Source: Methylosinus sp. Sm6
GTDB taxonomy: Bacteria; Pseudomonadota; Alphaproteobacteria; Rhizobiales; Beijerinckiaceae
DNA: 64,000 nt
Assembly (NCBI RefSeq): GCF_019802345.1
Contig: NZ_JAINDZ010000021.1
Span: 1 to 64,000 of the forward strand
Reading direction: 5' to 3'
A program made the translations under genes and the position numbers. Of the stretch, positions 1-64,000 are shown piece by piece. Below the pieces are notes generated by a model. The model was not told the DNA's origin, ran no database searches, and saw only the letters and a program-made list of their open reading frames with translations. Within the stretch, counting starts at the first letter, position 1, and every line of letters begins with the position of its first letter.

Positions 1-19
1 TTAGGGGGAGGGTCGGACC

Positions 20-70
20 GCCATAGCCCGGCGCTTGCGACGGGCGTTCTTCCACAACGCCCTATGGCGG
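20..70. repeat. Dispersed palindromic repeat, copy 1
   Basis: The ends CCATAG and CTATGG are inverted and enclose a GC-rich core containing CGCTTGCGACGGGCGT. A close copy lies at 15560-15610, so this is an interspersed repeat rather than a chance hairpin. It sits downstream of the leftward gene ending at 192 and may also act as a transcription barrier (inference). Nothing else is seen in bases 1-191. Confidence 0.7.
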
Positions 71-191
71 TCCGGGGAGGGGCTTTCACGGCAAAGACTC
101 GGGGAACCCTCTCCCGAGCGAGCGCCTCTTCCAGCAATAATTTTCGATCACCCGATTGCCCTGAGGCGCCACAGGGAGCGTTTCGGGGAAA

Positions 192-647
192 CTATGGGAT
201 GGGCTTATGATGAGGATCGACCGGCGAATGGCCGCCGGCCGCGTCGACGGCGACGACGCCGTCGAATTTTGCCATGCGCTCGAGCAGGGCGGGCGAAAGG
301 CCTCGCTCCGCCTTCGCCAGCGAGGCGGCCAGCGCTTCGGCGCGCGGCCTGGCGAGTCCGAGCTTTTCGAGCGAGGCGCTCTGACGCAGCGCGTCGCCGC
401 CGCAGAGCGCGACCTCCCATGCGCCGTCCTTGCGCTTCAAGAAGGCGCGTCCTCCGAGCTCCCCCTGGCTCCAATCGGCGATCGCCGCGTCCTGCTCGAT
501 CACCACTGGCTCGACCGTGAGCGGAGCCTCCGGCTTGTCGAACAGATCCGCCAGCAGGCGGCGGATGGCGGCGACGTCGTCCGCGCCCTGCGCCGGCGCC
601 CCCAGCATTGCGATGAGAATTGCGAGTCCCGCCCGGCGACGATCCAT
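192..647 (-). CDS. Copper uptake system-associated periplasmic protein
   Basis: 151 residues. I start it at the ATG at 645-647 because GGGAGG lies just upstream and a signal peptide follows (residues 1-20, basic start then AGLAILIAMLGAPAQGA). The mature part, with ADDVAAIRRLLADLFDKPEA, WSQGELGGRAFLKRKDGAW and a central CGG, matches what I recall of the small family named copper uptake system-associated protein, found beside copper import genes. No biochemical activity is known to me. It is divergent from a TetR regulator with a perfect palindrome between them, so repression by that regulator is likely. Partner copper genes, if any, would lie beyond the left edge. An in-frame longer reading to 908 runs antisense through the TetR gene and is rejected. 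Confidence 0.7.
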   Translation of the reverse strand: MDRRRAGLAILIAMLGAPAQGADDVAAIRRLLADLFDKPEAPLTVEPVVIEQDAAIADWSQGELGGRAFLKRKDGAWEVALCGGDALRQSASLEKLGLARPRAEALAASLAKAERGLSPALLERMAKFDGVVAVDAAGGHSPVDPHHKPIP

Positions 648-679
648 GTTTTCCTCCCGATCCGCCTTTGCTGGTGCTA

Positions 680-694
680 TTGGTAAACTACCAA
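680..694. promoter_or_regulatory. Perfect palindrome, candidate TetR operator
   Basis: TTGGTA-AAC-TACCAA is a perfect 6+3+6 inverted repeat in the 100-base gap between the copper-associated gene (leftward) and the TetR gene (rightward). Its size and place are typical of an operator that controls both divergent promoters. The binding protein is inferred from adjacency only. Confidence 0.6.
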
Positions 695-747
695 GACGCG
701 GCTGGCAACAGGCGCGAGCAGCCCGCGCATGAGAGAAATTCGGCGGC

Positions 748-1311
748 GTGCGCGGCACAGGGGAGCATGGCGTCGTCGTGACAGCGCAGCCGGGCGTCAG
801 ACAGCGGATATTGAGCGCCGCGCTCGATCTCATCGAGCAGGAGGGGGTGGACGCGCTCACCCAGCCGCGCATCGCCAAGGCGGCGGGCGTGCGCCAGTCG
901 CATCTCACCTACTATTTTCCACGCAAGGCCGATCTGTTCGTCGCGCTGCTGCAGGCTTCGCACGAGCGCGCGCCGAACGCCGGCGACGCAGATCCGCTCG
1001 CCGAGGCCATCACGCTGATGCTCGACCGTCGGCGCATGCGCTTTTTCCTGGCCATTGTGCTCGGAGCGGCGGAGCAGCCGGAGTTGCGCCCCGTGCTCGC
1101 GGCCCATGCGCGTGAGCTGACGGCGCGCGTCGCGGCCGCCTTCGGCCGCGGCGCGGATGATCCGTCGGCGGCGGCCTTTGTCGATCTGCTGCGCGGCGCC
1201 GGGCTGCGCAGCCTGCTCGAGCCGGAGACGATGCGCCTCGACAAGGCCGAGGCGGAGCGCCTCGCCGCCGCCCTCGGCCTATCGCGCCCGTCGCCGCCGG
1301 GGCAGGGCTGA
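748..1311 (+). CDS. TetR/AcrR family transcriptional regulator
   Basis: 187 residues from a GTG start; a second in-frame GTG at 778 is equally plausible and neither has a strong ribosome site. Residues 17-60 form the TetR helix-turn-helix (RQRILSAALDLIEQEG, IAKAAGVRQSHLTYYFPRKADL), with the family's typical YYFPRK end of the recognition helix. The rest is a variable helical ligand domain that gives no clue to the inducer. It is divergent from the copper-associated protein with a perfect palindrome between, which suggests it represses itself and that gene. A copper or metallophore signal is only a guess. Confidence 0.85.
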   Translation: MRGTGEHGVVVTAQPGVRQRILSAALDLIEQEGVDALTQPRIAKAAGVRQSHLTYYFPRKADLFVALLQASHERAPNAGDADPLAEAITLMLDRRRMRFFLAIVLGAAEQPELRPVLAAHARELTARVAAAFGRGADDPSAAAFVDLLRGAGLRSLLEPETMRLDKAEAERLAAALGLSRPSPPGQG

Positions 1312-1332
1312 AGCCATGCGCCGGCTCGGAGG

Positions 1333-1506
1333 GGAGGGGCGCAAGATCGTCCGGCGGCTTGCGCCGACGAACTCCGCGAACAGCCGATCGTGACGCAGCG
1401 CGTCGCGATCATTCGTGTCTTCATAGCCGAGCGCGAGGCCGACCAGCCGCTGTCCGAGCAACGTCGCGACCTCGCGCTCGATCAGCGCGGGATTTGTAGC
1501 AAAGCA
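1333..1506 (-). pseudogene. IS1380-type transposase remnant
   Basis: About 58 leftward codons read [20 protein letters not shown] followed by [19 protein letters not shown], which matches the N-terminal part of IS1380-family transposases (the LALGYEDLNDHDELRHD motif). The reading has no start codon of its own, breaks off after about 20 further residues, and no DDE catalytic region or terminal repeats are seen nearby. It is a decayed fragment between the TetR gene and mutS. The rest of the 1312-1615 gap holds no gene I can support. Confidence 0.7.
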
Positions 1507-1615
1507 ACTTATCCATGATTCGCCGCCTCGATGCACTGGATTTGGTGAGATATGCGGGCTAGGGATTTTCTCCCCCTCCCCTTCGTGGAGAGGGCGGGGC
1601 GCGCGCTGTTCGCCG

Positions 1616-4342
1616 ATGCATTGCCCCGAGGCGCCGAGGATAGACGTGCGACCATCGACCGAGTCGTCCGACGATAAGAACGCCGCGCGGCCGACGCCGA
1701 TGATGGCGCAATACATCGAGATCAAATCCGCCAATCCGGATTGCCTGCTGTTCTACCGGATGGGCGATTTCTACGAGCTGTTCTTCGACGACGCCGAGAC
1801 GGCGTCGCGTGCGCTCGGCATCATGCTGACGAAGCGCGGCAAGCATCAGGGCCAGGACATTCCGATGTGCGGCGTGCCGGTCGAGCGCGCCGATGATTAT
1901 CTGCAGAAGCTCATCGCGCTCGGCCATCGGGTCGCCGTCTGCGAGCAGCTGGAGGACCCGGCCGAGGCGCGCAAGCGCGGCGGCAAGTCGGTGGTGCGGC
2001 GCGACGTCGTGCGGCTCGTCACGCCCGGCACCATCACCGAGGAGACGCTGCTCGACCCGGCGCGCGCCAACGCCTTCGCGGCGCTCGCGCGCCTTCGCGC
2101 CGCCGATGGCGGCTGGCGTTACGGCTTCGCCTGCGTCGACATATCGACCGGCGCCTTCGATGTCGGCGAAGCCGGCGAGGCGGAGCTCGCCGCAGAATTG
2201 GCGCGGCTCGAGCCGCGCGAGATGGTCGCCGCCGAAGCCGTCTGCGCCGACCCCGGGCTCGCTCCCCTGCTCGAGACCATCGACGCGCCGCTGACGCCGC
2301 TCGGCCGCGACGCCGGCGGCGGCGAGAGCGCCGCCCGCCGCCTGCTCGATTTCTATGGCGTCGCGACGCTCGACGGCTTCGGCGCGCTGTCGGAGGCGGA
2401 GGTCGCCGCGGCGGCCGCCGCGATCCTCTATGTCGAGCGCACGCAGAAGGGCAGGAAGCCGGCGCTCCGCCTGCCCGCGAGCCGACGCTGCGGCGCGACG
2501 CTGGAGATCGATGCGGCGACGCGCGTCAATCTCGAGCTGACGCGCACGCTGAAGGGCGAGCGCGACGGCTCGCTGCTCGCCGCCATCGATCTCACCGTGA
2601 CGCCCGCCGGCGCGCGCCTCCTCGCCGAGCGCATCGCCGCGCCCGCGACCGATCCGGCGCTGATCGCAGAGCGGCTCGACGCCGTCTCTTTCTGTGTCGA
2701 AGACTTCGAGCTGCGCGCGCGCTTGCGCGCGCAGCTCGCCCGCGCGCCCGATCTCGCCCGCGCGCTCTCGCGGCTCTCGCTGCAGCGGGGCGGACCGCGC
2801 GACCTCGGCGCCATTCGCGCCGCTCTCGCCTCGGCGCGCGACATCGCCTCCTGCTTCGCCGGGTGCTCGCCCGTCGCGCTCATCGCGCGCGAGAGCGCGG
2901 CGCTCACCGAGGCCGATGCGGAGCTGGAGCAGGCGATCGAAGCGCGCCTCGTCGCCGATCCGCCGCTCGACAAGCGCGCCGGCAATTTTATCGCGCGAGG
3001 GTTCGACGACACCCTCGACGAGGCGCGCGACCTGCGTGACGAGAGCCGCCGCGTGATCGCGTCGCTGCAGCAGAAATATGTCGAGCTCGCCGAGACGAGG
3101 CAGCTCAAGATCAAGCACAATCACTTTCTCGGCTTCTTCATCGAGGTCCCGCAGGCGCAAGGCGAGCGGCTGCTGCGCGCGCCGTTCGACGCGACCTTCA
3201 CGCATCGCCAGACGATGCAGGACGCGATGCGCTTTTCGACGCGCGAGCTGGCCGAGCTCGAGGCGAAGATCGCCTCCGCCGCCGATCGCGCGCAGGAGCG
3301 CGAGCTTGCGCTGTTCGACGATCTCGCCGCGCGCGTGCTCGACAAAGCGCAGGAGCTGCAGCGCCTCGCGCAGGCTTTCGCGGCGCTCGACGTCTTCGCC
3401 GCGCTGGCGGAGCTCGCCGCAGCGCGCGACTGGACGCGGCCGCATGTCGACGCCTCGCTCGATTTCGAGATCGTCGGCGGCCGCCACCCCGTCGTCGAGG
3501 CGGCGCTGCGCGCGCAAGGAAAAATCTTCGCCGTGAATGATTGCGATCTCTCCGACGCGCGCGCCGGCAAGATCGCCGTGGTGACCGGTCCGAACATGGC
3601 CGGCAAATCCACCTATCTGCGCCAGAACGCGCTGATCGCCATTCTCGCCCAGGCCGGCTCCTATGTCCCCGCAACGCGCGCGCGTGTCGGCGCCGTGGAT
3701 CGCCTGTTCTCGCGCGTCGGCGCCGCCGACGATCTCGCGCGCGGACGCTCGACCTTCATGGTGGAGATGGTGGAGACGGCGGCCATATTGAATTGCGCCG
3801 GCCCGCGCTCCTTCGTCATTCTCGACGAGATCGGCCGCGGCACGGCGACCTTCGACGGCCTCTCCATCGCCTGGGCGACGATCGAGCACCTGCACGAGAT
3901 CAATCGCTCGCGCGCTCTGTTCGCGACGCATTTCCACGAGCTGACGCAACTGACGAAGCGCATGGGCCGGCTCGTCAATCTCACCATGAAGGTGACGGAT
4001 CACGCGGGCGAGGTGGTGTTCCTGCACGAGGTGACGAAGGGCGCCGCCGACCGCTCCTATGGCGTGCATGTCGCCGAGCTCGCGGGCCTTCCGGCGAGCG
4101 TCGTCGCGCGCGCCCATGCGATCCTCGCCGAGCTCGAGGCCGCCGACCGGCGCGCGCCGGTGGAGAAGCTCATCGACGATCTGCCGCTCTTCGCCCATGT
4201 CACGCCGAGCGCGGTCACGCCGAGCGCCCCGCCGAAGGACCCGCTGCGCGAGGCGCTGGCCGCGATCGACCCGGACGCGCTGACGCCGCGCGAGGCGCTG
4301 GCCGCGCTCTATGAGCTGAAGGCGAAGGCTGCAGGGCGTTAG
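1616..4342 (+). CDS. mutS: DNA mismatch repair protein MutS
   Basis: 908 residues. It recognises mispairs and small loops and recruits MutL, powered by its ATPase. The mismatch-reading motif GDFYELF is at about residues 50-56 (Phe52 and Glu54 as in Phe-x-Glu). The connector and lever/clamp regions follow. The ABC-type ATPase has the P-loop [10 protein letters not shown] (657-666) and Walker [19 protein letters not shown] near 730. The C-terminal tail (about 850-908) carries the short helical dimer/tetramer region. The first ATG at 1616 is used; a GTG at 1646 and ATGs at 1700/1703 are alternatives, and no clear ribosome site decides. It stands alone, with a strong hairpin after the stop. Confidence 0.97.
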
Positions 4343-4357
4343 CCGCAGACAAAGCGT

Positions 4358-4385
4358 CTCCGTCTTCCGCCCGCGGAAGACGGAG
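4358..4385. terminator. Terminator-like hairpin after mutS
   Basis: A perfect 13-base-pair stem (CTCCGTCTTCCGC and its complement) with a two-base loop begins 16 bases after the mutS stop. It lies between convergent genes, so it may serve both. There is no T-run, so the terminator role is inferred from shape and place. Confidence 0.7.
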
Positions 4386-4406
4386 CGCGCGTCGGAGGCT
4401 GCCGCT

Positions 4407-4784
4407 TCACATTTGCAGCGGCGCGCTCAGGCCGGGCGGGTTGTCCGAATGCCCGACATAGGCGGTGATCGCCTGCGTCGTGGTTGCAGTGGACGCGGTC
4501 GTGGCGCTCTCCGCGCCGCCCAGCGTGAGCTGGCGCATATGGTTGAGCAGCGTGTCGATGCGCGCCCAGGCTTCCTCGGAGGCGGTTCCATTGCTCGCTT
4601 GGCTCAGCTCGTCGAGCGCCAGGGGCATGCCGGCGACCCGGGAGCTCTGACTCTCGGCCGAGAGGAGCGAGGCGGCGCGGTCCGATCCGCGCTCGACGTC
4701 CGACGATGGGGACAATCGCTGCAGATAGGCGGCGACCGGCGCCCGCGCCAAAGCGGCGGCGGAGCCGGAAACAGAAAGGGTCAT
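4407..4784 (-). CDS. Hypothetical protein, Ser/Ala/Thr-rich
   Basis: 125 residues. I do not recognise it. The start at the ATG 4782-4784 gives a protein beginning MTLSVSGSAAALARAPVAAY; a longer in-frame GTG start at 4820 has no better support. There is no signal peptide or membrane segment. The sequence is rich in Ser, Ala and Thr, with one helical stretch (EEAWARIDTLLNHMRQL, about residues 73-89) and an alternating Ala/Thr segment after it. It is convergent with mutS and lies downstream of the TonB-receptor fragment. It may be a rapidly evolving small cytosolic protein; real coding is probable rather than certain. Confidence 0.5.
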   Translation of the reverse strand: MTLSVSGSAAALARAPVAAYLQRLSPSSDVERGSDRAASLLSAESQSSRVAGMPLALDELSQASNGTASEEAWARIDTLLNHMRQLTLGGAESATTASTATTTQAITAYVGHSDNPPGLSAPLQM

Positions 4785-4907
4785 TCGGGCGTCTCTCGCT
4801 CGGGTGGTCGTGACGCCCAAGATCCGGCATTCGCCTTTAATTTGTGCGTTCCAAATGGAGACGATCGACGACGTCGCGTCAATCTTTCGCTTACCGTTCG
4901 CGGCCGG

Positions 4908-5186
4908 TCAGCGACCGACGACGACCCCTGGAACAAAGCGCAGCGCATCGCCGAGCGACGTCGCCTGGGTGTCGTCCATCAGCTTGCGCGAGACGACGGT
5001 GACGCTGCCGGGGATCGCCATCACGTCACGCTTTTCGCCGCCCGGTCCGGTGACGAAGGGAACATAATAGCCGTCCTCGGCCGGCGGCTTTGTCGCGCGA
5101 CGCTCCCGGCTCGACGATCCGGCGAGCGCTGCGGTCGAAACCAATGCGAGCGCGACGCTCGCGCCGATCATGCGTGAAATCGTCAT
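4908..5186 (-). pseudogene. Truncated TonB-dependent receptor (signal peptide plus plug start)
   Basis: 92 residues with a good ribosome site (GAGGAAG) before the ATG and a signal peptide (residues 1-22, SVALALVSTAALA). After a short linker comes AIPGSVTVVSRKLMDDTQAT followed by SLGDALRFVPGVVVGR, which matches the beginning of the plug domain of TonB-dependent siderophore/metal receptors (I/VPGSVTVV...DDQQATSLGDALRNVPGV). A TGA stop follows at once, and neither the rest of the plug nor the 22-strand barrel (usually over 600 residues more) is present downstream, where the next gene is unrelated. It is either a pseudogene or, less likely, a stand-alone plug-like periplasmic protein. Confidence 0.7.
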
Positions 5187-5351
5187 GACGAGGGCTTCCT
5201 CACCGGCGATGGGAGCTCGAAACGCGCTAAGATACGATAGACTCGATGATTGCGCATGATCTTTCGACCTAGGGGCGAAAGGTCGCGCGCCCGGTCGCTG
5301 GCGTCCGCCCGCGACTGCGCTAGACTCTGAGAGATTCGCCCGGAGACCCTG

Positions 5352-7124
5352 ATGGCCTATCGCGCCCCGCTCGATGATCTTCTCTTCGCCATGCGGCGAG
5401 CGGCCGGAGAGACGGCCTTCGCGCCGGACGGGCTCTACGCCGATTGCGACGAGCAGACCATGCGCGCGACCCTGGAGGAGGCGGCGAAGCTCGCCGAGGG
5501 GGTCCTCCTGCCTCTGGATCGGATCGGCGATCGCGAGGGGCTGCGTTTCGCGGAGGGCGAGGTGGCGACCGCTCCCGGCTGGCGCGACGCCTATCGCCAA
5601 TGGGTCGAGGGCGGCTGGAACGCGCTCGCCGCCGGCCCCGCCCATGGCGGAATGGGCCTGCCGCTGCTGCTCGCCGCCGCCTGCACCGAGATCTGGAACG
5701 CCGCCAACATCTCCTTCGCGCTCTGTCCGCTGCTCGGCCAGGGCGCGATCGAGGCGATGGAGGCGCATGCGAGCGAGGCGCTGAAGGCCGTCTATCTGCC
5801 GAAGATGATCTCCGGCGAATGGACGGCGACGATGAATCTCACCGAGCCGCAGGCGGGCTCCGATCTCGCGCTGCTGCGCGCCCGCGCCGAGCGCGCCGGC
5901 GACGGGACCTATCGCCTCGCCGGCCAGAAGATCTTCATCACTTACGGCGAGCACGACCTCGCCGAGAACATCGTGCATTTCGTGCTGGCGCGCCTGCCCG
6001 ACGCGCCAGCCGGCACGCGCGGGATCTCGCTGTTTCTCGTGCCGAAATTCCTGCCCGACGCCGATGGGCGTCCCGGCCGGCGCAATGATCTTCGCTGCGC
6101 CGGCCTGGAACGCAAGCTCGGCATCCACGCCGCGCCGACCTGCACCATGGCCTATGGCGATCACGGCGGCGCGACGGCCTTTCTCGTCGGCGAGGAGAAC
6201 GCCGGCCTCGCCTGCATGTTCACCATGATGAACAACGCCCGGCTCTCGGTCGGCCTGCAGGGGGTCGCGCTCGCCGAGCGGGCGACGCAGGCCGCCCTCG
6301 CCTATGCGCGCGAGCGGCTGCAGGGCCGCGCGCCCGGAGGCCCCGACCCCTCGCCGATCGTCGCGCATCCAGATGTCGCGCGCATGCTGCTGACGATGAA
6401 GGCCGAGACCGCGGCGGCGCGGGCGATCTGCCATCTCACCGCGGCCTCGCTCGACCGCGCGCGGCGGCAGGGCGGCGCAGCCGCGCGCGAGGCGGAGGAG
6501 CGCGCCGGCCTGCTGACGCCGCTCGCCAAGGCCTACTCCACCGACATCGGCGTCGAGGTCGCCTCGCTCGGCGTTCAGGTCCATGGCGGAATGGGCTTCA
6601 TCGAGGAGACCGGCGCGGCGCAGCTGCTGCGCGACGCGCGCATCACGCCGATCTATGAGGGGACCAACGGCATACAGGCGATCGATCTCGTCACGCGCAA
6701 GCTGCGCCGTTCGGAGGGCGCGGCGGTGTGGCGCGAGATCGACGACATGCGCGCAGATCTCGACGCGCTCGCATCGAGCGACGTGATCTTCGCTCACATT
6801 GCGGCGCACGCCACGGCCGCCGTCGACGCCTTCGAACGCGCGACCGATTTTCTGTTCTCGATCAGCGAGCCGCGCGGCGTCGACGCGCTGGCGGCGGCGA
6901 CCCCCTATCTGAAGCTCTTCGGTCTCGCCCGCGCGGTCACTCTGCTCGGGACGGCCGCGCTCGCCGCGCATCGCGCCGGCGCCGCCGCCGCCGAGGAGAA
7001 GATCGTGCTGGCGCGTTTTTACGGCGACAATCTCGCCGTGGGCGCGGATGGATTGGAGCGGGCGGTCGTCGCCGGCGGCGACTCGATCGCCGCGGCTCTG
7101 CCGCTGCTCGCGCGAGACCAGTGA
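5352..7124 (+). CDS. Acyl-CoA dehydrogenase, long DmdC-like type
   Basis: 590 residues, longer than the usual 380-400 because of a C-terminal extension (about 460-590), as in the DmdC/AidB-like branch. It should oxidise an acyl-CoA to the 2-enoyl-CoA using FAD. FAD/substrate motifs are present: TMNLTEPQAGSDL near 160-172, KIFITYGEHD near 195, and YEGTNGIQAIDLVTRKL near 435-451, where Glu is the likely catalytic base. Substrate is uncertain: methylthiopropionyl-CoA, short or branched acyl-CoA are all possible. No thiolase, hydratase or electron-transfer flavoprotein genes are adjacent. The 247 bases to dapE hold no gene I can support. Confidence 0.9.
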   Translation: MAYRAPLDDLLFAMRRAAGETAFAPDGLYADCDEQTMRATLEEAAKLAEGVLLPLDRIGDREGLRFAEGEVATAPGWRDAYRQWVEGGWNALAAGPAHGGMGLPLLLAAACTEIWNAANISFALCPLLGQGAIEAMEAHASEALKAVYLPKMISGEWTATMNLTEPQAGSDLALLRARAERAGDGTYRLAGQKIFITYGEHDLAENIVHFVLARLPDAPAGTRGISLFLVPKFLPDADGRPGRRNDLRCAGLERKLGIHAAPTCTMAYGDHGGATAFLVGEENAGLACMFTMMNNARLSVGLQGVALAERATQAALAYARERLQGRAPGGPDPSPIVAHPDVARMLLTMKAETAAARAICHLTAASLDRARRQGGAAAREAEERAGLLTPLAKAYSTDIGVEVASLGVQVHGGMGFIEETGAAQLLRDARITPIYEGTNGIQAIDLVTRKLRRSEGAAVWREIDDMRADLDALASSDVIFAHIAAHATAAVDAFERATDFLFSISEPRGVDALAAATPYLKLFGLARAVTLLGTAALAAHRAGAAAAEEKIVLARFYGDNLAVGADGLERAVVAGGDSIAAALPLLARDQ

Positions 7125-7371
7125 CTTGCTTCCTCGATATCGGCGCCGATGTCGGCAGCTCTACGATCTTGGTCGCGGGCGTGCGCCGGGCCGGGCGGGC
7201 TATCGTCGAGGCGCGCGTCGAGCCGGGGGCGTCGAGATTTTCGGGCGGCGAATCTGATGGTCTGGACACTTTTCAGCGCAGGACCATGGTCCTCTCGGAC
7301 GACGTCCGCGCGCCATTGCCGGCCGCGCGGAACGGTTGCGCGGCGCGCCGCCTTTTCCTAATTTCGCGCGC

Positions 7372-8529
7372 ATGACCCTTTCCCCCGCACTTTCCATCAC
7401 CCGCGATCTTCTTCGCTGCCCCTCCGTCACCCCGGCCGACGCCGGCGCGCTCGGCGTGCTGGAGCAGAGGCTGAAGGAAGCCGGCTTCATCACGCATCGG
7501 CTCGTCTTCTCGCAGGAGGGGACGCCCGACGTCGACAATCTCTTCGCCAAGATCGGCGAGGGACGGCCGCATCTCGTCTTCGCCGGACATACGGATGTGG
7601 TGCCGAGCGGCGATCCGGCGCGCTGGCGCTTCGATCCCTTCTCCGGCGAGATCGCCGACGGCAAGATTTTCGGCCGCGGCGCCTCGGACATGAAGGGCGG
7701 CATCGCCGCCTTCGCCGCCGCGGCGATCGACTATGTGAGGGCGCATGGCGTTCCCGAGGGCGCCATTTCCTTCCTCATCACCGGCGACGAGGAAGGGCCG
7801 GCCGTCAATGGCACGGTGAAGATGCTCGACTGGGCGAAAGCTCATGGCGAGATTTTCGACCATTGCATCGTCGGCGAGCCGACCAATGTCAAATATCTCG
7901 GCGACACCATCAAGATCGGCCGGCGCGGCTCGCTCAACGGGCGGCTCGCCGTGCGCGGCAAGCAGGGACATTCGGCGCATCCGCATCGCGCGGAGAATCC
8001 CGCGCCCATCGTCGCGCGCATCGTGACGGCGCTGTCGACGCATCGCTTCGACGACGGCACGGAGCATTTCGACCGCTCCCATCTCGAGGTGACCTCGATC
8101 GACATCGGCAATCCGGCCGCCAATGTCATTCCCGGCGAAGCGCGCGCGCGCTTCAACATCCGCTTCAACAACAGCTGGACGCTGGAGACGCTGCAGGCGG
8201 AGATTTCCCGCGTCATCGAGGCCGCGGCGGCGGGCGCGCGCGTCGAGGTGGAGTTTTTGCCGTGCAACTCGCTGCCCTTCCTTACCGCGCCGGGCGATTT
8301 CACCACGCTGGTGTCGGAGGCGATCGAGGAGGTGACGGGGCGCCGTCCCGGCCTTTCGACCAGCGGCGGCACCTCGGACGCGCGCTTCATCACGCGCGAT
8401 TGTCCGGTGCTGGAGTTCGGGCTCGTCAATGAGTCGATCCACGCCGTCGACGAGCATGCGCGGCTCGCGGATGTGGACGGGCTGACGGCGGTCTATCAGC
8501 GCGTTCTGGAAAAATATTTTACGCGGTGA
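7372..8529 (+). CDS. dapE: Succinyl-diaminopimelate desuccinylase
   Basis: 385 residues. It removes succinate from N-succinyl-LL-diaminopimelate in the lysine and peptidoglycan precursor pathway, using two zinc ions. The metal motifs of the M20 family are visible: [11 protein letters not shown] (His73, Asp75), [10 protein letters not shown] (Asp near 107), ITGDEEGPA (the Glu pair, including the general base, near 137) and the C-terminal NESIHAVDE (His). The dimerisation lid domain lies between about 180 and 295. The start at 7372 matches the family N-terminus ([13 protein letters not shown]-like), and an in-frame upstream codon at 7336 adds only unrelated residues. It appears to be transcribed alone; dapD/dapC are not next to it. 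Confidence 0.95.
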
Positions 8530-8620
8530 GCGGTGTGGGCGGAGCCGAGCAACCGCCTGCGGCGACGAGAGCGCATAGGCGAAGGCGCGCGGCGAGTGTC
8601 GGGAAAAAAGGAAGAGCCGC

Positions 8621-9925
8621 CTATTCGATCACCGAGCCGTTGAGGGCCAGCACGCCGGCGGCGAGATAGAGAGAGCCGGCGATCAATATGCGCGGCGGGA
8701 CCTCATATGATCCCTGTGCGATGATGGCCAGCGCCTCCTCGACGCTGCCGGCCGCCGCGGCGCGCATGCCCTCGGCGCGGGCGAGGGCGGCGATCTCCTC
8801 GGGCGGCCAGCTCTTGTGCTCGCCCTCGACCGGCACGGCCGCCACCTCGCGGGCGAGGCCGGCGAAATGCTTCAGCAGCGCGCCGACGTCCTTGGTCACC
8901 TGCGCGCCGCAGACGAAGACGAGCGGCCGCGCGGATTTCTCCTCGAACTCCGCCATCGCCTCGGCGAGCACGCGGCCGCCGTCGTCATTATGCCCGCCGT
9001 CGAGCCACACTTCGGAGCCCGGTGGAACCAGTTCGGCCACGCGGCCGCGCGAGAGCAGCTGCAGCCGCGCCGGCCATTCGGCGCGCAGGAGGCCGGCCTC
9101 GATGTGCTCGGCGCCGATGTCGGGCGCGACAGCGCGCAGCGCGGCGATGGCGCCGGCGGCGTTGGCCTGCTGATGCCGTCCCGGCAGGCGCGGCAAAGGC
9201 AGATCGAGCAGGCCCTTCTCGTCCTGAAAGACGAGCCGGCCATTCTCCTCGTGAATCTGAAAGTCCTCGCCGGCGATGAAGACGGGAGCGCCGACGCGCC
9301 GCGCCTCGCGCTCCAGCACATTGCGCGCGGCGTCCTGCTGAAAGCCGATGATCGCCGGAACGCCGCGCTTGAAGATTCCGGCTTTCTCATGGGCGATTTT
9401 CTCGACCGTATCCCCGAGGAACTCGGGATGGTCGTGCGAGACCGAGGTGATGATCGTCGCCTTGGGCGCCTCGATCACATTGGTCGAATCATAGCGGCCG
9501 CCGAGCCCCGTCTCCAGCAGCAGCCAATCGGCCGGCTCCTCGGCGAACAGAGTGAAGGCGGCGACCGTGGTGATCTCGAAGAAGGTGACGGGCTGCGCGC
9601 CATTGGCGCGCTCGCAATCCTCCAGCGCGCGGCGCAGGCGGTCGTCGTCGACCAGCGTTCCGGCGAGGCGGATGCGCTCGTTGAAGCGCAACAGATGCGG
9701 CGATGTGTAGACATGCGCCCGCAGGCCGGCCGACTCCAGAATGGCGCGCAAAAAGGCGAGCGTCGAGCCTTTGCCATTGGTGCCGGCGACATGGATGATC
9801 GGCGGCAGGCGCCGCTCGGGATGGCCCATGGCGGCGAGCAGCCGCTCGGTGCGGCCGAGCGACAGGTCGATCTTCTTAGGGTGCAGATCGAGCAAACGCG
9901 AGAGAATGGCGTCCCGCTGATCCAT
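8621..9925 (-). CDS. folC: Folylpolyglutamate synthase / dihydrofolate synthase
   Basis: 434 residues. It joins glutamate to dihydropteroate and to folates, using ATP. The Mur-ligase-type P-loop IHVAGTNGKGSTLAFL is at about 44-59. YTSPHLLRFNERIR (about 75-88), EITTVAAFTLFAEE and the LLETGLGGRYDSTNVI motif follow, with SVSHDHPEFLGDTVEKIAHEKAGI near 182-205 and the DGGHNDDGG motif in the C-terminal domain. It starts 19 bases after the accD stop and is the last gene of the leftward thi-trpA-accD-folC run. The accD-folC order is normal in this order of bacteria. Confidence 0.95.
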   Translation of the reverse strand: MDQRDAILSRLLDLHPKKIDLSLGRTERLLAAMGHPERRLPPIIHVAGTNGKGSTLAFLRAILESAGLRAHVYTSPHLLRFNERIRLAGTLVDDDRLRRALEDCERANGAQPVTFFEITTVAAFTLFAEEPADWLLLETGLGGRYDSTNVIEAPKATIITSVSHDHPEFLGDTVEKIAHEKAGIFKRGVPAIIGFQQDAARNVLEREARRVGAPVFIAGEDFQIHEENGRLVFQDEKGLLDLPLPRLPGRHQQANAAGAIAALRAVAPDIGAEHIEAGLLRAEWPARLQLLSRGRVAELVPPGSEVWLDGGHNDDGGRVLAEAMAEFEEKSARPLVFVCGAQVTKDVGALLKHFAGLAREVAAVPVEGEHKSWPPEEIAALARAEGMRAAAAGSVEEALAIIAQGSYEVPPRILIAGSLYLAAGVLALNGSVIE

Positions 9926-9944
9926 GATGCGCCTCGACCTCCCG

Positions 9945-10802
9945 TCAGGCCGCGCGTCGCGCCTTGGTCAGCAGCGCGCAGAGCCGCGCGAGCGTGGCGC
10001 GCATCTCGGTGCGCGGCACCACCATGTCGACCATGCCGTGGTCGCGCAGATATTCGGCGCGCTGAAAGCCCTCCGGCAGCTTCTCGCGAATGGTCTGCTC
10101 GATGACGCGCGCGCCGGCGAAGCCGATGATGGCGCCGGGCTCGGCGATGTGAATGTCGCCCAGCATCGCATAAGAGGCGGTGACGCCGCCCGTGGTCGGA
10201 TTGGTGAGCACGACGATATACGGCAGGCGCGCCTCGCGCAGGCGGCGAACCGCAATGGTGGTGCGCGGCATCTGCATCAGCGAGAACATGCCCTCCTGCA
10301 TGCGCGCGCCGCCGGAGGCGGTGAAGATGATGAAAGGCGTGCGCTTCTCCAGCGCGTGAGTCATGCCGGCGATGATCGCCTCGCCCGCCGCCATGCCGAG
10401 CGAGCCGCCCATGAACTCGAAATCCTGCACCGCGACAGTGACCGGCGCGCCCTCGAGCTTGCCATGAGCCAGCGTCACCGCATCGGCGTGGCCGGTCTTC
10501 AGGCGATATTCCTTGATCTTGTCGACATAGCGCTTGATGTCGCGGAACTTCAGCGGATCGGCCGGGACTTCCGGCGTCGGCAGCAGCTCGTGCTCGCCGT
10601 CGTCGAACAGCGTCACCAGCCGCGCCTGCACGGGAATGCGCATGTGGTAGCCCGAGCCCGGCACCACATAGAGATTGTCCTCTATGTCCTTATGGAAGAC
10701 GAGCTGGCCGCTCTCCGGACATTTGACCCAGGCGTTCTCCGGCGCCTCGCGCTTGATGAGCGCCTTGATCTTGGGCGGAACGACGTTTGAATACCAGTTC
10801 AT
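9945..10802 (-). CDS. accD: Acetyl-CoA carboxylase carboxyltransferase beta subunit
   Basis: 285 residues. With AccA it moves the carboxyl group from biotin to acetyl-CoA, the first step of fatty acid synthesis. The crotonase-like core is clear: [21 protein letters not shown] near 148-168, [12 protein letters not shown] near 184-195 and [18 protein letters not shown] near 218-235. The N-terminal zinc finger of the E. coli protein is absent: only one Cys ([15 protein letters not shown]) remains, as I recall for Rhizobiales AccD. Its ATG overlaps the trpA TGA (ATGA), so the two are probably translationally coupled. Confidence 0.95.
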
Positions 10803-11701
10803 GACCAGAGCCTCGCGATCGCTCCGAAGGTCGCCTTCAACGAGAACGGCGCGTCCGTCTTCGCCGGGCCGTCGGCGACGCGCGCCCCGCGCACGCCGCG
10901 CGCGAGATCGGCGACGAGCGCGGCGACCGCAGCGACCGTCTTGTCGCTCGCGCGCTTCTCGTCGTCGAGCGAGCGGGCGAGCGCATCGACCAGCGCCGAG
11001 CCGACCACGACGCCGTCGGCATATTTGGCGATCGCCGCGGCGTTCTCGGCCGTCTTGACGCCGAAGCCGACCGCGATCGGCAGCGGCGTGTGGCGCTTCA
11101 GCCGCGCGACCGCCTCGGAGACGCCGGCATAATCGACGAGCGCCGCGCCGGTGATCCCGGTGAGAGAGACATAATAGACGAAGCCGCTCGTGTTTTCGAG
11201 CACCTTGGGCAGGCGCGCGTCATCGGTGGTCGGCGTCGCGAGGCGGATGAACTCGAGCCCGGCGGCGCGCGCCGGCAGGCACAGCTCCTGGTCCTCCTCG
11301 GCCGGCAGGTCGACGACGATCAGCCCGTCGACTCCGGCCGCCTTGGCCTCCTCGAGGAATTTTTCCGGGCCGCGCACATAGATCGGATTGTAATAGCCCA
11401 TCAGCACGATCGGCGTCGCATCGTCCTCGGCGCGAAAGCGCTTCACGAGCTCGAGCGTCTTGGCGACCGTCGTCCCCGCATGCAGGGCGCGCAGGCCCGC
11501 CGCCTGGATCGACGGGCCGTCGGCCATCGGATCGGTGAAGGGCATGCCGAGCTCGATCACATCGGCGCCGGCCTTCGGCAGGCTCTTCATGATCTCGAAC
11601 GAGGTCTCGAGGTCCGGATCGCCGGCCATGACGAAGGTCACGAGGGCGGCGCGGCCCTCGGCGCGCAGGGCTTCGAAGCGGGCGTCGATGCGAGTGGTCA
11701 T
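10799..11701 (-). CDS. trpA: Tryptophan synthase alpha subunit (C-terminal module of the ThiE-TrpA frame)
   Basis: 300 residues if started at the ATG 11699-11701, where family similarity begins ([21 protein letters not shown]). It cleaves indole-3-glycerol phosphate to indole and glyceraldehyde phosphate; indole is passed to TrpB. The catalytic Glu and Asp lie in [16 protein letters not shown] (about 47-62), and the phosphate-binding loops IAVGFGVKT and VVVGSALVD are present. No usable ribosome site precedes this ATG and no stop codon separates it from thiE, so it may be made only as part of a fusion. The usual upstream partners trpF and trpB are absent; a thiamine gene is there instead. The stop overlaps accD. 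Confidence 0.9.
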
Positions 11702-12382
11702 GGAAGCAGGCGATAGCATAGGGCCGGGCGAAGGGAAATGGTGCGGCATGCCGTCAGGGGAAACGGGCCGGCCGGGCGATCGGCTTCGCGTCGCCGCGAC
11801 CCATTCGCGCGTTCGGGCTTCCGGATCGCCGGCTCGCAAAATATCGGTGACGACGCAGGCGCTGTCGGCGCCGGCGGCGAGAGCGGCGCCGGCGCGCTCG
11901 GGCGTCAGCCCGCCGATGGCGACGAGCGGAATGGAGCCGATGCGGCGCTTCCACTCGCCGATGCGCCCGAGCCCTTGCGGCGCGAACGCCATTCTCTTCA
12001 GCAGCGTCGGATAGATCGGCCCCAGCGCCACATAATCGGGAGACAGCGCGAGCGCGCGCTCGAGCTCGGCCGGATCATGCGTGCTGACGCCGAGCCGAAC
12101 TTTATGCGCGCGAAGGGCGCCGATGTCGGCCGTGTCGAGATCGCTCTGGCCGAGATGGACGAAGTCGCAGGACAGATCGATGGCGAGGCGCCAGTAGTCA
12201 TTGACGACGAGCTGCGCGCCATGCGCCGCGCAGAGATCGCGCGCGCGCGCGATCTGCTCGCGCAATTCGCGCTCCTCGCGGTCCTTCACGCGCAGCTGCA
12301 CGAGGCGCGCGCCTTGCGGCAGCAGGCGCTCCAGCCAGGCGGCGTCATCGACGATGAGATAGAAAGGATCGAGATTGCTCAT
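10799..12382 (-). CDS. thiE: ThiE-TrpA in-frame fusion; thiamine phosphate synthase module at its N-terminus
   Basis: 527 codons without a stop. Residues 1-198 are ThiE, which couples the thiazole and pyrimidine phosphates into thiamine phosphate: [62 protein letters not shown] and [12 protein letters not shown] are the family signatures. Residues 199-227 are a Pro/Ser-rich linker ([20 protein letters not shown]) and residues 228-527 are complete TrpA. I read the joining codons directly from the bases (about 11690-11830) and find no stop. The ThiE ATG overlaps the thiG stop (ATGA). Both modules are TIM barrels. A separate TrpA from an internal start cannot be excluded; a sequencing slip that removed a stop is the main alternative. 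Confidence 0.75.
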
Positions 12383-13182
12383 GCTCCGAGCCCTTCGTCG
12401 AAGGCGCGGCCGAGCACCGGCGTCGACGGCTCGGCCATGTCGCGCGGCGTCATCAATCCGGCGAGATGCGCCGCGCGGCCGGCCTCTATGGCGAGAGCGA
12501 AGGCGCGGGCCATGCCGATGGGATCGCGTGCGCGGGAGACCGCTGTGTTGAGCAGCGCGGCGTCGAAGCCGAGCTCCATCACGGCCGCCGCCTGCGACGG
12601 CGCGCCGAGGCCGGCGTCGACGATGAGCGGCGTGTCGGGGAAATGCGCGCGCAGCGCGCGCAGGCCGAACAAATTGTTGATCCCGCGGCCCGAGCCGATC
12701 GGCGCCGCCCACGGCATCAGCACGCGGCAGCCGGCGTCGAGCAGCCGCTCGGCGGCGACGAGATCCTCGGTCGTATAGGGAAACACGGCGAAGCCGTCGT
12801 CGGCGAGCGCGCGCGCCGCCTCGACGAGGCCGAACACATCGGGCTGCAGCGTGTCCTCCTCGCCGATGACCTCGAGCTTGATCCAATCGGTCGCAAATAA
12901 TTCGCGCGCCATCTGCGCGGTGGCGATGGCCTCCTTGGCCGTGCGGCAGCCGGCGGTGTTGGGCAGGACGCGCACGCCGAGCTCGCGAATGAGCGACCAG
13001 AAGCTCTCGCCGGCGCGCGAGGCGCCCGCCTCGCGCCGCAGCGACACGGTGACGATCTTCGCGCCCGCGGCGCGGACCGCCTCGGCGAGAATGGCGGGCG
13101 ATGGATAGCGCGCCGTGCCGAGCAGGAAGCGCGAGGACACGGGGACGTCGTAGAGGAGCAGAGGCGTCGTCTCAGTGGTCAA
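12379..13182 (-). CDS. thiG: Thiazole synthase
   Basis: 267 residues from a TTG start (13180-13182). It builds the thiazole phosphate of thiamine from deoxyxylulose phosphate, dehydroglycine and ThiS-thiocarboxylate. The Schiff-base lysine is Lys102 in [28 protein letters not shown] near the start, [14 protein letters not shown], the phosphate site [10 protein letters not shown] and [12 protein letters not shown] are all family motifs. It overlaps thiE by four bases. The start codon is the first one that keeps the whole N-terminus; the preceding ribosome site is weak, which may mean coupling to upstream translation. Confidence 0.95.
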
Positions 13183-13333
13183 GGAGCAGCAGCTTTCCGA
13201 GCGCGAGAAGAGTGAGCGCGATGTTGGCCGCGAGCATTCGTTTCACAGTGACGACGTCGCGGTGGAATTGATGGGATGCGCGATCGTCGCACGACGTCGT
13301 TTTCTCGACGAGCTTTCCGCCGGGCGCAATCAT
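13172..13333 (-). CDS. Possible small ORF between thiS and thiG
   Basis: 53 codons from the ATG at 13331-13333, ending inside the first codons of thiG (11-base overlap). The product starts [15 protein letters not shown] and ends with a hydrophobic stretch, [20 protein letters not shown] recognise no family. It fills the only gap in an otherwise tightly packed operon and could couple translation into the TTG-started thiG. It may equally be chance open frame; I keep it at low confidence. Confidence 0.25.
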
Positions 13334-13339
13334 GGCGCT

Positions 13340-13537
13340 TTATCCACCCTGCCGCGGCGTGACGATCTCCACCGCATCCTCCTCCACGAGCAGAATCTCG
13401 CTCCGGTCCTTGTTGCGCACGAAGCTCTGATTGACGGCCGTCGCGACGGTCTTGTCACCATAGCCCAGCTCCTCGAGCAGCTTCTCGAGCGTCGGCGCCT
13501 CGATCTCGATCGGCTCTCCGTTCACCCTGATCCGCAT
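13340..13537 (-). CDS. thiS: Sulfur carrier protein ThiS
   Basis: 65 residues, ubiquitin-like. It carries sulfur as a C-terminal thiocarboxylate to ThiG. The N-terminal strand MRIRVNGEPIEIEAPTLEKLL, the central VATAVNQSFVRNKDR and the C-terminal Gly-Gly (PRQGG) are diagnostic. A ribosome site (GGAGGTGATGC) precedes the ATG. Its first 83 bases are also read, in another frame, as the tail of ThiO. Confidence 0.95.
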   Translation of the reverse strand: MRIRVNGEPIEIEAPTLEKLLEELGYGDKTVATAVNQSFVRNKDRSEILLVEEDAVEIVTPRQGG

Positions 13538-14528
13538 GCATCACCTCCGGAAAAACATGGCCCTCGAAAAGGAATTGGGCGGCGCGGCGGGCCAGCGCCG
13601 GCGCGAGCAGAAAGCCGTGACGATAGAGCCCGTTTATATAGAGCGCTTCGCCCCGCCGCGAAATGCGCGGCAGATTGTCGGGAAAGGCCGGACGCACATC
13701 CGAGCCGGTCTCGACGATCTCGGCCTCGGCGAACGCCGGATGAATGGCGAAGGCGGAATTGACCAGCTCGACCATGGAGCGCGCGGTGACGCGCGAGCGC
13801 TCCTCATTCTCGATCATGGTCGCGCCGATCATGAAGAGGCCGCCGCCGCGCGGCACGATATAGACCGGATGGCGCGGATGCAGCAGCCGCACCGGGCGCG
13901 ACAATTCGATCTCCTCGCTGCGCAGAACCAGCATCTCGCCCTTGACGCCGCGCAGCTCGCGAAGCGCATCGCGCGCGGCAAAGCCGCGGCAATCGATTGT
14001 CCAGTCGGCGCGGGGGCGCGCCGCCGTCGCCTCGGCGCCGAAGCGCAGCGTCACATTCTCCATTCCGGCGAGGCGGTCATGAAGCGCGCGCAGGGCCGCG
14101 CGCGGCTCGAGATGCGCCTCCTGCGCAAAGAACAGCGCCTGCGAGAAGCGGCCGGCCAGCGCCGGCTCCAGCGCCGCGACGCGCTCCGGGCCCAAGCGCT
14201 CGCAATGCTCGGCGCGCGGGGCGAGATCGATGAGCTCGCCGCGGTCGCGCTCGCGCGCGACGAGCAGCGTGCCGGCGACGGTCGCGACCGCAATGTCGCG
14301 CGTCCAGAAGGCGAGCGCCTCCTCGCCGAGCTTCGCCACCAGCGGCTCGGTCTGCATCGCCTCGCACCAGGGCGCGATCATGCCGCCGGCGTGGTAGGAG
14401 CAGCCGAGCCCCGGCGCGGGCGCGGCGTCGACGATCTCGACCGCGGCGCCGCGCGCAAGGCCGGCGCGGGCGATCTCGAAGGCGGCGCAGAGGCCGGCGA
14501 CGCCGGCGCCGATCACGCGGATCAGCAT
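13455..14528 (-). CDS. thiO: Glycine oxidase ThiO
   Basis: 357 residues. It is an FAD amine oxidase that makes the iminoacetate (dehydroglycine) needed by ThiG. The dinucleotide fold VIGAGVAGLCAAFEIA is at 5-20, AGGMIAPWCEA near 47-57 binds flavin, and GLYRHGFLLAPALA near 310-323 is the C-terminal FAD/substrate motif. The conserved protein should end around residue 330, but this frame has no stop there and runs on through the start of thiS to 13455, adding an Arg/Asp-rich tail. It is the first gene after the TPP riboswitch. Confidence 0.92.
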   Translation of the reverse strand: MLIRVIGAGVAGLCAAFEIARAGLARGAAVEIVDAAPAPGLGCSYHAGGMIAPWCEAMQTEPLVAKLGEEALAFWTRDIAVATVAGTLLVARERDRGELIDLAPRAEHCERLGPERVAALEPALAGRFSQALFFAQEAHLEPRAALRALHDRLAGMENVTLRFGAEATAARPRADWTIDCRGFAARDALRELRGVKGEMLVLRSEEIELSRPVRLLHPRHPVYIVPRGGGLFMIGATMIENEERSRVTARSMVELVNSAFAIHPAFAEAEIVETGSDVRPAFPDNLPRISRRGEALYINGLYRHGFLLAPALARRAAQFLFEGHVFPEVMHADQGERRADRDRGADAREAARGAGLW

Positions 14529-14570
14529 GAGTTGCGCGAGCCTTTCGGCTCGAAAACGGGGCGCATGCGA

Positions 14571-14692
14571 CCTCCCTACGCCAGCGCGAACTGGATCAGG
14601 TTCGAAGGGTCGCCGAGCCGCTTGCGCTCATCGGCCTCTCAGCCTCTGTCGGTCCGCCGAGGGCGGCCGGGCGAGGCTCCCCCGGGCGAGGA
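14571..14692 (-). promoter_or_regulatory. TPP riboswitch (THI element)
   Basis: Read leftward, the RNA contains GGGGGAGCC, then GGCTGAGAGG, then ACCCTTCGAACCTGATCCAG and the closing GCTGGCGTAGGGAGG, which are the conserved blocks of the THI element in the right order. It lies about 45 bases before the thiO start. Thiamine pyrophosphate binding would lower expression of thiO and what follows, and in this operon that could include trpA, accD and folC. Confidence 0.95.
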
Positions 14693-14773
14693 CAGGGTCG
14701 CGCAATGGGAGGCGGGCGTCAAGCGGGGCAGGCGGGCGGGGTAGGGCAATCGGGTGAAGGAACATATCCCTGA

Positions 14774-14817
14774 CCCTCGTCCTGAGGAGCCCGCGCAGCG
14801 GGCGTCTCGAAGGACGG
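14774..14817. repeat. Dispersed hairpin repeat (CTCGTCCTGAGGAGCC family), copy 1
   Basis: CCCTCGTCCTGAGGAGCCCG followed by CGCAGCGGGCGTCTCGAAGG forms a GC hairpin core between CTCGTCC and GGACGG ends. Nearly identical copies lie at 28814-28857 and, inverted, at 28889-28932, and a shorter variant at 50682-50720. It is an intergenic repeat family of unknown role. Confidence 0.75.
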
Positions 14818-14905
14818 CAACGGGAAGAAACCTGAAGATTTCGCCCCACGGCCGGTGATACGCCCCTTCCCGCGGTCACCCGGCTTGCGATCGAGGCGGG
14901 GAACG

Positions 14906-15355
14906 TCAACGCTGCGGCGGCGGCTTCGGCCACAGGCTCGCGCCGGTCGGGCCGACGCCGGTCTCGAGCATCAGCGCCTCGCCGTCCTTGGCCCAGCCGT
15001 AATGCGCGGTTTCGGCGGGGATGACGATCGAATCGCCGGGTCCGAGCGCGCGCAACGAGGCTTCGTCGATATTGCCGCCGACGCCGACATAGAAACGGCC
15101 GGAGATGATGGTCACGACGCGCGTGTCGGGATGGGTGTGCGGCAGCGATCTGGCGCCGGCCGCATATTTGACCGAGAGCGCATAGAGCGCGCCGGGCTGC
15201 GTCGCCGCGCCGCTCACCGGCGCAGCGAAGACGCCCTGGAACAAAGGCACGGGCGCATATTTCAATTCGCTCTGCAGCACGGCGGGCGGCGCGCCCTCGG
15301 CCAGCGCGGGCGCGCCGAGCGTGAGAGAAGGAAGAAGGAAAATCAATCGGCGCAT
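14906..15355 (-). CDS. Secreted cupin-domain protein
   Basis: 149 residues. A signal peptide (residues 1-19, RRLIFLLPSLTLGAPALA) is followed by one cupin fold. Cupin motif 1 is around AGARSLPHTHPDTRVVTIISG (about 68-88, two His that could bind metal) and motif 2 around DSIVIPAETAHYGWAKDG (about 108-125, third His). No specific enzyme activity can be assigned; periplasmic cupins of this type are often annotated only by domain. The start has moderate support. It is probably a single-gene unit. Confidence 0.8.
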   Translation of the reverse strand: MRRLIFLLPSLTLGAPALAEGAPPAVLQSELKYAPVPLFQGVFAAPVSGAATQPGALYALSVKYAAGARSLPHTHPDTRVVTIISGRFYVGVGGNIDEASLRALGPGDSIVIPAETAHYGWAKDGEALMLETGVGPTGASLWPKPPPQR

Positions 15356-15559
15356 GCGCCTCGCCTCGGTGTCGGTGGGGTGACGACGACTGCGTCACAT
15401 GATTGCAAACGCTGCGCTTCTGGCGACGACGGCTTGGCCGACTCTCGACGCCCTCGCGTCAGCGGGGGTCGGATGAGGGCGCCTGCGGTTCTCCTCGAAC
15501 CTGCGCCGCTTCGCCTCGAATTTGTAACGCTTTCTCAGCGAGGGCCCTCATCCGACCCC

Positions 15560-15610
15560 GCCATAGCCCGTCGCTTGCGACGGGCGTCCTGACGGACGCC
15601 CTATGGCGGG
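15560..15610. repeat. Dispersed palindromic repeat, copy 2
   Basis: Same family as bases 20-70: CCATAGCCC...CGCTTGCGACGGGCGT...GCCCTATGGCGG. It lies in the 318-base gene-free stretch 15356-15673, which otherwise holds only the hairpin at 15615-15639 and no ORF I can support. Confidence 0.75.
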
Positions 15611-15614
15611 GCCA

Positions 15615-15639
15615 CCTTCTCCCGCCCTGCGGGAGAAGG
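15615..15639. terminator. Hairpin downstream of the OFA transporter gene
   Basis: CCTTCTCCCGC and its exact complement form an 11-base-pair stem with a three-base loop, 35 bases past the stop of the leftward transporter gene. It lacks a T-run; the terminator role is inferred from place and stability. Confidence 0.5.
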
Positions 15640-15673
15640 ATTGCGCCCCTTTCTTCAACGAACGGGCGCCGCC

Positions 15674-17389
15674 TCAATGAAACAGGACGAAGGTCTTCTG
15701 CAAGGTGATCGACACGCCCCAGGCGAGCGGAATGCCGACCGCGGCCCAGGTTGCGAACAGGATGACCCGTGTCAGGCCGTTGCGCTTTTGCGCATCGACC
15801 TTGCGCGCCTCGGCGGCAGCCAGCTCGGCGACGGCGCCCTCCTCGACGAAATCCTCGAAATCGGCATGCGCCTCCGCCTCCTCCTTCGCGATGGCGGCGG
15901 GGCTGGTCTTCTTCTCGGCCGCGACTTCCGCGTCGGTCATGAAGAAGCGCTCGGCGACGGGCCGCACGGCGAGATCGCAGACGAGGCCGACGACCAGCAG
16001 GCCGGCGAGAATATACATGGTCTGATTATAGACGGCCTCGCGCGCGACGCCGTGGTCGAGCTGATAGTCGCGGATGTAATTGACCAGCACCGGCCCCAGC
16101 ACGCCGGCCGTCGACCAGGCGGTGAGCAGGCGCCCGTGAATGGCGCCCACGTGATGTGTGCCGAAGATGTCGGCGAGATAAGCGGGAATGGTGGCGAAGC
16201 CGCCGCCATACATCGACAGGATGACGCAGAAGAACAGCACGAACAGGATCACGCTGCCGTCGTGCGCCGCCCAGGGCGCGGCCGAATAGAGCAGGAAGCC
16301 GAGCACGAAGAAAATGGCGTAGGTGGTCTTGCGGCCGAGCTTGTCGGAGCCCGTCGCCCAGATGAAGCGGCCGCCGATGTTGCAGAGGCTGAGCAGTCCG
16401 GTGAAGCCGGCGGCGATCGCCGCGATCTTCTTCTTCTGGTCGATGGAAAGGTCGGAGAAGCCGATGTCGAGCCCGATGAGACGCCCGCCGAACACTTCCT
16501 GCAGCATGGGAGAGGCCATGCCCAGCACGCCGATGCCGGCGCTGACATTGAGGCAGAGCACGCCCCACAGCAGCCAGAATTGCGGGGTCTTCCAGGCGAC
16601 GTCGAGATGGACATGGCGGCTCGTCACCATCTTGCCGACGGCGGCCGTGGGCGGCGTCCAGCCATCGGGCGTCCAGCCGTCGCGCGGCACGCGATAGCCG
16701 AGCGCGCCGCCGACCATGAACACGAAATAGATCGCCGCCATGGCGACGAAAGTCTGCCAGACGCCGACCGAGTCGGGCGTCGCGAAATAGCTCATCAGCT
16801 TGTCGGCGAGCGGCGCGCCGATCATCGCGCCGCCGCCGAACCCCATGATGGCCATGCCGGTGGCCATGCCGCGCCGGTCCGGGAACCATTTGATCAGGGT
16901 GGAGACGGGCGAGATGTAGCCCAATCCGAGGCCGATGCCGCCGATGACGCCGGAGCCCAGCCACAGCATCCAGATCTGATGCAGATAGACGCCGGCCGCC
17001 GAGATCAGCAGGCCGCCGCACCAGCACACCGCCGCGGCGAGACCCGCCTTGCGCGGACCCGCCGTTTCCAGCCAATGCCCGAACACCGCCGCCGAGGAGC
17101 CGAGGAACACGAAGAACAGCGTGAAGGTCCAGCCGAGCATGCTGATCTTCCAATCGCAGCTCGTGGCGAAGACGCTGGCGAGAAAGCCCATGTCGGCGGG
17201 GCAGGCCTTGGGCTCGGCGCCGCCCACGGCGCGCGACAGCGGCAGCCAGAACACGCTGAAGCCATAGGCCATGCCGATGCACAGATGAATGGCCAGCGCC
17301 GCCGGCGGAACGAGCCAGCGATTGAATCCGGGCGCGGCAATCGAGCGCTCCCGGCTGAAGAAAGACATGGACGGCGACGCGGCTGACAT
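15674..17389 (-). CDS. OFA family (oxalate/formate antiporter-like) MFS transporter
   Basis: 571 residues from an ATG with GGAGG just upstream (17387-17389). It is a 12-helix major facilitator of the inner membrane. Helix 1 is WLVPPAALAIHLCIGMAYGFSVFW. The loop after helix 4-5 has WFPDRRGMATGMAIMGFGGGA, the OFA/MFS signature, and the second half has NIGGRFIWATGSDKLGRKTTY. The protein is longer than the usual 400-430: there is a large insertion after helix 6 and a 100-residue C-terminal tail with an acidic helix and one more hydrophobic segment (RVILFATWAAVGIPLAWGVS). Substrate is probably a small carboxylate, not known. No oxalate or formate genes are adjacent. Confidence 0.85.
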   Translation of the reverse strand: MSAASPSMSFFSRERSIAAPGFNRWLVPPAALAIHLCIGMAYGFSVFWLPLSRAVGGAEPKACPADMGFLASVFATSCDWKISMLGWTFTLFFVFLGSSAAVFGHWLETAGPRKAGLAAAVCWCGGLLISAAGVYLHQIWMLWLGSGVIGGIGLGLGYISPVSTLIKWFPDRRGMATGMAIMGFGGGAMIGAPLADKLMSYFATPDSVGVWQTFVAMAAIYFVFMVGGALGYRVPRDGWTPDGWTPPTAAVGKMVTSRHVHLDVAWKTPQFWLLWGVLCLNVSAGIGVLGMASPMLQEVFGGRLIGLDIGFSDLSIDQKKKIAAIAAGFTGLLSLCNIGGRFIWATGSDKLGRKTTYAIFFVLGFLLYSAAPWAAHDGSVILFVLFFCVILSMYGGGFATIPAYLADIFGTHHVGAIHGRLLTAWSTAGVLGPVLVNYIRDYQLDHGVAREAVYNQTMYILAGLLVVGLVCDLAVRPVAERFFMTDAEVAAEKKTSPAAIAKEEAEAHADFEDFVEEGAVAELAAAEARKVDAQKRNGLTRVILFATWAAVGIPLAWGVSITLQKTFVLFH

Positions 17390-17724
17390 GAATCCTCCGA
17401 ACCCGATTATGCGCTGGCGCGATGATCCGAGCTTTTCCGCATCGGAATCGCCACAGCGCCGATCCTCGATCAATAGGGATTTCTCGTCATGTCATGCGAA
17501 TTATCTATGACAGTCCCGGTCGGAGCACGTAAGAGCCTGTAAATGCAGCCGGCGATTCTTTGTGCTTGCTGGGAAAGCGAGCCGTCCCTATTCTCGGATC
17601 ACGATATGTAACTGGCGTATATAGCCTTGTGACATGCTTCGTGGAAGCGACGCGGGCGTCACGGCCCGCGCTTTCGGTCGAGCGAGCAGTCGCGACGCCA
17701 AATCGCCCTCCGAGGAACAGCGCC
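17390..17724. other. Divergent intergenic region, no gene seen
   Basis: 335 bases between the divergent transporter and monooxygenase genes. It is more AT-rich than its surroundings (for example GCGAATTATCTATGACAG near 17497 and GCGTATATAGCC near 17613), fitting two outward promoters, but I find no clear operator, RNA gene or small ORF. Confidence 0.5.
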
Positions 17725-18729
17725 ATGCGGTTCGGCGTCTTCTGCACCTATGAAAATCCGCAGCAGGATTTCGCGCGCTGCTTCGAGACGCAGACGCTCC
17801 TCGTGCGCCAGGCCGAGGCGCTCGGCTTCGAGGAGGCTTGGGTCGCCGAGCATCATTTCGACCCGGACGCCGTTTGCCCCTCCATTCTCTCGCTGCTCGC
17901 CTATCTCTCCGGCGTCACCAGCCGCATTCGGCTCGGCTCGGCGGCGGTGCTGCTCGCCTTCCGCAACCCGATCCAGGTGGCGGAGGATGTCGCGACGATC
18001 GACATTTTGTCGCGAGGCCGCTTCGATTTCGGCGTCGCGCGCGGCGGGCCGTTCGAGCTGCAAAATCGCCATTTCGGGGCCGGGAAGGACAATGCCCGGG
18101 AGATGACCCTGGAGGCGCTCGGCCTCGTCGACCGGCTGCTCTATGAGGACAAGGTCACCTTCACCGGCGCGCATTACGAGGCCAATGGCGTGAGCCTCGC
18201 GCCGCGCCCGCTGCAACAACCGATCCCGACCTATCTCGCGACGACGACGCCCGGCGCGATCCGCTACGCCGCGCGCAATGGCTTCGGCGTGATGGCGGGG
18301 CCGCCTTTTCCGATCGAGCAGATCCGCGAGACGCTGCGCATCTATCGCGAGGCGGCGGGGCCGGAGGGCGATCCGCGCTTCACCATGGCGCGCTTTTATT
18401 TCGCGGCGCAGCGGCGCGAGCAGGCGCTCGCCGAGGCGGTTCCTTTCTTCGCCCGCTTCGCCGAGCGCATGCGCGGCAATTTCGCGCGGCAGGACGGAGC
18501 GCCGCCGCCGTCCTTGACCGAGGAGGGGCTGCTCGAACGCTCGCTGGTCGGAGATTTCGACGAGGTCGCGGAAAAAATTTCCGCCTATCGCGAGCAGACC
18601 GGATTTCGCGCCATTCTGCTGAAGCCGATCTCGCGCGATGCGGAGAAGAATTTGCGGTCGCTCGAGGATTTCGCCCGCCATATCCGGCCCGCGCTCGGCG
18701 CCGAGGCGGCGGCCGCAGCCGCGCAATGA
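17725..18729 (+). CDS. Luciferase-like (LLM class) flavin-dependent monooxygenase
   Basis: 334 residues. The ATG at 17725 has GAGGAA eight bases upstream and begins at the family N-terminus (MRFGVFCTYENPQQDF). It is a TIM-barrel oxidoreductase that would use reduced FMN from a separate reductase. Typical segments are WVAEHHFDPDAVCPSILSLL (38-57), RIRLGSAAVLLAFRNPIQVA, DILSRGRFDFGVARGGPF and the late LVGDFDEVAEKISAYREQTG. The substrate cannot be told. A paralogue of similar layout is at 49442-50413. A hairpin follows the stop. Confidence 0.88.
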   Translation: MRFGVFCTYENPQQDFARCFETQTLLVRQAEALGFEEAWVAEHHFDPDAVCPSILSLLAYLSGVTSRIRLGSAAVLLAFRNPIQVAEDVATIDILSRGRFDFGVARGGPFELQNRHFGAGKDNAREMTLEALGLVDRLLYEDKVTFTGAHYEANGVSLAPRPLQQPIPTYLATTTPGAIRYAARNGFGVMAGPPFPIEQIRETLRIYREAAGPEGDPRFTMARFYFAAQRREQALAEAVPFFARFAERMRGNFARQDGAPPPSLTEEGLLERSLVGDFDEVAEKISAYREQTGFRAILLKPISRDAEKNLRSLEDFARHIRPALGAEAAAAAAQ

Positions 18730-18733
18730 GAGC

Positions 18734-18753
18734 AGCGAGCCTTCAGGCTCGCT
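18734..18753. terminator. Hairpin terminator of the GCGAGCC-TTCA-GGCTCGC repeat family
   Basis: AGCGAGCC-TTCA-GGCTCGCT followed by CTT, five bases after the monooxygenase stop and before a convergent gene. The same 18-base palindrome recurs at 24872, 34131 and 47080. Confidence 0.7.
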
Positions 18754-18784
18754 CTTCAAGTCGCCGCACAGGCAGGCCACGGCC

Positions 18785-19807
18785 TCATCGAATCGCGGCG
18801 CGTCGCCACATCATCACGCCGTGAATCTCCAGCAGCTGCGCGTCGAAAGGCGTCTCCGGCGCCGCCGCGAGAGGCGTCCTGTCCTCGCGCAGGCGGATCA
18901 GCTCCGCCTCGCTCTCCGGCATGGAGATTTCGAGATCATCGGCGCAGGCCAAGGGCTTGGTCAGATAATGGAGCAGCATCAGCCGCGGCGCCGCCGCGCG
19001 CATTCCCGATTGCGCATTCTTGCGCAATCGGCGCCGCCCCGCCGAGATCGCGAATTCGCCGGCGGTCTGCGTCGAGCGCAGCATGAGCCCGACGAGGTCT
19101 CCGCGCCCCGGCCAGAGGGACGCGCCGCCGCGCGCGATCTCGAGAAATTTTCCGGAGAACACGGTCGAAGCAATGTCGACGCGCCGGCACGGCCCCAGCG
19201 GCAGCGCTGCGACCGTGCGATGATAGAAGAACGCCGGCGGACGCGCGGGCGGCGCCTCGGGAATGGTCACGCGGCCGAGCGCGATCTCGAGCAGCAGCCG
19301 ATCGACGACCCGCTTCGACACGTCTTCGGAGAGGTGATGCTCGTCGGCGAAATCCTCGGGGCGAGGCGGGCCGAGGATTTCGTCGAGCGTCAGGCAGCGC
19401 ACGCCATGCTCGCGCGCGACCTCGACATAGAGATCCTTGACCACGGCGACGCAAGCATGGACGCGCTGGCGTCCGATCGGCTGCACTTCCAGGCAGAGGA
19501 ACAACAGGGCGAGGCCGCGGCTCGCGCAAAAGCCGATCACGTCGAGCAGAGTGTCGCGCAGCTGAGCCGGCGTGACGCAGCCCGAATCGAGCAGCATCAT
19601 ATCGTTGAGCGAATATTCGAAGATCACGAGATCGGGGAGCGGCGCGCCTTCGCGCTCCGCCTCCATCAGCCGCAGCAGTCCGAACAGCGAGCCGACCGCG
19701 CCGAGGAAGCGGTTGGCGACGACGTGCCGTTTCGCCGCCGCCTGAAACTGTCTGGCCCAGCCGTAGGAAATTCCCGTGTTGGAGCCCCCGACCAGAATAA
19801 TGTTCAT
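18785..19807 (-). CDS. SGNH/GDSL-hydrolase-like protein
   Basis: 340 residues. The N-terminal MNIILVGGSNTGISYGWARQ contains the Gly-x-Ser block I, FEYSLNDMMLL (about 64-74) resembles block III with Asn, and DEHHLSED (about 154-161) gives the block V Asp-x-x-His, so a serine-esterase/acetyltransferase fold is likely. The C-terminal 150 residues are not recognised and may recognise substrate. No signal peptide. The neighbours give no pathway; surface-polysaccharide or lipid acyl transfer/removal is a reasonable guess only. Confidence 0.65.
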   Translation of the reverse strand: MNIILVGGSNTGISYGWARQFQAAAKRHVVANRFLGAVGSLFGLLRLMEAEREGAPLPDLVIFEYSLNDMMLLDSGCVTPAQLRDTLLDVIGFCASRGLALLFLCLEVQPIGRQRVHACVAVVKDLYVEVAREHGVRCLTLDEILGPPRPEDFADEHHLSEDVSKRVVDRLLLEIALGRVTIPEAPPARPPAFFYHRTVAALPLGPCRRVDIASTVFSGKFLEIARGGASLWPGRGDLVGLMLRSTQTAGEFAISAGRRRLRKNAQSGMRAAAPRLMLLHYLTKPLACADDLEISMPESEAELIRLREDRTPLAAAPETPFDAQLLEIHGVMMWRRAAIR

Positions 19808-19957
19808 CGCCTCTCTTCAATCGCTTCGTCCTGCCTCAGCAGGCGCACGGCTGCCGCGCCGTCCTTTTAGCGGGGGAGGGCGGCGGAGTTAAGCGGGGGC
19901 GAGAGAGGCCGACGAGCGACATGAAAAGCCCGCCCCTATCGTGATAATGGAGAGGCC

Positions 19958-20269
19958 GTGACCAGCCAGGCGCTTTTCAATCAATTCGGCTATGTCGACC
20001 ATCTGAAGCGCGGAGGCTTCTCGGATGAGCAGGCGCGCGCCTCGGCGGCGGCGCTCGCGGGCGCGCTGAGGGAAACCGTCGCGGCGAAGCATGACGTCGA
20101 CCGGGTCGAGACCAAGATTCAGGCGCTCGAGCAGAAGATCGTTTCCCTGGAGCACAAGCTCGTCGCCGAAATTCATGCGACCGTCTACAAGACGTTCGGC
20201 GCGCTTGCGGCGCTGATCGGGCTGATTTCCGGGGTCGCGGCTGTCGCCGCCAGATTTTGGGCGCATTGA
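19958..20269 (+). CDS. Small coiled-coil membrane protein (DUF1640/CCDC90-like), paralogue 1
   Basis: 103 residues from a GTG start with GGAGAGG upstream. The N-terminus (LFNQFGYVDHLKRGGFSDEQ then ARASAAALAGAL) is followed by a coiled coil (about 45-75, VETKIQALEQKIVSLEHKLV) and a C-terminal membrane helix (FGALAALIGLISGVAAVAARFW). The layout matches small DUF1640-type proteins, related to the mitochondrial CCDC90/MCUR1 family; bacterial function is unknown to me. A longer paralogue with the same N-terminus is at 53309-53782. Confidence 0.7.
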   Translation: MTSQALFNQFGYVDHLKRGGFSDEQARASAAALAGALRETVAAKHDVDRVETKIQALEQKIVSLEHKLVAEIHATVYKTFGALAALIGLISGVAAVAARFWAH

Positions 20270-20302
20270 GCTGCATGCGCAGCGCCAACGCGGCGGCCGT
20301 CT

Positions 20303-21520
20303 CTATCCGCGCGATCGCCGATAGCTGCTCGGAGAAAAGCGGGCGGCGATCGCGACCGACAGAAGGATGATGACCGCCATCGCGGCCCAGGCGCCCGAGA
20401 GATCCGCGAAGCGATCCCGTATCGCGCCGGCGATGAATGGCGTCGAGCTCGCCACGACATAGCCGCCGCCCTGGACAAAGGCGGCGAGGTCGCCGGCGCG
20501 AGCCGGATCGTCGACATGATCCAGCGTGACGATCAGGGAGAGCGGAAACAAGGCGCCGAGCCCCAGTCCGAGCAGCAGCGCAGCCGGCGCCGCGAGGGCG
20601 ATCGGCGCCGCGACGAGGCAGGCGAGGCCCGCCGCCACGCCGAGCAGCGCCGCGATCAACGGGCCCCGCCGATCTGGAAAGCGGTTGATGAAGGCCGACA
20701 CGGCGAGGCTGGCCGCGACCTCCGCGACGATCACGCCGGCCAGCCAAAAGCCGCTCGCTTGCCGGCTCTCGTCGAGGCTCATGTAATAGGGAGGCAGCCA
20801 GGCGAGCACCAGCGTGAAGGCGCCGGTGCCGATGCCGAAGAACAGCATCAGCGTCCAGGCGCGGCCATTGCGCCAGAAAGCCTCGCCCGCCGCCGCCTTC
20901 GCCGTTTCCGGCGGAAAGCGAAGCGCTGTCCAGGCCGCCGCCGCCAGGAGGGCCGGCAGCGACCAGAGGGCGAGGGCCGCCTGCCAGCCGATGACGCGCG
21001 CGAGGCCGGCGGCGGTCGCGGCGGCGAAGGCGGCGCCGCCCATGATCGCGGTCGTATAGAGCCCCATCGCGCGGCCGACGCCGGCGCCGAAGCGCGCCTT
21101 GATGACGCCGGGCAGCAGCGCCTGGACGGCCGCCACGCCGAGGCCGGCGCCAGCGGCGCTGGCGAACATTCCGGCGGCGTCATTCCACACCCATCGGCTG
21201 GCGCAGGCCAGCGCGATCAGCGTGATCGCGAGCGCGACGCCGCGCTTCGCGCCGAGCAGGCGGCGCAGCCGCCCGCCCGCGAAGGCGCCGAGCCCCATGA
21301 GGAAAATCGGCAGGGTGGTGAGAAGCCCGGCCTGCGCCGAGGTGAGGTCGGCCGCGCGCTCGACGAGATCGAGCAGCGGCCCGAGCCCCGCCATCGCCGG
21401 ACGTAAATTGAAGGCGATGAGCAGGATCACGGCCAGAGCCAGCCCCCGCCCCGGGCGCTCGCCTTCACGCCGTTCGGAAGGGTCAGCGGCGCGCGTCGCT
21501 GTTTCGGCCGTCGAGGTCAT
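20303..21520 (-). CDS. MFS transporter, CynX/NimT-like
   Basis: 405 residues, 12 predicted membrane helices, no signal peptide. The ATG at 21518-21520 has AGGAG seven bases upstream. Helix 1 with FNLRPAMAGLGPLLDLVERAADLTSAQAGLLTTLPI is characteristic of the CynX/NimT branch (cyanate transport, nitroimidazole or other drug export); the exact substrate is open. It is divergent from a MarR regulator with 81 bases between, so MarR control is likely. Confidence 0.85.
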   Translation of the reverse strand: MTSTAETATRAADPSERREGERPGRGLALAVILLIAFNLRPAMAGLGPLLDLVERAADLTSAQAGLLTTLPIFLMGLGAFAGGRLRRLLGAKRGVALAITLIALACASRWVWNDAAGMFASAAGAGLGVAAVQALLPGVIKARFGAGVGRAMGLYTTAIMGGAAFAAATAAGLARVIGWQAALALWSLPALLAAAAWTALRFPPETAKAAAGEAFWRNGRAWTLMLFFGIGTGAFTLVLAWLPPYYMSLDESRQASGFWLAGVIVAEVAASLAVSAFINRFPDRRGPLIAALLGVAAGLACLVAAPIALAAPAALLLGLGLGALFPLSLIVTLDHVDDPARAGDLAAFVQGGGYVVASSTPFIAGAIRDRFADLSGAWAAMAVIILLSVAIAARFSPSSYRRSRG

Positions 21521-21577
21521 GTGGCTGCTCCTGTAGCGGGAGGTCGTCGGCGGTTGCCATTCGATCGCTCGGACGCT

Positions 21578-21600
21578 AATATCTTTTCAGAAAGTATCTC
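21578..21600. promoter_or_regulatory. Candidate MarR operator/promoter
   Basis: AATATCTTTTCAGAAAGTAT contains CTTT-TCAG-AAAG with AT-rich flanks, an imperfect palindrome in the short divergent gap just before the MarR start codon. Place fits autoregulation and control of the MFS gene; binding is inferred. Confidence 0.4.
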
Positions 21601-21601
21601 G

Positions 21602-22117
21602 ATGTCAAGAAATATGTCCGAGCCCGACACGCCGAAAGACCGCGCCGCCGCCGCCGCCCGACAATGGCGGACGGAGCGGCCCGACCTCGATCCCTTCCCG
21701 ATGGAGGTTCTGGGCCGGCTTCTCGAGCTGGCGCAGCTCGTCGCGCGCGACCGCCTCGCTTCCGTCTTCGCCGAATTCGGACTGCAAATGGGCGAGTTCG
21801 ACGTGTTGGCGACGCTGCGCCGCTCGGGCTCCCCCTACGCCCTGACGCCGACGGCGCTCTATGAGGCGACGATGATCTCGTCCGGCGGCATGACGGCGCG
21901 AATCGATCGCCTGGAAAAGGCCGGGCTCGTCCAGCGCCTCAGGCATCCCACAGACCGGCGCGGCGCGCTGGTGGCCCTTACCGATCCCGGCAAGGCGCTC
22001 ATCGACGACGTTCTGACGCGCCATGTGCAGGCCGAAAGGGCGATCCTCTCGCCGCTGACGGAAGAGGAGCAGAAGACGCTCGACCGCCTGCTGGCCAAGC
22101 TGCTCGCCGGGCTCTAA
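21602..22117 (+). CDS. MarR family transcriptional regulator
   Basis: 171 residues from ATG 21602 (ATG 21614 is also possible; neither has a strong ribosome site). A winged helix-turn-helix spans about 50-130: [38 protein letters not shown] (recognition helix), and the wing [20 protein letters not shown], with the conserved DxRG-like Asp-Arg-Arg-Gly. Divergent from the CynX-like transporter, which it probably represses until a ligand binds. A strong hairpin starts at the stop codon. Confidence 0.9.
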
Positions 22118-22153
22118 AGCGTTATCCGATCCGAATGGATCGGATAACGCTTT
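22116..22153. terminator. Strong perfect hairpin after the MarR gene
   Basis: AAAGCGTTATCCGATCC-GAAT-GGATCGGATAACGCTTT is a perfect 17-base-pair stem with a four-base loop that includes the end of the TAA stop codon. A rightward intrinsic terminator is likely (T-run in the arm end). Confidence 0.8.
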
Positions 22154-22181
22154 GGCATTCTTTAGTTTGGCGAGTTCTGAT

Positions 22182-22205
22182 CGATCGAACGATTGCGTTC
22201 GATCG
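22182..22205. repeat. Second perfect inverted repeat upstream of uvrB
   Basis: CGATCGAACG-ATTG-CGTTCGATCG lies 85 bases before the uvrB start. It may be an operator-like site or a further repeat element; it does not match a LexA box of this group (GTTC-N7-GTTC) in an obvious way. Confidence 0.5.
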
Positions 22206-22289
22206 GAAAGCGCTCTGAGCGACGCGCATCGGCGAGAGGGCCGCTCTTCTCGCTTCCATCCGCGCGTGTCCAGGGCCATATTCGCGGCC

Positions 22290-24818
22290 ATGGCCTCTTC
22301 CCCGAAAAAGCCGAAGAACCCCGCGAGACCGACGCGCGCCAAGGCGGCGAAGCCCGAGGTCGCGCCGATCGCGCCGCATCTGCAGGCGTTGCTCAATCCC
22401 GGCCTCGCCGAGCGGCAGGCGGGATTGGCGGAGGCGCCGCAGGCGGGGTACGATCCGGGCGCCGTGGCCGGCGTCGACGACGAGCTGGCCGAAAAGCTCG
22501 ATCTGCGCGGGCCCGGCGGCGTCACCGCGACGATGGAGAGTCTCGAGCAGCTGCTGAAGCTCGGCGACCCCAATCTGCGCGAGAAGAAGCCGTGGACGCC
22601 GCATCGCCCCGAGCGCCCGCAGAAGAGCGAGGGCGGAGTCAAATTCGACCTCGTCTCCGATTATGAGCCGCGCGGCGACCAGCCGCAGGCGATCGCCGAG
22701 CTCACCGCCGGCGTCGAGGCGAATGAGCGCGACCAGGTGCTGCTGGGCGTCACCGGCTCCGGCAAGACCTATACGATGGCGCAGGTGATCGCGCGCACGC
22801 AGCGGCCGGCGCTGGTGCTCGCGCCCAACAAGACGCTGGCCGCCCAACTCTATGGCGAGTTCAAGAGCTTCTTCCCCAACAACGCCGTCGAATATTTCGT
22901 CTCCTATTATGATTATTATCAGCCCGAGGCCTATGTGCCGCGCACCGACACCTATATCGAGAAAGAATCGTCGGTGAACGAGCAGATCGACCGCATGCGC
23001 CACGCCGCCACGCGCTCTCTGCTCGAGCGCGACGACGTCATCATCGTCGCGTCCGTCTCCTGCATCTACGGCATCGGCTCGGTCGAGACCTATACGGCGA
23101 TGACCTTCGGCGTCAGCCTCGGCGAGAAATTGGAGCAGCGCCAGCTCGTCACCGATCTCGTCGCCCTGCAATATCGCCGCATCTCCTCCGATTTCACCCG
23201 CGGCACGTTTCGCGTGCGCGGCGATACGGTCGATATTTTTCCGGCTCACTATGAGGATCGCGGCTGGCGCATCGGCTTCTTCGGCGACGAGGTGGAATCG
23301 ATCTGCGAATTCGATCCGCTCACCGGCAAGAAGACGCAGGACCTCGAATTCGTGAAGGTCTATGCGAACTCGCATTATGTGACGCCGCGCCCGACGCTGC
23401 TGCAATCGATCAAGGCGATCAAGGACGAATTGCGCGCGCGGCTCGACGAATTGAATCGCTGCGGACGCCTCGTCGAGGCGCAGCGTCTGGAGCAGCGCAC
23501 GCGCTTCGATCTCGAGATGATGGAGGCGACCGGCTCCTGCGCCGGCATCGAGAATTATTCGCGCTATCTCACCGGCCGCAGGCCGGGCGAGCCGCCGCCG
23601 ACCCTGTTCGAATATCTGCCCGACAACGCCATCGTCTTCGCCGACGAGAGTCACGTGTCCATTCCGCAGATCGGCGCCATGTACAAGGGCGACTTCCGCC
23701 GCAAGGCGACGCTGGCCGAATATGGCTTCCGCCTGCCCTCCTGCATGGACAATCGTCCTTTGCGCTTCGAGGAATGGGACGCGATGCGGCCGCAGACCGT
23801 CGCCGTCTCGGCGACGCCCGGCGATTGGGAGATGGAGCAGACCGGCGGCGTGTTCGTCGAGCAGGTCATTCGCCCGACCGGCCTCATCGATCCGCCGGTG
23901 GAGATTCGTCCCGCGCGCTCGCAGGTCGACGATCTGCTCGGCGAAGTGAAGGCGGTGAGCGATCTCGGCTATCGCTCGCTGGTCACCGTGCTGACCAAGC
24001 GCATGGCCGAAGACTTGACCGAATATCTGCACGAGAATGGCGTGCGCGTGCGCTACATGCATTCGGACATCGACACGATCGAGCGCATCGAGATCATTCG
24101 CGACCTGCGCCTCGGCGCCTTCGACGTGCTGGTCGGCATCAATCTCCTGCGCGAAGGATTGGACATTCCCGAATGCGGCTTCGTCGGCATTCTCGACGCC
24201 GACAAGGAGGGTTTTTTGCGCTCGGAGACCTCGCTGGTGCAGACCATCGGCCGCGCCGCGCGCAATGTCGACGGGCGTGTGATCCTCTACGCCGATTCCA
24301 TCACCGGCTCGATGAAGCGCGCCATGGACGAGACCGACCGCCGCCGCGCCAAGCAGCAGGCCTATAACGCCGAGCACGGCATCACGCCGGCGAGCATCAA
24401 GCGCGACATCGCCGACATTCTCGGCTCGCTCGCCGAGCAGGATCATGTGACCGTCGACGCTGGCCTCTCGGAGCTGGCGCCCGGCCATAATATGCAGGCG
24501 ACGCTCGCCGATCTCGAGAAGCGCATGAAGGCGGCCGCCGCCGATCTCGCCTTCGAGGAGGCGGCCTGCCTGCGCGACGAGATTTCGCGCTTGCAGCGCG
24601 CCGAGCTATTGGCGGAAGCCAATCCGCTGATGCGCCCGCGCGGCCGCGGCGGGGCGGGTGAGGAGGCGGTCCCCGGCACCCGTGCGCGAAAACCGACGGA
24701 TGCGGATATGGGTCCGCATAATTTCGGCGGCGGCGAGGCGCGGCCTTTGTCCCGGCCGCTGCCGCGATCGATGGCGGGCAAGGCGGGGACGAAGGTGGTG
24801 AAGGGGAAGCTGCAATAG
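22290..24818 (+). CDS. uvrB: Excinuclease ABC subunit B
   Basis: 842 residues. It is the DNA-damage verifying helicase-like subunit of nucleotide excision repair. The catalytic part begins at [20 protein letters not shown] (about residue 118), so there is a 115-residue N-terminal extension compared with E. coli, as in other alphaproteobacteria. Motifs: P-loop [13 protein letters not shown] (about 153-165), damage-binding hairpin [15 protein letters not shown] (about 206-220), helicase motifs [14 protein letters not shown] and [23 protein letters not shown], and a C-terminal UVR domain for UvrC/UvrA contact ([20 protein letters not shown]). The start ATG 22290 gives MASSPKKPK; upstream in-frame codons fall in the hairpin region. 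Confidence 0.95.
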
Positions 24819-24832
24819 GCCCCGAGGAGAGT

Positions 24833-24895
24833 GAGCCTAAAGGCTCGCAGCCCAGGGTCCGCGCTCGGACCGCGAGCCTTCAGGCTCGCTCTTTC
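24833..24895. terminator. Paired hairpins after uvrB
   Basis: Two stem-loops: GAGCC-TAAA-GGCTC (24833-24846) and GCGAGCC-TTCA-GGCTCGC (24872-24889) followed by TCTTTCT. The second is a good intrinsic terminator and a copy of the repeat family at 18735, 34131 and 47080. Confidence 0.7.
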
Positions 24896-25001
24896 TATCG
24901 AGTGTCGCAGACGCTCGTGCCTCCTCGCCCGTCCCCTCGCCTTGACGCCGCACGGCCCACTTCCTACTCTCACGCCACGTTTTCACTTCGAAAGGCGAAC
25001 C

Positions 25002-25337
25002 ATGTCCACGGCCACCGTCAAAGTCTCCGACGCGAGTTTCGAAGCCGAGGTTCTGAAATCCGACCAGCCGGTCGTCGTGGATTTCTGGGCCGAGTGGTGC
25101 GGCCCCTGCCGCACGATCGCTCCCGCGCTCGAGGAAATCGCCACTGAGCTCAAGGATAAGCTCAAGGTCGTCAAGCTCAATGTCGACGAGAATCCCAATG
25201 TCGCCGGCGCGCTCGGCATCCGCTCCATTCCGACCCTGATCGTCTTCAAGGACGGCAAGGCGGCCGCACAAAAAGTGGGCGCCGCCCCCAAGGGTGAATT
25301 GCTGCGCTGGATCAATGGCGCCATCAGCGCCGCGTGA
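25002..25337 (+). CDS. trxA: Thioredoxin
   Basis: 111 residues. It is a cytosolic disulfide reductase with the active site WCGPC (Cys33, Cys36) in [18 protein letters not shown] and the cis-Pro in [13 protein letters not shown]. Size and motifs are standard. The ATG 25002 follows AAAGGCG. It lies between uvrB and modB; the large hairpin at 25379 probably ends its transcript. Confidence 0.96.
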
Positions 25338-25378
25338 GGCCCTGCAGCGCTGTGTAAGCTCTCGACGTAACGACAACG

Positions 25379-25422
25379 AAGGCGTAAGGCTCCGGAAACG
25401 CGCGTTTCGGAGCTTACGCCTT
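25379..25422 (+). promoter_or_regulatory. Long imperfect hairpin overlapping the modB ribosome site and TTG start
   Basis: The left arm AAGGCGTAAGGCTCCGGAAA pairs with the right arm TTTCGGAGCTTACGCCTT with only two single-base gaps. The right arm contains GGAG (25409-25412), the likely modB ribosome site, and ends at the TTG start. It could be the trxA terminator (hairpin then TTT), a translational control element for modB, or both. Confidence 0.6.
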
Positions 25423-26117
25423 TGTTCGATTTCTCCCCTCAGGAGCTGACGGCGATCGCCCTCAGCCTGAAGGTCGCGGGGACAGCCACCGTCATCTCCC
25501 TGCCCCTCGCCATTTTCGTCGCTTATGCGCTGGCGCGCTGGCGGTTTCCCGGCCATGCGGCGCTCAATGCGCTCATTCATCTGCCGCTGGTCATGCCGCC
25601 GGTGGTCACCGGCTTCGTGCTGCTGCTGCTGCTCGGCCGCAAGGCGCCGCTCGGACACTTCCTGGCCGAATATCTCGGCATCGTCTTCGCCTTCCGCTGG
25701 ACCGGCGCGGCGCTCGCGGCGGCGGTGATGAGCTTGCCGCTGATGATCCGCCCGATTCGCCTCTCCTTCGAGAGCATCGACGAGCGGCTCGGCCAGGCCT
25801 CGCGCTCGCTCGGCGCCGATCCTTTATGGACCTTCTTCCTCGTCACCCTGCCGCTGGCGGCGCCCGGCGTCATCGTCGGCGCCATTCTCGGCTTCGCCAA
25901 GGCGCTGGGCGAGTTCGGCGCGACCATCACCTTCGTCTCCAACATCCCCGGCGAGACGCAGACCATTCCGGCCGCCATCTACAGCCTCACCCAGACGCCG
26001 GACGGCGACGCCGACGCGCTGCGCCTCGCCGCTGTTTCCGCCGTCATCGCCATTGCGGCGCTGATCGTCTCGGAAATGCTGCAGAAGCGCGCCGACGCCA
26101 CGAGGGCCGGCAAATGA
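25422..26117 (+). CDS. modB: Molybdate ABC transporter permease
   Basis: 231 residues from a TTG start with GGAG nine bases upstream. It has five to six membrane helices and the ABC-permease EAA loop (ERLGQASRSLGADPLWTFFLVTLPLAAPGVIVG, about 125-157). IHLPLVMPPVVTGF, GRKAPLG and ALGEFGATITFVSNIPGETQ are specific ModB features. It works with ModC in the inner membrane; the periplasmic binding protein ModA is not next to it and not elsewhere in this window. Its stop overlaps the modC start (ATGA). Confidence 0.93.
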   Translation: MFDFSPQELTAIALSLKVAGTATVISLPLAIFVAYALARWRFPGHAALNALIHLPLVMPPVVTGFVLLLLLGRKAPLGHFLAEYLGIVFAFRWTGAALAAAVMSLPLMIRPIRLSFESIDERLGQASRSLGADPLWTFFLVTLPLAAPGVIVGAILGFAKALGEFGATITFVSNIPGETQTIPAAIYSLTQTPDGDADALRLAAVSAVIAIAALIVSEMLQKRADATRAGK

Positions 26118-27220
26118 TCGCGGTCGACGGCGTCCGCCTGCGCCGCGGCGATTTCGAGCTCTCCGCCTCCTTCGCCAGCAAGGCGCGCATTCTGGCGCTC
26201 TATGGGCCCTCCGGCTCCGGCAAGACGACGCTCGCCCATCTCGTCGCCGGCCTCGCCGCGCCGGACGAGGGCCACATCGCCGTCAACGGCGCCGCGCTCG
26301 TCGACACGGCTGCGCGCCTGTTCGTTGCGCCGGAGAAGCGCCGCATCAGCCTCGTGTTTCAGGACGCGCTGCTGTTTCCGCATCTCGATGTGAAAACCAA
26401 TATCGTGTTCGGCCGTTTCTTCACCCCCGTCGCCGAGCGCCGCGTTCCCTTCGACGCGGTGGTCGAGACGCTCGGCGTCGCGCATCTGCTGCGCCGGCGG
26501 CCGGGCACGCTTTCGGGCGGCGAGCGCCAGCGCGTCGGCCTCGCCCGCGCGCTCCTATGCTCGCCGCGCCTGCTGGTGATGGACGAGCCGATGGCCTCGC
26601 TCGATTTCGACCGGCGCCAGGAGATCATGGCGCTGATCGAGCGGCTGCGCGACGAATTCGTCATTCCGATCCTGCTCGTCTCCCATGCCGCGGACGAGAT
26701 TTTGCGGCTCGCCGACGAGGTGGTGGCGCTGGAGCGCGGCCGCATCGTCGCGCAGGGCCTGCCGTCGGAGACGATCGCTGCGGCGAGCCGGGCGGTCGAG
26801 GGCGGCCGCTTCTCGGTGGTGAGCGCGCTGAACGCGCGCGCGGGCGCGTTCGATCCGCGCTATGGCGTGACGCGGCTCGCGCATCCCTCCGGCGAGATCG
26901 TGATCGCCGCGCGCGTCGCCGACGGCGAGCGGCCCGTGAGGGCGCTGATCAAGGCCACCGACGTGGCGCTGGCGCGCCGCGCGCCCAGCGAGACCAGCAT
27001 TCGCACCGTGCTCGAGGGCGTCATCCGCTCGATCGACGAGGACGAGGGGCCGCTCGCCTTCGTGCAGATCGGCCTGAAGAACGGCGACGTTCTCACCGCC
27101 TCGGTGACACGGCTCTCGGTCGCCGAGATGAATTTGACGATCGGCGGGCCGGTCTTCGCCCTGGTGAAATCGGTCGCGCTCGACGAGAGGGAACTGGGCG
27201 CCGGCATGTCGCGCGATTAG
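26114..27220 (+). CDS. modC: Molybdate ABC transporter ATP-binding protein
   Basis: 368 residues. It powers molybdate uptake through ModB. The Walker A GPSGSGKTT is at 31-39, signature TLSGGERQRVGLARALL near 134-150, Walker B LLVMDEPMASLD near 156-167 and the switch His in VSHAADE. The C-terminal 140 residues form the accessory strand region and a TOBE/Mop domain (LEGVIRSIDEDEGPLAFVQI, TASVTRLSVAEMNLTIG) that can bind molybdate and inhibit transport. Compare the free-standing TOBE protein at 47470-47958, which resembles this C-terminal part. Confidence 0.95.
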   Translation: MIAVDGVRLRRGDFELSASFASKARILALYGPSGSGKTTLAHLVAGLAAPDEGHIAVNGAALVDTAARLFVAPEKRRISLVFQDALLFPHLDVKTNIVFGRFFTPVAERRVPFDAVVETLGVAHLLRRRPGTLSGGERQRVGLARALLCSPRLLVMDEPMASLDFDRRQEIMALIERLRDEFVIPILLVSHAADEILRLADEVVALERGRIVAQGLPSETIAAASRAVEGGRFSVVSALNARAGAFDPRYGVTRLAHPSGEIVIAARVADGERPVRALIKATDVALARRAPSETSIRTVLEGVIRSIDEDEGPLAFVQIGLKNGDVLTASVTRLSVAEMNLTIGGPVFALVKSVALDERELGAGMSRD

Positions 27221-27254
27221 CGGCCTGCGCCCTCGATATTGATGGGCCTCGAGA

Positions 27255-27273
27255 GCGAGCCTGAGAGGCTCGC
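27255..27273. terminator. Hairpin between convergent modC and purB
   Basis: GCGAGCC-TGAGA-GGCTCGC, a variant of the GCGAGCC palindrome family, 35 bases after modC and 46 bases after the end of purB. It probably ends both transcripts. Confidence 0.6.
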
Positions 27274-27318
27274 ATTCTCGACGCCGTCGCTCCCTCTGCC
27301 GCGCGTCGCGGAGTCGTC

Positions 27319-28626
27319 TCAACTCTCGCCGAACACACGATCGAAGATCGTGTCGACATGCTTGAAGTGATAGGCGAGGTCGAACAATTCGTCGAGCTCG
27401 GCGGGGGAGAGCTTGGCGCTCACTTCCGCATCGGCGCCGAGCAGCGCGCGGAACTCGCCTTCGCCGCGCCACACCGGCATGGCGTTCCTCTGCACCAGGG
27501 CATAGGCGTCCTCGCGCGAGACGCCCTTTTGCGTCAGCGCCAGCAGCACGCGCTGCGAATGCACGAGGCCGCCGAGCCGGTCGAGATTCTTCTGCATGTT
27601 CTGCGGATAGATCATCAGCTGATCGACGACGCTGATCAAACGCGCGAGCGCGAAATCGAGCGTCACCGTGGCGTCCGGCCCGATATTGCGCTCGACCGAG
27701 GAATGCGAGATGTCGCGCTCGTGCCAGAGCGCGACATTCTCGAGCGCCGGCGTCACCATGCCGCGCACCAGACGCGCGAGGCCGGTGAGATTTTCGGTCA
27801 GCACCGGATTGCGCTTGTGCGGCATGGCGGAAGACCCCTTCTGCCCGGCGGAGAAATATTCCTCCGCCTCCAGCACCTCGGTGCGCTGCAAATGGCGAAT
27901 TTCTGTCGCCAGCCGCTCGACCGAGGAGGCGACGACGCCGAGGGTCGCGAAGAAGGCCGCATGGCGGTCGCGCGGAATGACCTGCGTCGACACCGGCTCG
28001 ACGACGAGTCCGAGCTGCTTGGCCACATGCTCCTCGACGCGCGGATCGACATTGGCGAAAGTGCCGACGGCGCCGGAGATGGCGCAGGTCGCGACCTCCT
28101 TGCGCGCCGTCACCAGCCGCTCGCGCGCGCGCGTGAATTCGGCATGGGCCTGCGCGAGCTTGAGGCCGAAGGTGGTCGGCTCGGCGTGAATGCCGTGCGA
28201 GCGGCCGATGGTCGGCGTGTATTTGTGCTCGAGCGCGCGGCGCTTAATCGCCGCGAGCAGGCTGTCGACATCGGCGATCAGGAGATCGGCGGCGCGAGCC
28301 AATTGCACGGCGAGGCAGGTGTCGAGCACGTCGGAGCTGGTCATGCCCTGATGCACGAAGCGCGCATCCGGGCCGATGAACTCGCCGAGATGGGTCAGGA
28401 AGGCGATGACGTCATGCTTCGTCACCCGCTCGATCTCCTCGATGCGCGCGACGTCGAAGGTGACGAAATCGGCCTTGTCCCAGATCGCCTTGGCGCTCTC
28501 CTTGGGGATGACGCCGATCTCGGCGAGCGCGTCGCAGGCATAGGCCTCGATCTCGAACCAGATGCGGAAGCGAGTCTGCGGCTCCCAGATCTTGGTCATT
28601 TCGGGCCGGGAATAGCGCGGGATCAT
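27319..28626 (-). CDS. purB: Adenylosuccinate lyase
   Basis: 435 residues. It splits fumarate from SAICAR and from adenylosuccinate in purine synthesis. The fumarase-superfamily signature SSAMPHKRNPVLTEN is at about 265-279, with the catalytic Ser on its flexible loop. RSHGIHAEPTTFGLK (about 140-154, catalytic His) and MTSSDVLDTCLAVQLA are further motifs. The start ATG 28624-28626 gives the conserved MIPRYSRPEM; an ATG four codons upstream is possible. It is transcribed alone. Confidence 0.96.
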   Translation of the reverse strand: MIPRYSRPEMTKIWEPQTRFRIWFEIEAYACDALAEIGVIPKESAKAIWDKADFVTFDVARIEEIERVTKHDVIAFLTHLGEFIGPDARFVHQGMTSSDVLDTCLAVQLARAADLLIADVDSLLAAIKRRALEHKYTPTIGRSHGIHAEPTTFGLKLAQAHAEFTRARERLVTARKEVATCAISGAVGTFANVDPRVEEHVAKQLGLVVEPVSTQVIPRDRHAAFFATLGVVASSVERLATEIRHLQRTEVLEAEEYFSAGQKGSSAMPHKRNPVLTENLTGLARLVRGMVTPALENVALWHERDISHSSVERNIGPDATVTLDFALARLISVVDQLMIYPQNMQKNLDRLGGLVHSQRVLLALTQKGVSREDAYALVQRNAMPVWRGEGEFRALLGADAEVSAKLSPAELDELFDLAYHFKHVDTIFDRVFGES

Positions 28627-28813
28627 GGGCGTCGGCATCCTGAAGGAGTGGAGTGCGGCTCGTTTAAGCCGTCCGGCCCGCCGAGTGAAGAGCAGCGGAC
28701 GTGTTTTGCGCGGCGGCGGCGGCTCGCGGTCCGATCCGGCGCGGCGACGCTGGCGCCCGCGTTTTCGAAGGTCTCGAGCGGGGCTTTTTTCAGGGCGGAC
28801 TACAGCCCCATCA

Positions 28814-28857
28814 CCCTCGTCCTGAGGAGCCCGCAAAGCGGGCGTCTCGAAGGACGG
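28814..28857 (+). repeat. Dispersed hairpin repeat, copy 2
   Basis: Almost base-for-base the same as 14774-14817 (CCCTCGTCCTGAGGAGCCCG, then the GCGGGCGTCTCGAAGGACGG end). Confidence 0.75.
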
Positions 28858-28888
28858 AACGGAAGAAACCTATGATTTCGCCCCGCGG

Positions 28889-28932
28889 CCGTCCTTCGAG
28901 ACGCCGCCTGCGGCGGCTCCTCAGGACGAGGG
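28889..28932 (-). repeat. Dispersed hairpin repeat, copy 3, inverted
   Basis: CCGTCCTTCGAGACG...CTCCTCAGGACGAGGG is the reverse-complement version of copy 2, 31 bases away, so the two copies together can fold into a large cruciform or stem. Confidence 0.7.
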
Positions 28933-29324
28933 TTGGGGATTTTGTCCTTCACCCGATTGGTCCTGCGCGTTCGCCCGCATCCTGTTGCCCAGGGGCGGAC
29001 GAAAGCCGTCGACGCCCAGGCCTGGCCGACGCGGCCGGAGGCGAGGCGGCCGCTATCCGACCGCCGCGTCATTTTCCGAAATCGCCTGTTTCGTCTGAGT
29101 TTTTTCCCTCGCGAATGCGACCGTGAGCTGAACTGATTGTTATCCGCTGCGCGGTTGGCTATACAAGATAATTGCGTCGCTTCGTTCTCGAGAGTCCGGT
29201 CCAAGACTTCGTCGACACGCTCTCGAAAGGACATCGGGATTCGGCGGCCGCTTTTCGGCGTCCAACTGGAGCGTTTGATCCGGAGCTGTTTCAGCGACTG
29301 ATCCTTTACCGGAAAGAGGAGGTT

Positions 29325-30380
29325 ATGATGAGAGGGTTTCATCTATTCCAGGACAAACAGATGCTGGGGGTCCTTCTATCGCCGCTTCTCCTTCTCTCGT
29401 CTGCAGCGCTCGCCGCGGAAGCCGCCGGGCCGAGCGCCGCTTCCGATTCCGCCTTGGGAACCAGCGCCGCGAAAGGCCTGTCTCCTTCCGTACGGCAGGC
29501 GATAGAGAGTTCGGCCGTCACGGCCGCGGTCACGGCGTCGCCGATCGCGACCTTTTCCAAGGCTCAATATGCTACGGCGGGGGTCGCTCTTCGCAACCGC
29601 CAGACTGGCGCCATTCAGATCAGCGGCGTCGTCGGGCCGGTCAAGCGCGCATATCTTTATTGGGCGTTCCTGTTCGGCTCCGCTCCGCCCGCGACGCAAG
29701 CCGTCGTTCTGGGGCCGCCCGGGGCGGCGCGCGCCTCGGCCACGGGATCTCTCATCGCGACCGGCGCCGACACATGCTGGAGAAGTAGCGGAATAGCCGT
29801 CTATCGCGCGGATGTGACGTCTTTGGTTTCCGGCAACGGCCTCTATTCCATCGCGCTGCCGCGCACGGCGTCCGCCACCAACAGCGGCGCGGACCCTTGG
29901 ACATCTCTCACCCTTCCCGCCGCCGAAGGCGCCGCTCTCGTCGTGGTCGGCGCGGGGACGCGCAATGTCGCCGTCTTCGACAAAGGCATAGCGGGCGCGA
30001 CCTTCTTCGGCTCGACCAGCTACACGCTGAACGTCCCGGGCGGCGTCAAGACGGCGCCGGTCCTGTGGGACAATATCGGCGCCGACGGCCAGACCGGCGT
30101 CAGCGTCGGCGGGCGCGGCTTCGGCGTCGCCAAGGAAAAAACCTACGTCAATGACGTGCAGATCGCCGGACCCGGCACGGACGTGACCGCCAATGGCGTG
30201 ACCGGCAGCGATTGGGACGGCGGCGTCGGCTCGCCCTTGCCGCAGCTCTGGGACGTCACCGGCCGCACCCTGCCCGTCGCCGCGGCGCCGGTCGGCAAGC
30301 CGTCCCTCGCGGTCCGTTTCGTTTCGGTGGGCCAGACCTATGACTGCGCGACGCCGATCGCCAATGTGATCGCTTATTGA
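29325..30380 (+). CDS. Secreted protein of unknown function (DUF3344-like appearance)
   Basis: 351 residues. The ATG 29325 has GAGGAGG at a good distance. A signal peptide follows (about 10-31, MLGVLLSPLLLLSSAALAAEA). The mature protein is rich in Gly, Ala, Ser, Thr and Val and looks beta-stranded. GPVKRAYLYWAFLFGSAPPA, the Trp/Cys element GADTCWRSSG, YRADVTSLVSGNGLYSIAL and AEGAALVVVGAG resemble what I recall of DUF3344-type extracellular domains, but this is weak. There are only two Cys in the mature part (GADTC and the C-terminal YDCATP), which could form a disulfide. No sorting signal or enzyme motif is seen. It probably acts at the cell surface or in the periplasm. Confidence 0.7.
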   Translation: MMRGFHLFQDKQMLGVLLSPLLLLSSAALAAEAAGPSAASDSALGTSAAKGLSPSVRQAIESSAVTAAVTASPIATFSKAQYATAGVALRNRQTGAIQISGVVGPVKRAYLYWAFLFGSAPPATQAVVLGPPGAARASATGSLIATGADTCWRSSGIAVYRADVTSLVSGNGLYSIALPRTASATNSGADPWTSLTLPAAEGAALVVVGAGTRNVAVFDKGIAGATFFGSTSYTLNVPGGVKTAPVLWDNIGADGQTGVSVGGRGFGVAKEKTYVNDVQIAGPGTDVTANGVTGSDWDGGVGSPLPQLWDVTGRTLPVAAAPVGKPSLAVRFVSVGQTYDCATPIANVIAY

Positions 30381-30494
30381 GGCGGCGCGGGCGGCTGTCG
30401 GCCGTCCCGCACCTCCCCCGCGTCGCTCATGGAGGGGGCAATCCACTCCAGCTTCAGCCGATCCTCGCGCGACCCCTTTGGGCGCGCGGACCCC

Positions 30495-31361
30495 TCACTT
30501 CTCCTGCGGCAGCAGGGCGAGAAGCTGCGCCATCTTCGGCGCGGCGCTCGGATTCATCATGCCGACGACATGATAGCCGGCGTCGACATGCAGCACCTCG
30601 CCGGTGACGCCGCGCGCCCAGGGCGACAGCAGATAGACCGCGGTCTCGCCGACCTCCTCGATGGTCACCACGCGGCGCAGCGGCGCGTTATATTCATTCC
30701 ATCTCAGAATATAGCGGAAGTCGCCGATGCCGGAGGCCGCGAGCGTCTTGATCGGCCCGGCGGAAATGGCGTTGACGCGGATGTTCTTGACGCCGAGATC
30801 GGCGGCGAGATAGCGCACCGACGCCTCGAGCGCCGCCTTGGCGACGCCCATCACATTGTAATGCGGCATCCATTTCTCGGCGCCGTAATAAGTGAGGGTG
30901 AGCAGCGAGCCGCCGTCCGGCATCAGCTTCTCGGCGCGCTGCGCCAAAGCGGTGAAGGAGTAGCAGGAGATCAGCAGCGACTGCGTGAAATTCTCCGCCG
31001 TCGTGTCGACATAGCGGCCGTCGAGCTGGTCCTTGTCCGAAAAGGCGAGGCAATGGACGACGAAATCGAGCTTGCCCCACAGCCGTTCGACCTCGGCGAA
31101 GACCGCGTCGATCGTCGCGGGCTCGCTCACATCGCAGCGGCCGGCGACCACCGCGCCGAGCTCCTCGGCGAGCGGGCGCACGCGCTTCTCCAGCGCCTCG
31201 ACCTGATAGGTCAGCGCGAGCTCGGCGCCCGCGTCGCGCGCCGCCCTGGCGATGCCCCAGGCGATCGAGCGATTATTGGCGACGCCGAGGATGAGTCCGC
31301 GCTTGCCGGCGAGAACGCCGCTGTTGAGAGTGCCCTTCGACGTCGGTTCTGGCTGCGACAT
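30495..31361 (-). CDS. fabI: Enoyl-[acyl-carrier-protein] reductase (NADH)
   Basis: 288 residues. It performs the last reduction of each fatty-acid elongation round and is the target of triclosan-type inhibitors. It is a short-chain dehydrogenase of the FabI type: ILGVANNRSIAWGIARA (25-41) binds the cofactor, and the catalytic set is Tyr159, Tyr168 and Lys175 in YYGAEKWMPHYNVMGVAKAA. The N-terminal 15 residues before the fold are an extension. The ATG 31359-31361 was chosen because similarity starts there and upstream codons are Arg/Ala-rich noise. Confidence 0.95.
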   Translation of the reverse strand: MSQPEPTSKGTLNSGVLAGKRGLILGVANNRSIAWGIARAARDAGAELALTYQVEALEKRVRPLAEELGAVVAGRCDVSEPATIDAVFAEVERLWGKLDFVVHCLAFSDKDQLDGRYVDTTAENFTQSLLISCYSFTALAQRAEKLMPDGGSLLTLTYYGAEKWMPHYNVMGVAKAALEASVRYLAADLGVKNIRVNAISAGPIKTLAASGIGDFRYILRWNEYNAPLRRVVTIEEVGETAVYLLSPWARGVTGEVLHVDAGYHVVGMMNPSAAPKMAQLLALLPQEK

Positions 31362-31629
31362 ATAGAATGTGTCCTGATGAGCTGCTCGACCGGCGGGCTC
31401 GCCGCCTTGTCGTCGAGCGCGCCGTTGAAAGGCTGCGCGAAATGCGCCGACGCGGGGAGCGCGTTGCGCGCATGGGCCGCGCGGGCCGCCCGTCCCAGCG
31501 GACAAAAAGACATAAATCGTAGGGCGCGGAGATAGTCAATCGCGGCGGAGTGGCATAATATCGGCGAAGGAAGCGAACCAGAGCCGAGCGAGAAAAGTCG
31601 CTAAGACCCCGCGCGCAATGGGCTGACCG

Positions 31630-32118
31630 ATGGGCAAGCCAGAGGATTTCGCGGAGACGTTGGAAAGGCTGACGCCCGGGTTGCGGCGCTACGCGCGCGC
31701 GCTGCTCGCCGGCGCCAATAACGAGGTCGCCGACGAGCTGGCGCAGGCTGCGCTGCGGACGACGGCGGACGAGGCGCGCGCCGACGCCGCCGCGATCGAT
31801 CCACGCGTCGATCTATATATCGCGCTGAGCAACGCCGCGCAGCGACGCTTGCGCGCGGCGCCGGCGCATCGGCCCTCCCTGCGCCAGCCCGCCATCATGC
31901 ACCGCCTGGCCGATCTCGCCTTCGAGGAGCGGGAGATCCTGCTGCTGGTCGCGCTCGAGGGTTTTACTTACGAAGAGGTCGCGCGGATCACCCGCACAGA
32001 TCGGCCGGTGGTCATGATGCGCCTGATGCGCGCGCGCTCGGCGCTCACCGCGCTCGACCGACGTCCGACGCCCGACGCCGGCCGACGTCCCGGACCGCAT
32101 TTGCGTCTCGTGAAATAA
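31630..32118 (+). CDS. ECF-type RNA polymerase sigma factor
   Basis: 162 residues. Region 2-like sequence is at about 8-60 (LERLTPGLRRYARALLAGAN, ELAQAALRTT) and region 4 at about 95-145 (LADLAFEEREILLLVALEGF, TYEEVARITRTDRPVVMMRL), where the HTH recognises the -35 element. Region 2 is poorly conserved. It is followed after two bases by a membrane protein with an anti-sigma layout, so the pair is a cell-envelope or stress switch. The inducing signal and target promoters are not evident. Confidence 0.82.
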   Translation: MGKPEDFAETLERLTPGLRRYARALLAGANNEVADELAQAALRTTADEARADAAAIDPRVDLYIALSNAAQRRLRAAPAHRPSLRQPAIMHRLADLAFEEREILLLVALEGFTYEEVARITRTDRPVVMMRLMRARSALTALDRRPTPDAGRRPGPHLRLVK

Positions 32119-32120
32119 AC

Positions 32121-32987
32121 ATGCGCGCCGATCCGGTCGACGAATCCGATCTTCACGCCTATGTCGACGGCGAGCTCGAGCCCGACGAGCGCCGGCGGAT
32201 CGAGGATCATCTGCACAAGCATCAAGAGGATGCGGCGCTGGTCGAGGGCTGGCGCCGCCAGAATGCGGCCCTGCGCGCAGCCTTCGCGCACACCATCAAG
32301 GAGCCGCTGCCGCCCGCGCTGCGCAGCGTGACGAAGAGCGGTCTCTCCGGCAGCTTCGGCTCGGGCGTGAATTGGGCGCGCTTCAGCCCGAGCAAGGCGT
32401 CCTCGCTGCGCACGCTGCGGCGCCCGGACACGAGCCGGAAGATGCCGCGGCGGCCGATGATCGCGATGTCGCTGCTGACGCTCTCGATCGGCGCGCTCGT
32501 CGCCGGCGCGGCGCTGCTCGCCTTCACCAGTCCGGCGGCGCCGCCGGTCGAGCCCGCCGCCGCGCGCGGCCCGGCTTTCATCGAACGCGCCGAGATCGCT
32601 TATCGGACCTTCGCTTCGGACGAGCGGCCGGTGGAGCTCGGCGCCGACCGCGCCGCCGAACTGTCGCAATGGCTCGCCGACCGGGTTGGTTTCGGCGCGC
32701 TCCCGGATTTGACCGCCGCCGGCCTCGAGCTGCGCGGCGGCCGGCTGACGCCGGGCGCGCAGGGTCCCGCCGGCCTTTTGTTCTATCGCTCCGCTGCGGG
32801 CGCTCTCGTCGCCTTCTATTTCGAGCGCGCAATGGGCGAGCGCGCCTCCGGCCCGCCGCCGCGGGCCACGCCCGGGCTCGAGGCCGTGGAATGGCGCGCG
32901 GGCGGCCGCGCCTTCGCGCTGCTCGGCCCGCTGGACGCGGAAGCTCTGCGCGCCGCCGCCGAGATCGCCGAGCGCTCGTCACGCTGA
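32121..32987 (+). CDS. Membrane anti-sigma factor
   Basis: 288 residues. An N-terminal helical anti-sigma domain (ESDLHAYVDGELEPDERRRI, 8-27) resembles the zinc-binding type but lacks the His-x3-Cys-x2-Cys metal site, having HLHKHQED instead. One membrane helix is at about 113-135 (MIAMSLLTLSIGALVAGAALLA), followed by a 150-residue periplasmic sensor region of unknown fold. It starts two bases after the sigma gene and should hold that sigma factor inactive at the membrane. Confidence 0.85.
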   Translation: MRADPVDESDLHAYVDGELEPDERRRIEDHLHKHQEDAALVEGWRRQNAALRAAFAHTIKEPLPPALRSVTKSGLSGSFGSGVNWARFSPSKASSLRTLRRPDTSRKMPRRPMIAMSLLTLSIGALVAGAALLAFTSPAAPPVEPAAARGPAFIERAEIAYRTFASDERPVELGADRAAELSQWLADRVGFGALPDLTAAGLELRGGRLTPGAQGPAGLLFYRSAAGALVAFYFERAMGERASGPPPRATPGLEAVEWRAGGRAFALLGPLDAEALRAAAEIAERSSR

Positions 32988-33060
32988 CAGGCCGGCTCGG
33001 GGTCCCGCGCCGTGGATCGAATCGATCCGCATTTTCTCGGAAGGGTCGTGGCGAGTCCGC

Positions 33061-33510
33061 TCACTGCGTCGGCGCGACGGCCATCGCATGGCGCGCCGGC
33101 GGTCCGGAGACGCGCGTCCAGGTCTCGTCGCTGCACAGCATTCCCCACAGGCACCCTTTCAACGTCAGCCGTGTCGCGCTGACGACGGTGATGAAGCCGT
33201 CATAGGTCTTGCCGTCGTCGACGTTGAACAGCGTGCCGGCCCATTCGTTCGGTCCGGTCTGCTTGGCGCCGCGCAGGATGACGGCGCCGATCGCGCTGCG
33301 ATCCTCCGCATTCTGCGCCGAGACGACCTTGGCGCACAGCAGGCCGTCGCAATCATAGAAGCTGAACTGCACGCCGCCTTCCGGCCGCAGCCACACGCCA
33401 TGCGGATCATTGGCCGCGGCGCTCGCCGCGGGCGCCGCGGAAAACAGGAGAGCGGCGATGGCGGCGCTCGCCGAGAGCGTCGAAAACTGCTGACCGAAAG
33501 AGCGTTGCAT
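33061..33510 (-). CDS. Secreted DUF2147 protein
   Basis: 149 residues with a signal peptide (about 1-32, AAIAALLFSAAPAASAA). The mature part has the DUF2147 pattern: DPHGVWLRPEGGVQFSFYDC, DGLLCAKVV, NVDDGKTYDGFITVV and LKGCLWGMLCSDETWTRV, with four Cys that probably pair. The family is lipocalin-like and periplasmic; the function is not established. It is convergent with the anti-sigma gene and could belong to its stress regulon (inference only). Confidence 0.85.
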   Translation of the reverse strand: MQRSFGQQFSTLSASAAIAALLFSAAPAASAAANDPHGVWLRPEGGVQFSFYDCDGLLCAKVVSAQNAEDRSAIGAVILRGAKQTGPNEWAGTLFNVDDGKTYDGFITVVSATRLTLKGCLWGMLCSDETWTRVSGPPARHAMAVAPTQ

Positions 33511-33585
33511 GGGGATGCTCCTGCTCGACTACGCTGGACGGAAGCGTCGACGAACATCATGTCGAATGTTCGGCCTTTCGGCGCC

Positions 33586-34014
33586 TCAGCCGATCGCAAC
33601 GACGAACACGGCGGTCGCGAGCGCTCCGAGCGCGGTGAGGACGAACTCGAGTCGTCCCCATAGCTCGATCGTCTTGCGCGCCTCCGATCCCGCCTCGGCG
33701 GCGATCAGCGCCAATATGCGATTGTTGAGCGGCACGATGGCGAAAAACATGAATGGCCAGACCGCGATGATGGCCGCCGAGCCGACCAGCCAGCGGAAGT
33801 CGTCCAACGTCTTGTAAACGAAGAAGCCGCACAGGGCGGAGAGCAGCGCGAGCCCGGCGAGGATGACGAAGCCGCGGTGATCGCTGTCCTGCCATTCCGC
33901 GAGCAGAGCCTTGTCCTCGAGCCGCAGGCGCGCCGGCTGCTCGACGAAATTCACATAGAGGGAAGCGCCGGTGAATGCCGCCGCCGCGGCGAGCGCGAGT
34001 GAGCCGGTGACCAT
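33586..34014 (-). CDS. DUF1772-type integral membrane protein
   Basis: 142 residues, four predicted membrane helices (about 3-22, 50-68, 75-95, 118-141). The ATG has GAGGAGG at a good distance. Conserved features of this small family are the YVNFVEQPARL motif after helix 1 and MFFAIVPLNNRIL after helix 3. The function is unknown. It is probably transcribed alone or with the DUF2147 gene 75 bases downstream. Confidence 0.8.
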   Translation of the reverse strand: MVTGSLALAAAAAFTGASLYVNFVEQPARLRLEDKALLAEWQDSDHRGFVILAGLALLSALCGFFVYKTLDDFRWLVGSAAIIAVWPFMFFAIVPLNNRILALIAAEAGSEARKTIELWGRLEFVLTALGALATAVFVVAIG

Positions 34015-34108
34015 GAAAATCCTCCTCTTCCTCGCGAGAAGATATGGGAAGGGCCGGCGGCTCGCGCCAGATCGCTTTCCCCTGAGTTCGGCTGACGCAG
34101 GTCATTAA

Positions 34109-34182
34109 TGGCGTGATTCAGCCGATTTGAGCGAGCCTTCAGGCTCGCCCTTTCACCCTGTCAAATCGGCTGAATCACGCCA
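34109..34182. repeat. MITE-like element with 22-base perfect terminal inverted repeats
   Basis: The arms are TGGCGTGATTCAGCCGATTTGA (first 20 bases given by TGGCGTGATTCAGCCGATTT) at 34109-34130 and the exact complement at 34161-34182. Between them is the GCGAGCC-TTCA-GGCTCGC palindrome (34131-34148). The right arm touches the TAG stop of the GSCFA gene. A partial copy at 47080-47131 has the same core and right arm and touches the stop of the molbindin gene. Confidence 0.75.
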
Positions 34183-35250
34183 CTAGGTCGGATCGATCGC
34201 CTCTTCGTCGCAAATGATGCGGGAATGGCTCTCCGCCTCGGCTGCGACGTCGATCCTGATGATCCTTTCGGCCGCCTTGCGCATCGCGCGATCGGTGAAA
34301 TGGTCGAAGAACATTCGCATCACGCGGTCGACTCCGTAAGGATCGATGCGACGCGTGTCCTCCGAATAGAACATGGGGACAGTCGCCGATAGCGTGGCGA
34401 GATCGAAGGACGGGAAATAGGCGATGTCCGGCCGCGCGCGCACCACCTCGTCGGCGGCCGCGCGCAGGATGGACTTCACCACGCTGTTCGATTGGACGAC
34501 GTGTCGATCCTCATAGGTCGCGATGATGCCGACCGGCGACACGCTGAGAATGATGCGCGCGCGCGCATTCACTTCGCGGATGCGATCGGCTGCGGCGAGA
34601 AAGTCGCGCACCACCTCGCTCACCGTCATATTGTAGAATTCGAAAATGTCTGGATTCCATTCGCCGCCGGCGACGCCGGGAGCGAGCTGAAGGATCGCGC
34701 CGTCGCTTCTGTGGCGCCAGGTCTCGGTATGGCCGAAGGTGAAGACGAAGACGTCCATCGTCTCCAGCATATGGCGCACTGCGGCGAGATGGCGCTCGCG
34801 ATCGGCGCGCATGTCCTCCAGCGTCGCGAAGCCGTCGGGCTCGATGCGCGGACGAAACGGATCGACGAAGCGGCCGTCCTCGGGACGGGTCCAGAAATCG
34901 AGCCGGGGGACGAAGCGTCCATAGGCGCGATCGATCAGCTGGCGCAGCTGCGCCGTCGTGTAGATATTGCCGTAGCGGCAGGAATACATCGAATAGTTGC
35001 GGCGCAGCGCTTCCTCGGCCGATGCGCCGGCCGGCGGCTGCTCGGCGAGATAATAGCGATAGCCGCTCTCCTGCAATCCATGCGCGATCTCTTGCGCGAA
35101 GCAGCTGCCGGCGGTCGCCACCTTGTCCTGCTTCGTCACGACGAAGGGCGGCGGGTGGACGATGAGATCGATGGCGAAGGGCGGCACGGATGCGACCGCC
35201 TTGCGCCAGAAGCGGTGGTCGGGTAGGAAGCCGTAGGGATTGTCCGCCAT
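34183..35250 (-). CDS. GSCFA-domain protein
   Basis: 355 residues. The name-giving motif appears as VATAGSCFAQEIAHGLQESG at about 44-63. HTETWRHRSDGAILQLAPGV, ARIILSVSPVGIIATYEDRH and YFPSFDL are further GSCFA segments; the fold is SGNH-like, with the Gly-Ser as likely nucleophile region. The family occurs with capsule and exopolysaccharide genes, so acyl transfer to a surface glycan is likely. It is divergent from a WcbI-domain gene. The start ATG 35248-35250 gives MADNPYGFLPDHRFW; an AGGAG is 13 bases away. The TAG stop abuts the repeat element. Confidence 0.85.
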   Translation of the reverse strand: MADNPYGFLPDHRFWRKAVASVPPFAIDLIVHPPPFVVTKQDKVATAGSCFAQEIAHGLQESGYRYYLAEQPPAGASAEEALRRNYSMYSCRYGNIYTTAQLRQLIDRAYGRFVPRLDFWTRPEDGRFVDPFRPRIEPDGFATLEDMRADRERHLAAVRHMLETMDVFVFTFGHTETWRHRSDGAILQLAPGVAGGEWNPDIFEFYNMTVSEVVRDFLAAADRIREVNARARIILSVSPVGIIATYEDRHVVQSNSVVKSILRAAADEVVRARPDIAYFPSFDLATLSATVPMFYSEDTRRIDPYGVDRVMRMFFDHFTDRAMRKAAERIIRIDVAAEAESHSRIICDEEAIDPT

Positions 35251-35400
35251 CGTCGCCGCGTTTCTCCTTCTGGTCGGGCCGAGAGTTCTGCGATCGCCCT
35301 GTCGAGCGCCGCAGCGCCCGAAAATAAGCGGCGGCCGAACGCTTGTCATCCATGAGAAAAAGACGCGCGTCGCCGGCGCTGCTTTGGCCTGTGGACCCGA

Positions 35401-36450
35401 ATGCTGTCTCAGCTCGACAAAGAAATCCTGCGATCCTGGAGCCGTCACGCCATCGCGCCGCGCATCGCGCGCATCGCCGGCCGTCCCGCGGGCGACGACG
35501 GACCACGCATCGCGGTCGTCGGAAACTGCCAGAGCTTCGGCGTCGCCTATGGCATGAAGCTGCTCGAGCCCGGCGCGACGATCGATCGCTTCACCGTGAT
35601 CGGCCAGTCACGCGCGAGCCTCGCGCTGTTGGCGAGGACGCTCGAGGCCTATGATTATGTCTTCGCCCATGAGTTCGTCTCCGGCTCCTTGCGCGGGGGC
35701 GGGACGGAGGAATTCGTCCGGCTGACGCCGAACGCGATCTTGTTTCCGCCGATCTCTTTTGCTGCCTTCCATCCCGATCTCGTCTTCGTTCGAGATCCCA
35801 TGCGGCCGCACGGCTATGTCGACAGCCCGCTCGGTCCCTATCAGTCGGCGCTCTGCCTGTTCGCTTACCTGAAGGGCCTGTCGCTCGACCTGGCGAATGC
35901 GCTGTTCAACGAGAATGTGTTCGAGGCGGTCGGCTATCTCGACATGTGGGGAGAGGCCTCGCGCGAGCTCGTGGAGACGGCGCGCGGCAAGTTCGGCCTC
36001 GACTTCTCCGCGGAGCTGATGAGCTGGTCGCGGCGCGGCGTGTTCATGTACAGCTCGGTGCATCCGATGGGCTTCGTGATGTGCGACGTCGCCAAGAAGC
36101 TGCTCGAGGCCGCGGGCTTCGCGCCGCGCGCGACGAACGCGCATTACTATGACATCGACGATCTCGCGCGCGGCGACATTTTTCCCGTCTATCCGCCGAT
36201 CGCGAAGCGATATGGCGCGCAGGGGAGCTATCTGTTCAAGCGCGAGAACCATCATATCTCGCGCGGCGTCGGCGAGCTGCTGACGCTGCCGCAGTTCCTC
36301 GCGCGGAGCTATGAGTCGTTTTGCCGGCGCGACAAGGCGAAGCTCCATAATCCGCGCGTCGACGGCTGGCTCGCGGACGAGGCGTCGAGCCGCATATTGG
36401 TCGAGCTCGCGCGCGAAAATCTGGCGGCGGGGCTGACGCCGACGCTGTGA
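35401..36450 (+). CDS. WcbI-domain polysaccharide biosynthesis protein
   Basis: 349 residues. The N-terminal region after residue 35 (IAVVGNCQSFGVAYGMKLLE, about 39-58) carries the GNCQ motif of WcbI, an acetyltransferase-like enzyme of capsule synthesis. YDYVFAHEFVSG, FPPISFAAFHPDLVFVRDP and SSVHPMGFVMCDVAKKLLEA fit the same family. No signal peptide or membrane helix. It is divergent from the GSCFA gene 150 bases away, and both probably modify a surface glycan with acyl groups. The start at 35401 has only a weak ribosome site. Confidence 0.82.
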   Translation: MLSQLDKEILRSWSRHAIAPRIARIAGRPAGDDGPRIAVVGNCQSFGVAYGMKLLEPGATIDRFTVIGQSRASLALLARTLEAYDYVFAHEFVSGSLRGGGTEEFVRLTPNAILFPPISFAAFHPDLVFVRDPMRPHGYVDSPLGPYQSALCLFAYLKGLSLDLANALFNENVFEAVGYLDMWGEASRELVETARGKFGLDFSAELMSWSRRGVFMYSSVHPMGFVMCDVAKKLLEAAGFAPRATNAHYYDIDDLARGDIFPVYPPIAKRYGAQGSYLFKRENHHISRGVGELLTLPQFLARSYESFCRRDKAKLHNPRVDGWLADEASSRILVELARENLAAGLTPTL

Positions 36451-36459
36451 GCGGCGAGG

Positions 36460-37815
36460 CTACCGATCGTCCGCCGCCGCGCGCGCGAGATAGGCCTCCA
36501 CGCGCAGACCGCCGAGGTCCGAGCGCGAGAAGCGCATGGCGCCGCCATAAGCGTCGAGCACGTCCTGCACGATGGCGAGGCCGAGGCCGGCGCCGCCGCC
36601 GCCGCTCTCGTCGAGCCTTCCGCCGCGCTCGCGGATCAGCGCTTCGCTCTCCGCCGCGAGTCCGGGACCGTCGTCCTCGACCACGAAGAGGCCGCCCGTC
36701 GCCGAAACGCGCACGCGGCTCGCCGCATGGCGCGCGGCGTTCTCCATCAGATTGCCGAGCACCTCCATCAGATCGACGCGCTCGACGACGACGCGCTCGC
36801 TCGGCGCGACGCGCAGATCGAAGGCGACCTCGGCCCCGGCGCTCGCCAGCGTGCGCGCGAGAGCGTCGACCACTTCGCCGACCGACGTCGGCTCGATCGC
36901 ACGCGCATGGCGGATGCGCGCCCGCGCGAGCTCGCGCTCCACATGGCGGCGCATCGCGTCGCCGATGCGCTCGAGCGATTGCGCGATATCGATTTCGCCG
37001 CGCGCGCGCAGGAGCCGCGCATCAGCGGCGAGCGCGGTCAGCGGCGTCTTCAGCCCATGGGCGAGGTCGGAGGCGCGATTGCGCGCGCGCGCGATCTCCT
37101 TCTCGCGCTCGTTCAGGAGGCCGTTGACCTCGTCGACGAGCGCCTGCACCTCGCGCGGGCCCTCGTGGCCGAGGCGGCGGCGCGCGCCGCGGGCGATCTC
37201 GCCGACCTCCTGGCCGAGCCGCGCCAGCGGCGCGAGGCCGAGCCCGACCTGCACCCACATGGCGAAGGCGAGGCCGAGGGCCAGCAGCACAAGCGTCGCC
37301 ACGAGCTCGGTCGCGAAAGCGTCGCGCGCCCGCTCGACCGCGACGAGATCGAGCGCGGCGAGCACGCGCACCTCGAGCGGCGCGGCCGGATCGCCGATGG
37401 AAACGCAGCGCAGGCCGCCGCGCAGCGGCTTTCCGGCGGGACCGAACATGCGATAGTAGCGGATGTCGTCTTCCGACCCGCACTCGGCGGGAAATTCGAG
37501 GCTGCGGTGGCCGAGCGAGGGCGAACGCTCGCTCTCCCCCTCCGCCTCGGTCGCGACCTGCCAATAGAAGCCCGAATGCAGCCGCTCGAAGCGCGGATCG
37601 GGGGCGCTGCGAATGACGCGCAGCCTTCCCTTGGAGGCGTCGACGGTCAGCTCGGAGACGATCTTGCGGACATAGGTCTCGATATCGTCGTCCATCGTGC
37701 GTTCGAGGTGATGCTCGAACAGCAAGACGAGGCCGAGGCCGGCGAGGGCGAGGGCCAGCGTGACGGCCAGGGCGCCGGCCAGGAACAGCCGCAGCCGCAG
37801 CGAGCGCGTTCTCAC
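36460..37815 (-). CDS. Sensor histidine kinase (metal/envelope type)
   Basis: 451 residues from a GTG start that overlaps the regulator stop (GTGA). Membrane helices at about 8-32 and 168-190 enclose a periplasmic sensor of about 135 residues with two Cys (Cys110, Cys134). A HAMP-like region follows, then the H-box ASDLAHGLKTPLTALAADAR with His251. The ATPase has the N-box EVLGNLMENAARHA and the G-boxes VEDDGPGLA and GGAGLGLAIVQDVL. It pairs with the upstream OmpR-type regulator and probably senses the substrate of the divergent RND pump. Confidence 0.92.
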   Translation of the reverse strand: MRTRSLRLRLFLAGALAVTLALALAGLGLVLLFEHHLERTMDDDIETYVRKIVSELTVDASKGRLRVIRSAPDPRFERLHSGFYWQVATEAEGESERSPSLGHRSLEFPAECGSEDDIRYYRMFGPAGKPLRGGLRCVSIGDPAAPLEVRVLAALDLVAVERARDAFATELVATLVLLALGLAFAMWVQVGLGLAPLARLGQEVGEIARGARRRLGHEGPREVQALVDEVNGLLNEREKEIARARNRASDLAHGLKTPLTALAADARLLRARGEIDIAQSLERIGDAMRRHVERELARARIRHARAIEPTSVGEVVDALARTLASAGAEVAFDLRVAPSERVVVERVDLMEVLGNLMENAARHAASRVRVSATGGLFVVEDDGPGLAAESEALIRERGGRLDESGGGGAGLGLAIVQDVLDAYGGAMRFSRSDLGGLRVEAYLARAAADDR

Positions 37816-38474
37816 GGCTCGAGATCCGGGGCGAGATAGCCGAAGCCGCGCCGCGTCTCGATGAAGCCGGCGCCGATCTTCTTGCGCACGCGGCCGATCA
37901 GCACCTCGATCGCATTGGATTGCTGCTGGTCGTGGCCGTAGATGTGCTCGGCGAGCTCCGTCTGCGCCACGACGCGCCCGCGCCGGTGCATGAGATAGGC
38001 GATGAGGCGATATTCGATCGCCGTCACCTCGATCGGAGCCCCGCCGACCTTGATCGTCATGCTGCGCTCGTCGAGCGAGAGCAGCCCGTTGCGCGTCACC
38101 GAGGAGGCGCGGCCGGCGGAGCGGCGGATCACCGAGCGCAGCCGCGCCAGCAGCTCCTCCATGCGGAAGGGCTTGGGCAGATAATCGTCCGCTCCGGCGT
38201 CGATGCCCTCGACGCGCTCGCTCCACGAGCCGCGCGCGCTCAGCGCCAGCACCGGCGTCGTGCGGCCCTGCTCGCGCCAACGCTCCAGCACGGTCAATCC
38301 GTCGAGCGCCGGCAGGCCGAGGTCGAGCACGACGGCGGCGAAATCCTCGGTGTCGCCGAGGAACCAGGCGTCCTCGCCATTGCCCACCACGTCGACGACA
38401 TAGCCCGCCTCGACCAGCGCGCGCGAAATATCGGCGGCGATGCGTTCGTCGTCTTCGACCAGTAGGATTCGCAT
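37812..38474 (-). CDS. OmpR-family response regulator
   Basis: 220 residues. The receiver has the acid pair in LLVEDDERIA, the phosphoacceptor Asp51 in VVLDLGLPALDG, the Thr/Ser in ALSARG and the Lys in LPKPFRMEELLARL. The C-terminal winged helix (about 125-217) has IEVTAIEYRLIAYLMHRRGR, SNAIEVLIGRVRKKIG and IETRRGFGYLA. It resembles PhoP/QseB-like regulators. It is followed by its kinase and divergent from the RND operon, where two 11-base-spaced TGTCAG repeats are candidate sites. Confidence 0.95.
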   Translation of the reverse strand: MRILLVEDDERIAADISRALVEAGYVVDVVGNGEDAWFLGDTEDFAAVVLDLGLPALDGLTVLERWREQGRTTPVLALSARGSWSERVEGIDAGADDYLPKPFRMEELLARLRSVIRRSAGRASSVTRNGLLSLDERSMTIKVGGAPIEVTAIEYRLIAYLMHRRGRVVAQTELAEHIYGHDQQQSNAIEVLIGRVRKKIGAGFIETRRGFGYLAPDLEP

Positions 38475-38486
38475 TGGCCCGTCCAG

Positions 38487-38514
38487 GTGCTACAATCGCT
38501 GTGCTACAATCGCT
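38487..38514. repeat. 14-base tandem duplication in the divergent promoter region
   Basis: GTGCTACAATCGCT is repeated exactly twice in a row, 12 bases before the response regulator start. Each unit contains CTACAAT, which resembles a -10 box. It may duplicate a promoter element. Confidence 0.7.
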
Positions 38515-38537
38515 GGGTCAAGCGTCGAGCTCGAGTT

Positions 38538-38554
38538 TGTCAGCCGCCTGTCAG
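38538..38554. promoter_or_regulatory. Candidate OmpR-type regulator site
   Basis: TGTCAG-CCGCC-TGTCAG: two identical hexamers, start to start 11 bases, one helical turn. This is the usual layout for OmpR/PhoB-type dimers binding side by side. It lies 53 bases before the adaptor start. Recognition by the neighbouring regulator is inferred. Confidence 0.5.
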
Positions 38555-38606
38555 CTTCGATAGGCCAAATTCGCCCGAGACGCAAAGGCACCGCCCCACT
38601 CCCCGC

Positions 38607-39743
38607 ATGAAAAATCCACTTCTTCAAAAACTTGCGCGCACAGCGCGGATCGGCGCCGCCGTTGCCGCGGTCGTCGGCGCGACGCTCGCCCGCGCCGCGG
38701 AGGATGTCGCGATCCAGCTCTCCGAGCAGGCGATCGAAGCAGCGGGGATCGAGACGAAGCCGATCGAGAAATCCGCGGGAAGCGACGAGCTCGTCGTGCC
38801 CGGGACGGTGAGCGTGCCGCCGCAGCAGACGCGCATGGTCGCCTCGCCGGCGGCGGGCCTGGTCGAGACGCTGCTCGTTTCCCCCGACGAGGAGGTGAAG
38901 GAAGGCGATCCGATCGCCACGCTGAAATCCTCCGAGCTCATCGAATCGCAGCGGGCTTTTCTGCAGGCTTCAGCCGACGCGGCGCTGGCGACCGAGAAGC
39001 TGAGGCGCGACGAGCAGCTCTACAAGGAGCGGATCATCGCCGAGCGGCGGCTGCTGGTGACCCGCGCCGAGGCGGCGCAGGCGCGCTCGGTTCTCGACGA
39101 GCGCGCTCAGCTGCTCGCGCTCGACGGCATGAGCGAGCAGGCGATCGAGACCTTGCGCAAAGACCGCAAGCTCGGCTCGGCGCTCACCGTGCGCGCTCCG
39201 ACCTCCGGCGTCATCCTCGCCCGCCACGCCACGGTCGGCGACCGCATCCAGGCGTCGGCGCCGCTCGTCACCATCGCGCGGCTCGACCCGGTCTGGGTCA
39301 ATCTGCAGATTCCGATCGGCCGCTCGGTCGGGCTCGATCGCGCCGACCGCGTCGTGCTTCCGAGCCTCGGGGCCGAGGGCAGGCTGATCCGCATCGGCCG
39401 CACCGCCGATCCGGCGACTCAATCGGTCACCGCCGTGGCGGAGTTTCACCCGGGCAAGAGCCCCATCCGGCCGGGCCAGGCGGTGCAAGCCATTCTGCGG
39501 CTGCGCGGCGCCGGCGGCGCGCAATGGCGCGTGCCGGCCGACGCCGTCGTCCACCATCGGGAGCTCGACTGGATTTTCGTGCGCACGGCCGAGGGCTTCC
39601 GCGCCGTTCCGGTCAAGCTGCTGTCGGAGACCCCGCAGACCGCTTCCGTGCAGGCGCCGCTCGCCGCATCGGATCGCGTGGCGACGCGCGGCATGTTGAC
39701 CCTTTTGGCCGAGCTCGCAGCCCGGGACGCGAGCGCCAAGTAA
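38607..39743 (+). CDS. RND efflux periplasmic adaptor subunit
   Basis: 378 residues. A signal peptide (about 1-30, AAVAAVVGATLARAA) precedes the membrane-fusion protein layout: lipoyl half-motifs (VASPAAGLVETLLVSPDEEVKEGDPIATL, about 75-103), an alpha-hairpin (about 105-180), the second lipoyl part TVRAPTSGVILARHATVGDR and beta-barrel and membrane-proximal domains. It links pump and outer-membrane channel. It is the first gene of a three-gene operon, 10 bases before the pump. The CusB Met-rich N-terminal metal site is not seen. Confidence 0.92.
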   Translation: MKNPLLQKLARTARIGAAVAAVVGATLARAAEDVAIQLSEQAIEAAGIETKPIEKSAGSDELVVPGTVSVPPQQTRMVASPAAGLVETLLVSPDEEVKEGDPIATLKSSELIESQRAFLQASADAALATEKLRRDEQLYKERIIAERRLLVTRAEAAQARSVLDERAQLLALDGMSEQAIETLRKDRKLGSALTVRAPTSGVILARHATVGDRIQASAPLVTIARLDPVWVNLQIPIGRSVGLDRADRVVLPSLGAEGRLIRIGRTADPATQSVTAVAEFHPGKSPIRPGQAVQAILRLRGAGGAQWRVPADAVVHHRELDWIFVRTAEGFRAVPVKLLSETPQTASVQAPLAASDRVATRGMLTLLAELAARDASAK

Positions 39744-39753
39744 GCGAAGGACC

Positions 39754-42700
39754 ATGCTCGATCAACTCATCCGCACGGCGCTCGGTCAAAGGCTCCTCGT
39801 TTTCCTCGGGGCGCTGGCGCTCGCCGTCTGGGGCGCGCACGCCTATTCCAAGCTGCCGATCGACGCCTTCCCCGATGTCGCGCCGGTGCAGGTGCTGGTT
39901 TCCATGCGCGCGCCGGGCCTGACGCCCGAGGAGCTGGAGAATCGCGTCACCGCGCCGATCGAGATCGCCGTGCGCGGCGTGCCCAATCTCGTGCGCATGC
40001 GCTCGATGACGCGCTATTCGGTCGCGCTGCTGACCTTCGAGTTCACCGAGGGGACCGATATTTTCTGGGCGCGCGCCCAGGTCAACGAGCGCCTCGCCTC
40101 GGTCGCCGACCAGCTTCCCGAGGGGGCTTCCGGCGGCCTCGCGCCCATTGTGACGCCGCTCGCCGAAATGTTGATGTTCACCGTCGTCGGCGGCGGACTC
40201 TCGCCCACCGAGCAGCGCAGCCTCGTCGACTGGACCATCCGCCCGGCGCTGCGCAGCCTCGTGGGCGTCGCCGACGTCAATGTGCTCGGCGGCTTCGTGC
40301 GCACCTTCGAGGTGGCGCCTTCGCCGCCGGCCATGGCGGCGCGCGGCATCACCGTGGCCATGCTCAAGGACGCGCTCGCCGAGAACAACCGCAACGACGG
40401 CGCCGGCCGCGTGCGCGACGGCGAGGAGGCGCTGCTGGTGCGCGCCGAAGGCCGCCTGCGCACGCTCGACGACATCCGCTCGGTGGTGGTCGCCGCCAAG
40501 CCGACCGGCGTCGTGCGCATCGGCGATGTGGCCGAAGTGCGCAATGGCTCGCTCGCGCGCAACGGCGTGTCGACCCGCAATGGCGAGGCCGAAGCGGTCT
40601 GGGCGCTGGTCCTCGGCCTGCGCGGCGCCGACGCCAGCACGGTCGTCTCGGGAGTCAAGGCGCGCCTCGAGGAGCTGAAGCCGAGCCTGCCGCCCGGCGC
40701 GCATATCGATATCTTCTATGACCGCAGCGAGCTGATCGGCAAGGCCGTGTGGACGGTGCAGAAGGTGCTGCTCGAGGCGATCGTCCTCGTCGTCATCCTG
40801 CTGTTCCTCTTCCTCGGCAATCTGCGCGCCGCGGTCGTCGTCTCCTTGATGCTGCCGCTGGCCGCGCTCGCCACTTTCGCGATCATGCGCCAATGGGGGC
40901 TCTCGGCCAATATCATGTCGCTCGGCGGCCTCGCCATCGCCATCGGCATATTGGTCGATTGCGCGGTGGTCGTCGTCGAGAATGTCGAGCATCGGCTGAC
41001 CTCGGTGCGCGAGGCCGATATCGGCGAGCGCATCCGCCTCACCTATGAATCGGCGCGCGAGGTGGCGACGCCGCTGATCTCGGGCGCGGTGATCATCATC
41101 ACCGTGTTTCTGCCGCTGCTCTCGCTCGAGGGGCTCGAGGGCCGCCTGTTCGCGCCGGTGGCGCTCACCATCGCCTTTGCGCTGGCCTCGGCGCTGTTCC
41201 TGTCCTTGACCGTGGTGCCGGCGCTGAGCGCGACGCTGCTGCGCGCCGGCGAGACCGACGAGCCGCCGCTCGTGCGCCGGCTGTCGAACTTTTACAATCC
41301 GCTGCTCGAGCGCGCGCTGCGCCGTCCGCTGATCGTCGGCGGCATCGTGACCGCCGGCCTCGCGCTGGCGCTGCTCGCCTCCAATCACATCGGCCAGACC
41401 TTCATGCCGGTGATGGACGAAGGCACGCCGGTCATCACTGTGCGCAAGCATCCGACCATCAGCGTCGACGTCGCCGCCGAGACCGACATGCGCATCGAGC
41501 GCGCGCTGATGGCGCGCGTGCCGGAGGTGAAGGGCGTGATGGGCCGCGCCGGCGCCGACGAGCTCGGCATCGATCCGGTCGGCCTCAACGAGACCGACAT
41601 GTTCCTGACGCTCGCTCCGCAGAAGGAATGGCGCGGCAAGGGAACCGAATGGCTGCTCGGCGAGCTGCGTCAGGTGCTCGAATCCTTCCCCGGCATTTCC
41701 TACTCCTTCTCGCAGCCGATCGACATGCGCGTGCAGGAGATGATCATCGGCGCGCGCGGCGATGTGGTGGTGAAAGTGTTCGGCGACGACCTCGACGAGC
41801 TGAACCGGCTCGCGCGCGAGGTGGCGGCGACGCTGAAGAAAATCCCCGGCTCCGAGGACGTGTTCGCGCTCAAGAACGACGGCATGCGTTATCTGAGCGC
41901 CAAGATCGATCGCCTCGCCGCCGGGCGCTTCGGGCTCAACGCCAGCGAGATCCAGGACGGCCTGCGCGTCTGGGTCGACGGGCGCCAGGTGGGCCTCGTG
42001 CTCGAGGGGCCGATCCGCACGCCGCTCATGCTGCGCGGCGATGCGGTGTCGCGCCGATCCCCGGTAGACTTCGCGCGCCTGCCGGTCGTCTCCCCGGAGG
42101 GCAAGGTGGTCGAACTGTCGCAGCTCGCCGACATTCACATCGAGAATGGCCCTATTCAAGTGATCCGCGAGGAGGGGCGGCGGTTCGCCACCGTGCTCGC
42201 CAATGTCACGGGTCGCGATCTCGTCGGCTTCGTCGACGAGGCCAAGGCCGCCGTCGCCAGGGACATCAAGGCGCCGGTCGGCTATCAATTCGTCTGGGGC
42301 GGACAGTTCGAGAATCAACAGCGCGCCTCGGCGCGTCTCGCCATCGTCGTGCCGCTGGCGCTCGCGCTGATCTTCCTGCTCCTTTATCTGACCTTCAACT
42401 CGCTCGCCCAGGCGGCGCTCGTCTTCTGCAACGTGCCCTTCGCCGCGATCGGCGGCGTCATCGGCCTGTGGCTCTCGGGCGAGTTCCTGTCGGTGCCCGC
42501 CTCGGTCGGCTTCATCGCGCTGATCGGCATCGCCGTGCTCAATGGCGTGGTGCTGATCTCCTACATCAACAAGCTCGTCGCCGAGGGCCGGCCGGTGCAC
42601 GAGGCGGTGCGCGAGGGGGCGAAGCGGCGCATGCGTCCGGTGGTTCTGACGGCGACCATCGCCGCTTTCGGCCTCATGCCCTTCCTCTTCGCCAGCGGAC

Positions 42701-42894
42701 CGGGCGCCGAAATCCAGCGGCCGCTCGCCATCGTCGTGATCGGCGGGCTGATCACCGCGACCGCGCTCACGCTCGTGCTGCTGCCGATCCTCTACGATCG
42801 CTTCCGCCTGCCGCGTCGCGCGAGCGTGAGCCCGCCGAGCGAGACGGTTCAGCCCGATTCGCTTCTGGCGAAATGGCGGATCGCCCGCCGATGA
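39754..42894 (+). CDS. Heavy-metal-type (CusA/CzcA) RND efflux pump
   Basis: 1046 residues, 12 membrane helices in two repeats with large periplasmic loops after helices 1 and 7. KLPIDAFPDVAPVQVLVSMRAPGL near 32-55 is the HME-RND opening. The proton-relay helix 4 reads AIAIGILVDCAVVVVENVEHRL (about 393-414), closest to the copper/silver group pattern (AxGxxxDAxxxxxEN) but with Cys after the Asp, and without the extra Asp of CzcA. The three methionines of the CusA binding site cannot be matched (PVITVRK and LNETDMF replace those segments). The metal is therefore uncertain. It overlaps the next gene by four bases (ATGA). Confidence 0.92.
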   Translation: MLDQLIRTALGQRLLVFLGALALAVWGAHAYSKLPIDAFPDVAPVQVLVSMRAPGLTPEELENRVTAPIEIAVRGVPNLVRMRSMTRYSVALLTFEFTEGTDIFWARAQVNERLASVADQLPEGASGGLAPIVTPLAEMLMFTVVGGGLSPTEQRSLVDWTIRPALRSLVGVADVNVLGGFVRTFEVAPSPPAMAARGITVAMLKDALAENNRNDGAGRVRDGEEALLVRAEGRLRTLDDIRSVVVAAKPTGVVRIGDVAEVRNGSLARNGVSTRNGEAEAVWALVLGLRGADASTVVSGVKARLEELKPSLPPGAHIDIFYDRSELIGKAVWTVQKVLLEAIVLVVILLFLFLGNLRAAVVVSLMLPLAALATFAIMRQWGLSANIMSLGGLAIAIGILVDCAVVVVENVEHRLTSVREADIGERIRLTYESAREVATPLISGAVIIITVFLPLLSLEGLEGRLFAPVALTIAFALASALFLSLTVVPALSATLLRAGETDEPPLVRRLSNFYNPLLERALRRPLIVGGIVTAGLALALLASNHIGQTFMPVMDEGTPVITVRKHPTISVDVAAETDMRIERALMARVPEVKGVMGRAGADELGIDPVGLNETDMFLTLAPQKEWRGKGTEWLLGELRQVLESFPGISYSFSQPIDMRVQEMIIGARGDVVVKVFGDDLDELNRLAREVAATLKKIPGSEDVFALKNDGMRYLSAKIDRLAAGRFGLNASEIQDGLRVWVDGRQVGLVLEGPIRTPLMLRGDAVSRRSPVDFARLPVVSPEGKVVELSQLADIHIENGPIQVIREEGRRFATVLANVTGRDLVGFVDEAKAAVARDIKAPVGYQFVWGGQFENQQRASARLAIVVPLALALIFLLLYLTFNSLAQAALVFCNVPFAAIGGVIGLWLSGEFLSVPASVGFIALIGIAVLNGVVLISYINKLVAEGRPVHEAVREGAKRRMRPVVLTATIAAFGLMPFLFASGPGAEIQRPLAIVVIGGLITATALTLVLLPILYDRFRLPRRASVSPPSETVQPDSLLAKWRIARR

Positions 42895-44261
42895 CCCTCC
42901 TGTCGACGTGCGAGCAGAGTGTGACGCGCATCCTCGTTCTGTGTCTCGCCGGCCTTCTCGCCGGCGGCGCTTCGGCCGCCGAGCGCGAGCCGGCCGCGAC
43001 CCCGGCAAAGCCGACGGCGTCGGCCGTGGCGAAGCCCAAGGTAGTCGGAATGCCATCGCCGCCGCGAAAGCGCGCGGCGAAGCCCAGGGCCGTCGCCCCG
43101 CGCAGCCATCTCATCGCCGGCCATCTCGAAATGGCGGTGGCGATCGACGCTCAGAGCGCGTCGCTGGAAGCCCAGCGGCGCGCGGTCGCCTCGCGCTATG
43201 CGACCTCCAATTCGATCACGCCTGGCTCGCCCTATTTCGCCGGCGCGCGGCAGGACCGCCTGTCCGGCAATGTGAAGGGCTATCGCGAGACGGAGCTCGA
43301 GGTCGGAATGCCGCTGTGGCTTCCCGGCCAGCGCGACGCCTTCGAGAACAATGTGACCGCGGGCGTGCTGGAGCTCGAGGAGCGCCTCGCCCTGCGCCGC
43401 CTGGACGTGGCGGCTCTGGTGCGCGACGCCTGGTGGCGGGCGCAGCGGGCGGTCAGGGACGCGGCGATCGCGCGCGACCGCCTCGCGACGGCGCGCGATA
43501 TCGGCCGCGACATGACGCGGCGCGTGGAGCTCGGCGAGAGCTCCTCTCAGGACGAGCTGCTCGCCCGCAATGAGACGCTCGCCGCCGAAACCGAAGTCAC
43601 GCAAATGAACGCCGCCGCCGAGGCGGCGCGCGCCTCCTATCGCGTGCTGACTGGCGGGGCCTTTCCGGACGGGACGCTGGAGCCGATCTTGCCGCCGCGT
43701 CCGATCGAGGACCATCCCGCGCTGCGCGCGCCGATTGCGACGCTCGCCAGAGCGGAGACGAATCTGCGTCTCGTGGACGCCTCCTTCATCGAAAATCCCG
43801 ATCTCGGCGTCTTCGGCCGCAATGAGCAGGGCACCGAGCCGGTCGTGACCGGCGACGTGCCGGTGAGGTCCAACAACAACACCATCGGCGTGCGCTTCCG
43901 GCTTCCGCTGCCGACGCCCGGCCGCAACGAGCCGCGCATAGCGGCGGCGCGGGCGGAGATGGACAGCGCGCGCGCCGAGCTCGATCGGGCGCAGCGGCTG
44001 GTCGCGGCGGAGATCGCGGCGGCGCGCGCCGCTCTCGTCGCCGCGCGCCGCGCCGACGGCCTCGCCGCCGAGCGGCTCAGAGTGGCGACGGATCAGTTCG
44101 AGCTGGCGCGCAAGGCGTTCAGGCTCGGCGAAATCAACGCGTTCGATCTCTATCGCGTGCGCCAGCTCCAGCTCGACGCGCAGCGCGCCCGCGCCGACGC
44201 CGCCGTCGATCTCGGCGTCGCGCAATCGCGGCTCAATCAGGCATGGGGCTATGCGCCGTGA
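42891..44261 (+). CDS. TolC-family outer membrane factor
   Basis: 456 residues. A signal peptide (about 14-36, RILVLCLAGLLAGGASA) is followed by a Pro/Ala/Lys-rich stretch (to about 65). The two long TolC-type helical repeats are at about 70-270 and 280-456 (GVRFRLPLPTPGRNEPRIAA is the strand-turn region of the second barrel half). It has no lipobox. It completes the tripartite pump and begins inside the end of the pump gene. Confidence 0.88.
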   Translation: MTLLSTCEQSVTRILVLCLAGLLAGGASAAEREPAATPAKPTASAVAKPKVVGMPSPPRKRAAKPRAVAPRSHLIAGHLEMAVAIDAQSASLEAQRRAVASRYATSNSITPGSPYFAGARQDRLSGNVKGYRETELEVGMPLWLPGQRDAFENNVTAGVLELEERLALRRLDVAALVRDAWWRAQRAVRDAAIARDRLATARDIGRDMTRRVELGESSSQDELLARNETLAAETEVTQMNAAAEAARASYRVLTGGAFPDGTLEPILPPRPIEDHPALRAPIATLARAETNLRLVDASFIENPDLGVFGRNEQGTEPVVTGDVPVRSNNNTIGVRFRLPLPTPGRNEPRIAAARAEMDSARAELDRAQRLVAAEIAAARAALVAARRADGLAAERLRVATDQFELARKAFRLGEINAFDLYRVRQLQLDAQRARADAAVDLGVAQSRLNQAWGYAP

Positions 44262-44309
44262 CGCGACGTCGGCGGAGCGAGTCAGGCGCGCCGTGCGAGC
44301 GCGTCCCGT

Positions 44310-45425
44310 TCAGGCTCGCCTTTGCCGGAGCGCCGCGCAGCGCTCCAGCAGCCAGTCCAGCGCCTCCGGGAAGACGAGCTCCTCGGAGGCGGCGATCTCC
44401 GCCGCGCTCCACCATTTCCAGCCGAGCACATCGCGCCGCTCGATATCGGTGAAATTGCGCGGATCGAGCGTGAAATCGCCGACCCGGACGGCGTAGAAGC
44501 GCTCGCTGGCCAGCAGCCATTCCTCGCCGAGCTGCATGGGAAATTGGCGGGCGGCGACGATCGGTCCGAGCTCGACGCCTTCGAGCCCCGTCTCCTCGAA
44601 CAGTTCACGACGCGCAGCGGCGTCGAATGTTTCGTTCCCCTCGAGCGCGCCGCCGACCGCGCCCCAGAAATGCGCATGTCCGCGCGCGATCAAATGCGGC
44701 GCGAGACGCGAAGAGTAGCGCAGCAGCAGCGCCTCGTTCGCCTCGTTGAGCAGCAGCACGCGCGCCGCCTCGCGCCGGCGCAGCTTGCGGCCGTCGTAGG
44801 GAAGCGCGATGGGAGGGCGGCTGCGCTCCTCGGGCCAGCGCGTCAGCCGCCAGACGCCTTTCTCATAAGTGAACCAGCTCGGCGCCGCGTTGAGCACCGG
44901 CGTCTCGCGCTTGGCCGAGAGGCCGAGGCCGATGGCGATGCGATAGGCGATGTCGAGAACGCCGGCATGGGCGATGACCAGAACCGTCTCGCCCGCATGG
45001 CGCTCGGCGATCGCGTCGAGCTCGGCGCGCACGCGCGCGGCGAATTGCACATGGCTCTCGCCGCCGCCGAGAATGGTGAAATGCGGGCGGCGCCGGCGAT
45101 GCATCGCATATTGGCGGGGATAGAGCTGCTCGACCTCGTCGGAGACGAGCCCTTGCCATTCGCCGTCATGCTTCTCGCGCAGAGCGGCGCTGGTCGTGAT
45201 CGGCAGTCCGAGGCGAGACGCGACCGGCGTCGCCGTCTGCAGCGCGCGTTTCAGATCGCTGCTGTAGATGCGGTCGAAGCGCTCGGTCGCGAGCTCGCGC
45301 GCCAGAGCCTCCGCCTGAGCAAAGCCTTTGACGTTGAGCGGAATGTTCAGCTGGCCCTGGACGCGCCTCTCGAGATTCCAATTGGTCTCGCCGTGGCGCG
45401 CCAGACAAATGCGCGTCAGCGCCAT
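44310..45425 (-). CDS. Histidine phosphatase-Nudix hydrolase fusion
   Basis: 371 residues in two enzyme domains. Residues 1-200 are a histidine phosphatase: LARHGETNWN with nucleophile His11, a second Arg at 60, the Glu near 84 (LREKHDGEW) and the second His153 in VIAHAGV. Residues 215-370 are a Nudix hydrolase with a complete Nudix box G259-x5-E265-x7-R273-E274-x2-E277-E278-x-G280. The order is phosphatase then Nudix. The substrate could be an oxidised or damaged nucleotide that is cleaved and then dephosphorylated, by analogy with mycobacterial MutT1, where the order is reversed. No stop or frameshift separates the domains. Confidence 0.9.
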   Translation of the reverse strand: MALTRICLARHGETNWNLERRVQGQLNIPLNVKGFAQAEALARELATERFDRIYSSDLKRALQTATPVASRLGLPITTSAALREKHDGEWQGLVSDEVEQLYPRQYAMHRRRRPHFTILGGGESHVQFAARVRAELDAIAERHAGETVLVIAHAGVLDIAYRIAIGLGLSAKRETPVLNAAPSWFTYEKGVWRLTRWPEERSRPPIALPYDGRKLRRREAARVLLLNEANEALLLRYSSRLAPHLIARGHAHFWGAVGGALEGNETFDAAARRELFEETGLEGVELGPIVAARQFPMQLGEEWLLASERFYAVRVGDFTLDPRNFTDIERRDVLGWKWWSAAEIAASEELVFPEALDWLLERCAALRQRRA

Positions 45426-45505
45426 GAAATCGCTCCGGGGGACGCCCTCCGTCTAACGACCTGAGGGCCGATAGTCCAGCACGGAAGGGGGCGCGCGGCC
45501 GGCAA

Positions 45506-46345
45506 TCAGCCCGGATAGCCGCCGTCTTCGTTCAGCGCGTCCCAGGAGAAGGGAGTCCAGCCTTCCGCCTGCATCTCGATAGCGAAGGCGACGCCGCGTG
45601 CGATCAGCCGATTGCGGGGCGTCATGCCGGCGACCTGCGCGGCGGTGGAAACGGCGATGTCGGCGAGCGGCGTGCCGGCGGCGACGGCGCGCCCGTGCTT
45701 GATGACGCCACGAATGCGCCCCGCCTGCGGCGCGAGAGCAGGAACGCCGTCGATCGCGCCGAAGGCCTCGCCGGCCTCGACGATATTGCCGATGTCCTTG
45801 ATCATCGAAAAAATCCCGGAGACCGGCGCGCGCGCCGGCTCGCTCTCGCCCGGCTCGGGGACGGGCGCGGGCCCCGCGCCTTCGCCCGGCCGACGGATCG
45901 CGCCGGGATCCTTGCCAAAGGCGTCGACGACGAGGTCACAGCTCTCGCCGGCGATGGAGTCCGGCGAGAGGCCGATCGTCAGGCCGGCCAGATTGCGCAC
46001 CCCGAAGGGCTCCCGGCGCGGCGCCATTTCGGCGTCGACGACGACCTCCCACGGCCAGCGCTCGAGGATCTGCTGCAGCGGATGAGTGAGCACGGGGATG
46101 AACATGCGGCTGCGCAGGCCGAGCATGAATTCGGCGACGAGATCGGCCCGCCGCGCCTCGACGCCCTCGAGCACGCTCGAGCCGTCGAACCAGGCGTCGG
46201 AGAAGGTCATCTTGCGGCGCAGGTCCGGCGGCGGCGCGGCCTGGTGCATGGCGACGATATGGTCGGCGAGAAACAATTCGCGCGCGATCGCCGAGGCGGT
46301 TTCGCCGATCCCGAGGATCAGCACGCAGGAGTGTCGGTCGGACAT
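45506..46345 (-). CDS. YqeB/EF2563-like molybdenum-hydroxylase accessory protein, paralogue 1
   Basis: 279 residues. The Rossmann-like N-terminus (SCVLILGIGETASAIARELF, 6-25) and the RRKMTFSDAWFDG motif (about 43-55) match the YqeB/EF2563 family, linked in other bacteria to selenium-dependent molybdenum hydroxylases. The second half has GLTIGLSPDSIAGESCDLVVDAFGKDPG and the lipoyl/barrel-like GEAFGAIDGVPALAPQAGRI then RGVIKHGRAVAAGTPLADI. A Pro/Glu-rich insert lies near 158-172. It shares this plan with 48394-49266. The start ATG 46343-46345 is where similarity begins. Confidence 0.75.
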   Translation of the reverse strand: MSDRHSCVLILGIGETASAIARELFLADHIVAMHQAAPPPDLRRKMTFSDAWFDGSSVLEGVEARRADLVAEFMLGLRSRMFIPVLTHPLQQILERWPWEVVVDAEMAPRREPFGVRNLAGLTIGLSPDSIAGESCDLVVDAFGKDPGAIRRPGEGAGPAPVPEPGESEPARAPVSGIFSMIKDIGNIVEAGEAFGAIDGVPALAPQAGRIRGVIKHGRAVAAGTPLADIAVSTAAQVAGMTPRNRLIARGVAFAIEMQAEGWTPFSWDALNEDGGYPG

Positions 46346-46497
46346 GGCTCGAACCGTCGTCTGTTGCAGTCTCGCGACGACAAGCAAGAATCCGGCCTCG
46401 CTGAGCCGTTCCCTGTTCTGCGACGCATGAATGTCGCAAAATTTGGCGCCAGTGACCATTTGCCGCAGAAAAGCAGGCCTTCTTTGGAATGCTTGCA

Positions 46498-46513
46498 GTA
46501 TATTAGTTTATAC
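46498..46513. promoter_or_regulatory. Candidate Mo-box (ModE site)
   Basis: GTATA-TTAGTT-TATAC is a perfect inverted repeat with a six-base spacer, followed by CATATATAAAA. ModE boxes have TATA-rich arms around about six bases. It lies between the first YqeB-like gene (leftward) and the small unknown gene (rightward). ModE binding is inferred. Confidence 0.4.
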
Positions 46514-46580
46514 GGCTCATATATAAAAGCGCGTTCGGAGCCGTCACGCCGAGGCAACCGGCGACGGAAGCGACGACAAT

Positions 46581-46949
46581 ATGGAGAGCGCCGCGGCTGC
46601 GGCGAAGATGGAGGTTCCTGTGCAAGCGAATGTTTCTTCGACGGAAACGACCGAGGTCGGCAATGTGGCCCCCGTCGGCGTCGCAGCGCCCGTGGCCGAG
46701 ACGGCTCCTGGTCCCGAGGCCGGCGTCGCCTCCGAGGTCGCCGACGGCTTCATTCTCCATGTGCGTTTCCGTCCCGATGCGACCATTTGGATGATCGACG
46801 AGTGCCCCTCCCATTTCACGCCGCAGGAATGGTATAACTTCCTCTGCAGCCGCATTCCCGATCGCTATTCGCCGCGCATGGGCGGCCGCGGCGACTTCCG
46901 CGTCAGCCGCGCGCAGCTCGAGGCGTTGAAGGTCCGCAATCCGAGCTGA
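46581..46949 (+). CDS. Small conserved-looking protein of unknown function
   Basis: 122 residues. I do not recognise it. The first 55 residues are low-complexity (Ala, Val, Glu, Thr, Pro: TETTEVGNVAPVGVAAPVAE). The last 65 look like a compact folded domain with aromatic residues, GFILHVRFRPDATIWMIDEC then PSHFTPQEWYNFLCSRIPDR, with two Cys and a basic end. No signal peptide or membrane helix. ATG 46608 is an alternative start. An AT-rich promoter-like region with a Mo-box-like palindrome lies upstream, and all flanking genes are molybdenum-related, so a role in that locus is a fair guess. Confidence 0.6.
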   Translation: MESAAAAAKMEVPVQANVSSTETTEVGNVAPVGVAAPVAETAPGPEAGVASEVADGFILHVRFRPDATIWMIDECPSHFTPQEWYNFLCSRIPDRYSPRMGGRGDFRVSRAQLEALKVRNPS

Positions 46950-47079
46950 TCTTACGAATTCGGACAAATCACGGACGCCGCAATGCGGCGTCCGGCCGCA
47001 GCTTCAGGCTCGCTCTTCGACGTTTTGCCTACCGCGAGGCGCTGGTGGTCTGCTTCATCGAATTTGATGGGTTTCGAGA

Positions 47080-47131
47080 GCGAGCCTTCAGGCTCGCCCT
47101 TTCACCCCTTTCAAATCGGCTGAATCACGCC
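47080..47131. repeat. Partial copy of the 34109-34182 element
   Basis: It has the GCGAGCC-TTCA-GGCTCGC core (47080-47097), CCTTTCACCC and the right arm TCAAATCGGCTGAATCACGC (47111-47130), all as in the full copy; the left arm is replaced by unrelated sequence. The right arm ends one base before the TAG stop of the molbindin gene, the same arrangement as at 34183. Confidence 0.75.
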
Positions 47132-47132
47132 G

Positions 47133-47342
47133 CTAGTCCACGGCCAGGATCACATCGGACGCTTTGACGATTGCCTTGACCTCGCGTCCGGCCTTCAGCT
47201 CCAGATCGTCGACCGATTCATTGGTGATGGCGGCGGTCAGCCGCGCGCCCTGCACCTGAACGACCACATGAGCGGTGGTCGCGCCCTTCTCGACCTTTTC
47301 CACCTTGCCAGCGAAGACATTGCGCGCCGAGATCTTGGTCAT
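47133..47342 (-). CDS. Molbindin (Mop, single TOBE-type domain)
   Basis: 69 residues. KISARNVFAGKVEKVEKGATTAHVVVQVQG and ITNESVDDLELKAGREVKAI then VKASDVILAVD are typical of Mop/molbindin, which assemble into hexamers and bind molybdate or tungstate for storage and buffering in the cytosol. GGGAG precedes the ATG at 47340-47342. It is divergent from the ModC-C-terminal-like gene. The stop codon touches a repeat element. Confidence 0.93.
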   Translation of the reverse strand: MTKISARNVFAGKVEKVEKGATTAHVVVQVQGARLTAAITNESVDDLELKAGREVKAIVKASDVILAVD

Positions 47343-47469
47343 TTGGCACTCCCTGATCGTCCGGGCCTCGGACGGGCCCGAGGCCCGCATCTAGGGCGCG
47401 GAGGGCGGCGAGCGAGCCGGCCGTCCGGCGGGGCTCGCGGGTGGCGCGTTTCTCGCTTCGGCTTCGGAC

Positions 47470-47958
47470 ATGCTGGACTCGAGTTCGCCTCTTTTCGCCC
47501 GAACCTATCGTTTCGTGTCGGCTTTTCCGGCGCGCCTCCTTCGTCACGACGAGACGCTCGGCCTGTCGACGCTGCTGTTTGCGGGCGGCGAGCTGCGCGT
47601 GCCCCTGGTGGACGCCGCGGCGGGGACGGTGGTCGAGGCAAAGATCGACGCCAGCGACGTCTCGATCGCCCTGTCGCGACCAATGGATGTCACCATCCTC
47701 AACCGTCTGCCGGGCGAGATCGTCGCGCTTGGGTTCTTGGCGCCGCCTTTCGTCGTCGCGACCCTGTCGCTCGGCGGGGCGGAGCTGCAGGCGATCATCA
47801 CGCGCGAATCGGTCGATCGCCTCGCCCTCGTCGAGGGGCTGCGCGCCTGGGCGATGATCAAGGCCGTGGCGATCAGCGGCCGGACGCTCGATCCCGATGC
47901 GGCTCCCTATCCGCGTCGCTGGCCGTCTTCTGATAGGACCAGTTCAGGGACGCGATGA
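47470..47958 (+). CDS. Free-standing ModC C-terminal (TOBE) region
   Basis: 162 residues. FPARLLRHDETLGLSTLLFA, GGELRVPLVDAAAGTVVEAK, DVSIALSRPMDVTILNRLPG and LGGAELQAIITRESVDRLAL then RAWAMIKAVAISGR read like the part of ModC after its ATPase: the accessory strand segment and the TOBE domain. There is no P-loop or signature upstream; the preceding in-frame codons (GRPAGLAGGAFLASASD) are unlike ModC. It may be a molybdate-binding regulator derived from modC or a remnant. The last 86 bases overlap the end of the convergent modE-like gene. No clear ribosome site is seen at ATG 47470. Confidence 0.75.
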   Translation: MLDSSSPLFARTYRFVSAFPARLLRHDETLGLSTLLFAGGELRVPLVDAAAGTVVEAKIDASDVSIALSRPMDVTILNRLPGEIVALGFLAPPFVVATLSLGGAELQAIITRESVDRLALVEGLRAWAMIKAVAISGRTLDPDAAPYPRRWPSSDRTSSGTR

Positions 47959-48307
47959 CTTCGTCCAGCGTGCGTTTGGCCGAATGCGCCGCATGTCGCT
48001 CGATGGAGCGATAAATGCTCGCCAGCCGCTCGCCGAAGGGCGTGATCTCGGCGCCGCCCTCGCGGCGGCCCGGAAAAGTGGCGACGACCGGGCTCTCGAA
48101 GGTGCGGTTGAGCGCGTCGACCGACAGCCAGCATTTGCGATAGGAGAGGCCGAGCGCGCGGCTCGCTCCGATGATCGAGCGCTCCTTGCGCACCGCGTCG
48201 ATCAGCTCGAGGTCCTGTGGTCCGAGCGTGCCGCCATTGGGCAGCCGCAGCACCACTCCGACCTGCAAGGCCGAAATCTGCGAGGGCTCATGCTCCGCCC
48301 GCGTCAT
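47873..48307 (-). CDS. ModE-like winged-helix regulator (DNA-binding domain only)
   Basis: 144 residues from ATG 48305-48307, with GGGAG seven bases upstream; ATG 48313 and TTG 48334 are alternatives. LGPQDLELIDAVRKERSIIG then ASRALGLSYRKCWLSVDALN is the ModE/LysR-type winged helix, and VVATFPGRREGGAEITPFGE is the ModE wing with the usual GG-x-x-x-T-x-x-G pattern. The molybdate-binding MopI/TOBE half of E. coli ModE is missing, so molybdate may be sensed through a partner; a molbindin and a TOBE protein are next to it. Direct repeats of GCTATATT lie upstream. Confidence 0.88.
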   Translation of the reverse strand: MTRAEHEPSQISALQVGVVLRLPNGGTLGPQDLELIDAVRKERSIIGASRALGLSYRKCWLSVDALNRTFESPVVATFPGRREGGAEITPFGERLASIYRSIERHAAHSAKRTLDEVIASLNWSYQKTASDADREPHRDRASGR

Positions 48308-48329
48308 CCGCATCTCCCGCTCCGCGACC

Positions 48330-48352
48330 AGCAATATAGCATTTAATATAGC
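48330..48352 (-). promoter_or_regulatory. Direct Mo-box-like half-sites before modE-like gene
   Basis: Read leftward: TGCTATATT-AAA-TGCTATATT. Two identical GCTATATT units spaced 12 bases resemble the half-site of ModE boxes (CGCTATATA) but are direct, not inverted. They lie about 25 bases before the modE-like start, so autoregulation is possible. Confidence 0.4.
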
Positions 48353-48393
48353 AGAAATGCGACGGCCCTGTCACATTTGCGACAAGGCTGCTG

Positions 48394-49266
48394 TCACTGC
48401 GCCACGAAGGAGCCCGGCGAGAGGGCGGCGGCGCGCTCGGCGAGCTTCACGCGAATGGCGCGCGAGACCGCGCTGGCGATGAGCCCCGACCGCTCGTCGA
48501 TGCCGGTCCAGCGCGCGGAGCGTCCTCGCGGATCGATCTCCAGGACCTTCACGCCGCACGGGATCTGGGCGCCGTCGCGAACGACGCCGCGCAGCACGCC
48601 GTCGAGCGGCGCCGTGATCGGCTCGCCGCCGAGATGGCCGACAACGAAATCCTTGAACACGCGCTGGCCGATGTCGATCGCGGTGTGCCACAGGCCCGGA
48701 CGGGACGAATAGACGAAACGCTCTTCGCCGACGCCGCCGAGGAGGCCGGGAATGCGATCCGCCGCCTCGGTCGCTCCGCTATGGACGATGCGGCCGGCCT
48801 CGGAGGGCTTGGTCTCGATGGCGATGTCGCAATTGCGGTCGACGGCGAAATTCGGGCCGAGGCCGACGGCGAGCCCGGCGAGATGGCGCAGATCGGGGGT
48901 GGCGCGATATTTCTGCATCCGCGCGTCGACCAGCGCGTCGGGCGCGCGCAGCGCGACGAGATCATGGAATTGCAGCGGCGTCACCGCAATGTGGGTCGAG
49001 TAATCGAGAGTGGCGAGCAGCTCCAGCGCCGTCTCGGCGCGCTCGCTGGTCACGCCGTCGAGCGTGACCCTCTCGCCATAGAGGCTGTCGTGAAAGGCCA
49101 TCTGCCGCCGGATGACCGGAGGAAACGAGTCGTGACTCAGCACGACGGCCCAACCGATGCGATGCATATGGACGGCGATCGCCGAGGCGATCTCATTCGT
49201 CCCCAAAATGACGGCCAGCGGACGCTTGCGTCGCGGCTGGGCGCCCGGGTCTTCCGACGCGCGCAT
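48394..49266 (-). CDS. YqeB/EF2563-like molybdenum-hydroxylase accessory protein, paralogue 2
   Basis: 290 residues; AGGAGG sits six bases before the ATG at 49264-49266. LAVILGTNEIASAIAVHMHR and VIRRQMAFHDSLYGERVTLD near 42-61 match the YqeB/EF2563 family. LAGLAVGLGPNFAVDRNCDI then AIETKPSEAGRIVHSG resembles the family's LGPGFTAG...ETMRGH region, and TAPLDGVLRGVVRDGAQIPC then GVKVLEIDPRG its C-terminal barrel. In other bacteria the family is tied to the maturation of molybdenum hydroxylases. No hydroxylase or selenophosphate synthase genes are in this window. Confidence 0.78.
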   Translation of the reverse strand: MRASEDPGAQPRRKRPLAVILGTNEIASAIAVHMHRIGWAVVLSHDSFPPVIRRQMAFHDSLYGERVTLDGVTSERAETALELLATLDYSTHIAVTPLQFHDLVALRAPDALVDARMQKYRATPDLRHLAGLAVGLGPNFAVDRNCDIAIETKPSEAGRIVHSGATEAADRIPGLLGGVGEERFVYSSRPGLWHTAIDIGQRVFKDFVVGHLGGEPITAPLDGVLRGVVRDGAQIPCGVKVLEIDPRGRSARWTGIDERSGLIASAVSRAIRVKLAERAAALSPGSFVAQ

Positions 49267-49393
49267 GAATTCCTCCTGATCCGGCGAAGGAGGAAAGCAA
49301 GCCTCGCGCCAGCGCAAAAAATCAAAAAATACTCTGCAATAACAACAAGGTGACTGAAGGGCGCGGCACCGCGCCGGCAGGCGCGAGCTGTAT

Positions 49394-49409
49394 TGTTATG
49401 GATATAACA
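49394..49409. promoter_or_regulatory. Palindrome upstream of the second YqeB-like gene
   Basis: TGTTAT-GGAT-ATAACA, a perfect six-base-arm inverted repeat, 128 bases before the YqeB-like start. GATATAACA resembles the right half of ModE boxes (TATATAACG). Candidate ModE site; spacing differs from the consensus. Confidence 0.35.
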
Positions 49410-49441
49410 CGAGCAAAGCGCGAAAGGCGACAATCGCGCCT

Positions 49442-50413
49442 TCAGTCCACGGGAAGGCGCAGACGGATCTCGTCGACGAAGGCGGCGAGGCAGCGCTTCA
49501 CCGTATCGAATTGCGCCGAGGTCGGGATAATCGCGACGCCATGGACGCCGAGCTCTTCGTTCAGCCGGTTCACATGAGCGGCGACCTCCTTATAGTCGCC
49601 GACCAGCGACATGGACAGCAGCGCCTCGGGGTCGAGCTCGCCACTGCCGACGTGATCGCGTTTCTTCATCTGCTCGCAGAACGCTTCGAGATAGGGGCGG
49701 GCGATCGAGATCGCCTCGTCCCGCCCGGCGGTCGCAAAGCCGAAGCGCGCCAGCACCAGGCGCGGATCGCCCTCCGGCGCCTCCTCGCGGTAGATCGAGA
49801 GCATATGGCGCAGCCGCTCCTCCGTGCAGGTGGCCGAGGCCATGAGGCCATAGCCCTTGCGCGCGGCGAGCCGGATGGTGCTGTCCGTGGTCGTGGCGAT
49901 CCAGGTCGGGACAGGCTGCTCTGGCCGCGGCGCGAGGGTCAGCCGATCGACGGCGAAGAACTTGCCCTTATGCGTGACCTCCGTCTCCTTCAGCAGGCGC
50001 TGCACGAGCTCGAGCGCCTCGAGCCCGCGCTCGCCGAGGTCGGCCGGCTCGACGCCGAAACATTTGGCGTCGGCCCCGAAGGCGACGCCGCTGGCGACGC
50101 CGAAATTGAAGCGGCCCTTGGTGAGCAGATCAATGCTGGCGACATCCTCGGCGAGCTGGATCGGATCACGCAGCGCGGGCAGATAGGCGGCGGAGCCGAC
50201 GCGCGCGCGCATGGTGACGCCGGCGGCGTAGCCGAGCATCACCGAAGCGGCGCCGCTCGGCCAGCGATCGTCGAAATGCTGCTCGCCGACCCATATGTCG
50301 TCATAGCGCATGCGCTCGGCCTCGCGCACCAGAATGAGCTGGCGCGTCAAGGCGCGGCCGTCCTCGAGGGTGGGATTGTCGAACAGGCACAGATAGCCAA
50401 ATCTCGGATTCAT
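49442..50413 (-). CDS. Luciferase-like (LLM class) flavin-dependent oxidoreductase
   Basis: 323 residues; ATG 50411-50413 with GGAG upstream. The TIM-barrel luciferase-like plan is clear: MNPRFGYLCLFDNPTLEDGR, IWVGEQHFDDRWPSGAASVM, RARVGSAAYLPALRDPIQLA, DLLTKGRFNFGVASGVAFGA and the late LVGDYKEVAAHVNRLNEELG. It would need FMNH2 from a reductase. It shares its layout with 17725-18729. It lies upstream of the YqeB-like gene in the same direction (175-base gap), but a functional link to molybdenum is not shown. Confidence 0.86.
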   Translation of the reverse strand: MNPRFGYLCLFDNPTLEDGRALTRQLILVREAERMRYDDIWVGEQHFDDRWPSGAASVMLGYAAGVTMRARVGSAAYLPALRDPIQLAEDVASIDLLTKGRFNFGVASGVAFGADAKCFGVEPADLGERGLEALELVQRLLKETEVTHKGKFFAVDRLTLAPRPEQPVPTWIATTTDSTIRLAARKGYGLMASATCTEERLRHMLSIYREEAPEGDPRLVLARFGFATAGRDEAISIARPYLEAFCEQMKKRDHVGSGELDPEALLSMSLVGDYKEVAAHVNRLNEELGVHGVAIIPTSAQFDTVKRCLAAFVDEIRLRLPVD

Positions 50414-50843
50414 CACGCAGCTCCAACGGGTCCCGGCCATCGCAGAGGTGCAACAACCGAGCCGGACGGGCCGGCGCGGGCTTTTTGCCGCTCGGGCCAA
50501 AAAAACTCTCGCTGTTTCTGTGGCTTGCATGTGCGGCGCGGAGCGCGGTCCGTCGCAAATCCGACACGTTCGCGCGCGTCGCGGCCGAGGCGCCGCCGAA
50601 GATGTGCGCTTTCGACAGGCAAACCGCGCATGCGCAGGGCGATGGGTGCAGGGATCGGGTGAAGGACAAAATTGCCGAATTCTCGTCCTGAGCCGCCGTA
50701 GGCGGCGTCTCGAAGGACGGCCGTGCGATCCTAATCCAGAGCGGCGGCCATAAGCGCTTGATCCACAATCGGGCGCATCTTCTGGGTTCCTTTCGGTTCG
50801 AACGACACACCGAACCCTCGCGAGCCGATCAGTCGGAAATTTA
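50414..50843. other. Gene-free stretch with one repeat
   Basis: 430 bases. It contains the short hairpin repeat at 50682-50720 and the promoter side of the monooxygenase gene. A 15-codon leftward ORF (50731-50778) with a fair ribosome site exists but is too short to call. Nothing else is supported. Confidence 0.5.
50682..50720 (+). repeat. Dispersed hairpin repeat, copy 4 (variant)
   Basis: CTCGTCCTGAGCCGCCGTAG then GCGGCGTCTCGAAGGACGG: same ends as the copies at 14774 and 28814 with a different hairpin core, closer to the inverted copy at 28889. Confidence 0.7.
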
Positions 50844-51281
50844 TCAGGGGTCGAAGGCGAGGTCGCGCGCGAGCTGGACCAGCCGGTCGGCGAGCCGCTG
50901 GCGCACCCGCGCGGCGGTGGCGGGATATTCCTCCAGCAGACGGTGGAACAGGGCGCGGGTGATCTTCAGAGTCGTCGCCGGCTCGCGCGCCAGCGCGGTG
51001 ATCGGGCGGATGGTCTCGGCGATCAGCGCGGTCTCTCCGATCAGCGTGACCGGCCGCAGAATTTTCTCGGCGGGCCGGCCGTCGTCGCGCTTTTCCAGCG
51101 CGATCGAGCCGCCGGTGAGGATGTAGCCGCCATCCGACGGCTCGCCGCGCCGAAACAGCGCGTCGCCAGCGCGCAGGAGCTTGGTCTCGGAGCCGAAGAC
51201 GAGCAGGCGCAGCGCCTCGGTCTCGAAATCCTCGAACAGAGCGATGCGTCGCAGATTGGCGATGTCGTCCTCGAGAGCCAT
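50844..51281 (-). CDS. Cyclic nucleotide-binding domain protein
   Basis: 145 residues. It is a single CRP-type cNMP-binding barrel (GDALFRRGEPSDGGYILTGG, about 38-57; LIGETALIAETIRPITALAR near 80-99, the phosphate-binding-cassette region) followed by a short helical end, with no helix-turn-helix and no membrane segment. The cassette lacks the clear Arg-Ser/Thr ligand pair, so nucleotide binding is doubtful. It lies 17 bases after the response regulator and is probably co-transcribed; it may act as a protein partner. Confidence 0.8.
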   Translation of the reverse strand: MALEDDIANLRRIALFEDFETEALRLLVFGSETKLLRAGDALFRRGEPSDGGYILTGGSIALEKRDDGRPAEKILRPVTLIGETALIAETIRPITALAREPATTLKITRALFHRLLEEYPATAARVRQRLADRLVQLARDLAFDP

Positions 51282-51298
51282 CGTTCAAAGGCGCCTTT

Positions 51299-51976
51299 TC
51301 AAAAGCCGGCCTTCGCTGTGCCGCCTTCCGCCCGCCGGAAGATCAGGCGATAGCCGGTCTTCTCGGTCAGAAGCCAGCGCGCGCCGGGGGTCGTCGCGAT
51401 CTTGCGGCGCAGGCGGCTCAGATGAACCTCCAGCGTCCGCGTGGTCACATCGGGACGATAGCCCCAAATGTCGCGCAGCAATATCTCCTTCGTCACGATC
51501 TCCCCATCGGCCTCTACGAGCCGCGAGAGGATCGCCGCCTCCTTTTCGGTGAGCGGCAGGCGCCGTCCCTTCTCGTCGAGGAGATCGAAGCCGCCGGGCC
51601 GGAAGCGGCGGGCGCCGATGACGACATCCCCGGCCGCGTCGCCGCCGGCGCGAAGCCGGAGCAGGAGATCGGCGAAGCGGAAGGGCCGCGCGATGCGCTC
51701 GACCGAAGGCGGAAGCGCGTCTCGATCCTGCCCGTTTGTGTCGCCGAACAGAAAAATGGGCCCTCCGAACCGCTTCCGCGCCGCCGCGGCGAGGCCCATT
51801 CCGATCTCCGCGTCGATCAGCAGAATGTCCAGCGCGCCGGCCGCGACGGTCGCCTCCGCCCGATCGGCCGCAGCCACGTCCGTGACTTCGAATTCGGGAT
51901 AGAGCGCCAGCTGCTCGACGAGCGCGTCGCGCAGGCTCGCCGCGGCGACGATCAGGATGCGGCGCGGATGCGACAC
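51299..51976 (-). CDS. OmpR-type regulator with degenerate receiver
   Basis: 225 residues from GTG 51974-51976. The C-terminal winged helix is normal (LPLTEKEAAILSRLVEADGE, TLEVHLSRLRRKI, WLLTEKTGYRLIF). The receiver keeps the likely phosphoacceptor Asp55 (ILLIDAEIG) but the acidic pair is replaced by Ala-Ala (ILIVAAASLRD) and the conserved Lys by Arg (RIARPFRFADLL). Ordinary phosphorylation is therefore unlikely. No kinase is nearby; the following gene is a cNMP-like domain protein. Confidence 0.85.
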   Translation of the reverse strand: MSHPRRILIVAAASLRDALVEQLALYPEFEVTDVAAADRAEATVAAGALDILLIDAEIGMGLAAAARKRFGGPIFLFGDTNGQDRDALPPSVERIARPFRFADLLLRLRAGGDAAGDVVIGARRFRPGGFDLLDEKGRRLPLTEKEAAILSRLVEADGEIVTKEILLRDIWGYRPDVTTRTLEVHLSRLRRKIATTPGARWLLTEKTGYRLIFRRAEGGTAKAGF

Positions 51977-52069
51977 GGGATTGGAGCTCCGGCGCCCGAT
52001 CGGACCGGCGCGAACGGCGCGACGCAGGCGCCGATGTTTTGTCCCGGCGCGCCGAGGGTGTAAACGATC

Positions 52070-52642
52070 ATGGTCATGTCCCGCCCTTCGTCTCCTCCTC
52101 CGCGTCTTCGCCGCGGCCTCGGCCTGTTGCGCGTCGCCCGGCGCTTCGACGGAGCGCCGCCGCACCGGGGCAAGCTGATCGCCGGTTCCCTCATCCTGCC
52201 CTGCGCGCTCGGCCGCTCCGGCGTGACCCGCGCCAAGCGCGAGGGCGACGGCGCGACGCCCGCGGGACGGCTGCGGCTGCTCTACTTCATGCTGCGCCCC
52301 GGACGCGCGGCTTGCGCCATTCCCTCCCGCTCGATCCGGCCGGACGATCTCTGGTGCGACGATCCGGAGTCCTTCTCCTATAATCGCCCTCTGCGAGCGC
52401 CGACGAAGCTCGGCCATGAGCGCTTGTGGCGAGGCGACCGGCTCTACGATGTGGTCGGCGTGCTCGATTATAATATTCGTCCGCGCGCGCTCCGCCGCGG
52501 CAGCGCGATCTTCTTCCATATCGCGACGCCGGATCTCGGTCCGACGGCGGGCTGCGTGGCGCTGCGCGCGCGCGACATGGCGCGGCTGCTGCCACGTCTC
52601 GCGCGCGGCGTCCGGCTGGCGATCGATCAGCCTTTCGAATAA
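52070..52642 (+). CDS. L,D-transpeptidase (YkuD-like) family protein
   Basis: 190 residues. GPTAGCVALR with Cys162 and FFHIATPD with His150 form the YkuD-type catalytic motif; DGATPAGRLRLLYFMLRPGR and WCDDPESFSYNRPLRAP are typical of the short cytosol/periplasm YkuD group. No signal peptide is evident, so export is uncertain. ATG 52076 is an alternative start. The end overlaps the convergent yggS-like gene by 16 bases. Confidence 0.85.
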   Translation: MVMSRPSSPPPRLRRGLGLLRVARRFDGAPPHRGKLIAGSLILPCALGRSGVTRAKREGDGATPAGRLRLLYFMLRPGRAACAIPSRSIRPDDLWCDDPESFSYNRPLRAPTKLGHERLWRGDRLYDVVGVLDYNIRPRALRRGSAIFFHIATPDLGPTAGCVALRARDMARLLPRLARGVRLAIDQPFE

Positions 52643-53301
52643 TCGCGCTCGCCCATGATGGCCGAGCCGATGCGCACATGGGTGGCGCCGAGCTGGATGG
52701 CGAGCTCGTAATCGGCGCTCATGCCCATGGACAGCTCATTCAGCCCGTTGCGCTCCGCGATCGCCGCCAGCAGCGCAAAATGCGGCGAGGCCTGCTGATC
52801 GGCCGGCGGCACGCACATCAGCCCGGCCACGTCGAGCCCATGACGCTCGCGGCACTCTCTTATGAAGGCGTCGGCCTCCTGCGGCCGCACGCCCGCCTTT
52901 TGCGGCTCTTCGCCCGTATTGACCTGAACGAGGAGGCGCGGGCGCCGGCCCTGGCGCGCGATCTCGCCGGCGATGGCCTCGGCGATCTTCGGCCGGTCGA
53001 CGCTCTCTATGACATCGAAGGTCTCGATCGCCTCGCGCGTCTTGTTGGACTGCAGCGGGCCGATGAGATGCAGCTCCACATCTGGAAACCGGGCGCGCAG
53101 CGGCGCCCATTTGGCGCGCGCCTCCTGCACCTTGTTCTCCCCGAAGACGCGATGGCCGGCCTCGAGCAGGGGGACGACCGCTTCGCCCGGAAACGTCTTG
53201 GTCACGCAGACGAGCGTGACGCCGGCCGGGTCGCGACCGCAGTCGCGCGCACGCCGGGCGATGGCTTCCTGCGCGGCCTTCAGCCGGTCGACGACGCTCA
53301 T
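52627..53301 (-). CDS. YggS family pyridoxal-phosphate homeostasis protein
   Basis: 224 residues. It is a single-domain PLP-binding TIM barrel (PLPBP) that buffers PLP and affects amino-acid pools. The PLP lysine is Lys35 in LVCVTKTFPGE. FGENKVQEARAKW, HLIGPLQSNKTREA, LVQVNTGEEPQKAG, LNELSMGMSADYELAIQLGA and THVRIGSAIMG are family motifs. It starts seven bases downstream of the coiled-coil protein gene and may be read with it. Confidence 0.95.
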   Translation of the reverse strand: MSVVDRLKAAQEAIARRARDCGRDPAGVTLVCVTKTFPGEAVVPLLEAGHRVFGENKVQEARAKWAPLRARFPDVELHLIGPLQSNKTREAIETFDVIESVDRPKIAEAIAGEIARQGRRPRLLVQVNTGEEPQKAGVRPQEADAFIRECRERHGLDVAGLMCVPPADQQASPHFALLAAIAERNGLNELSMGMSADYELAIQLGATHVRIGSAIMGERDYSKG

Positions 53302-53308
53302 GTGCGGC

Positions 53309-53782
53309 TCAGCGAACGAATTTCACAATGGTGAAGATAGCGCCGATCAGCACGATGACGAATCCGAACAGCCAGCGCAAAGTCTCGTTCTTCGATTGGG
53401 CGATCTCGAGCCGAATATCGGTGAGATCTCGCTTGAACTCCAGCCGCAGCCGAGACTCCGCTTCCGCGACGTCCCGCTTCACCTCGGCCACATCGTGCTT
53501 GACGCCGTCGATGCTCGCCGCGGTCTCGCGCCTCAGGCTTTCGATGCTCGCGGCTGTCTCGTGCCGAAGCGCGTCGATGTTCGCCGCCGTCTCGTGCCGA
53601 AGCGCATCGATGCTCGACTGGAGCTCCCGTTTGGAGCTTTCCACGTCCGACCGGGTGGCGACGCCCTCGGAAAAGGCAGTCTCCAGCGCCTCGGCCGAGG
53701 CGCGCGCCTGCTCGGAGGTGAAGCCGCCGCGAGTGAGGCGGTCCACATAGGCGAGTTGGTTGAACAGCACTTGCGCGGGCAT
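53309..53782 (-). CDS. Coiled-coil membrane protein (DUF1640-like), paralogue 2
   Basis: 157 residues. The N-terminal 40 residues (LFNQLAYVDRLTRGGFTSEQ, ARASAEALETAF) closely match the protein at 19958-20269. A long coiled coil follows, with four 11-residue repeats at 56-99, then more charged coiled coil and a C-terminal membrane helix (LFGFVIVLIGAIFTIVKFV, about 137-155). Function unknown; the layout suggests a membrane-anchored oligomer. It lies just upstream of the yggS-like gene. Confidence 0.75.
   Translation of the reverse strand: MPAQVLFNQLAYVDRLTRGGFTSEQARASAEALETAFSEGVATRSDVESSKRELQSSIDALRHETAANIDALRHETAASIESLRRETAASIDGVKHDVAEVKRDVAEAESRLRLEFKRDLTDIRLEIAQSKNETLRWLFGFVIVLIGAIFTIVKFVR
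53486..53617 (-). repeat. Four tandem 33-base units inside the coiled-coil gene
   Basis: The units encode SSIDALRHETA, ANIDALRHETA, ASIESLRRETA and ASIDGVKHDVA. An 11-residue period favours a straight or right-handed coiled coil. Identity is high in the middle units and fades at the end, as expected for recent expansion. Confidence 0.85.
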
Positions 53783-54397
53783 GGCTTCGATATAGCACGC
53801 GTCCGCCGCTTCGGCGAGGGCGCTCGCCGACGATCAGCGCTGATCGCTCGACGCGGCGCCGCTCTTGACGAGTTCCGACACGAAGGCCTCGACTTCAACG
53901 CGACGCACCGAAGGCTCGACGTCGAATTCAGCGACAAGACGGGCGCACAGCGAGCTTGCTCGATGCGGGTGATTGCGCTTACGCTCGCGCAACGGCGGGC
54001 CGCATGAGCACGGCAACGCCGCCGCCGATCCCGCCGCATTCGCCGCGCGCCGCGTGAAAATTTCTTTCACGCGTCGCAATCTACGCTTGACGCGTCGATG
54101 CTCGGACATTAGGTTCCGCGCACTTTCGGCAGGCCGTAAGTTCCATGTGGTCGCGCGCGCCGAGCGAGCGACATTCCGGACTTAAACGCTGCTGGCCTCA
54201 CCTGAGACTGCCACGCGGTTGGTCATCATACGGCGAGAAATCGCCGGACAGGAAGGCACGACCCCGGATTCCGGGGTCCTCTGCATGAGGAGCGCCTTGG
54301 GCCGGCTGGCCGAGGGCGCTCGGCTCGCTTGCGTTCGTGGAACGCTGGCGGGTCAGGACTACAGTTTCGCCAATTCGCCACACGCGAAGGACCTGGA
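53783..54397. other. Region upstream of the str operon, no intact gene
   Basis: 615 bases before rpsL. It contains a PqqD-like gene fragment (53834-53950) and, nearer rpsL, sequence that should hold the operon promoter and leader; I cannot point to a convincing -35/-10 pair. Confidence 0.5.
53834..53950 (-). pseudogene. PqqD-like C-terminal fragment
   Basis: About 38 leftward codons read LCARLVAEFDVEPSVRRVEV then EAFVSELVKSGAA, like the last third of PqqD-type proteins (ARLxxxFDVxxxxxxxDVxxFLxELxxxGLL). The upstream reading is Arg/Cys-rich and unlike PqqD, and no start with a full domain is found. Probably a decayed fragment; a chance match is possible. Confidence 0.4.
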
Positions 54398-54769
54398 ATG
54401 CCGACGATCAGCCAGTTGATCCGCAAGCCGCGGCAACCGAAGACCTACCGTGAGAAGTCCCGCCATCTCGGGGCCTGCCCGCAGAAGCGCGGCGTCTGCA
54501 CGCGCGTCTACACGACGACGCCGAAGAAGCCGAACTCGGCTCTCCGCAAGGTCGCCAAGGTTCGCCTCACCAACGGCTTCGAGGTCATCGGCTATATCCC
54601 CGGCGAAGGGCATAACCTTCAGGAGCACTCGGTGGTCATGATCCGCGGCGGCCGCGTGAAGGACCTTCCCGGCGTGCGCTATCATATTCTGCGCGGCGTG
54701 CTCGACACGCAGGGCGTCAAGGACCGCAAGCAGCGCCGTTCGAAATACGGCGCGAAGCGTCCGAAGTAA
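54398..54769 (+). CDS. rpsL: 30S ribosomal protein S12
   Basis: 123 residues. It is a decoding-centre protein. The motif [18 protein letters not shown] and [13 protein letters not shown] carry Lys43 and Lys88, the residues that are changed in streptomycin-resistant mutants; both are wild type here. It starts the str operon; the ATG 54398 matches the family N-terminus [10 protein letters not shown]. Confidence 0.99.
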
Positions 54770-54781
54770 GGAGCGAGAGCC

Positions 54782-55252
54782 ATGTCGCGTCGCCATCGCG
54801 CCGAGAAGCGGGAAATCATCGAGGACGCCAAGTTCGGCGATACCGTCGTCACCAAATTCATGAACTCGATCATGTACGCCGGCAACAAGTCGGTCGCCGA
54901 GGCGATCGTCTACGGCGCCTTCGACATCATCGAGTCCAAGGCGAAGAGCGATCCTCTGCAGGTTTTCAAGCAGGCGCTCGAGAATGTCGCGCCGGCGATC
55001 GAGGTTCGCTCCCGCCGCGTCGGCGGCGCCACCTATCAGGTGCCGGTCGAGGTCCGCAACGAGCGCCGTCAGGCGTTGGCGATCCGCTGGATCATCACCG
55101 CGGCGCGCGCCCGCAACGACAAGACGATGGTCGATCGTCTGTCGGCGGAGCTGCTCGACGCCTCCAACAACCGCGGCAATGCGGTGAAGAAGCGCGAGGA
55201 CACGCACCGCATGGCGGAAGCCAACCGCGCCTTCTCGCACTATCGCTGGTAA
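54782..55252 (+). CDS. rpsG: 30S ribosomal protein S7
   Basis: 156 residues, standard length. [40 protein letters not shown] and [20 protein letters not shown] are family sequences. It nucleates assembly of the 30S head and contacts the E site. It lies 12 bases after rpsL with GGAGCGAG before the start. Confidence 0.99.
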
Positions 55253-55288
55253 CCTTGTTCCGTCGCCCTCTCACCGAGGACTTGTCCT

Positions 55289-57364
55289 ATGCCCCGTAGC
55301 CATCCCATCGAAGACTATCGCAACTTCGGCATCATGGCCCACATCGACGCGGGCAAGACGACGACGACCGAGCGCATCCTCTATTACTCCGGCAAGAGCC
55401 ATAAGATCGGCGAGGTGCATGAAGGCGCCGCGACGATGGATTGGATGGAGCAGGAGCAGGAGCGCGGCATCACCATCACCTCGGCCGCGACGACGACCTT
55501 CTGGAACGGCAAGCGCCTCAACATCATCGACACGCCCGGCCACGTCGACTTCACCATCGAGGTCGAGCGTTCGCTGCGCGTGCTCGACGGGGCCGTCTGC
55601 GTTCTGGACGGCAATCAGGGCGTCGAGCCGCAGACCGAGACGGTGTGGCGTCAGGCCGACAAATATCATGTGCCGCGCGTCGTCTTCGTCAACAAGATGG
55701 ACAAGATCGGCGCCGATTTCTATCGCTGCGTCGACGACATCGTGACCAAGGTCGGCGGCAAGCCGGTCTGCATGCAGCTGCCGATCGGCTCCGAGAATCT
55801 GTTCAAGGGCATCGTCGATCTCGTCCGCATGAAGGCGGTCGTCTGGGACGACGAGGGTCTCGGCGCCAAATATCACGACGAGGAGATTCCTGCCGATCTC
55901 GTCGAGAAGGCCAAGGAATATCGCACCACGCTGATGGAAGCGGCGGTGGAGCTCGACGACGACGCGATGGCCGCCTATCTCGACGGGCAGGAGCCAGACG
56001 AGGCGACGCTGAAGGCGCTGGTCCGCAAGGCCGTGCGGCAGACTGCCTTCCATCCGGTGTTCTGCGGCTCGGCCTTCAAGAACAAGGGCGTGCAGCCGCT
56101 GCTCGACGCCGTCGTCGATTATCTGCCGTCGCCGGTCGATCGCGAGGCGATCAAGGGCGTCGACATGAACACGGGTGCCGAGCTGGTGCGCAACCCGTCC
56201 GACAGCGAGCCCTTCTCCATGCTCGCCTTCAAGATCATGGACGACCCCTTTGTCGGCACGATCACCTTCTGCCGCGTCTATTCCGGCAAGATCGATTCGG
56301 GCACGACCGTGCTCAACTCGACCAAGGACAAGAAGGAGCGTGTCGGCCGCATGCTGCTGATGCATGCGAACAACCGCGAGGACATCAAGGAAGCCTATGC
56401 GGGCGACATCGTCGCGCTCGCCGGCCTCAAGGAGACCCGCACCGGCGACACGCTCTGCGACACGCTGAAGCCGGCGATCCTCGAGCGCATGGAGTTTCCG
56501 GAGCCGGTCATCGAGATCGCCATCGAGCCGAAGTCGAAGGCCGATCAGGAGAAGCTCGGCATCGCGCTGTCCAAGCTCGCCGCCGAGGATCCGTCGTTCC
56601 GCGTGTCGACCGACCAGGAGAGCGGCCAGACCATTCTGAAGGGAATGGGCGAGCTGCATCTCGACATCAAGGTCGATATTCTGAAGCGCACCTATAAGGT
56701 CGACGCCAATATCGGCGCGCCGCAGGTCGCCTATCGCGAGCGGCTGACGAAGCGTGTCGAGATCGACTACACGCATAAGAAGCAGACCGGCGGCACCGGC
56801 CAGTTCGCGCGCGTCATCATTATTTTCGAGCCGAACGAGCCCGGCGCGGGCAATGCCTTCGAGTCGAAGATCGTCGGCGGCTCGGTGCCGAAAGAATATA
56901 TCCCCGGCGTCGAAAAGGGCATCAACAGCGTGATGGGGTCCGGCATTCTCGCGGGCTTCCCCGTCGTCGACGTCAAGGCGACGCTGATCGACGGCGGCTT
57001 CCACGATGTCGACTCGTCGGTGCTCGCGTTCGAAATCGCCTCGCGCGCGGCGTTCCGCGACGCGCTGCAGAAGGGCGGCTCGGTGCTGCTCGAGCCGATC
57101 ATGAAGGTCGAGGTGGTGACGCCCGAGGAATATACGGGCTCGGTCATCGGCGATCTCAACTCGCGGCGCGGACAGATCCAGGGCCAGGACATGCGCGGCA
57201 ATGCGGTGGTCATCGACGCGATGGTGCCGCTCGCCAATATGTTCGGCTACGTCAACCAGCTGCGCTCCTTCACCCAGGGGCGCGCCAACTACACCATGCA
57301 ATTCGACCACTACGACCAGGTCCCCGAGGCGGAGTCGAAGAAGGTCCAGGCGAAATACGCCTGA
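55289..57364 (+). CDS. fusA: Elongation factor G
   Basis: 691 residues. It is a translocation GTPase. G1 is [12 protein letters not shown] (17-28), then [11 protein letters not shown] (G2), DTPGHVDFT (G3), NKMDK (G4) and GSAFKNKG (G5). Domains II-V follow at the expected places ([55 protein letters not shown]). It is a single fusA-type protein, third gene of the str operon. Confidence 0.99.
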
Positions 57365-57408
57365 TCGCATCGAGCGTCTCGGAATCAGTCTTCTGAAGGA
57401 GTGTGGCC

Positions 57409-58599
57409 ATGGCCAAGGAAAAGTTCTCACGCACGAAGCCGCATTGCAACATCGGCACGATCGGACACGTCGACCATGGCAAGACGTCGCTGACGGCGGC
57501 GATCACCAAGGTTCTGGCCGAGACGGGCGGCGCGACCTTCACGGCCTATGACCAGATCGACAAGGCCCCCGAGGAGCGCGCGCGCGGCATCACCATCTCG
57601 ACGGCGCATGTCGAATATGAGACGCAGAACCGCCATTACGCGCATGTCGACTGCCCCGGCCACGCCGACTATGTGAAGAACATGATCACCGGCGCCGCGC
57701 AGATGGACGGCGGCATTCTGGTGGTGTCGGCCGCCGACGGCCCGATGCCGCAGACGCGCGAGCACATCCTGCTCGCCCGCCAGGTCGGCGTTCCGGCGCT
57801 GGTGGTGTTCCTGAACAAGGTCGACATGGTCGACGATCCGGAGCTGCTGGAGCTCGTCGAGCTCGAGGTGCGCGAGCTGCTGTCGAAATACGAGTTCCCC
57901 GGCGACGATATTCCGATCATCAAGGGTTCGGCGCTGTGCGCTCTCGAGAACAAGAATCCCGAGCTCGGCCATGACGCGATCCTGAAGCTGATGCAGGCGG
58001 TGGACGATTATATTCCGCAGCCGGAGCGTCCGAAGGATCAGCCGTTCCTGATGCCGGTCGAGGACGTGTTCTCGATCTCGGGCCGCGGCACGGTGGTGAC
58101 CGGCCGCGTGGAGCGCGGCGTGGTCAAGGTCGGCGAGGAAGTCGAGATCGTCGGCATTCGCCCGACGGTGAAGACGACGGTGACCGGCGTCGAAATGTTC
58201 CGCAAGCTGCTCGATCAGGGTGAGGCGGGCGACAATATCGGCGCGCTGCTGCGCGGCACCAAGCGCGAGGACGTGGAGCGCGGCCAGGTTCTGGCCAAGC
58301 CCGGCTCGGTGAAGCCGCACACCAAGTTCAAGGCCGAGGCCTATATCCTGACCAAGGAGGAGGGCGGCCGCCACACGCCGTTCTTCACCAACTACCGTCC
58401 GCAGTTCTACTTCCGCACGACGGATGTGACCGGCATCGTGACGCTTCCCGAAGGCGTCGAGATGGTGATGCCGGGCGACAATATCGCGATGGAAGTGAAC
58501 CTCATCGTGCCGATCGCCATGGAGGAGAAGCTGCGCTTCGCCATCCGCGAAGGCGGCCGCACCGTCGGCGCCGGCGTCGTCGCCTCGATCATCGAGTAA
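57409..58599 (+). CDS. tuf: Elongation factor Tu
   Basis: 396 residues. It brings aminoacyl-tRNA to the ribosome. GTPase motifs: GHVDHGKTS (19-27), [31 protein letters not shown] and GSALCALE. The ATG 57409 has GAAGGAG seven bases upstream; the GTG two codons earlier is not needed. Members of this group often carry a second tuf elsewhere. Confidence 0.99.
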
Positions 58600-58608
58600 C
58601 AGGGATTT

Positions 58609-58672
58609 GGACCGCGAGCTCTCTGGCTCGCATTCACGAAGCGGGATCGCGAGCCCTCGAGGCTCGCGGTCC
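58609..58672. repeat. Palindromic repeat element between tuf and rpsJ
   Basis: GGACCGCGAGC (58609-58619) pairs perfectly with GCTCGCGGTCC (58662-58672). Inside are GCTCGC and the GCGAGCC-CTCGA-GGCTCGC hairpin (58649-58667). It belongs to the GCGAGCC family (compare 24865-24889, which also has CGGACCGCGAGCC). It may attenuate or process the transcript at the str/S10 border. Confidence 0.7.
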
Positions 58673-58713
58673 GAAGCGAGCCGCGCGGCCCGCGGTCCAA
58701 GAGGAAGACGCTG

Positions 58714-59022
58714 ATGAACGGACAGAACATCCGGATTCGCCTCAAGGCGTTCGATCACCGGATTCTCGACACGTCGACGAAAGAGATCGTCTCCACCGCC
58801 AAGCGCACCGGCGCGCAGGTGCGAGGGCCGATTCCGCTGCCGACCAAGATCGAGAAGTTCACGGTGAACCGCTCGCCGCATATCGACAAGAAATCGCGCG
58901 AGCAGTTCGAGATCAGGACGCATAAGCGCGTGCTCGATATCGTCGATCCGACGCCGCAGACGGTGGACGCGCTGATGAAGCTCGATCTCGCCGCGGGCGT
59001 CGACGTCGAGATCAAGCTTTAA
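58714..59022 (+). CDS. rpsJ: 30S ribosomal protein S10
   Basis: 102 residues, standard. [40 protein letters not shown] and [12 protein letters not shown] are family sequences. S10 also acts as NusE in antitermination. It is the first gene of the S10 operon; AGAGGAAG precedes the ATG. The repeat element lies directly upstream. Confidence 0.99.
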
Positions 59023-59079
59023 AAATAAACCGGGCGCCTCTCGCATCGAAGAGCGATGCGCCTTGCGAAGGAAGAGATC

Positions 59080-59793
59080 ATGCGGTCTGGCGTCATCGCG
59101 CAAAAGGTCGGAATGACCCGCGTTTTCACCGAGGCGGGCGAGCATGTGCCGGTCACGGTGCTGAAGCTCGACGGCTGTCAAGTCGTCGCGCATCGCACCA
59201 AGGAGCAGAACGGCTACACCGCCGTGCAGCTCGGCATCGGCCGCGCCAAGGTGAAGAACGTCTCCAAGGCCGAGCGCGGCCGTTTCGCCGTCGCCAAGGT
59301 CGAGCCGAAGCTGAAGCTCGCCGAGTTCCGCGTCGAGGAGTCGGAGCTGCTGCCGGTCGGCGCCGAGATCACCGCCGATCATTTCGTCGTCGGCCAATTC
59401 GTCGACGTGACCGGCTCCTCGATGGGCAAGGGCTTCGCCGGCGCGATGAAGCGCTGGAACTTCGGCGGCTTGCGCGCGACGCACGGCGTCTCGGTCTCGC
59501 ATCGTTCGCATGGTTCGACCGGCGGCCGTCAGGACCCCGGCAAGACCTTCAAGAACAAGAAAATGGCCGGTCATATGGGCGTCGATCGCGTGACCACGCA
59601 GAATTTGCGCGTGGTGCAGACCGATGTCGAGCGCGGCCTGCTGCTGGTCGAGGGCTCCGTGCCCGGCCATGCCGGCGGCTGGATTTTCGTGCGCGACGCC
59701 GTGAAGCGCGCGCTGCCGGCGGAGGCGCCGCAGCCGGGCAAATATCGCCTCGGCGAAGCCGCCGCCGCGCAAGACGATAGCAAGGAGGACTGA
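59080..59793 (+). CDS. rplC: 50S ribosomal protein L3
   Basis: 237 residues, about 25 longer than E. coli L3 because of a C-terminal acidic tail ([11 protein letters not shown]). [32 protein letters not shown] and [28 protein letters not shown] are the L3 core near the peptidyl-transferase centre. The ATG 59080 follows AAGGAAGAG. Confidence 0.98.
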
Positions 59794-59796
59794 GCC

Positions 59797-60417
59797 GTGC
59801 AGATCGGCGTCACGTCGTACGACGGCCAGGAGGCCGGCTCGATCGAGCTCGCGGACGAGATTTTCGGTCTCGAGCCGCGGACGGATCTCATCTTCCGCAT
59901 GATCCGCTGGCAGCTCGCCAAGCGGCGGGCGGGCACCCATGCGGTGAAGAACCGCGCGGACATCGCCCGCACCGGCAAGAAGATGTATAAGCAGAAGGGC
60001 ACGGGCGGCGCCCGCCACGGCTCGCGCCGCGTGCCGCAGTTCATCGGCGGCGGCCGCGCCTTCGGGCCGGTGGTGCGCAGCCATGAGCACGACCTTCCCA
60101 AGAAGGTGCGCGCCCTCGCGCTGAAGCACGCGCTCTCGGCGAAAGCCAAGGACGGCGCGATCATCGTCTGGGAGACTGCGTCGCTCGACGCGCCGAAGAC
60201 GAAGATTCTGAAAGCCGGCTTCGACAAGACCGGGCTGACCAGCGCTCTCATCATCGACGGCGCCGAGCCGCAGGTGAATTTCGCGCTCGCCGCCCGCAAC
60301 CTGCCGAAGATCGACGTGCTGCCGGTCACCGGCGTCAATGTCTATGACATTCTGCGCCGCGAGAAGCTGGTGCTCACGCGCGCCGCGATCGATGCGCTGG
60401 AGGCGCGCCTGAAATGA
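59797..60417 (+). CDS. rplD: 50S ribosomal protein L4
   Basis: 206 residues from a GTG start three bases after rpl[41 protein letters not shown] and GGRAFGP form the exit-tunnel loop. In enterobacteria L4 also represses its own operon; no S10-leader hairpin is evident here. The stop overlaps rplW (ATGA). Confidence 0.98.
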
Positions 60418-60710
60418 GCAAGGATCCGCGCCATTACGACGTGATCGTCTCTCCGGTCATCACCGAGAAGGCGACGATCGCCTCGGAGCAGAACAAGGTG
60501 GTCTTCAATGTCGCGCGCACCGCGACCAAGCCGCAGATCAAGGCGGCGGTCGAGGGGCTGTTCGACGTGAAGGTCGATGCGGTCAACACGCTGCTGCGCA
60601 AGGGCAAGCTGCGCGCCTTCAAGGGCGTGCGCGGCCGGCAGTCGACGGTGAAGAAAGCGGTCGTCACGCTGGCCGAAGGCCATAAGATCGACGTGACGAC
60701 GGGACTTTAA
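60414..60710 (+). CDS. rplW: 50S ribosomal protein L23
   Basis: 98 residues. [20 protein letters not shown] and [15 protein letters not shown] are family sequences. It forms part of the tunnel-exit docking site for trigger factor and SRP. Four-base overlap with rplD. Confidence 0.98.
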
Positions 60711-60734
60711 AAGGCAGGCTCGAGGACAAGAACC

Positions 60735-61574
60735 ATGGCGCTGAAGACATTCAAGCCGGTCACGCCGAGCCTTCGCCAGCTCGTCATCGTCGACCGCAGC
60801 GATCTCTACAAGGGCAAGCCGGTCAAGACGCTGACCGAGGGGCAAAGCTCGAAAGGCGGCCGCAACAATAACGGCCGCGTGACGGTGCGGTTCCGCGGCG
60901 GCGGCCACAAGCAGGCCTATCGCCTCGTCGACTTCAAGCGTCGCAAGCTCGATGTCGCCGCCAAGGTGGAGCGGATCGAGTATGATCCGAACCGCACCGC
61001 CTTCATCGCGCTCATTCGCTATACGGACGGCGAGCTCTCCTATATTCTCGCGCCGCAGCGGCTCTCGGCCGGCGACCAGGTGATCTCGGGCAATCAAGTC
61101 GATGTGAAGCCCGGCAACGCGATGCCGATCGGCAATATCCCGGTCGGCACGATCGTCCATAATGTCGAAATGAAGATCGGCAAAGGCGGGGCGATCGCGC
61201 GCTCGGCCGGCAATTATGCGCAGATCGCCGGTCGCGACCAGGGTTATGTGATCCTTCGCCTCAATTCGGGCGAGCAGCGCCTCGTTCATGGCCAATGCTT
61301 CGCGACCATCGGCGCGGTGTCGAATCCCGATCACATGAACATCTCGCTCGGCAAGGCGGGACGCAATCGCTGGCTCGGCCGTCGTCCGCACAATCGCGGC
61401 GTCACCATGAACCCGGTCGACCATCCGCATGGCGGCGGCGAGGGCCGCACCTCGGGCGGCCGTCACCCGGTCACGCCCTGGGGCAAGCCGACCAAGGGCA
61501 AGAAGACCCGCTCCAACAAGCAGACCGACCAGTTCATCGTGTCCTCGCGGCACGCCAAGAAGAAGAAGGGCTGA
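60735..61574 (+). CDS. rplB: 50S ribosomal protein L2
   Basis: 279 residues. [30 protein letters not shown]-like sequence ([20 protein letters not shown]) and the C-terminal [20 protein letters not shown], with the peptidyl-transferase-region His, are conserved. Standard length and position in the S10 operon. Confidence 0.99.
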
Positions 61575-61577
61575 TCC

Positions 61578-61856
61578 ATGGCTCGCTCTATCTGGAAAGG
61601 CCCGTTCGTCGACGGCTATCTGCTGAAGAAGGCGGAGACCGTGCGCGCGTCGGGACGCAACGAGATCATCAAGATCTGGAGCCGTCGCTCCACCATCCTG
61701 CCGCAGTTCGTGGGGCTGACCTTCGGCGTCCACAACGGCCACAAGCATATTCCCGTGAATGTCAGCGAGGATATGATCGGCCACAAGTTCGGCGAGTTCT
61801 CCCCGACGCGGACCTTCCACGGCCACGCCGCGGACAAGAAGTCGAAGAGGGGCTGA
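61578..61856 (+). CDS. rpsS: 30S ribosomal protein S19
   Basis: 92 residues. [40 protein letters not shown] and [15 protein letters not shown] are family sequences. It pairs with S13 in the 30S head. Starts four bases after rplB. Confidence 0.99.
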
Positions 61857-61862
61857 TCGACC

Positions 61863-62249
61863 ATGTCCAAGCCGAGCAACCCGCGCGCGCTGGCCGATAA
61901 CGAGGCGAAAGCCGTCGCCAACACGCTGCGCGTCTCCCCGCAGAAGCTCAACCTTCTCGCCCAGCTCATTCGGGGCAAGAAGGTCGATCGCGCGCTGGCG
62001 GATCTCGAGTTCTCGAGGAAGCGCATCGCGCATGAGGTCAAGAAGACCCTGGAGAGCGCGATCGCCAACGCCGAGAACAATCACGGCCTCGACGTCGACG
62101 ATCTCATCGTCGCTCAGGCCTTCGTCGGCAAGTCGCTCGTCATGAAGCGCTTCGCCGCAAGGGCGCGCGGACGGTCGAGCCGCATCGAGAAGCCCTTCGC
62201 GAATCTGACGATCATCGTCCGCGAAGTCGAAGCGCCGGCGAAAGCCTAA
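61863..62249 (+). CDS. rplV: 50S ribosomal protein L22
   Basis: 128 residues, slightly longer than E. coli (110) at the N-terminus. [39 protein letters not shown] and the tunnel hairpin [20 protein letters not shown] are visible. Confidence 0.98.
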
Positions 62250-62260
62250 AGGAGCAACTG

Positions 62261-63004
62261 ATGGGTCAGAAGGTCAATCCGATCGGTCTGCGCCTCGGCG
62301 TCAACCGCACATGGGATTCGCGCTGGTTCGCCAGCAAGGGCGAATACGCCAAGCTGCTGCACGAGGATCTGGCGATCCGCGCGGCGGTGGCGAAGAATTT
62401 GAAGCAGGCGGCGGTGTCGCGCATCGTCATCGAGCGCCCGCACAAGAAGTGCCGCGTGACGATTCATTCCGCCCGCCCGGGCGTGGTGATCGGCAAGAAG
62501 GGCGCGGACATCGACAAGATCCGCAAGCTGGTCGGCAAGCTGACCGGCAGCGAGGTCGTCATCAACATCGTCGAGGTGCGCAAGCCCGAGGTCGAGGCGA
62601 CGCTGGTCGCCGATTCGATCGCGCAGCAGCTCGAGCGCCGCGTCGCCTTCCGCCGCGCGATGAAGCGCGCCGTGCAGTCGGCGATGCGCCTCGGCGCGCA
62701 GGGCATCCGCATCAACTGCTCGGGCCGTCTCGGCGGCGCGGAGATCGCCCGTCTCGAATGGTATCGTGAAGGCCGGGTGCCGCTGCACACGCTGCGCGCC
62801 GATGTCGATTATGGCGTCGCCACCGCGCACACCGCTTATGGCGCCTGCGGAATCAAGGTGTGGATCTTCAAGGGCGAGATCCTCGAGCATGATCCGATGG
62901 CGCAGGACAAGCGTCTCGCCGAGCAGGCTGCGGGCGGCGGAGAGCGCGAACATCATGGCGAGCGTCGCCGCCGCGAGCCGCGCGAGCCGCGCGACGCGGC
63001 CTAA
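62261..63004 (+). CDS. rpsC: 30S ribosomal protein S3
   Basis: 247 residues. [20 protein letters not shown] opens the protein; the KH domain has [20 protein letters not shown] (GxxG loop GKKG) and the C-terminal half [20 protein letters not shown]. The tail (about 225-247) is Arg/Glu-rich ([17 protein letters not shown]), a common variable end. It helps unwind mRNA at the entry site. Confidence 0.99.
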
Positions 63005-63022
63005 TTTCGAGAGTCTTGAATC

Positions 63023-63436
63023 ATGCTGCAACCCAAGCGCACCAGATTCCGTAAGGCCTTCAAAGGCCGCATTCGCGGGAACGCCAAAGGCGGCTTCGCG
63101 CTGAACTTCGGCCAGTTCGGCCTGAAGGCGATGGAGCCCGAGCGCGTGACGGCGCGCCAGATCGAGGCGGCTCGCCGCGCCATGACGCGCCACATGAAGC
63201 GCGCCGGACGCGTGTGGATCCGCATCTTCCCGGACGTGCCGGTGTCGAAGAAGCCGACCGAAGTGCGCATGGGTAAAGGCAAGGGCGCGCCGGAGCTCTG
63301 GGCCGTGCGCGTCGCGCCGGGCCGCATCATGTTCGAGATCGACGGCGTCTCCGGACAGCTCGCCCGCGAAGCTCTGACGCTCGCGGCCGCCAAGCTGCCG
63401 ATCAAGACGCGCTTCATCGAGCGCATCGCCGAGTGA
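63023..63436 (+). CDS. rplP: 50S ribosomal protein L16
   Basis: 137 residues, standard. [40 protein letters not shown] and [20 protein letters not shown] are family sequences; it contacts A-site tRNA. Confidence 0.99.
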
Positions 63437-63448
63437 GGGCTGTTTGAG

Positions 63449-63664
63449 ATGAGCACGAGCAAGCAACGCGTTTCCGATCTTCACGCGCAGTCCGAGGATC
63501 AGCTGAACGACGAGATCCTGAAGCTGAAGAAGGAGCAGTTCAATCTGCGCTTCCAGCGGGCGACGGGACAGCTCGAGAATACCGCGCGCGTGCGGGTCGT
63601 TCGCCGCGACATCGCCCGCGCCAAGACCATCGCCGCGCAGAAGCGCGCTGAAAAGCTGAGTTGA
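63449..63664 (+). CDS. rpmC: 50S ribosomal protein L29
   Basis: 71 residues. [40 protein letters not shown] and [11 protein letters not shown] are family sequences. It sits at the tunnel exit with L23. Starts 12 bases after rplP. Confidence 0.98.
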
Positions 63665-63673
63665 GAGGGCGCA

Positions 63674-63916
63674 ATGCCGAAGCGAATTCTCCAGGGCGTC
63701 GTCGTCAGCGACAAGCAGGAAAAGACTGTGGTGGTGAAGGTGGAGCGCCGCTTCACCCATCCGCTGTTCAAGAAGACCGTGCGGCGCACCAAGAACTATC
63801 ACGCTCATGACGAAGAGCGTCAGTTCAAGGTGGGCGACGAGGTGGCGATCGAAGAAACGGCGCCGATCTCGCGGCTGAAGCGCTGGAAGGTCATCGGCGT
63901 CGTCGGCAAGGCCTGA
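63674..63916 (+). CDS. rpsQ: 30S ribosomal protein S17
   Basis: 80 residues. [40 protein letters not shown] and [20 protein letters not shown] are family sequences. It is the last complete gene; rplN should follow past the right edge, and bases 63917-64000 hold only the spacer. Confidence 0.98.
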
Positions 63917-64000
63917 CGCCGCGTAGCAGATTGGTGAATTGGTTTTCCCGGTCGAAGTCGGGCGACCGAAACCAGACCGGGACAAGAGGCGGGACGAGCC

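Follow-up and report, generated by a model that had tools for sequence, protein, structure and literature searches.

What would a cluster of molybdenum-related genes that includes two YqeB-family proteins be for in a genome where selD was not found? The question is raised by positions 45506-50413 (4.9 kb) of the window, the whole 64-kb stretch of DNA analyzed here. The host of the locus is probably a methane-eater. To our knowledge, the carriage and preparation of molybdenum (Mo) for nitrogenase before NifQ are poorly known. A preliminary description had counted seven genes, five of them with molybdenum-linked family features, and all seven are present. Besides the two YqeB-family proteins, they encode among others a molbindin, a free TOBE protein and a ModE in which the sensor half is missing. 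The AT-rich spots noted in the same description are real: three of the five in the 64 kb (26 bp with at least 20 A/T) lie within the locus. The genes and sites are:

45506..46345, (-) strand: YqeB2, the second YqeB-family paralogue (TIGR03309, 103.4 bits, under the 220-bit cut-off)
46495..46530, no strand: AT-rich conserved element between the divergent YqeB2 and p122 (9-genome alignment; loosely ModE-box-like)
46581..46949, (+) strand: p122, without a family match; paralogue of a small nif-cluster protein
47133..47342, (-) strand: Mop, molbindin, a single-domain protein (TIGR00638, 79.8 bits, over the cut-off of 55)
47470..47958, (+) strand: free TOBE protein, resembling the C-terminal part of ModC without the ATPase
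47873..48334, (-) strand: ModE(N), the DNA-binding half only (TIGR00637, 53.8 bits, under the 98.5-bit cut-off)
48334..48350, no strand: ModE-box-like site before ModE(N) (10/10 matches to TATAT-N7-TAYAT)
48369..48384, (-) strand: TGT-N10-ACA upstream of ModE(N), with half-sites conserved across nine aligned genomes
48394..49266, (-) strand: YqeB1, of the nitrogenase-linked YqeB subfamily (TIGR03309, 160.7 bits, under the 220-bit cut-off)
49297..49312, (-) strand: sigma-54 -24/-12 element CTGG-N8-TTGC of YqeB1 (genus alignment and pattern scan)
49388..49409, (-) strand: composite box before YqeB1, a NifA-type TGT-N10-ACA (49394-49409) inside a ModE-type operator
49442..50413, (-) strand: LLM-class flavin-dependent oxidoreductase (PF00296)

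Both YqeB proteins align to TIGR03309 over nearly its full length (YqeB1 to profile positions 2-253 of 256, YqeB2 to 1-249). XdhC domains were not identified in either, and neither matched any Pfam family, even at E values as high as 1. YqeB1 represents a YqeB subfamily of its own, and selD is absent from the window genome, G000 (no match at E 1e-20). The nearest relatives of YqeB2 among those compared are in the genus, followed by those in G012 and G018. A third paralogue is encoded on contig C80 of the window genome, where a TolQ/ExbB-type gene (PF01618) is nearby and no Mo gene was recognized. The YqeB tree included 50 of 80 loci. Three plasmid records carry the YqeB1-type protein annotated as 'xanthine dehydrogenase'. 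A solved-structure relative of YqeB1 was not found by sequence (best E 0.32). The predicted structure (pLDDT 93.2, pTM 0.90) was used for a fold search, in which partial matches only point to a Rossmann-like half and a biotinyl-like barrel that resembles biotinyl carrier domains. By our reading, YqeB1 has GGEPI where a biotinyl lysine would be expected. Candidate sites for the chemistry of YqeB1 are the Rossmann-like half and C146, an invariant cysteine.

The core YqeB2-p122-TOBE-ModE(N)-YqeB1 is common to eight of the nine other genus genomes. A comparison of gene neighborhoods, proposed earlier as a check, thus upheld these five genes and not the full seven: among the eight relatives with the locus, Mop occurs in one (G008) and the LLM gene in one (G004). 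selD is absent from eight of the nine other genus genomes, the exception being G008, which is 6% contaminated. The profile matches and the genome-wide search for selD bear out the earlier picture of a molybdenum-centered module with YqeB paralogues and no selD. nifD and nifQ are both present in the window genome. Within the genus, strict dependence of the locus on nitrogenase is not supported: G007 has nifD and lacks the locus, and G001 has the locus and nifA and lacks nifD and nifQ. In G001, 2.6 kb separate nifA from the end of its contig, in the direction in which nifHDK should lie, and an assembly gap is therefore indistinguishable from a loss of these genes.

Across the window's order, YqeB1-type genes occur in 20 of 397 genomes. 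Co-occurrence with nitrogenase genes, which the preliminary description had suggested checking, was found: nifD is present in 19 of the 20 (versus 67 of 397 overall; Fisher 3e-15) and nifQ in all 20 (versus 70 of 397; 7e-17), P values that overstate independence because the loci come from related species. Each of the 12 genera in which YqeB1 occurs also has nifD among the sampled genomes. YqeB1 is not required for fixation, as 48 of the 67 nifD genomes do not have it. Replacement of NifQ by YqeB1 was considered and rejected, given that nifQ accompanies YqeB1 in all 20 of these genomes. Within 5 kb of YqeB1, 30 of 78 typed loci have nif genes, 30 have Mo genes, four have both and 14 have neither; the labels are approximate ('AnfD?' is RubisCO, and 'SIR2' and 'ModC' may be mixed). 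L169 was neither typed nor counted (motif not found), and L153, with too short a sequence, is not part of the counts of upstream elements.

A sigma-54 -24/-12 element and an upstream composite box precede YqeB1 in the window and in all eight relatives with the locus. The sites of L058 were read from the genus alignment and a weight-matrix scan. In all nine genomes with the locus, the box can be read as a NifA site and also as an operator of the kind bound by ModE at E. coli modA. With a matrix of the nine genus sites, the region upstream of E. coli modA scores 25.4 bits, a value reached by none of 500 shuffles (best 23.5). The distance from composite box to sigma-54 element is 97 bp. A similar sigma-54 layout, with a distance of 86 bp, occurs about 1.2 kb upstream of nifD in the window genome and is presumably the nifH promoter.

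Similar elements were identified beyond the genus. TGT-N10-ACA lies 50-170 bp upstream of GG-N8-TTGC at 47 of 78 YqeB1 loci, compared with 4 of 548 other genes in the same loci. The corresponding counts are 57 and 28 for the sigma-54-like element alone, and 49 and 42 for TGT-N10-ACA alone. The window contains one such pair (mean of 0.025 in 40 shuffles). Thirty-one of the 78 loci have no pair directly before YqeB1; in several of these, the upstream gene has one or both elements. We adopted GG-N8-TTGC after strict scoring against YTGGCACGRNNNTTGCW had missed the sites, with a single one of 78 loci reaching a score of 10, and the sequences had been inspected; the published sigma-54 consensus, CTGG-N8-TTGC in a passage of PMC7294313, was found only later. 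Outside the genus, a strict ModE-box pattern was found at 9 of 78 loci, with 1 of 548 in the background (Mo-type loci 8/30, both 1/4, nif 0/30, other 0/14). The earlier label 'stand-alone' does not fit the module, as co-occurrence, neighbors and promoter tie YqeB1 to nitrogenase.

The site before ModE(N) (48334..48350) scores only 15.3 bits with the YqeB1-box matrix, and a sigma-54 element accompanying the TGT-N10-ACA at 48369..48384 was not found. The AT-rich element at 46495..46530 has 8/10 matches to TATAT-N7-TAYAT (at 46499) and ranked outside the top 12 in the weight-matrix scan.

The match of ModE(N) to TIGR00637 (E 1.6e-14) extends across 2-91 of 100, and its 153 amino acids include no match to a TOBE domain. 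The free TOBE protein has one clear TOBE domain and a second stretch that resembles TOBE weakly, at 17.1 bits where the cut-off is 27. It aligns to ModC positions 238-352 (TIGR02142, under the cut-off) and weakly matches a molybdenum-binding protein (1h9j, E 0.0003). The two genes are convergent, with the 3' end of ModE(N) overlapping the TOBE gene by 86 nt in the window locus, and they overlap by 71-101 nt in 21 of the 21 loci holding both. This pairing is widespread, in agreement with the earlier account of a ModE without its TOBE half beside a free TOBE protein.

Other partners were also identified elsewhere. A second p122 copy is found about 3.3 kb from nifD in the window genome and six other genus genomes, and a homologue occurs in the nif cluster of a Methylococcus plasmid. 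A search for a solved-structure relative of p122 gave none (a single match at E 0.61). An LLM gene (35% identical) also precedes a YqeB gene on a Methylovirgula plasmid.

We give about an even chance to the interpretation that the locus is a Mo-handling module serving Mo-nitrogenase, in which YqeB1 would be activated by NifA and repressed by ModE-Mo. The module would center on YqeB1, a member of the YqeB family that Alphaproteobacteria would have recruited for nitrogen fixation. When nitrogen is short, NifA would activate YqeB1, and when Mo is plentiful, ModE with molybdate would repress it. YqeB1 would thus be made when a fixing cell lacks Mo. Together with Mop and the free TOBE protein (putative molybdate binders), it may move or prepare the Mo used to assemble FeMo-cofactor, probably at a point before NifQ, although any specific biochemical step is a guess. 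A more specific version, possible but less likely, is that YqeB1 would be a so far unrecognized Mo-trafficking or Mo-activation factor for FeMo-cofactor controlled via a fused NifA/ModE AND-NOT site, with ModE(N) and the TOBE protein as a split sensor. If true, YqeB1 would be made only in cells that are both fixing N2 and lacking Mo. YqeB1 is a concrete candidate for Mo handling, given that it follows Mo-nitrogenase in Alphaproteobacteria and may read nitrogen and Mo status. Its promoter offers a direct test of combined control by NifA and ModE.

Other readings of the locus were considered. The composite box could be a ModE operator only, with TGT-N10-ACA arising from its letters, in which case YqeB1 in the genus would be regulated by Mo but not by NifA. 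The E. coli modA operator, which is not itself a NifA site, is close to the box and shares the ACAATATA end (it reads CGT where the box reads TGT). However, the sigma-54 element is placed much as at the presumed nifH promoter, and where nif-type loci have the pair, their sites mostly resemble TGTC-N8-GACA and lack the ModE letters. We regard this reading, which concerns the promoter and is compatible with the others, as rather unlikely. It is unlikely that the locus is a stand-alone molybdate/tungstate sensing or storage module in which the split ModE would depend for sensing on Mop or on the free TOBE protein. The tail-to-tail, overlapping ModE(N) and TOBE genes and the ModE-like boxes are consistent with this, but YqeB1 tracks nitrogenase. 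In addition, C81 of the window genome encodes a ModE carrying two TOBE domains, which could read the boxes unaided, so sensor borrowing is not needed. A stretch like the ModE DNA-binding half is found in 183 plasmid records (counted whether or not TOBE is present), so the half alone is nothing unusual.

It is also improbable that YqeB1 is an NAD(P)-dependent redox or protective enzyme for nitrogenase, close to Mo genes for regulatory convenience. The Rossmann-like half, matches to short-chain dehydrogenases (VIA Z 9 to 10) and globin-like genes among the neighbors are consistent with this, but Z values around 9 are often seen with this fold, and the canonical glycine-rich loop GSGDIAS reads GTNEIAS in YqeB1. 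Further, YqeB-like genes outside the subfamily occur in ABC-transporter operons, in Thermomicrobium with modA and in Paraburkholderia with a transporter of unnamed substrate. Very improbable is the canonical role in maturing molybdenum hydroxylases, whether selenium-dependent or not, despite the TIGR03309 similarity and a passage of PMC11448449 reporting that yqeB mutants of C. difficile fail to use uric acid and show poor growth on xanthine. The window genome encodes one distant MoCoBD_1 protein, but none was identified in G001, G005 or G008 (86% complete), which all keep the locus. This distribution, the sub-cut-off scores of both YqeB proteins and the lack of selD in the window genome and eight of nine others disfavor a selenium-hydroxylase role.

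The Mo-nitrogenase module can be compared with known systems. YqeB1 resembles YqeB/EF2563 (TIGR03309) over nearly its full length, including the RR motif region. Unlike that family, it scores under the cut-off, has no selD in its genome and no hydroxylase gene in its locus, and has an NCD motif whose cysteine does not occur in the single canonical row used for comparison. A passage of Haft & Self (2008; PMC2276186) describes scores falling abruptly ahead of homologues whose species mostly lack selD, and the YqeB1 subfamily would lie past that fall. The subfamily fits the suggestion, made in part of PMC5029168, that the presence of YqeB by itself is not necessarily a sign of selenium use. The relevant part of PMC2997495 makes no link between YqeB and nitrogenase. 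Conserved NifA sites before an 'xdhC' of unassigned role appear in a passage of Tsoy et al. (2016; PMC4999443), and a sigma-54 site, TGGCCCGGCTCTTGC, before 'xdhC' of the NifA/RpoN regulon of Bradyrhizobium sp. DOA9 in a passage of PMC13207237. The DOA9 site agrees letter for letter with those preceding YqeB1 in L127 and L176, and we infer that this 'xdhC' is probably YqeB1. NifA or RpoN sites before the probable YqeB1 gene are thus already published in these passages, in which YqeB, a ModE operator and a Mo module are not mentioned. Compared with ModE, ModE(N) resembles the DNA-binding half, with the sensor missing, and compared with ModC, the free TOBE protein is the TOBE part with the ATPase missing. 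A parallel in regulation is morAB of Rhodobacter capsulatus, which a passage of PMC6925177 describes as NifA-activated and MopA/MopB-repressed. This is a precedent for dual control by NifA and a ModE-type regulator, which for YqeB1 is predicted from sites; morAB, unlike YqeB1, encodes a transporter.

Gene calls and family searches confirmed all seven genes of the locus (YqeB2, p122, Mop, a free TOBE protein, ModE(N), YqeB1 and LLM) where the preliminary description had placed them. The two YqeB paralogues match TIGR03309 over nearly its full profile length, with 160.7 bits for YqeB1 and 103.4 bits for YqeB2, both below the cut-off of 220. Mop proved to be a standard molbindin, as claimed, and ModE(N) matches only the DNA-binding half of ModE. 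The free TOBE protein carries a clear TOBE domain plus a second, weak stretch, and its alignment is with the C-terminal portion of ModC. The AT-rich spots ascribed to the locus are not chance clutter: three of the five such places in the 64 kb (26-bp windows with at least 20 A/T) fall within it. A TOBE-containing ABC-transporter ATPase, probably of the ModC kind, is encoded 18 kb away (25826-27220, forward strand); box scans found no strong ModE box near its gene.

There is strong computational evidence that YqeB1 is tied to nitrogen fixation. In the proposed check for co-occurrence with nitrogenase, YqeB1 is present in 20 of 397 genomes of the order (including G478, where it is a broken piece), and nifD occurs in 19 and nifQ in all 20 of these, against backgrounds of 67/397 and 70/397. 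The lone YqeB1 genome without a nifD match (G519) is 88% complete and encodes nifQ. YqeB1 is absent from 48 of the 67 nifD genomes in this sample. When bacterial and archaeal genomes were scanned with a YqeB alignment, 122 relatives were identified and the best 80 loci retained; the majority of these belong to groups known for nitrogen fixation. Neighbors in the retained loci include nifHDKENX, nifA, nifB, modABC, modD, DUF2478, ModE(N), TOBE and Mop. Based on genes within 5 kb of YqeB1, the 78 typed loci comprise 30 nif-type, 30 Mo-type, four with both and 14 with neither. Globin-like genes were also found near YqeB genes (L055-L057, L059-L062; L051; L167, L178).

In the YqeB tree, one clade groups 19 rows whose loci are nif-type or untyped (support 89/87), and another, to which the window belongs, groups 28 mostly Mo-type rows (96/93); a further 11 YqeB1 rows are in neither. 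BTAi1, STM 3809 and SRS-191 have one YqeB1 copy in each clade. In Bradyrhizobium sp. BTAi1 (L157, L174), one copy follows a mod operon and the other lies beside nifA. YqeB-like genes also occur in ABC-transporter operons on Paraburkholderia and Thermomicrobium plasmids (L053, L054), the latter operon including modA. In five Methylocystis-type loci (L128, L136, L139, L142, L146), YqeB1 lies inside a cluster like one on another contig of the window's genome (L073, C81, 270-5979), which encodes a TonB receptor, a di-haem peroxidase-like protein, a solute-binding protein and a two-TOBE ModE.

Comparison of neighborhoods upheld the locus as a unit in its core, and Mop and LLM were mostly absent from relatives. 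YqeB2, p122, TOBE, ModE(N) and YqeB1 occur in a single order in eight of nine other genomes of the genus; G007 yielded no YqeB match. Mop and the LLM gene were each found in one of the eight. The ModE(N) and TOBE genes are convergent and overlap in 21/21 loci with both (47873-47958 in the window, plus 20 others); the overlap is 71, 86, 92 or 101 nt long, and its reading register never varies. These are from the window's genus, G018, Beijerinckia, Methylocapsa, Rhodoplanes and Bradyrhizobium, and two of the 21, which are on contigs of equal length, are probably one genome. A second copy of p122, a small protein without a family match, is located about 3.3 kb from nifD in the window's genome and six others of the genus (G002 to G006, G009), and a homologue lies within the nif cluster of a Methylococcus plasmid. 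The p122 protein is a second, weaker tie of the locus to nitrogen fixation.

Pattern matching identified two candidate promoter elements before YqeB1:
49297-49312, before YqeB1, sigma-54 -24/-12 element CTGG-N8-TTGC
49394-49409, 97 bp above CTGG-N8-TTGC, putative NifA site TGT-N10-ACA

Both have the published forms (PMC7294313). The pair occurs once in the 64 kb and is retained in 8/8 relatives. With the relaxed form GG-N8-TTGC, it precedes YqeB1 in 47/78 loci versus 4/548 other genes in the same loci. The YqeB1 box is also a predicted ModE-type operator: a weight matrix built on the nine sites of the genus gives the E. coli K-12 modA operator a score of 25.4 bits, which none of 500 shuffles of the modA region equalled (best 23.5). 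A strict ModE box was found in 9/78 loci (Mo-type 8/30, both 1/4, nif-type 0/30, other 0/14) and before 1/548 other genes. From these counts, the putative fused NifA/ModE box characterizes the genus and some Mo-type loci rather than the YqeB1 subfamily as a whole. The presumed nifH promoter of the window's genome, about 1.2 kb upstream of nifD, is laid out like the YqeB1 promoter.

The YqeB1 structure was predicted confidently (pLDDT 93.2, pTM 0.90), with an N-terminal half that is Rossmann-like and a barrel resembling biotinyl carrier domains. Cys146 is invariant across 52 aligned rows, including YqeB2; the rows compared from the canonical family, Paraburkholderia and Thermomicrobium lack it. 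No function is deducible from the predicted fold alone.

Putative NifA control of YqeB1 is in part prior art. Tsoy et al. report conserved NifA sites before 'xdhC', a gene with no known link to fixation, and NifA sites before modABCD genes (PMC4999443); a study of Bradyrhizobium DOA9 reports an RpoN site before 'xdhC/coxF' (PMC13207237). Judging by annotation names and one identical sigma-54 string, these 'xdhC' genes are probably YqeB1. Our literature search found no report of the YqeB identity, the nif co-occurrence, the overlaid ModE operator or the module.

Overall, the YqeB1 proteins form a YqeB subfamily within a nitrogenase-linked molybdenum module, the computational tie to nitrogen fixation being strong. 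On our preferred reading, the module would handle molybdenum for FeMo-cofactor under the control of NifA and ModE, a mechanism to which we give about an even chance.

No selD match was identified in the window's genome. G008, another genome of the genus (86% complete, 6% contaminated), has a strong selD match (C320, 6600-7526) that may be contamination. C. difficile lacking yqeB is reported to be unable to use uric acid, and its growth on xanthine is poor (PMC11448449). TIGR03309 proper is described as restricted to selD genomes (PMC2276186).
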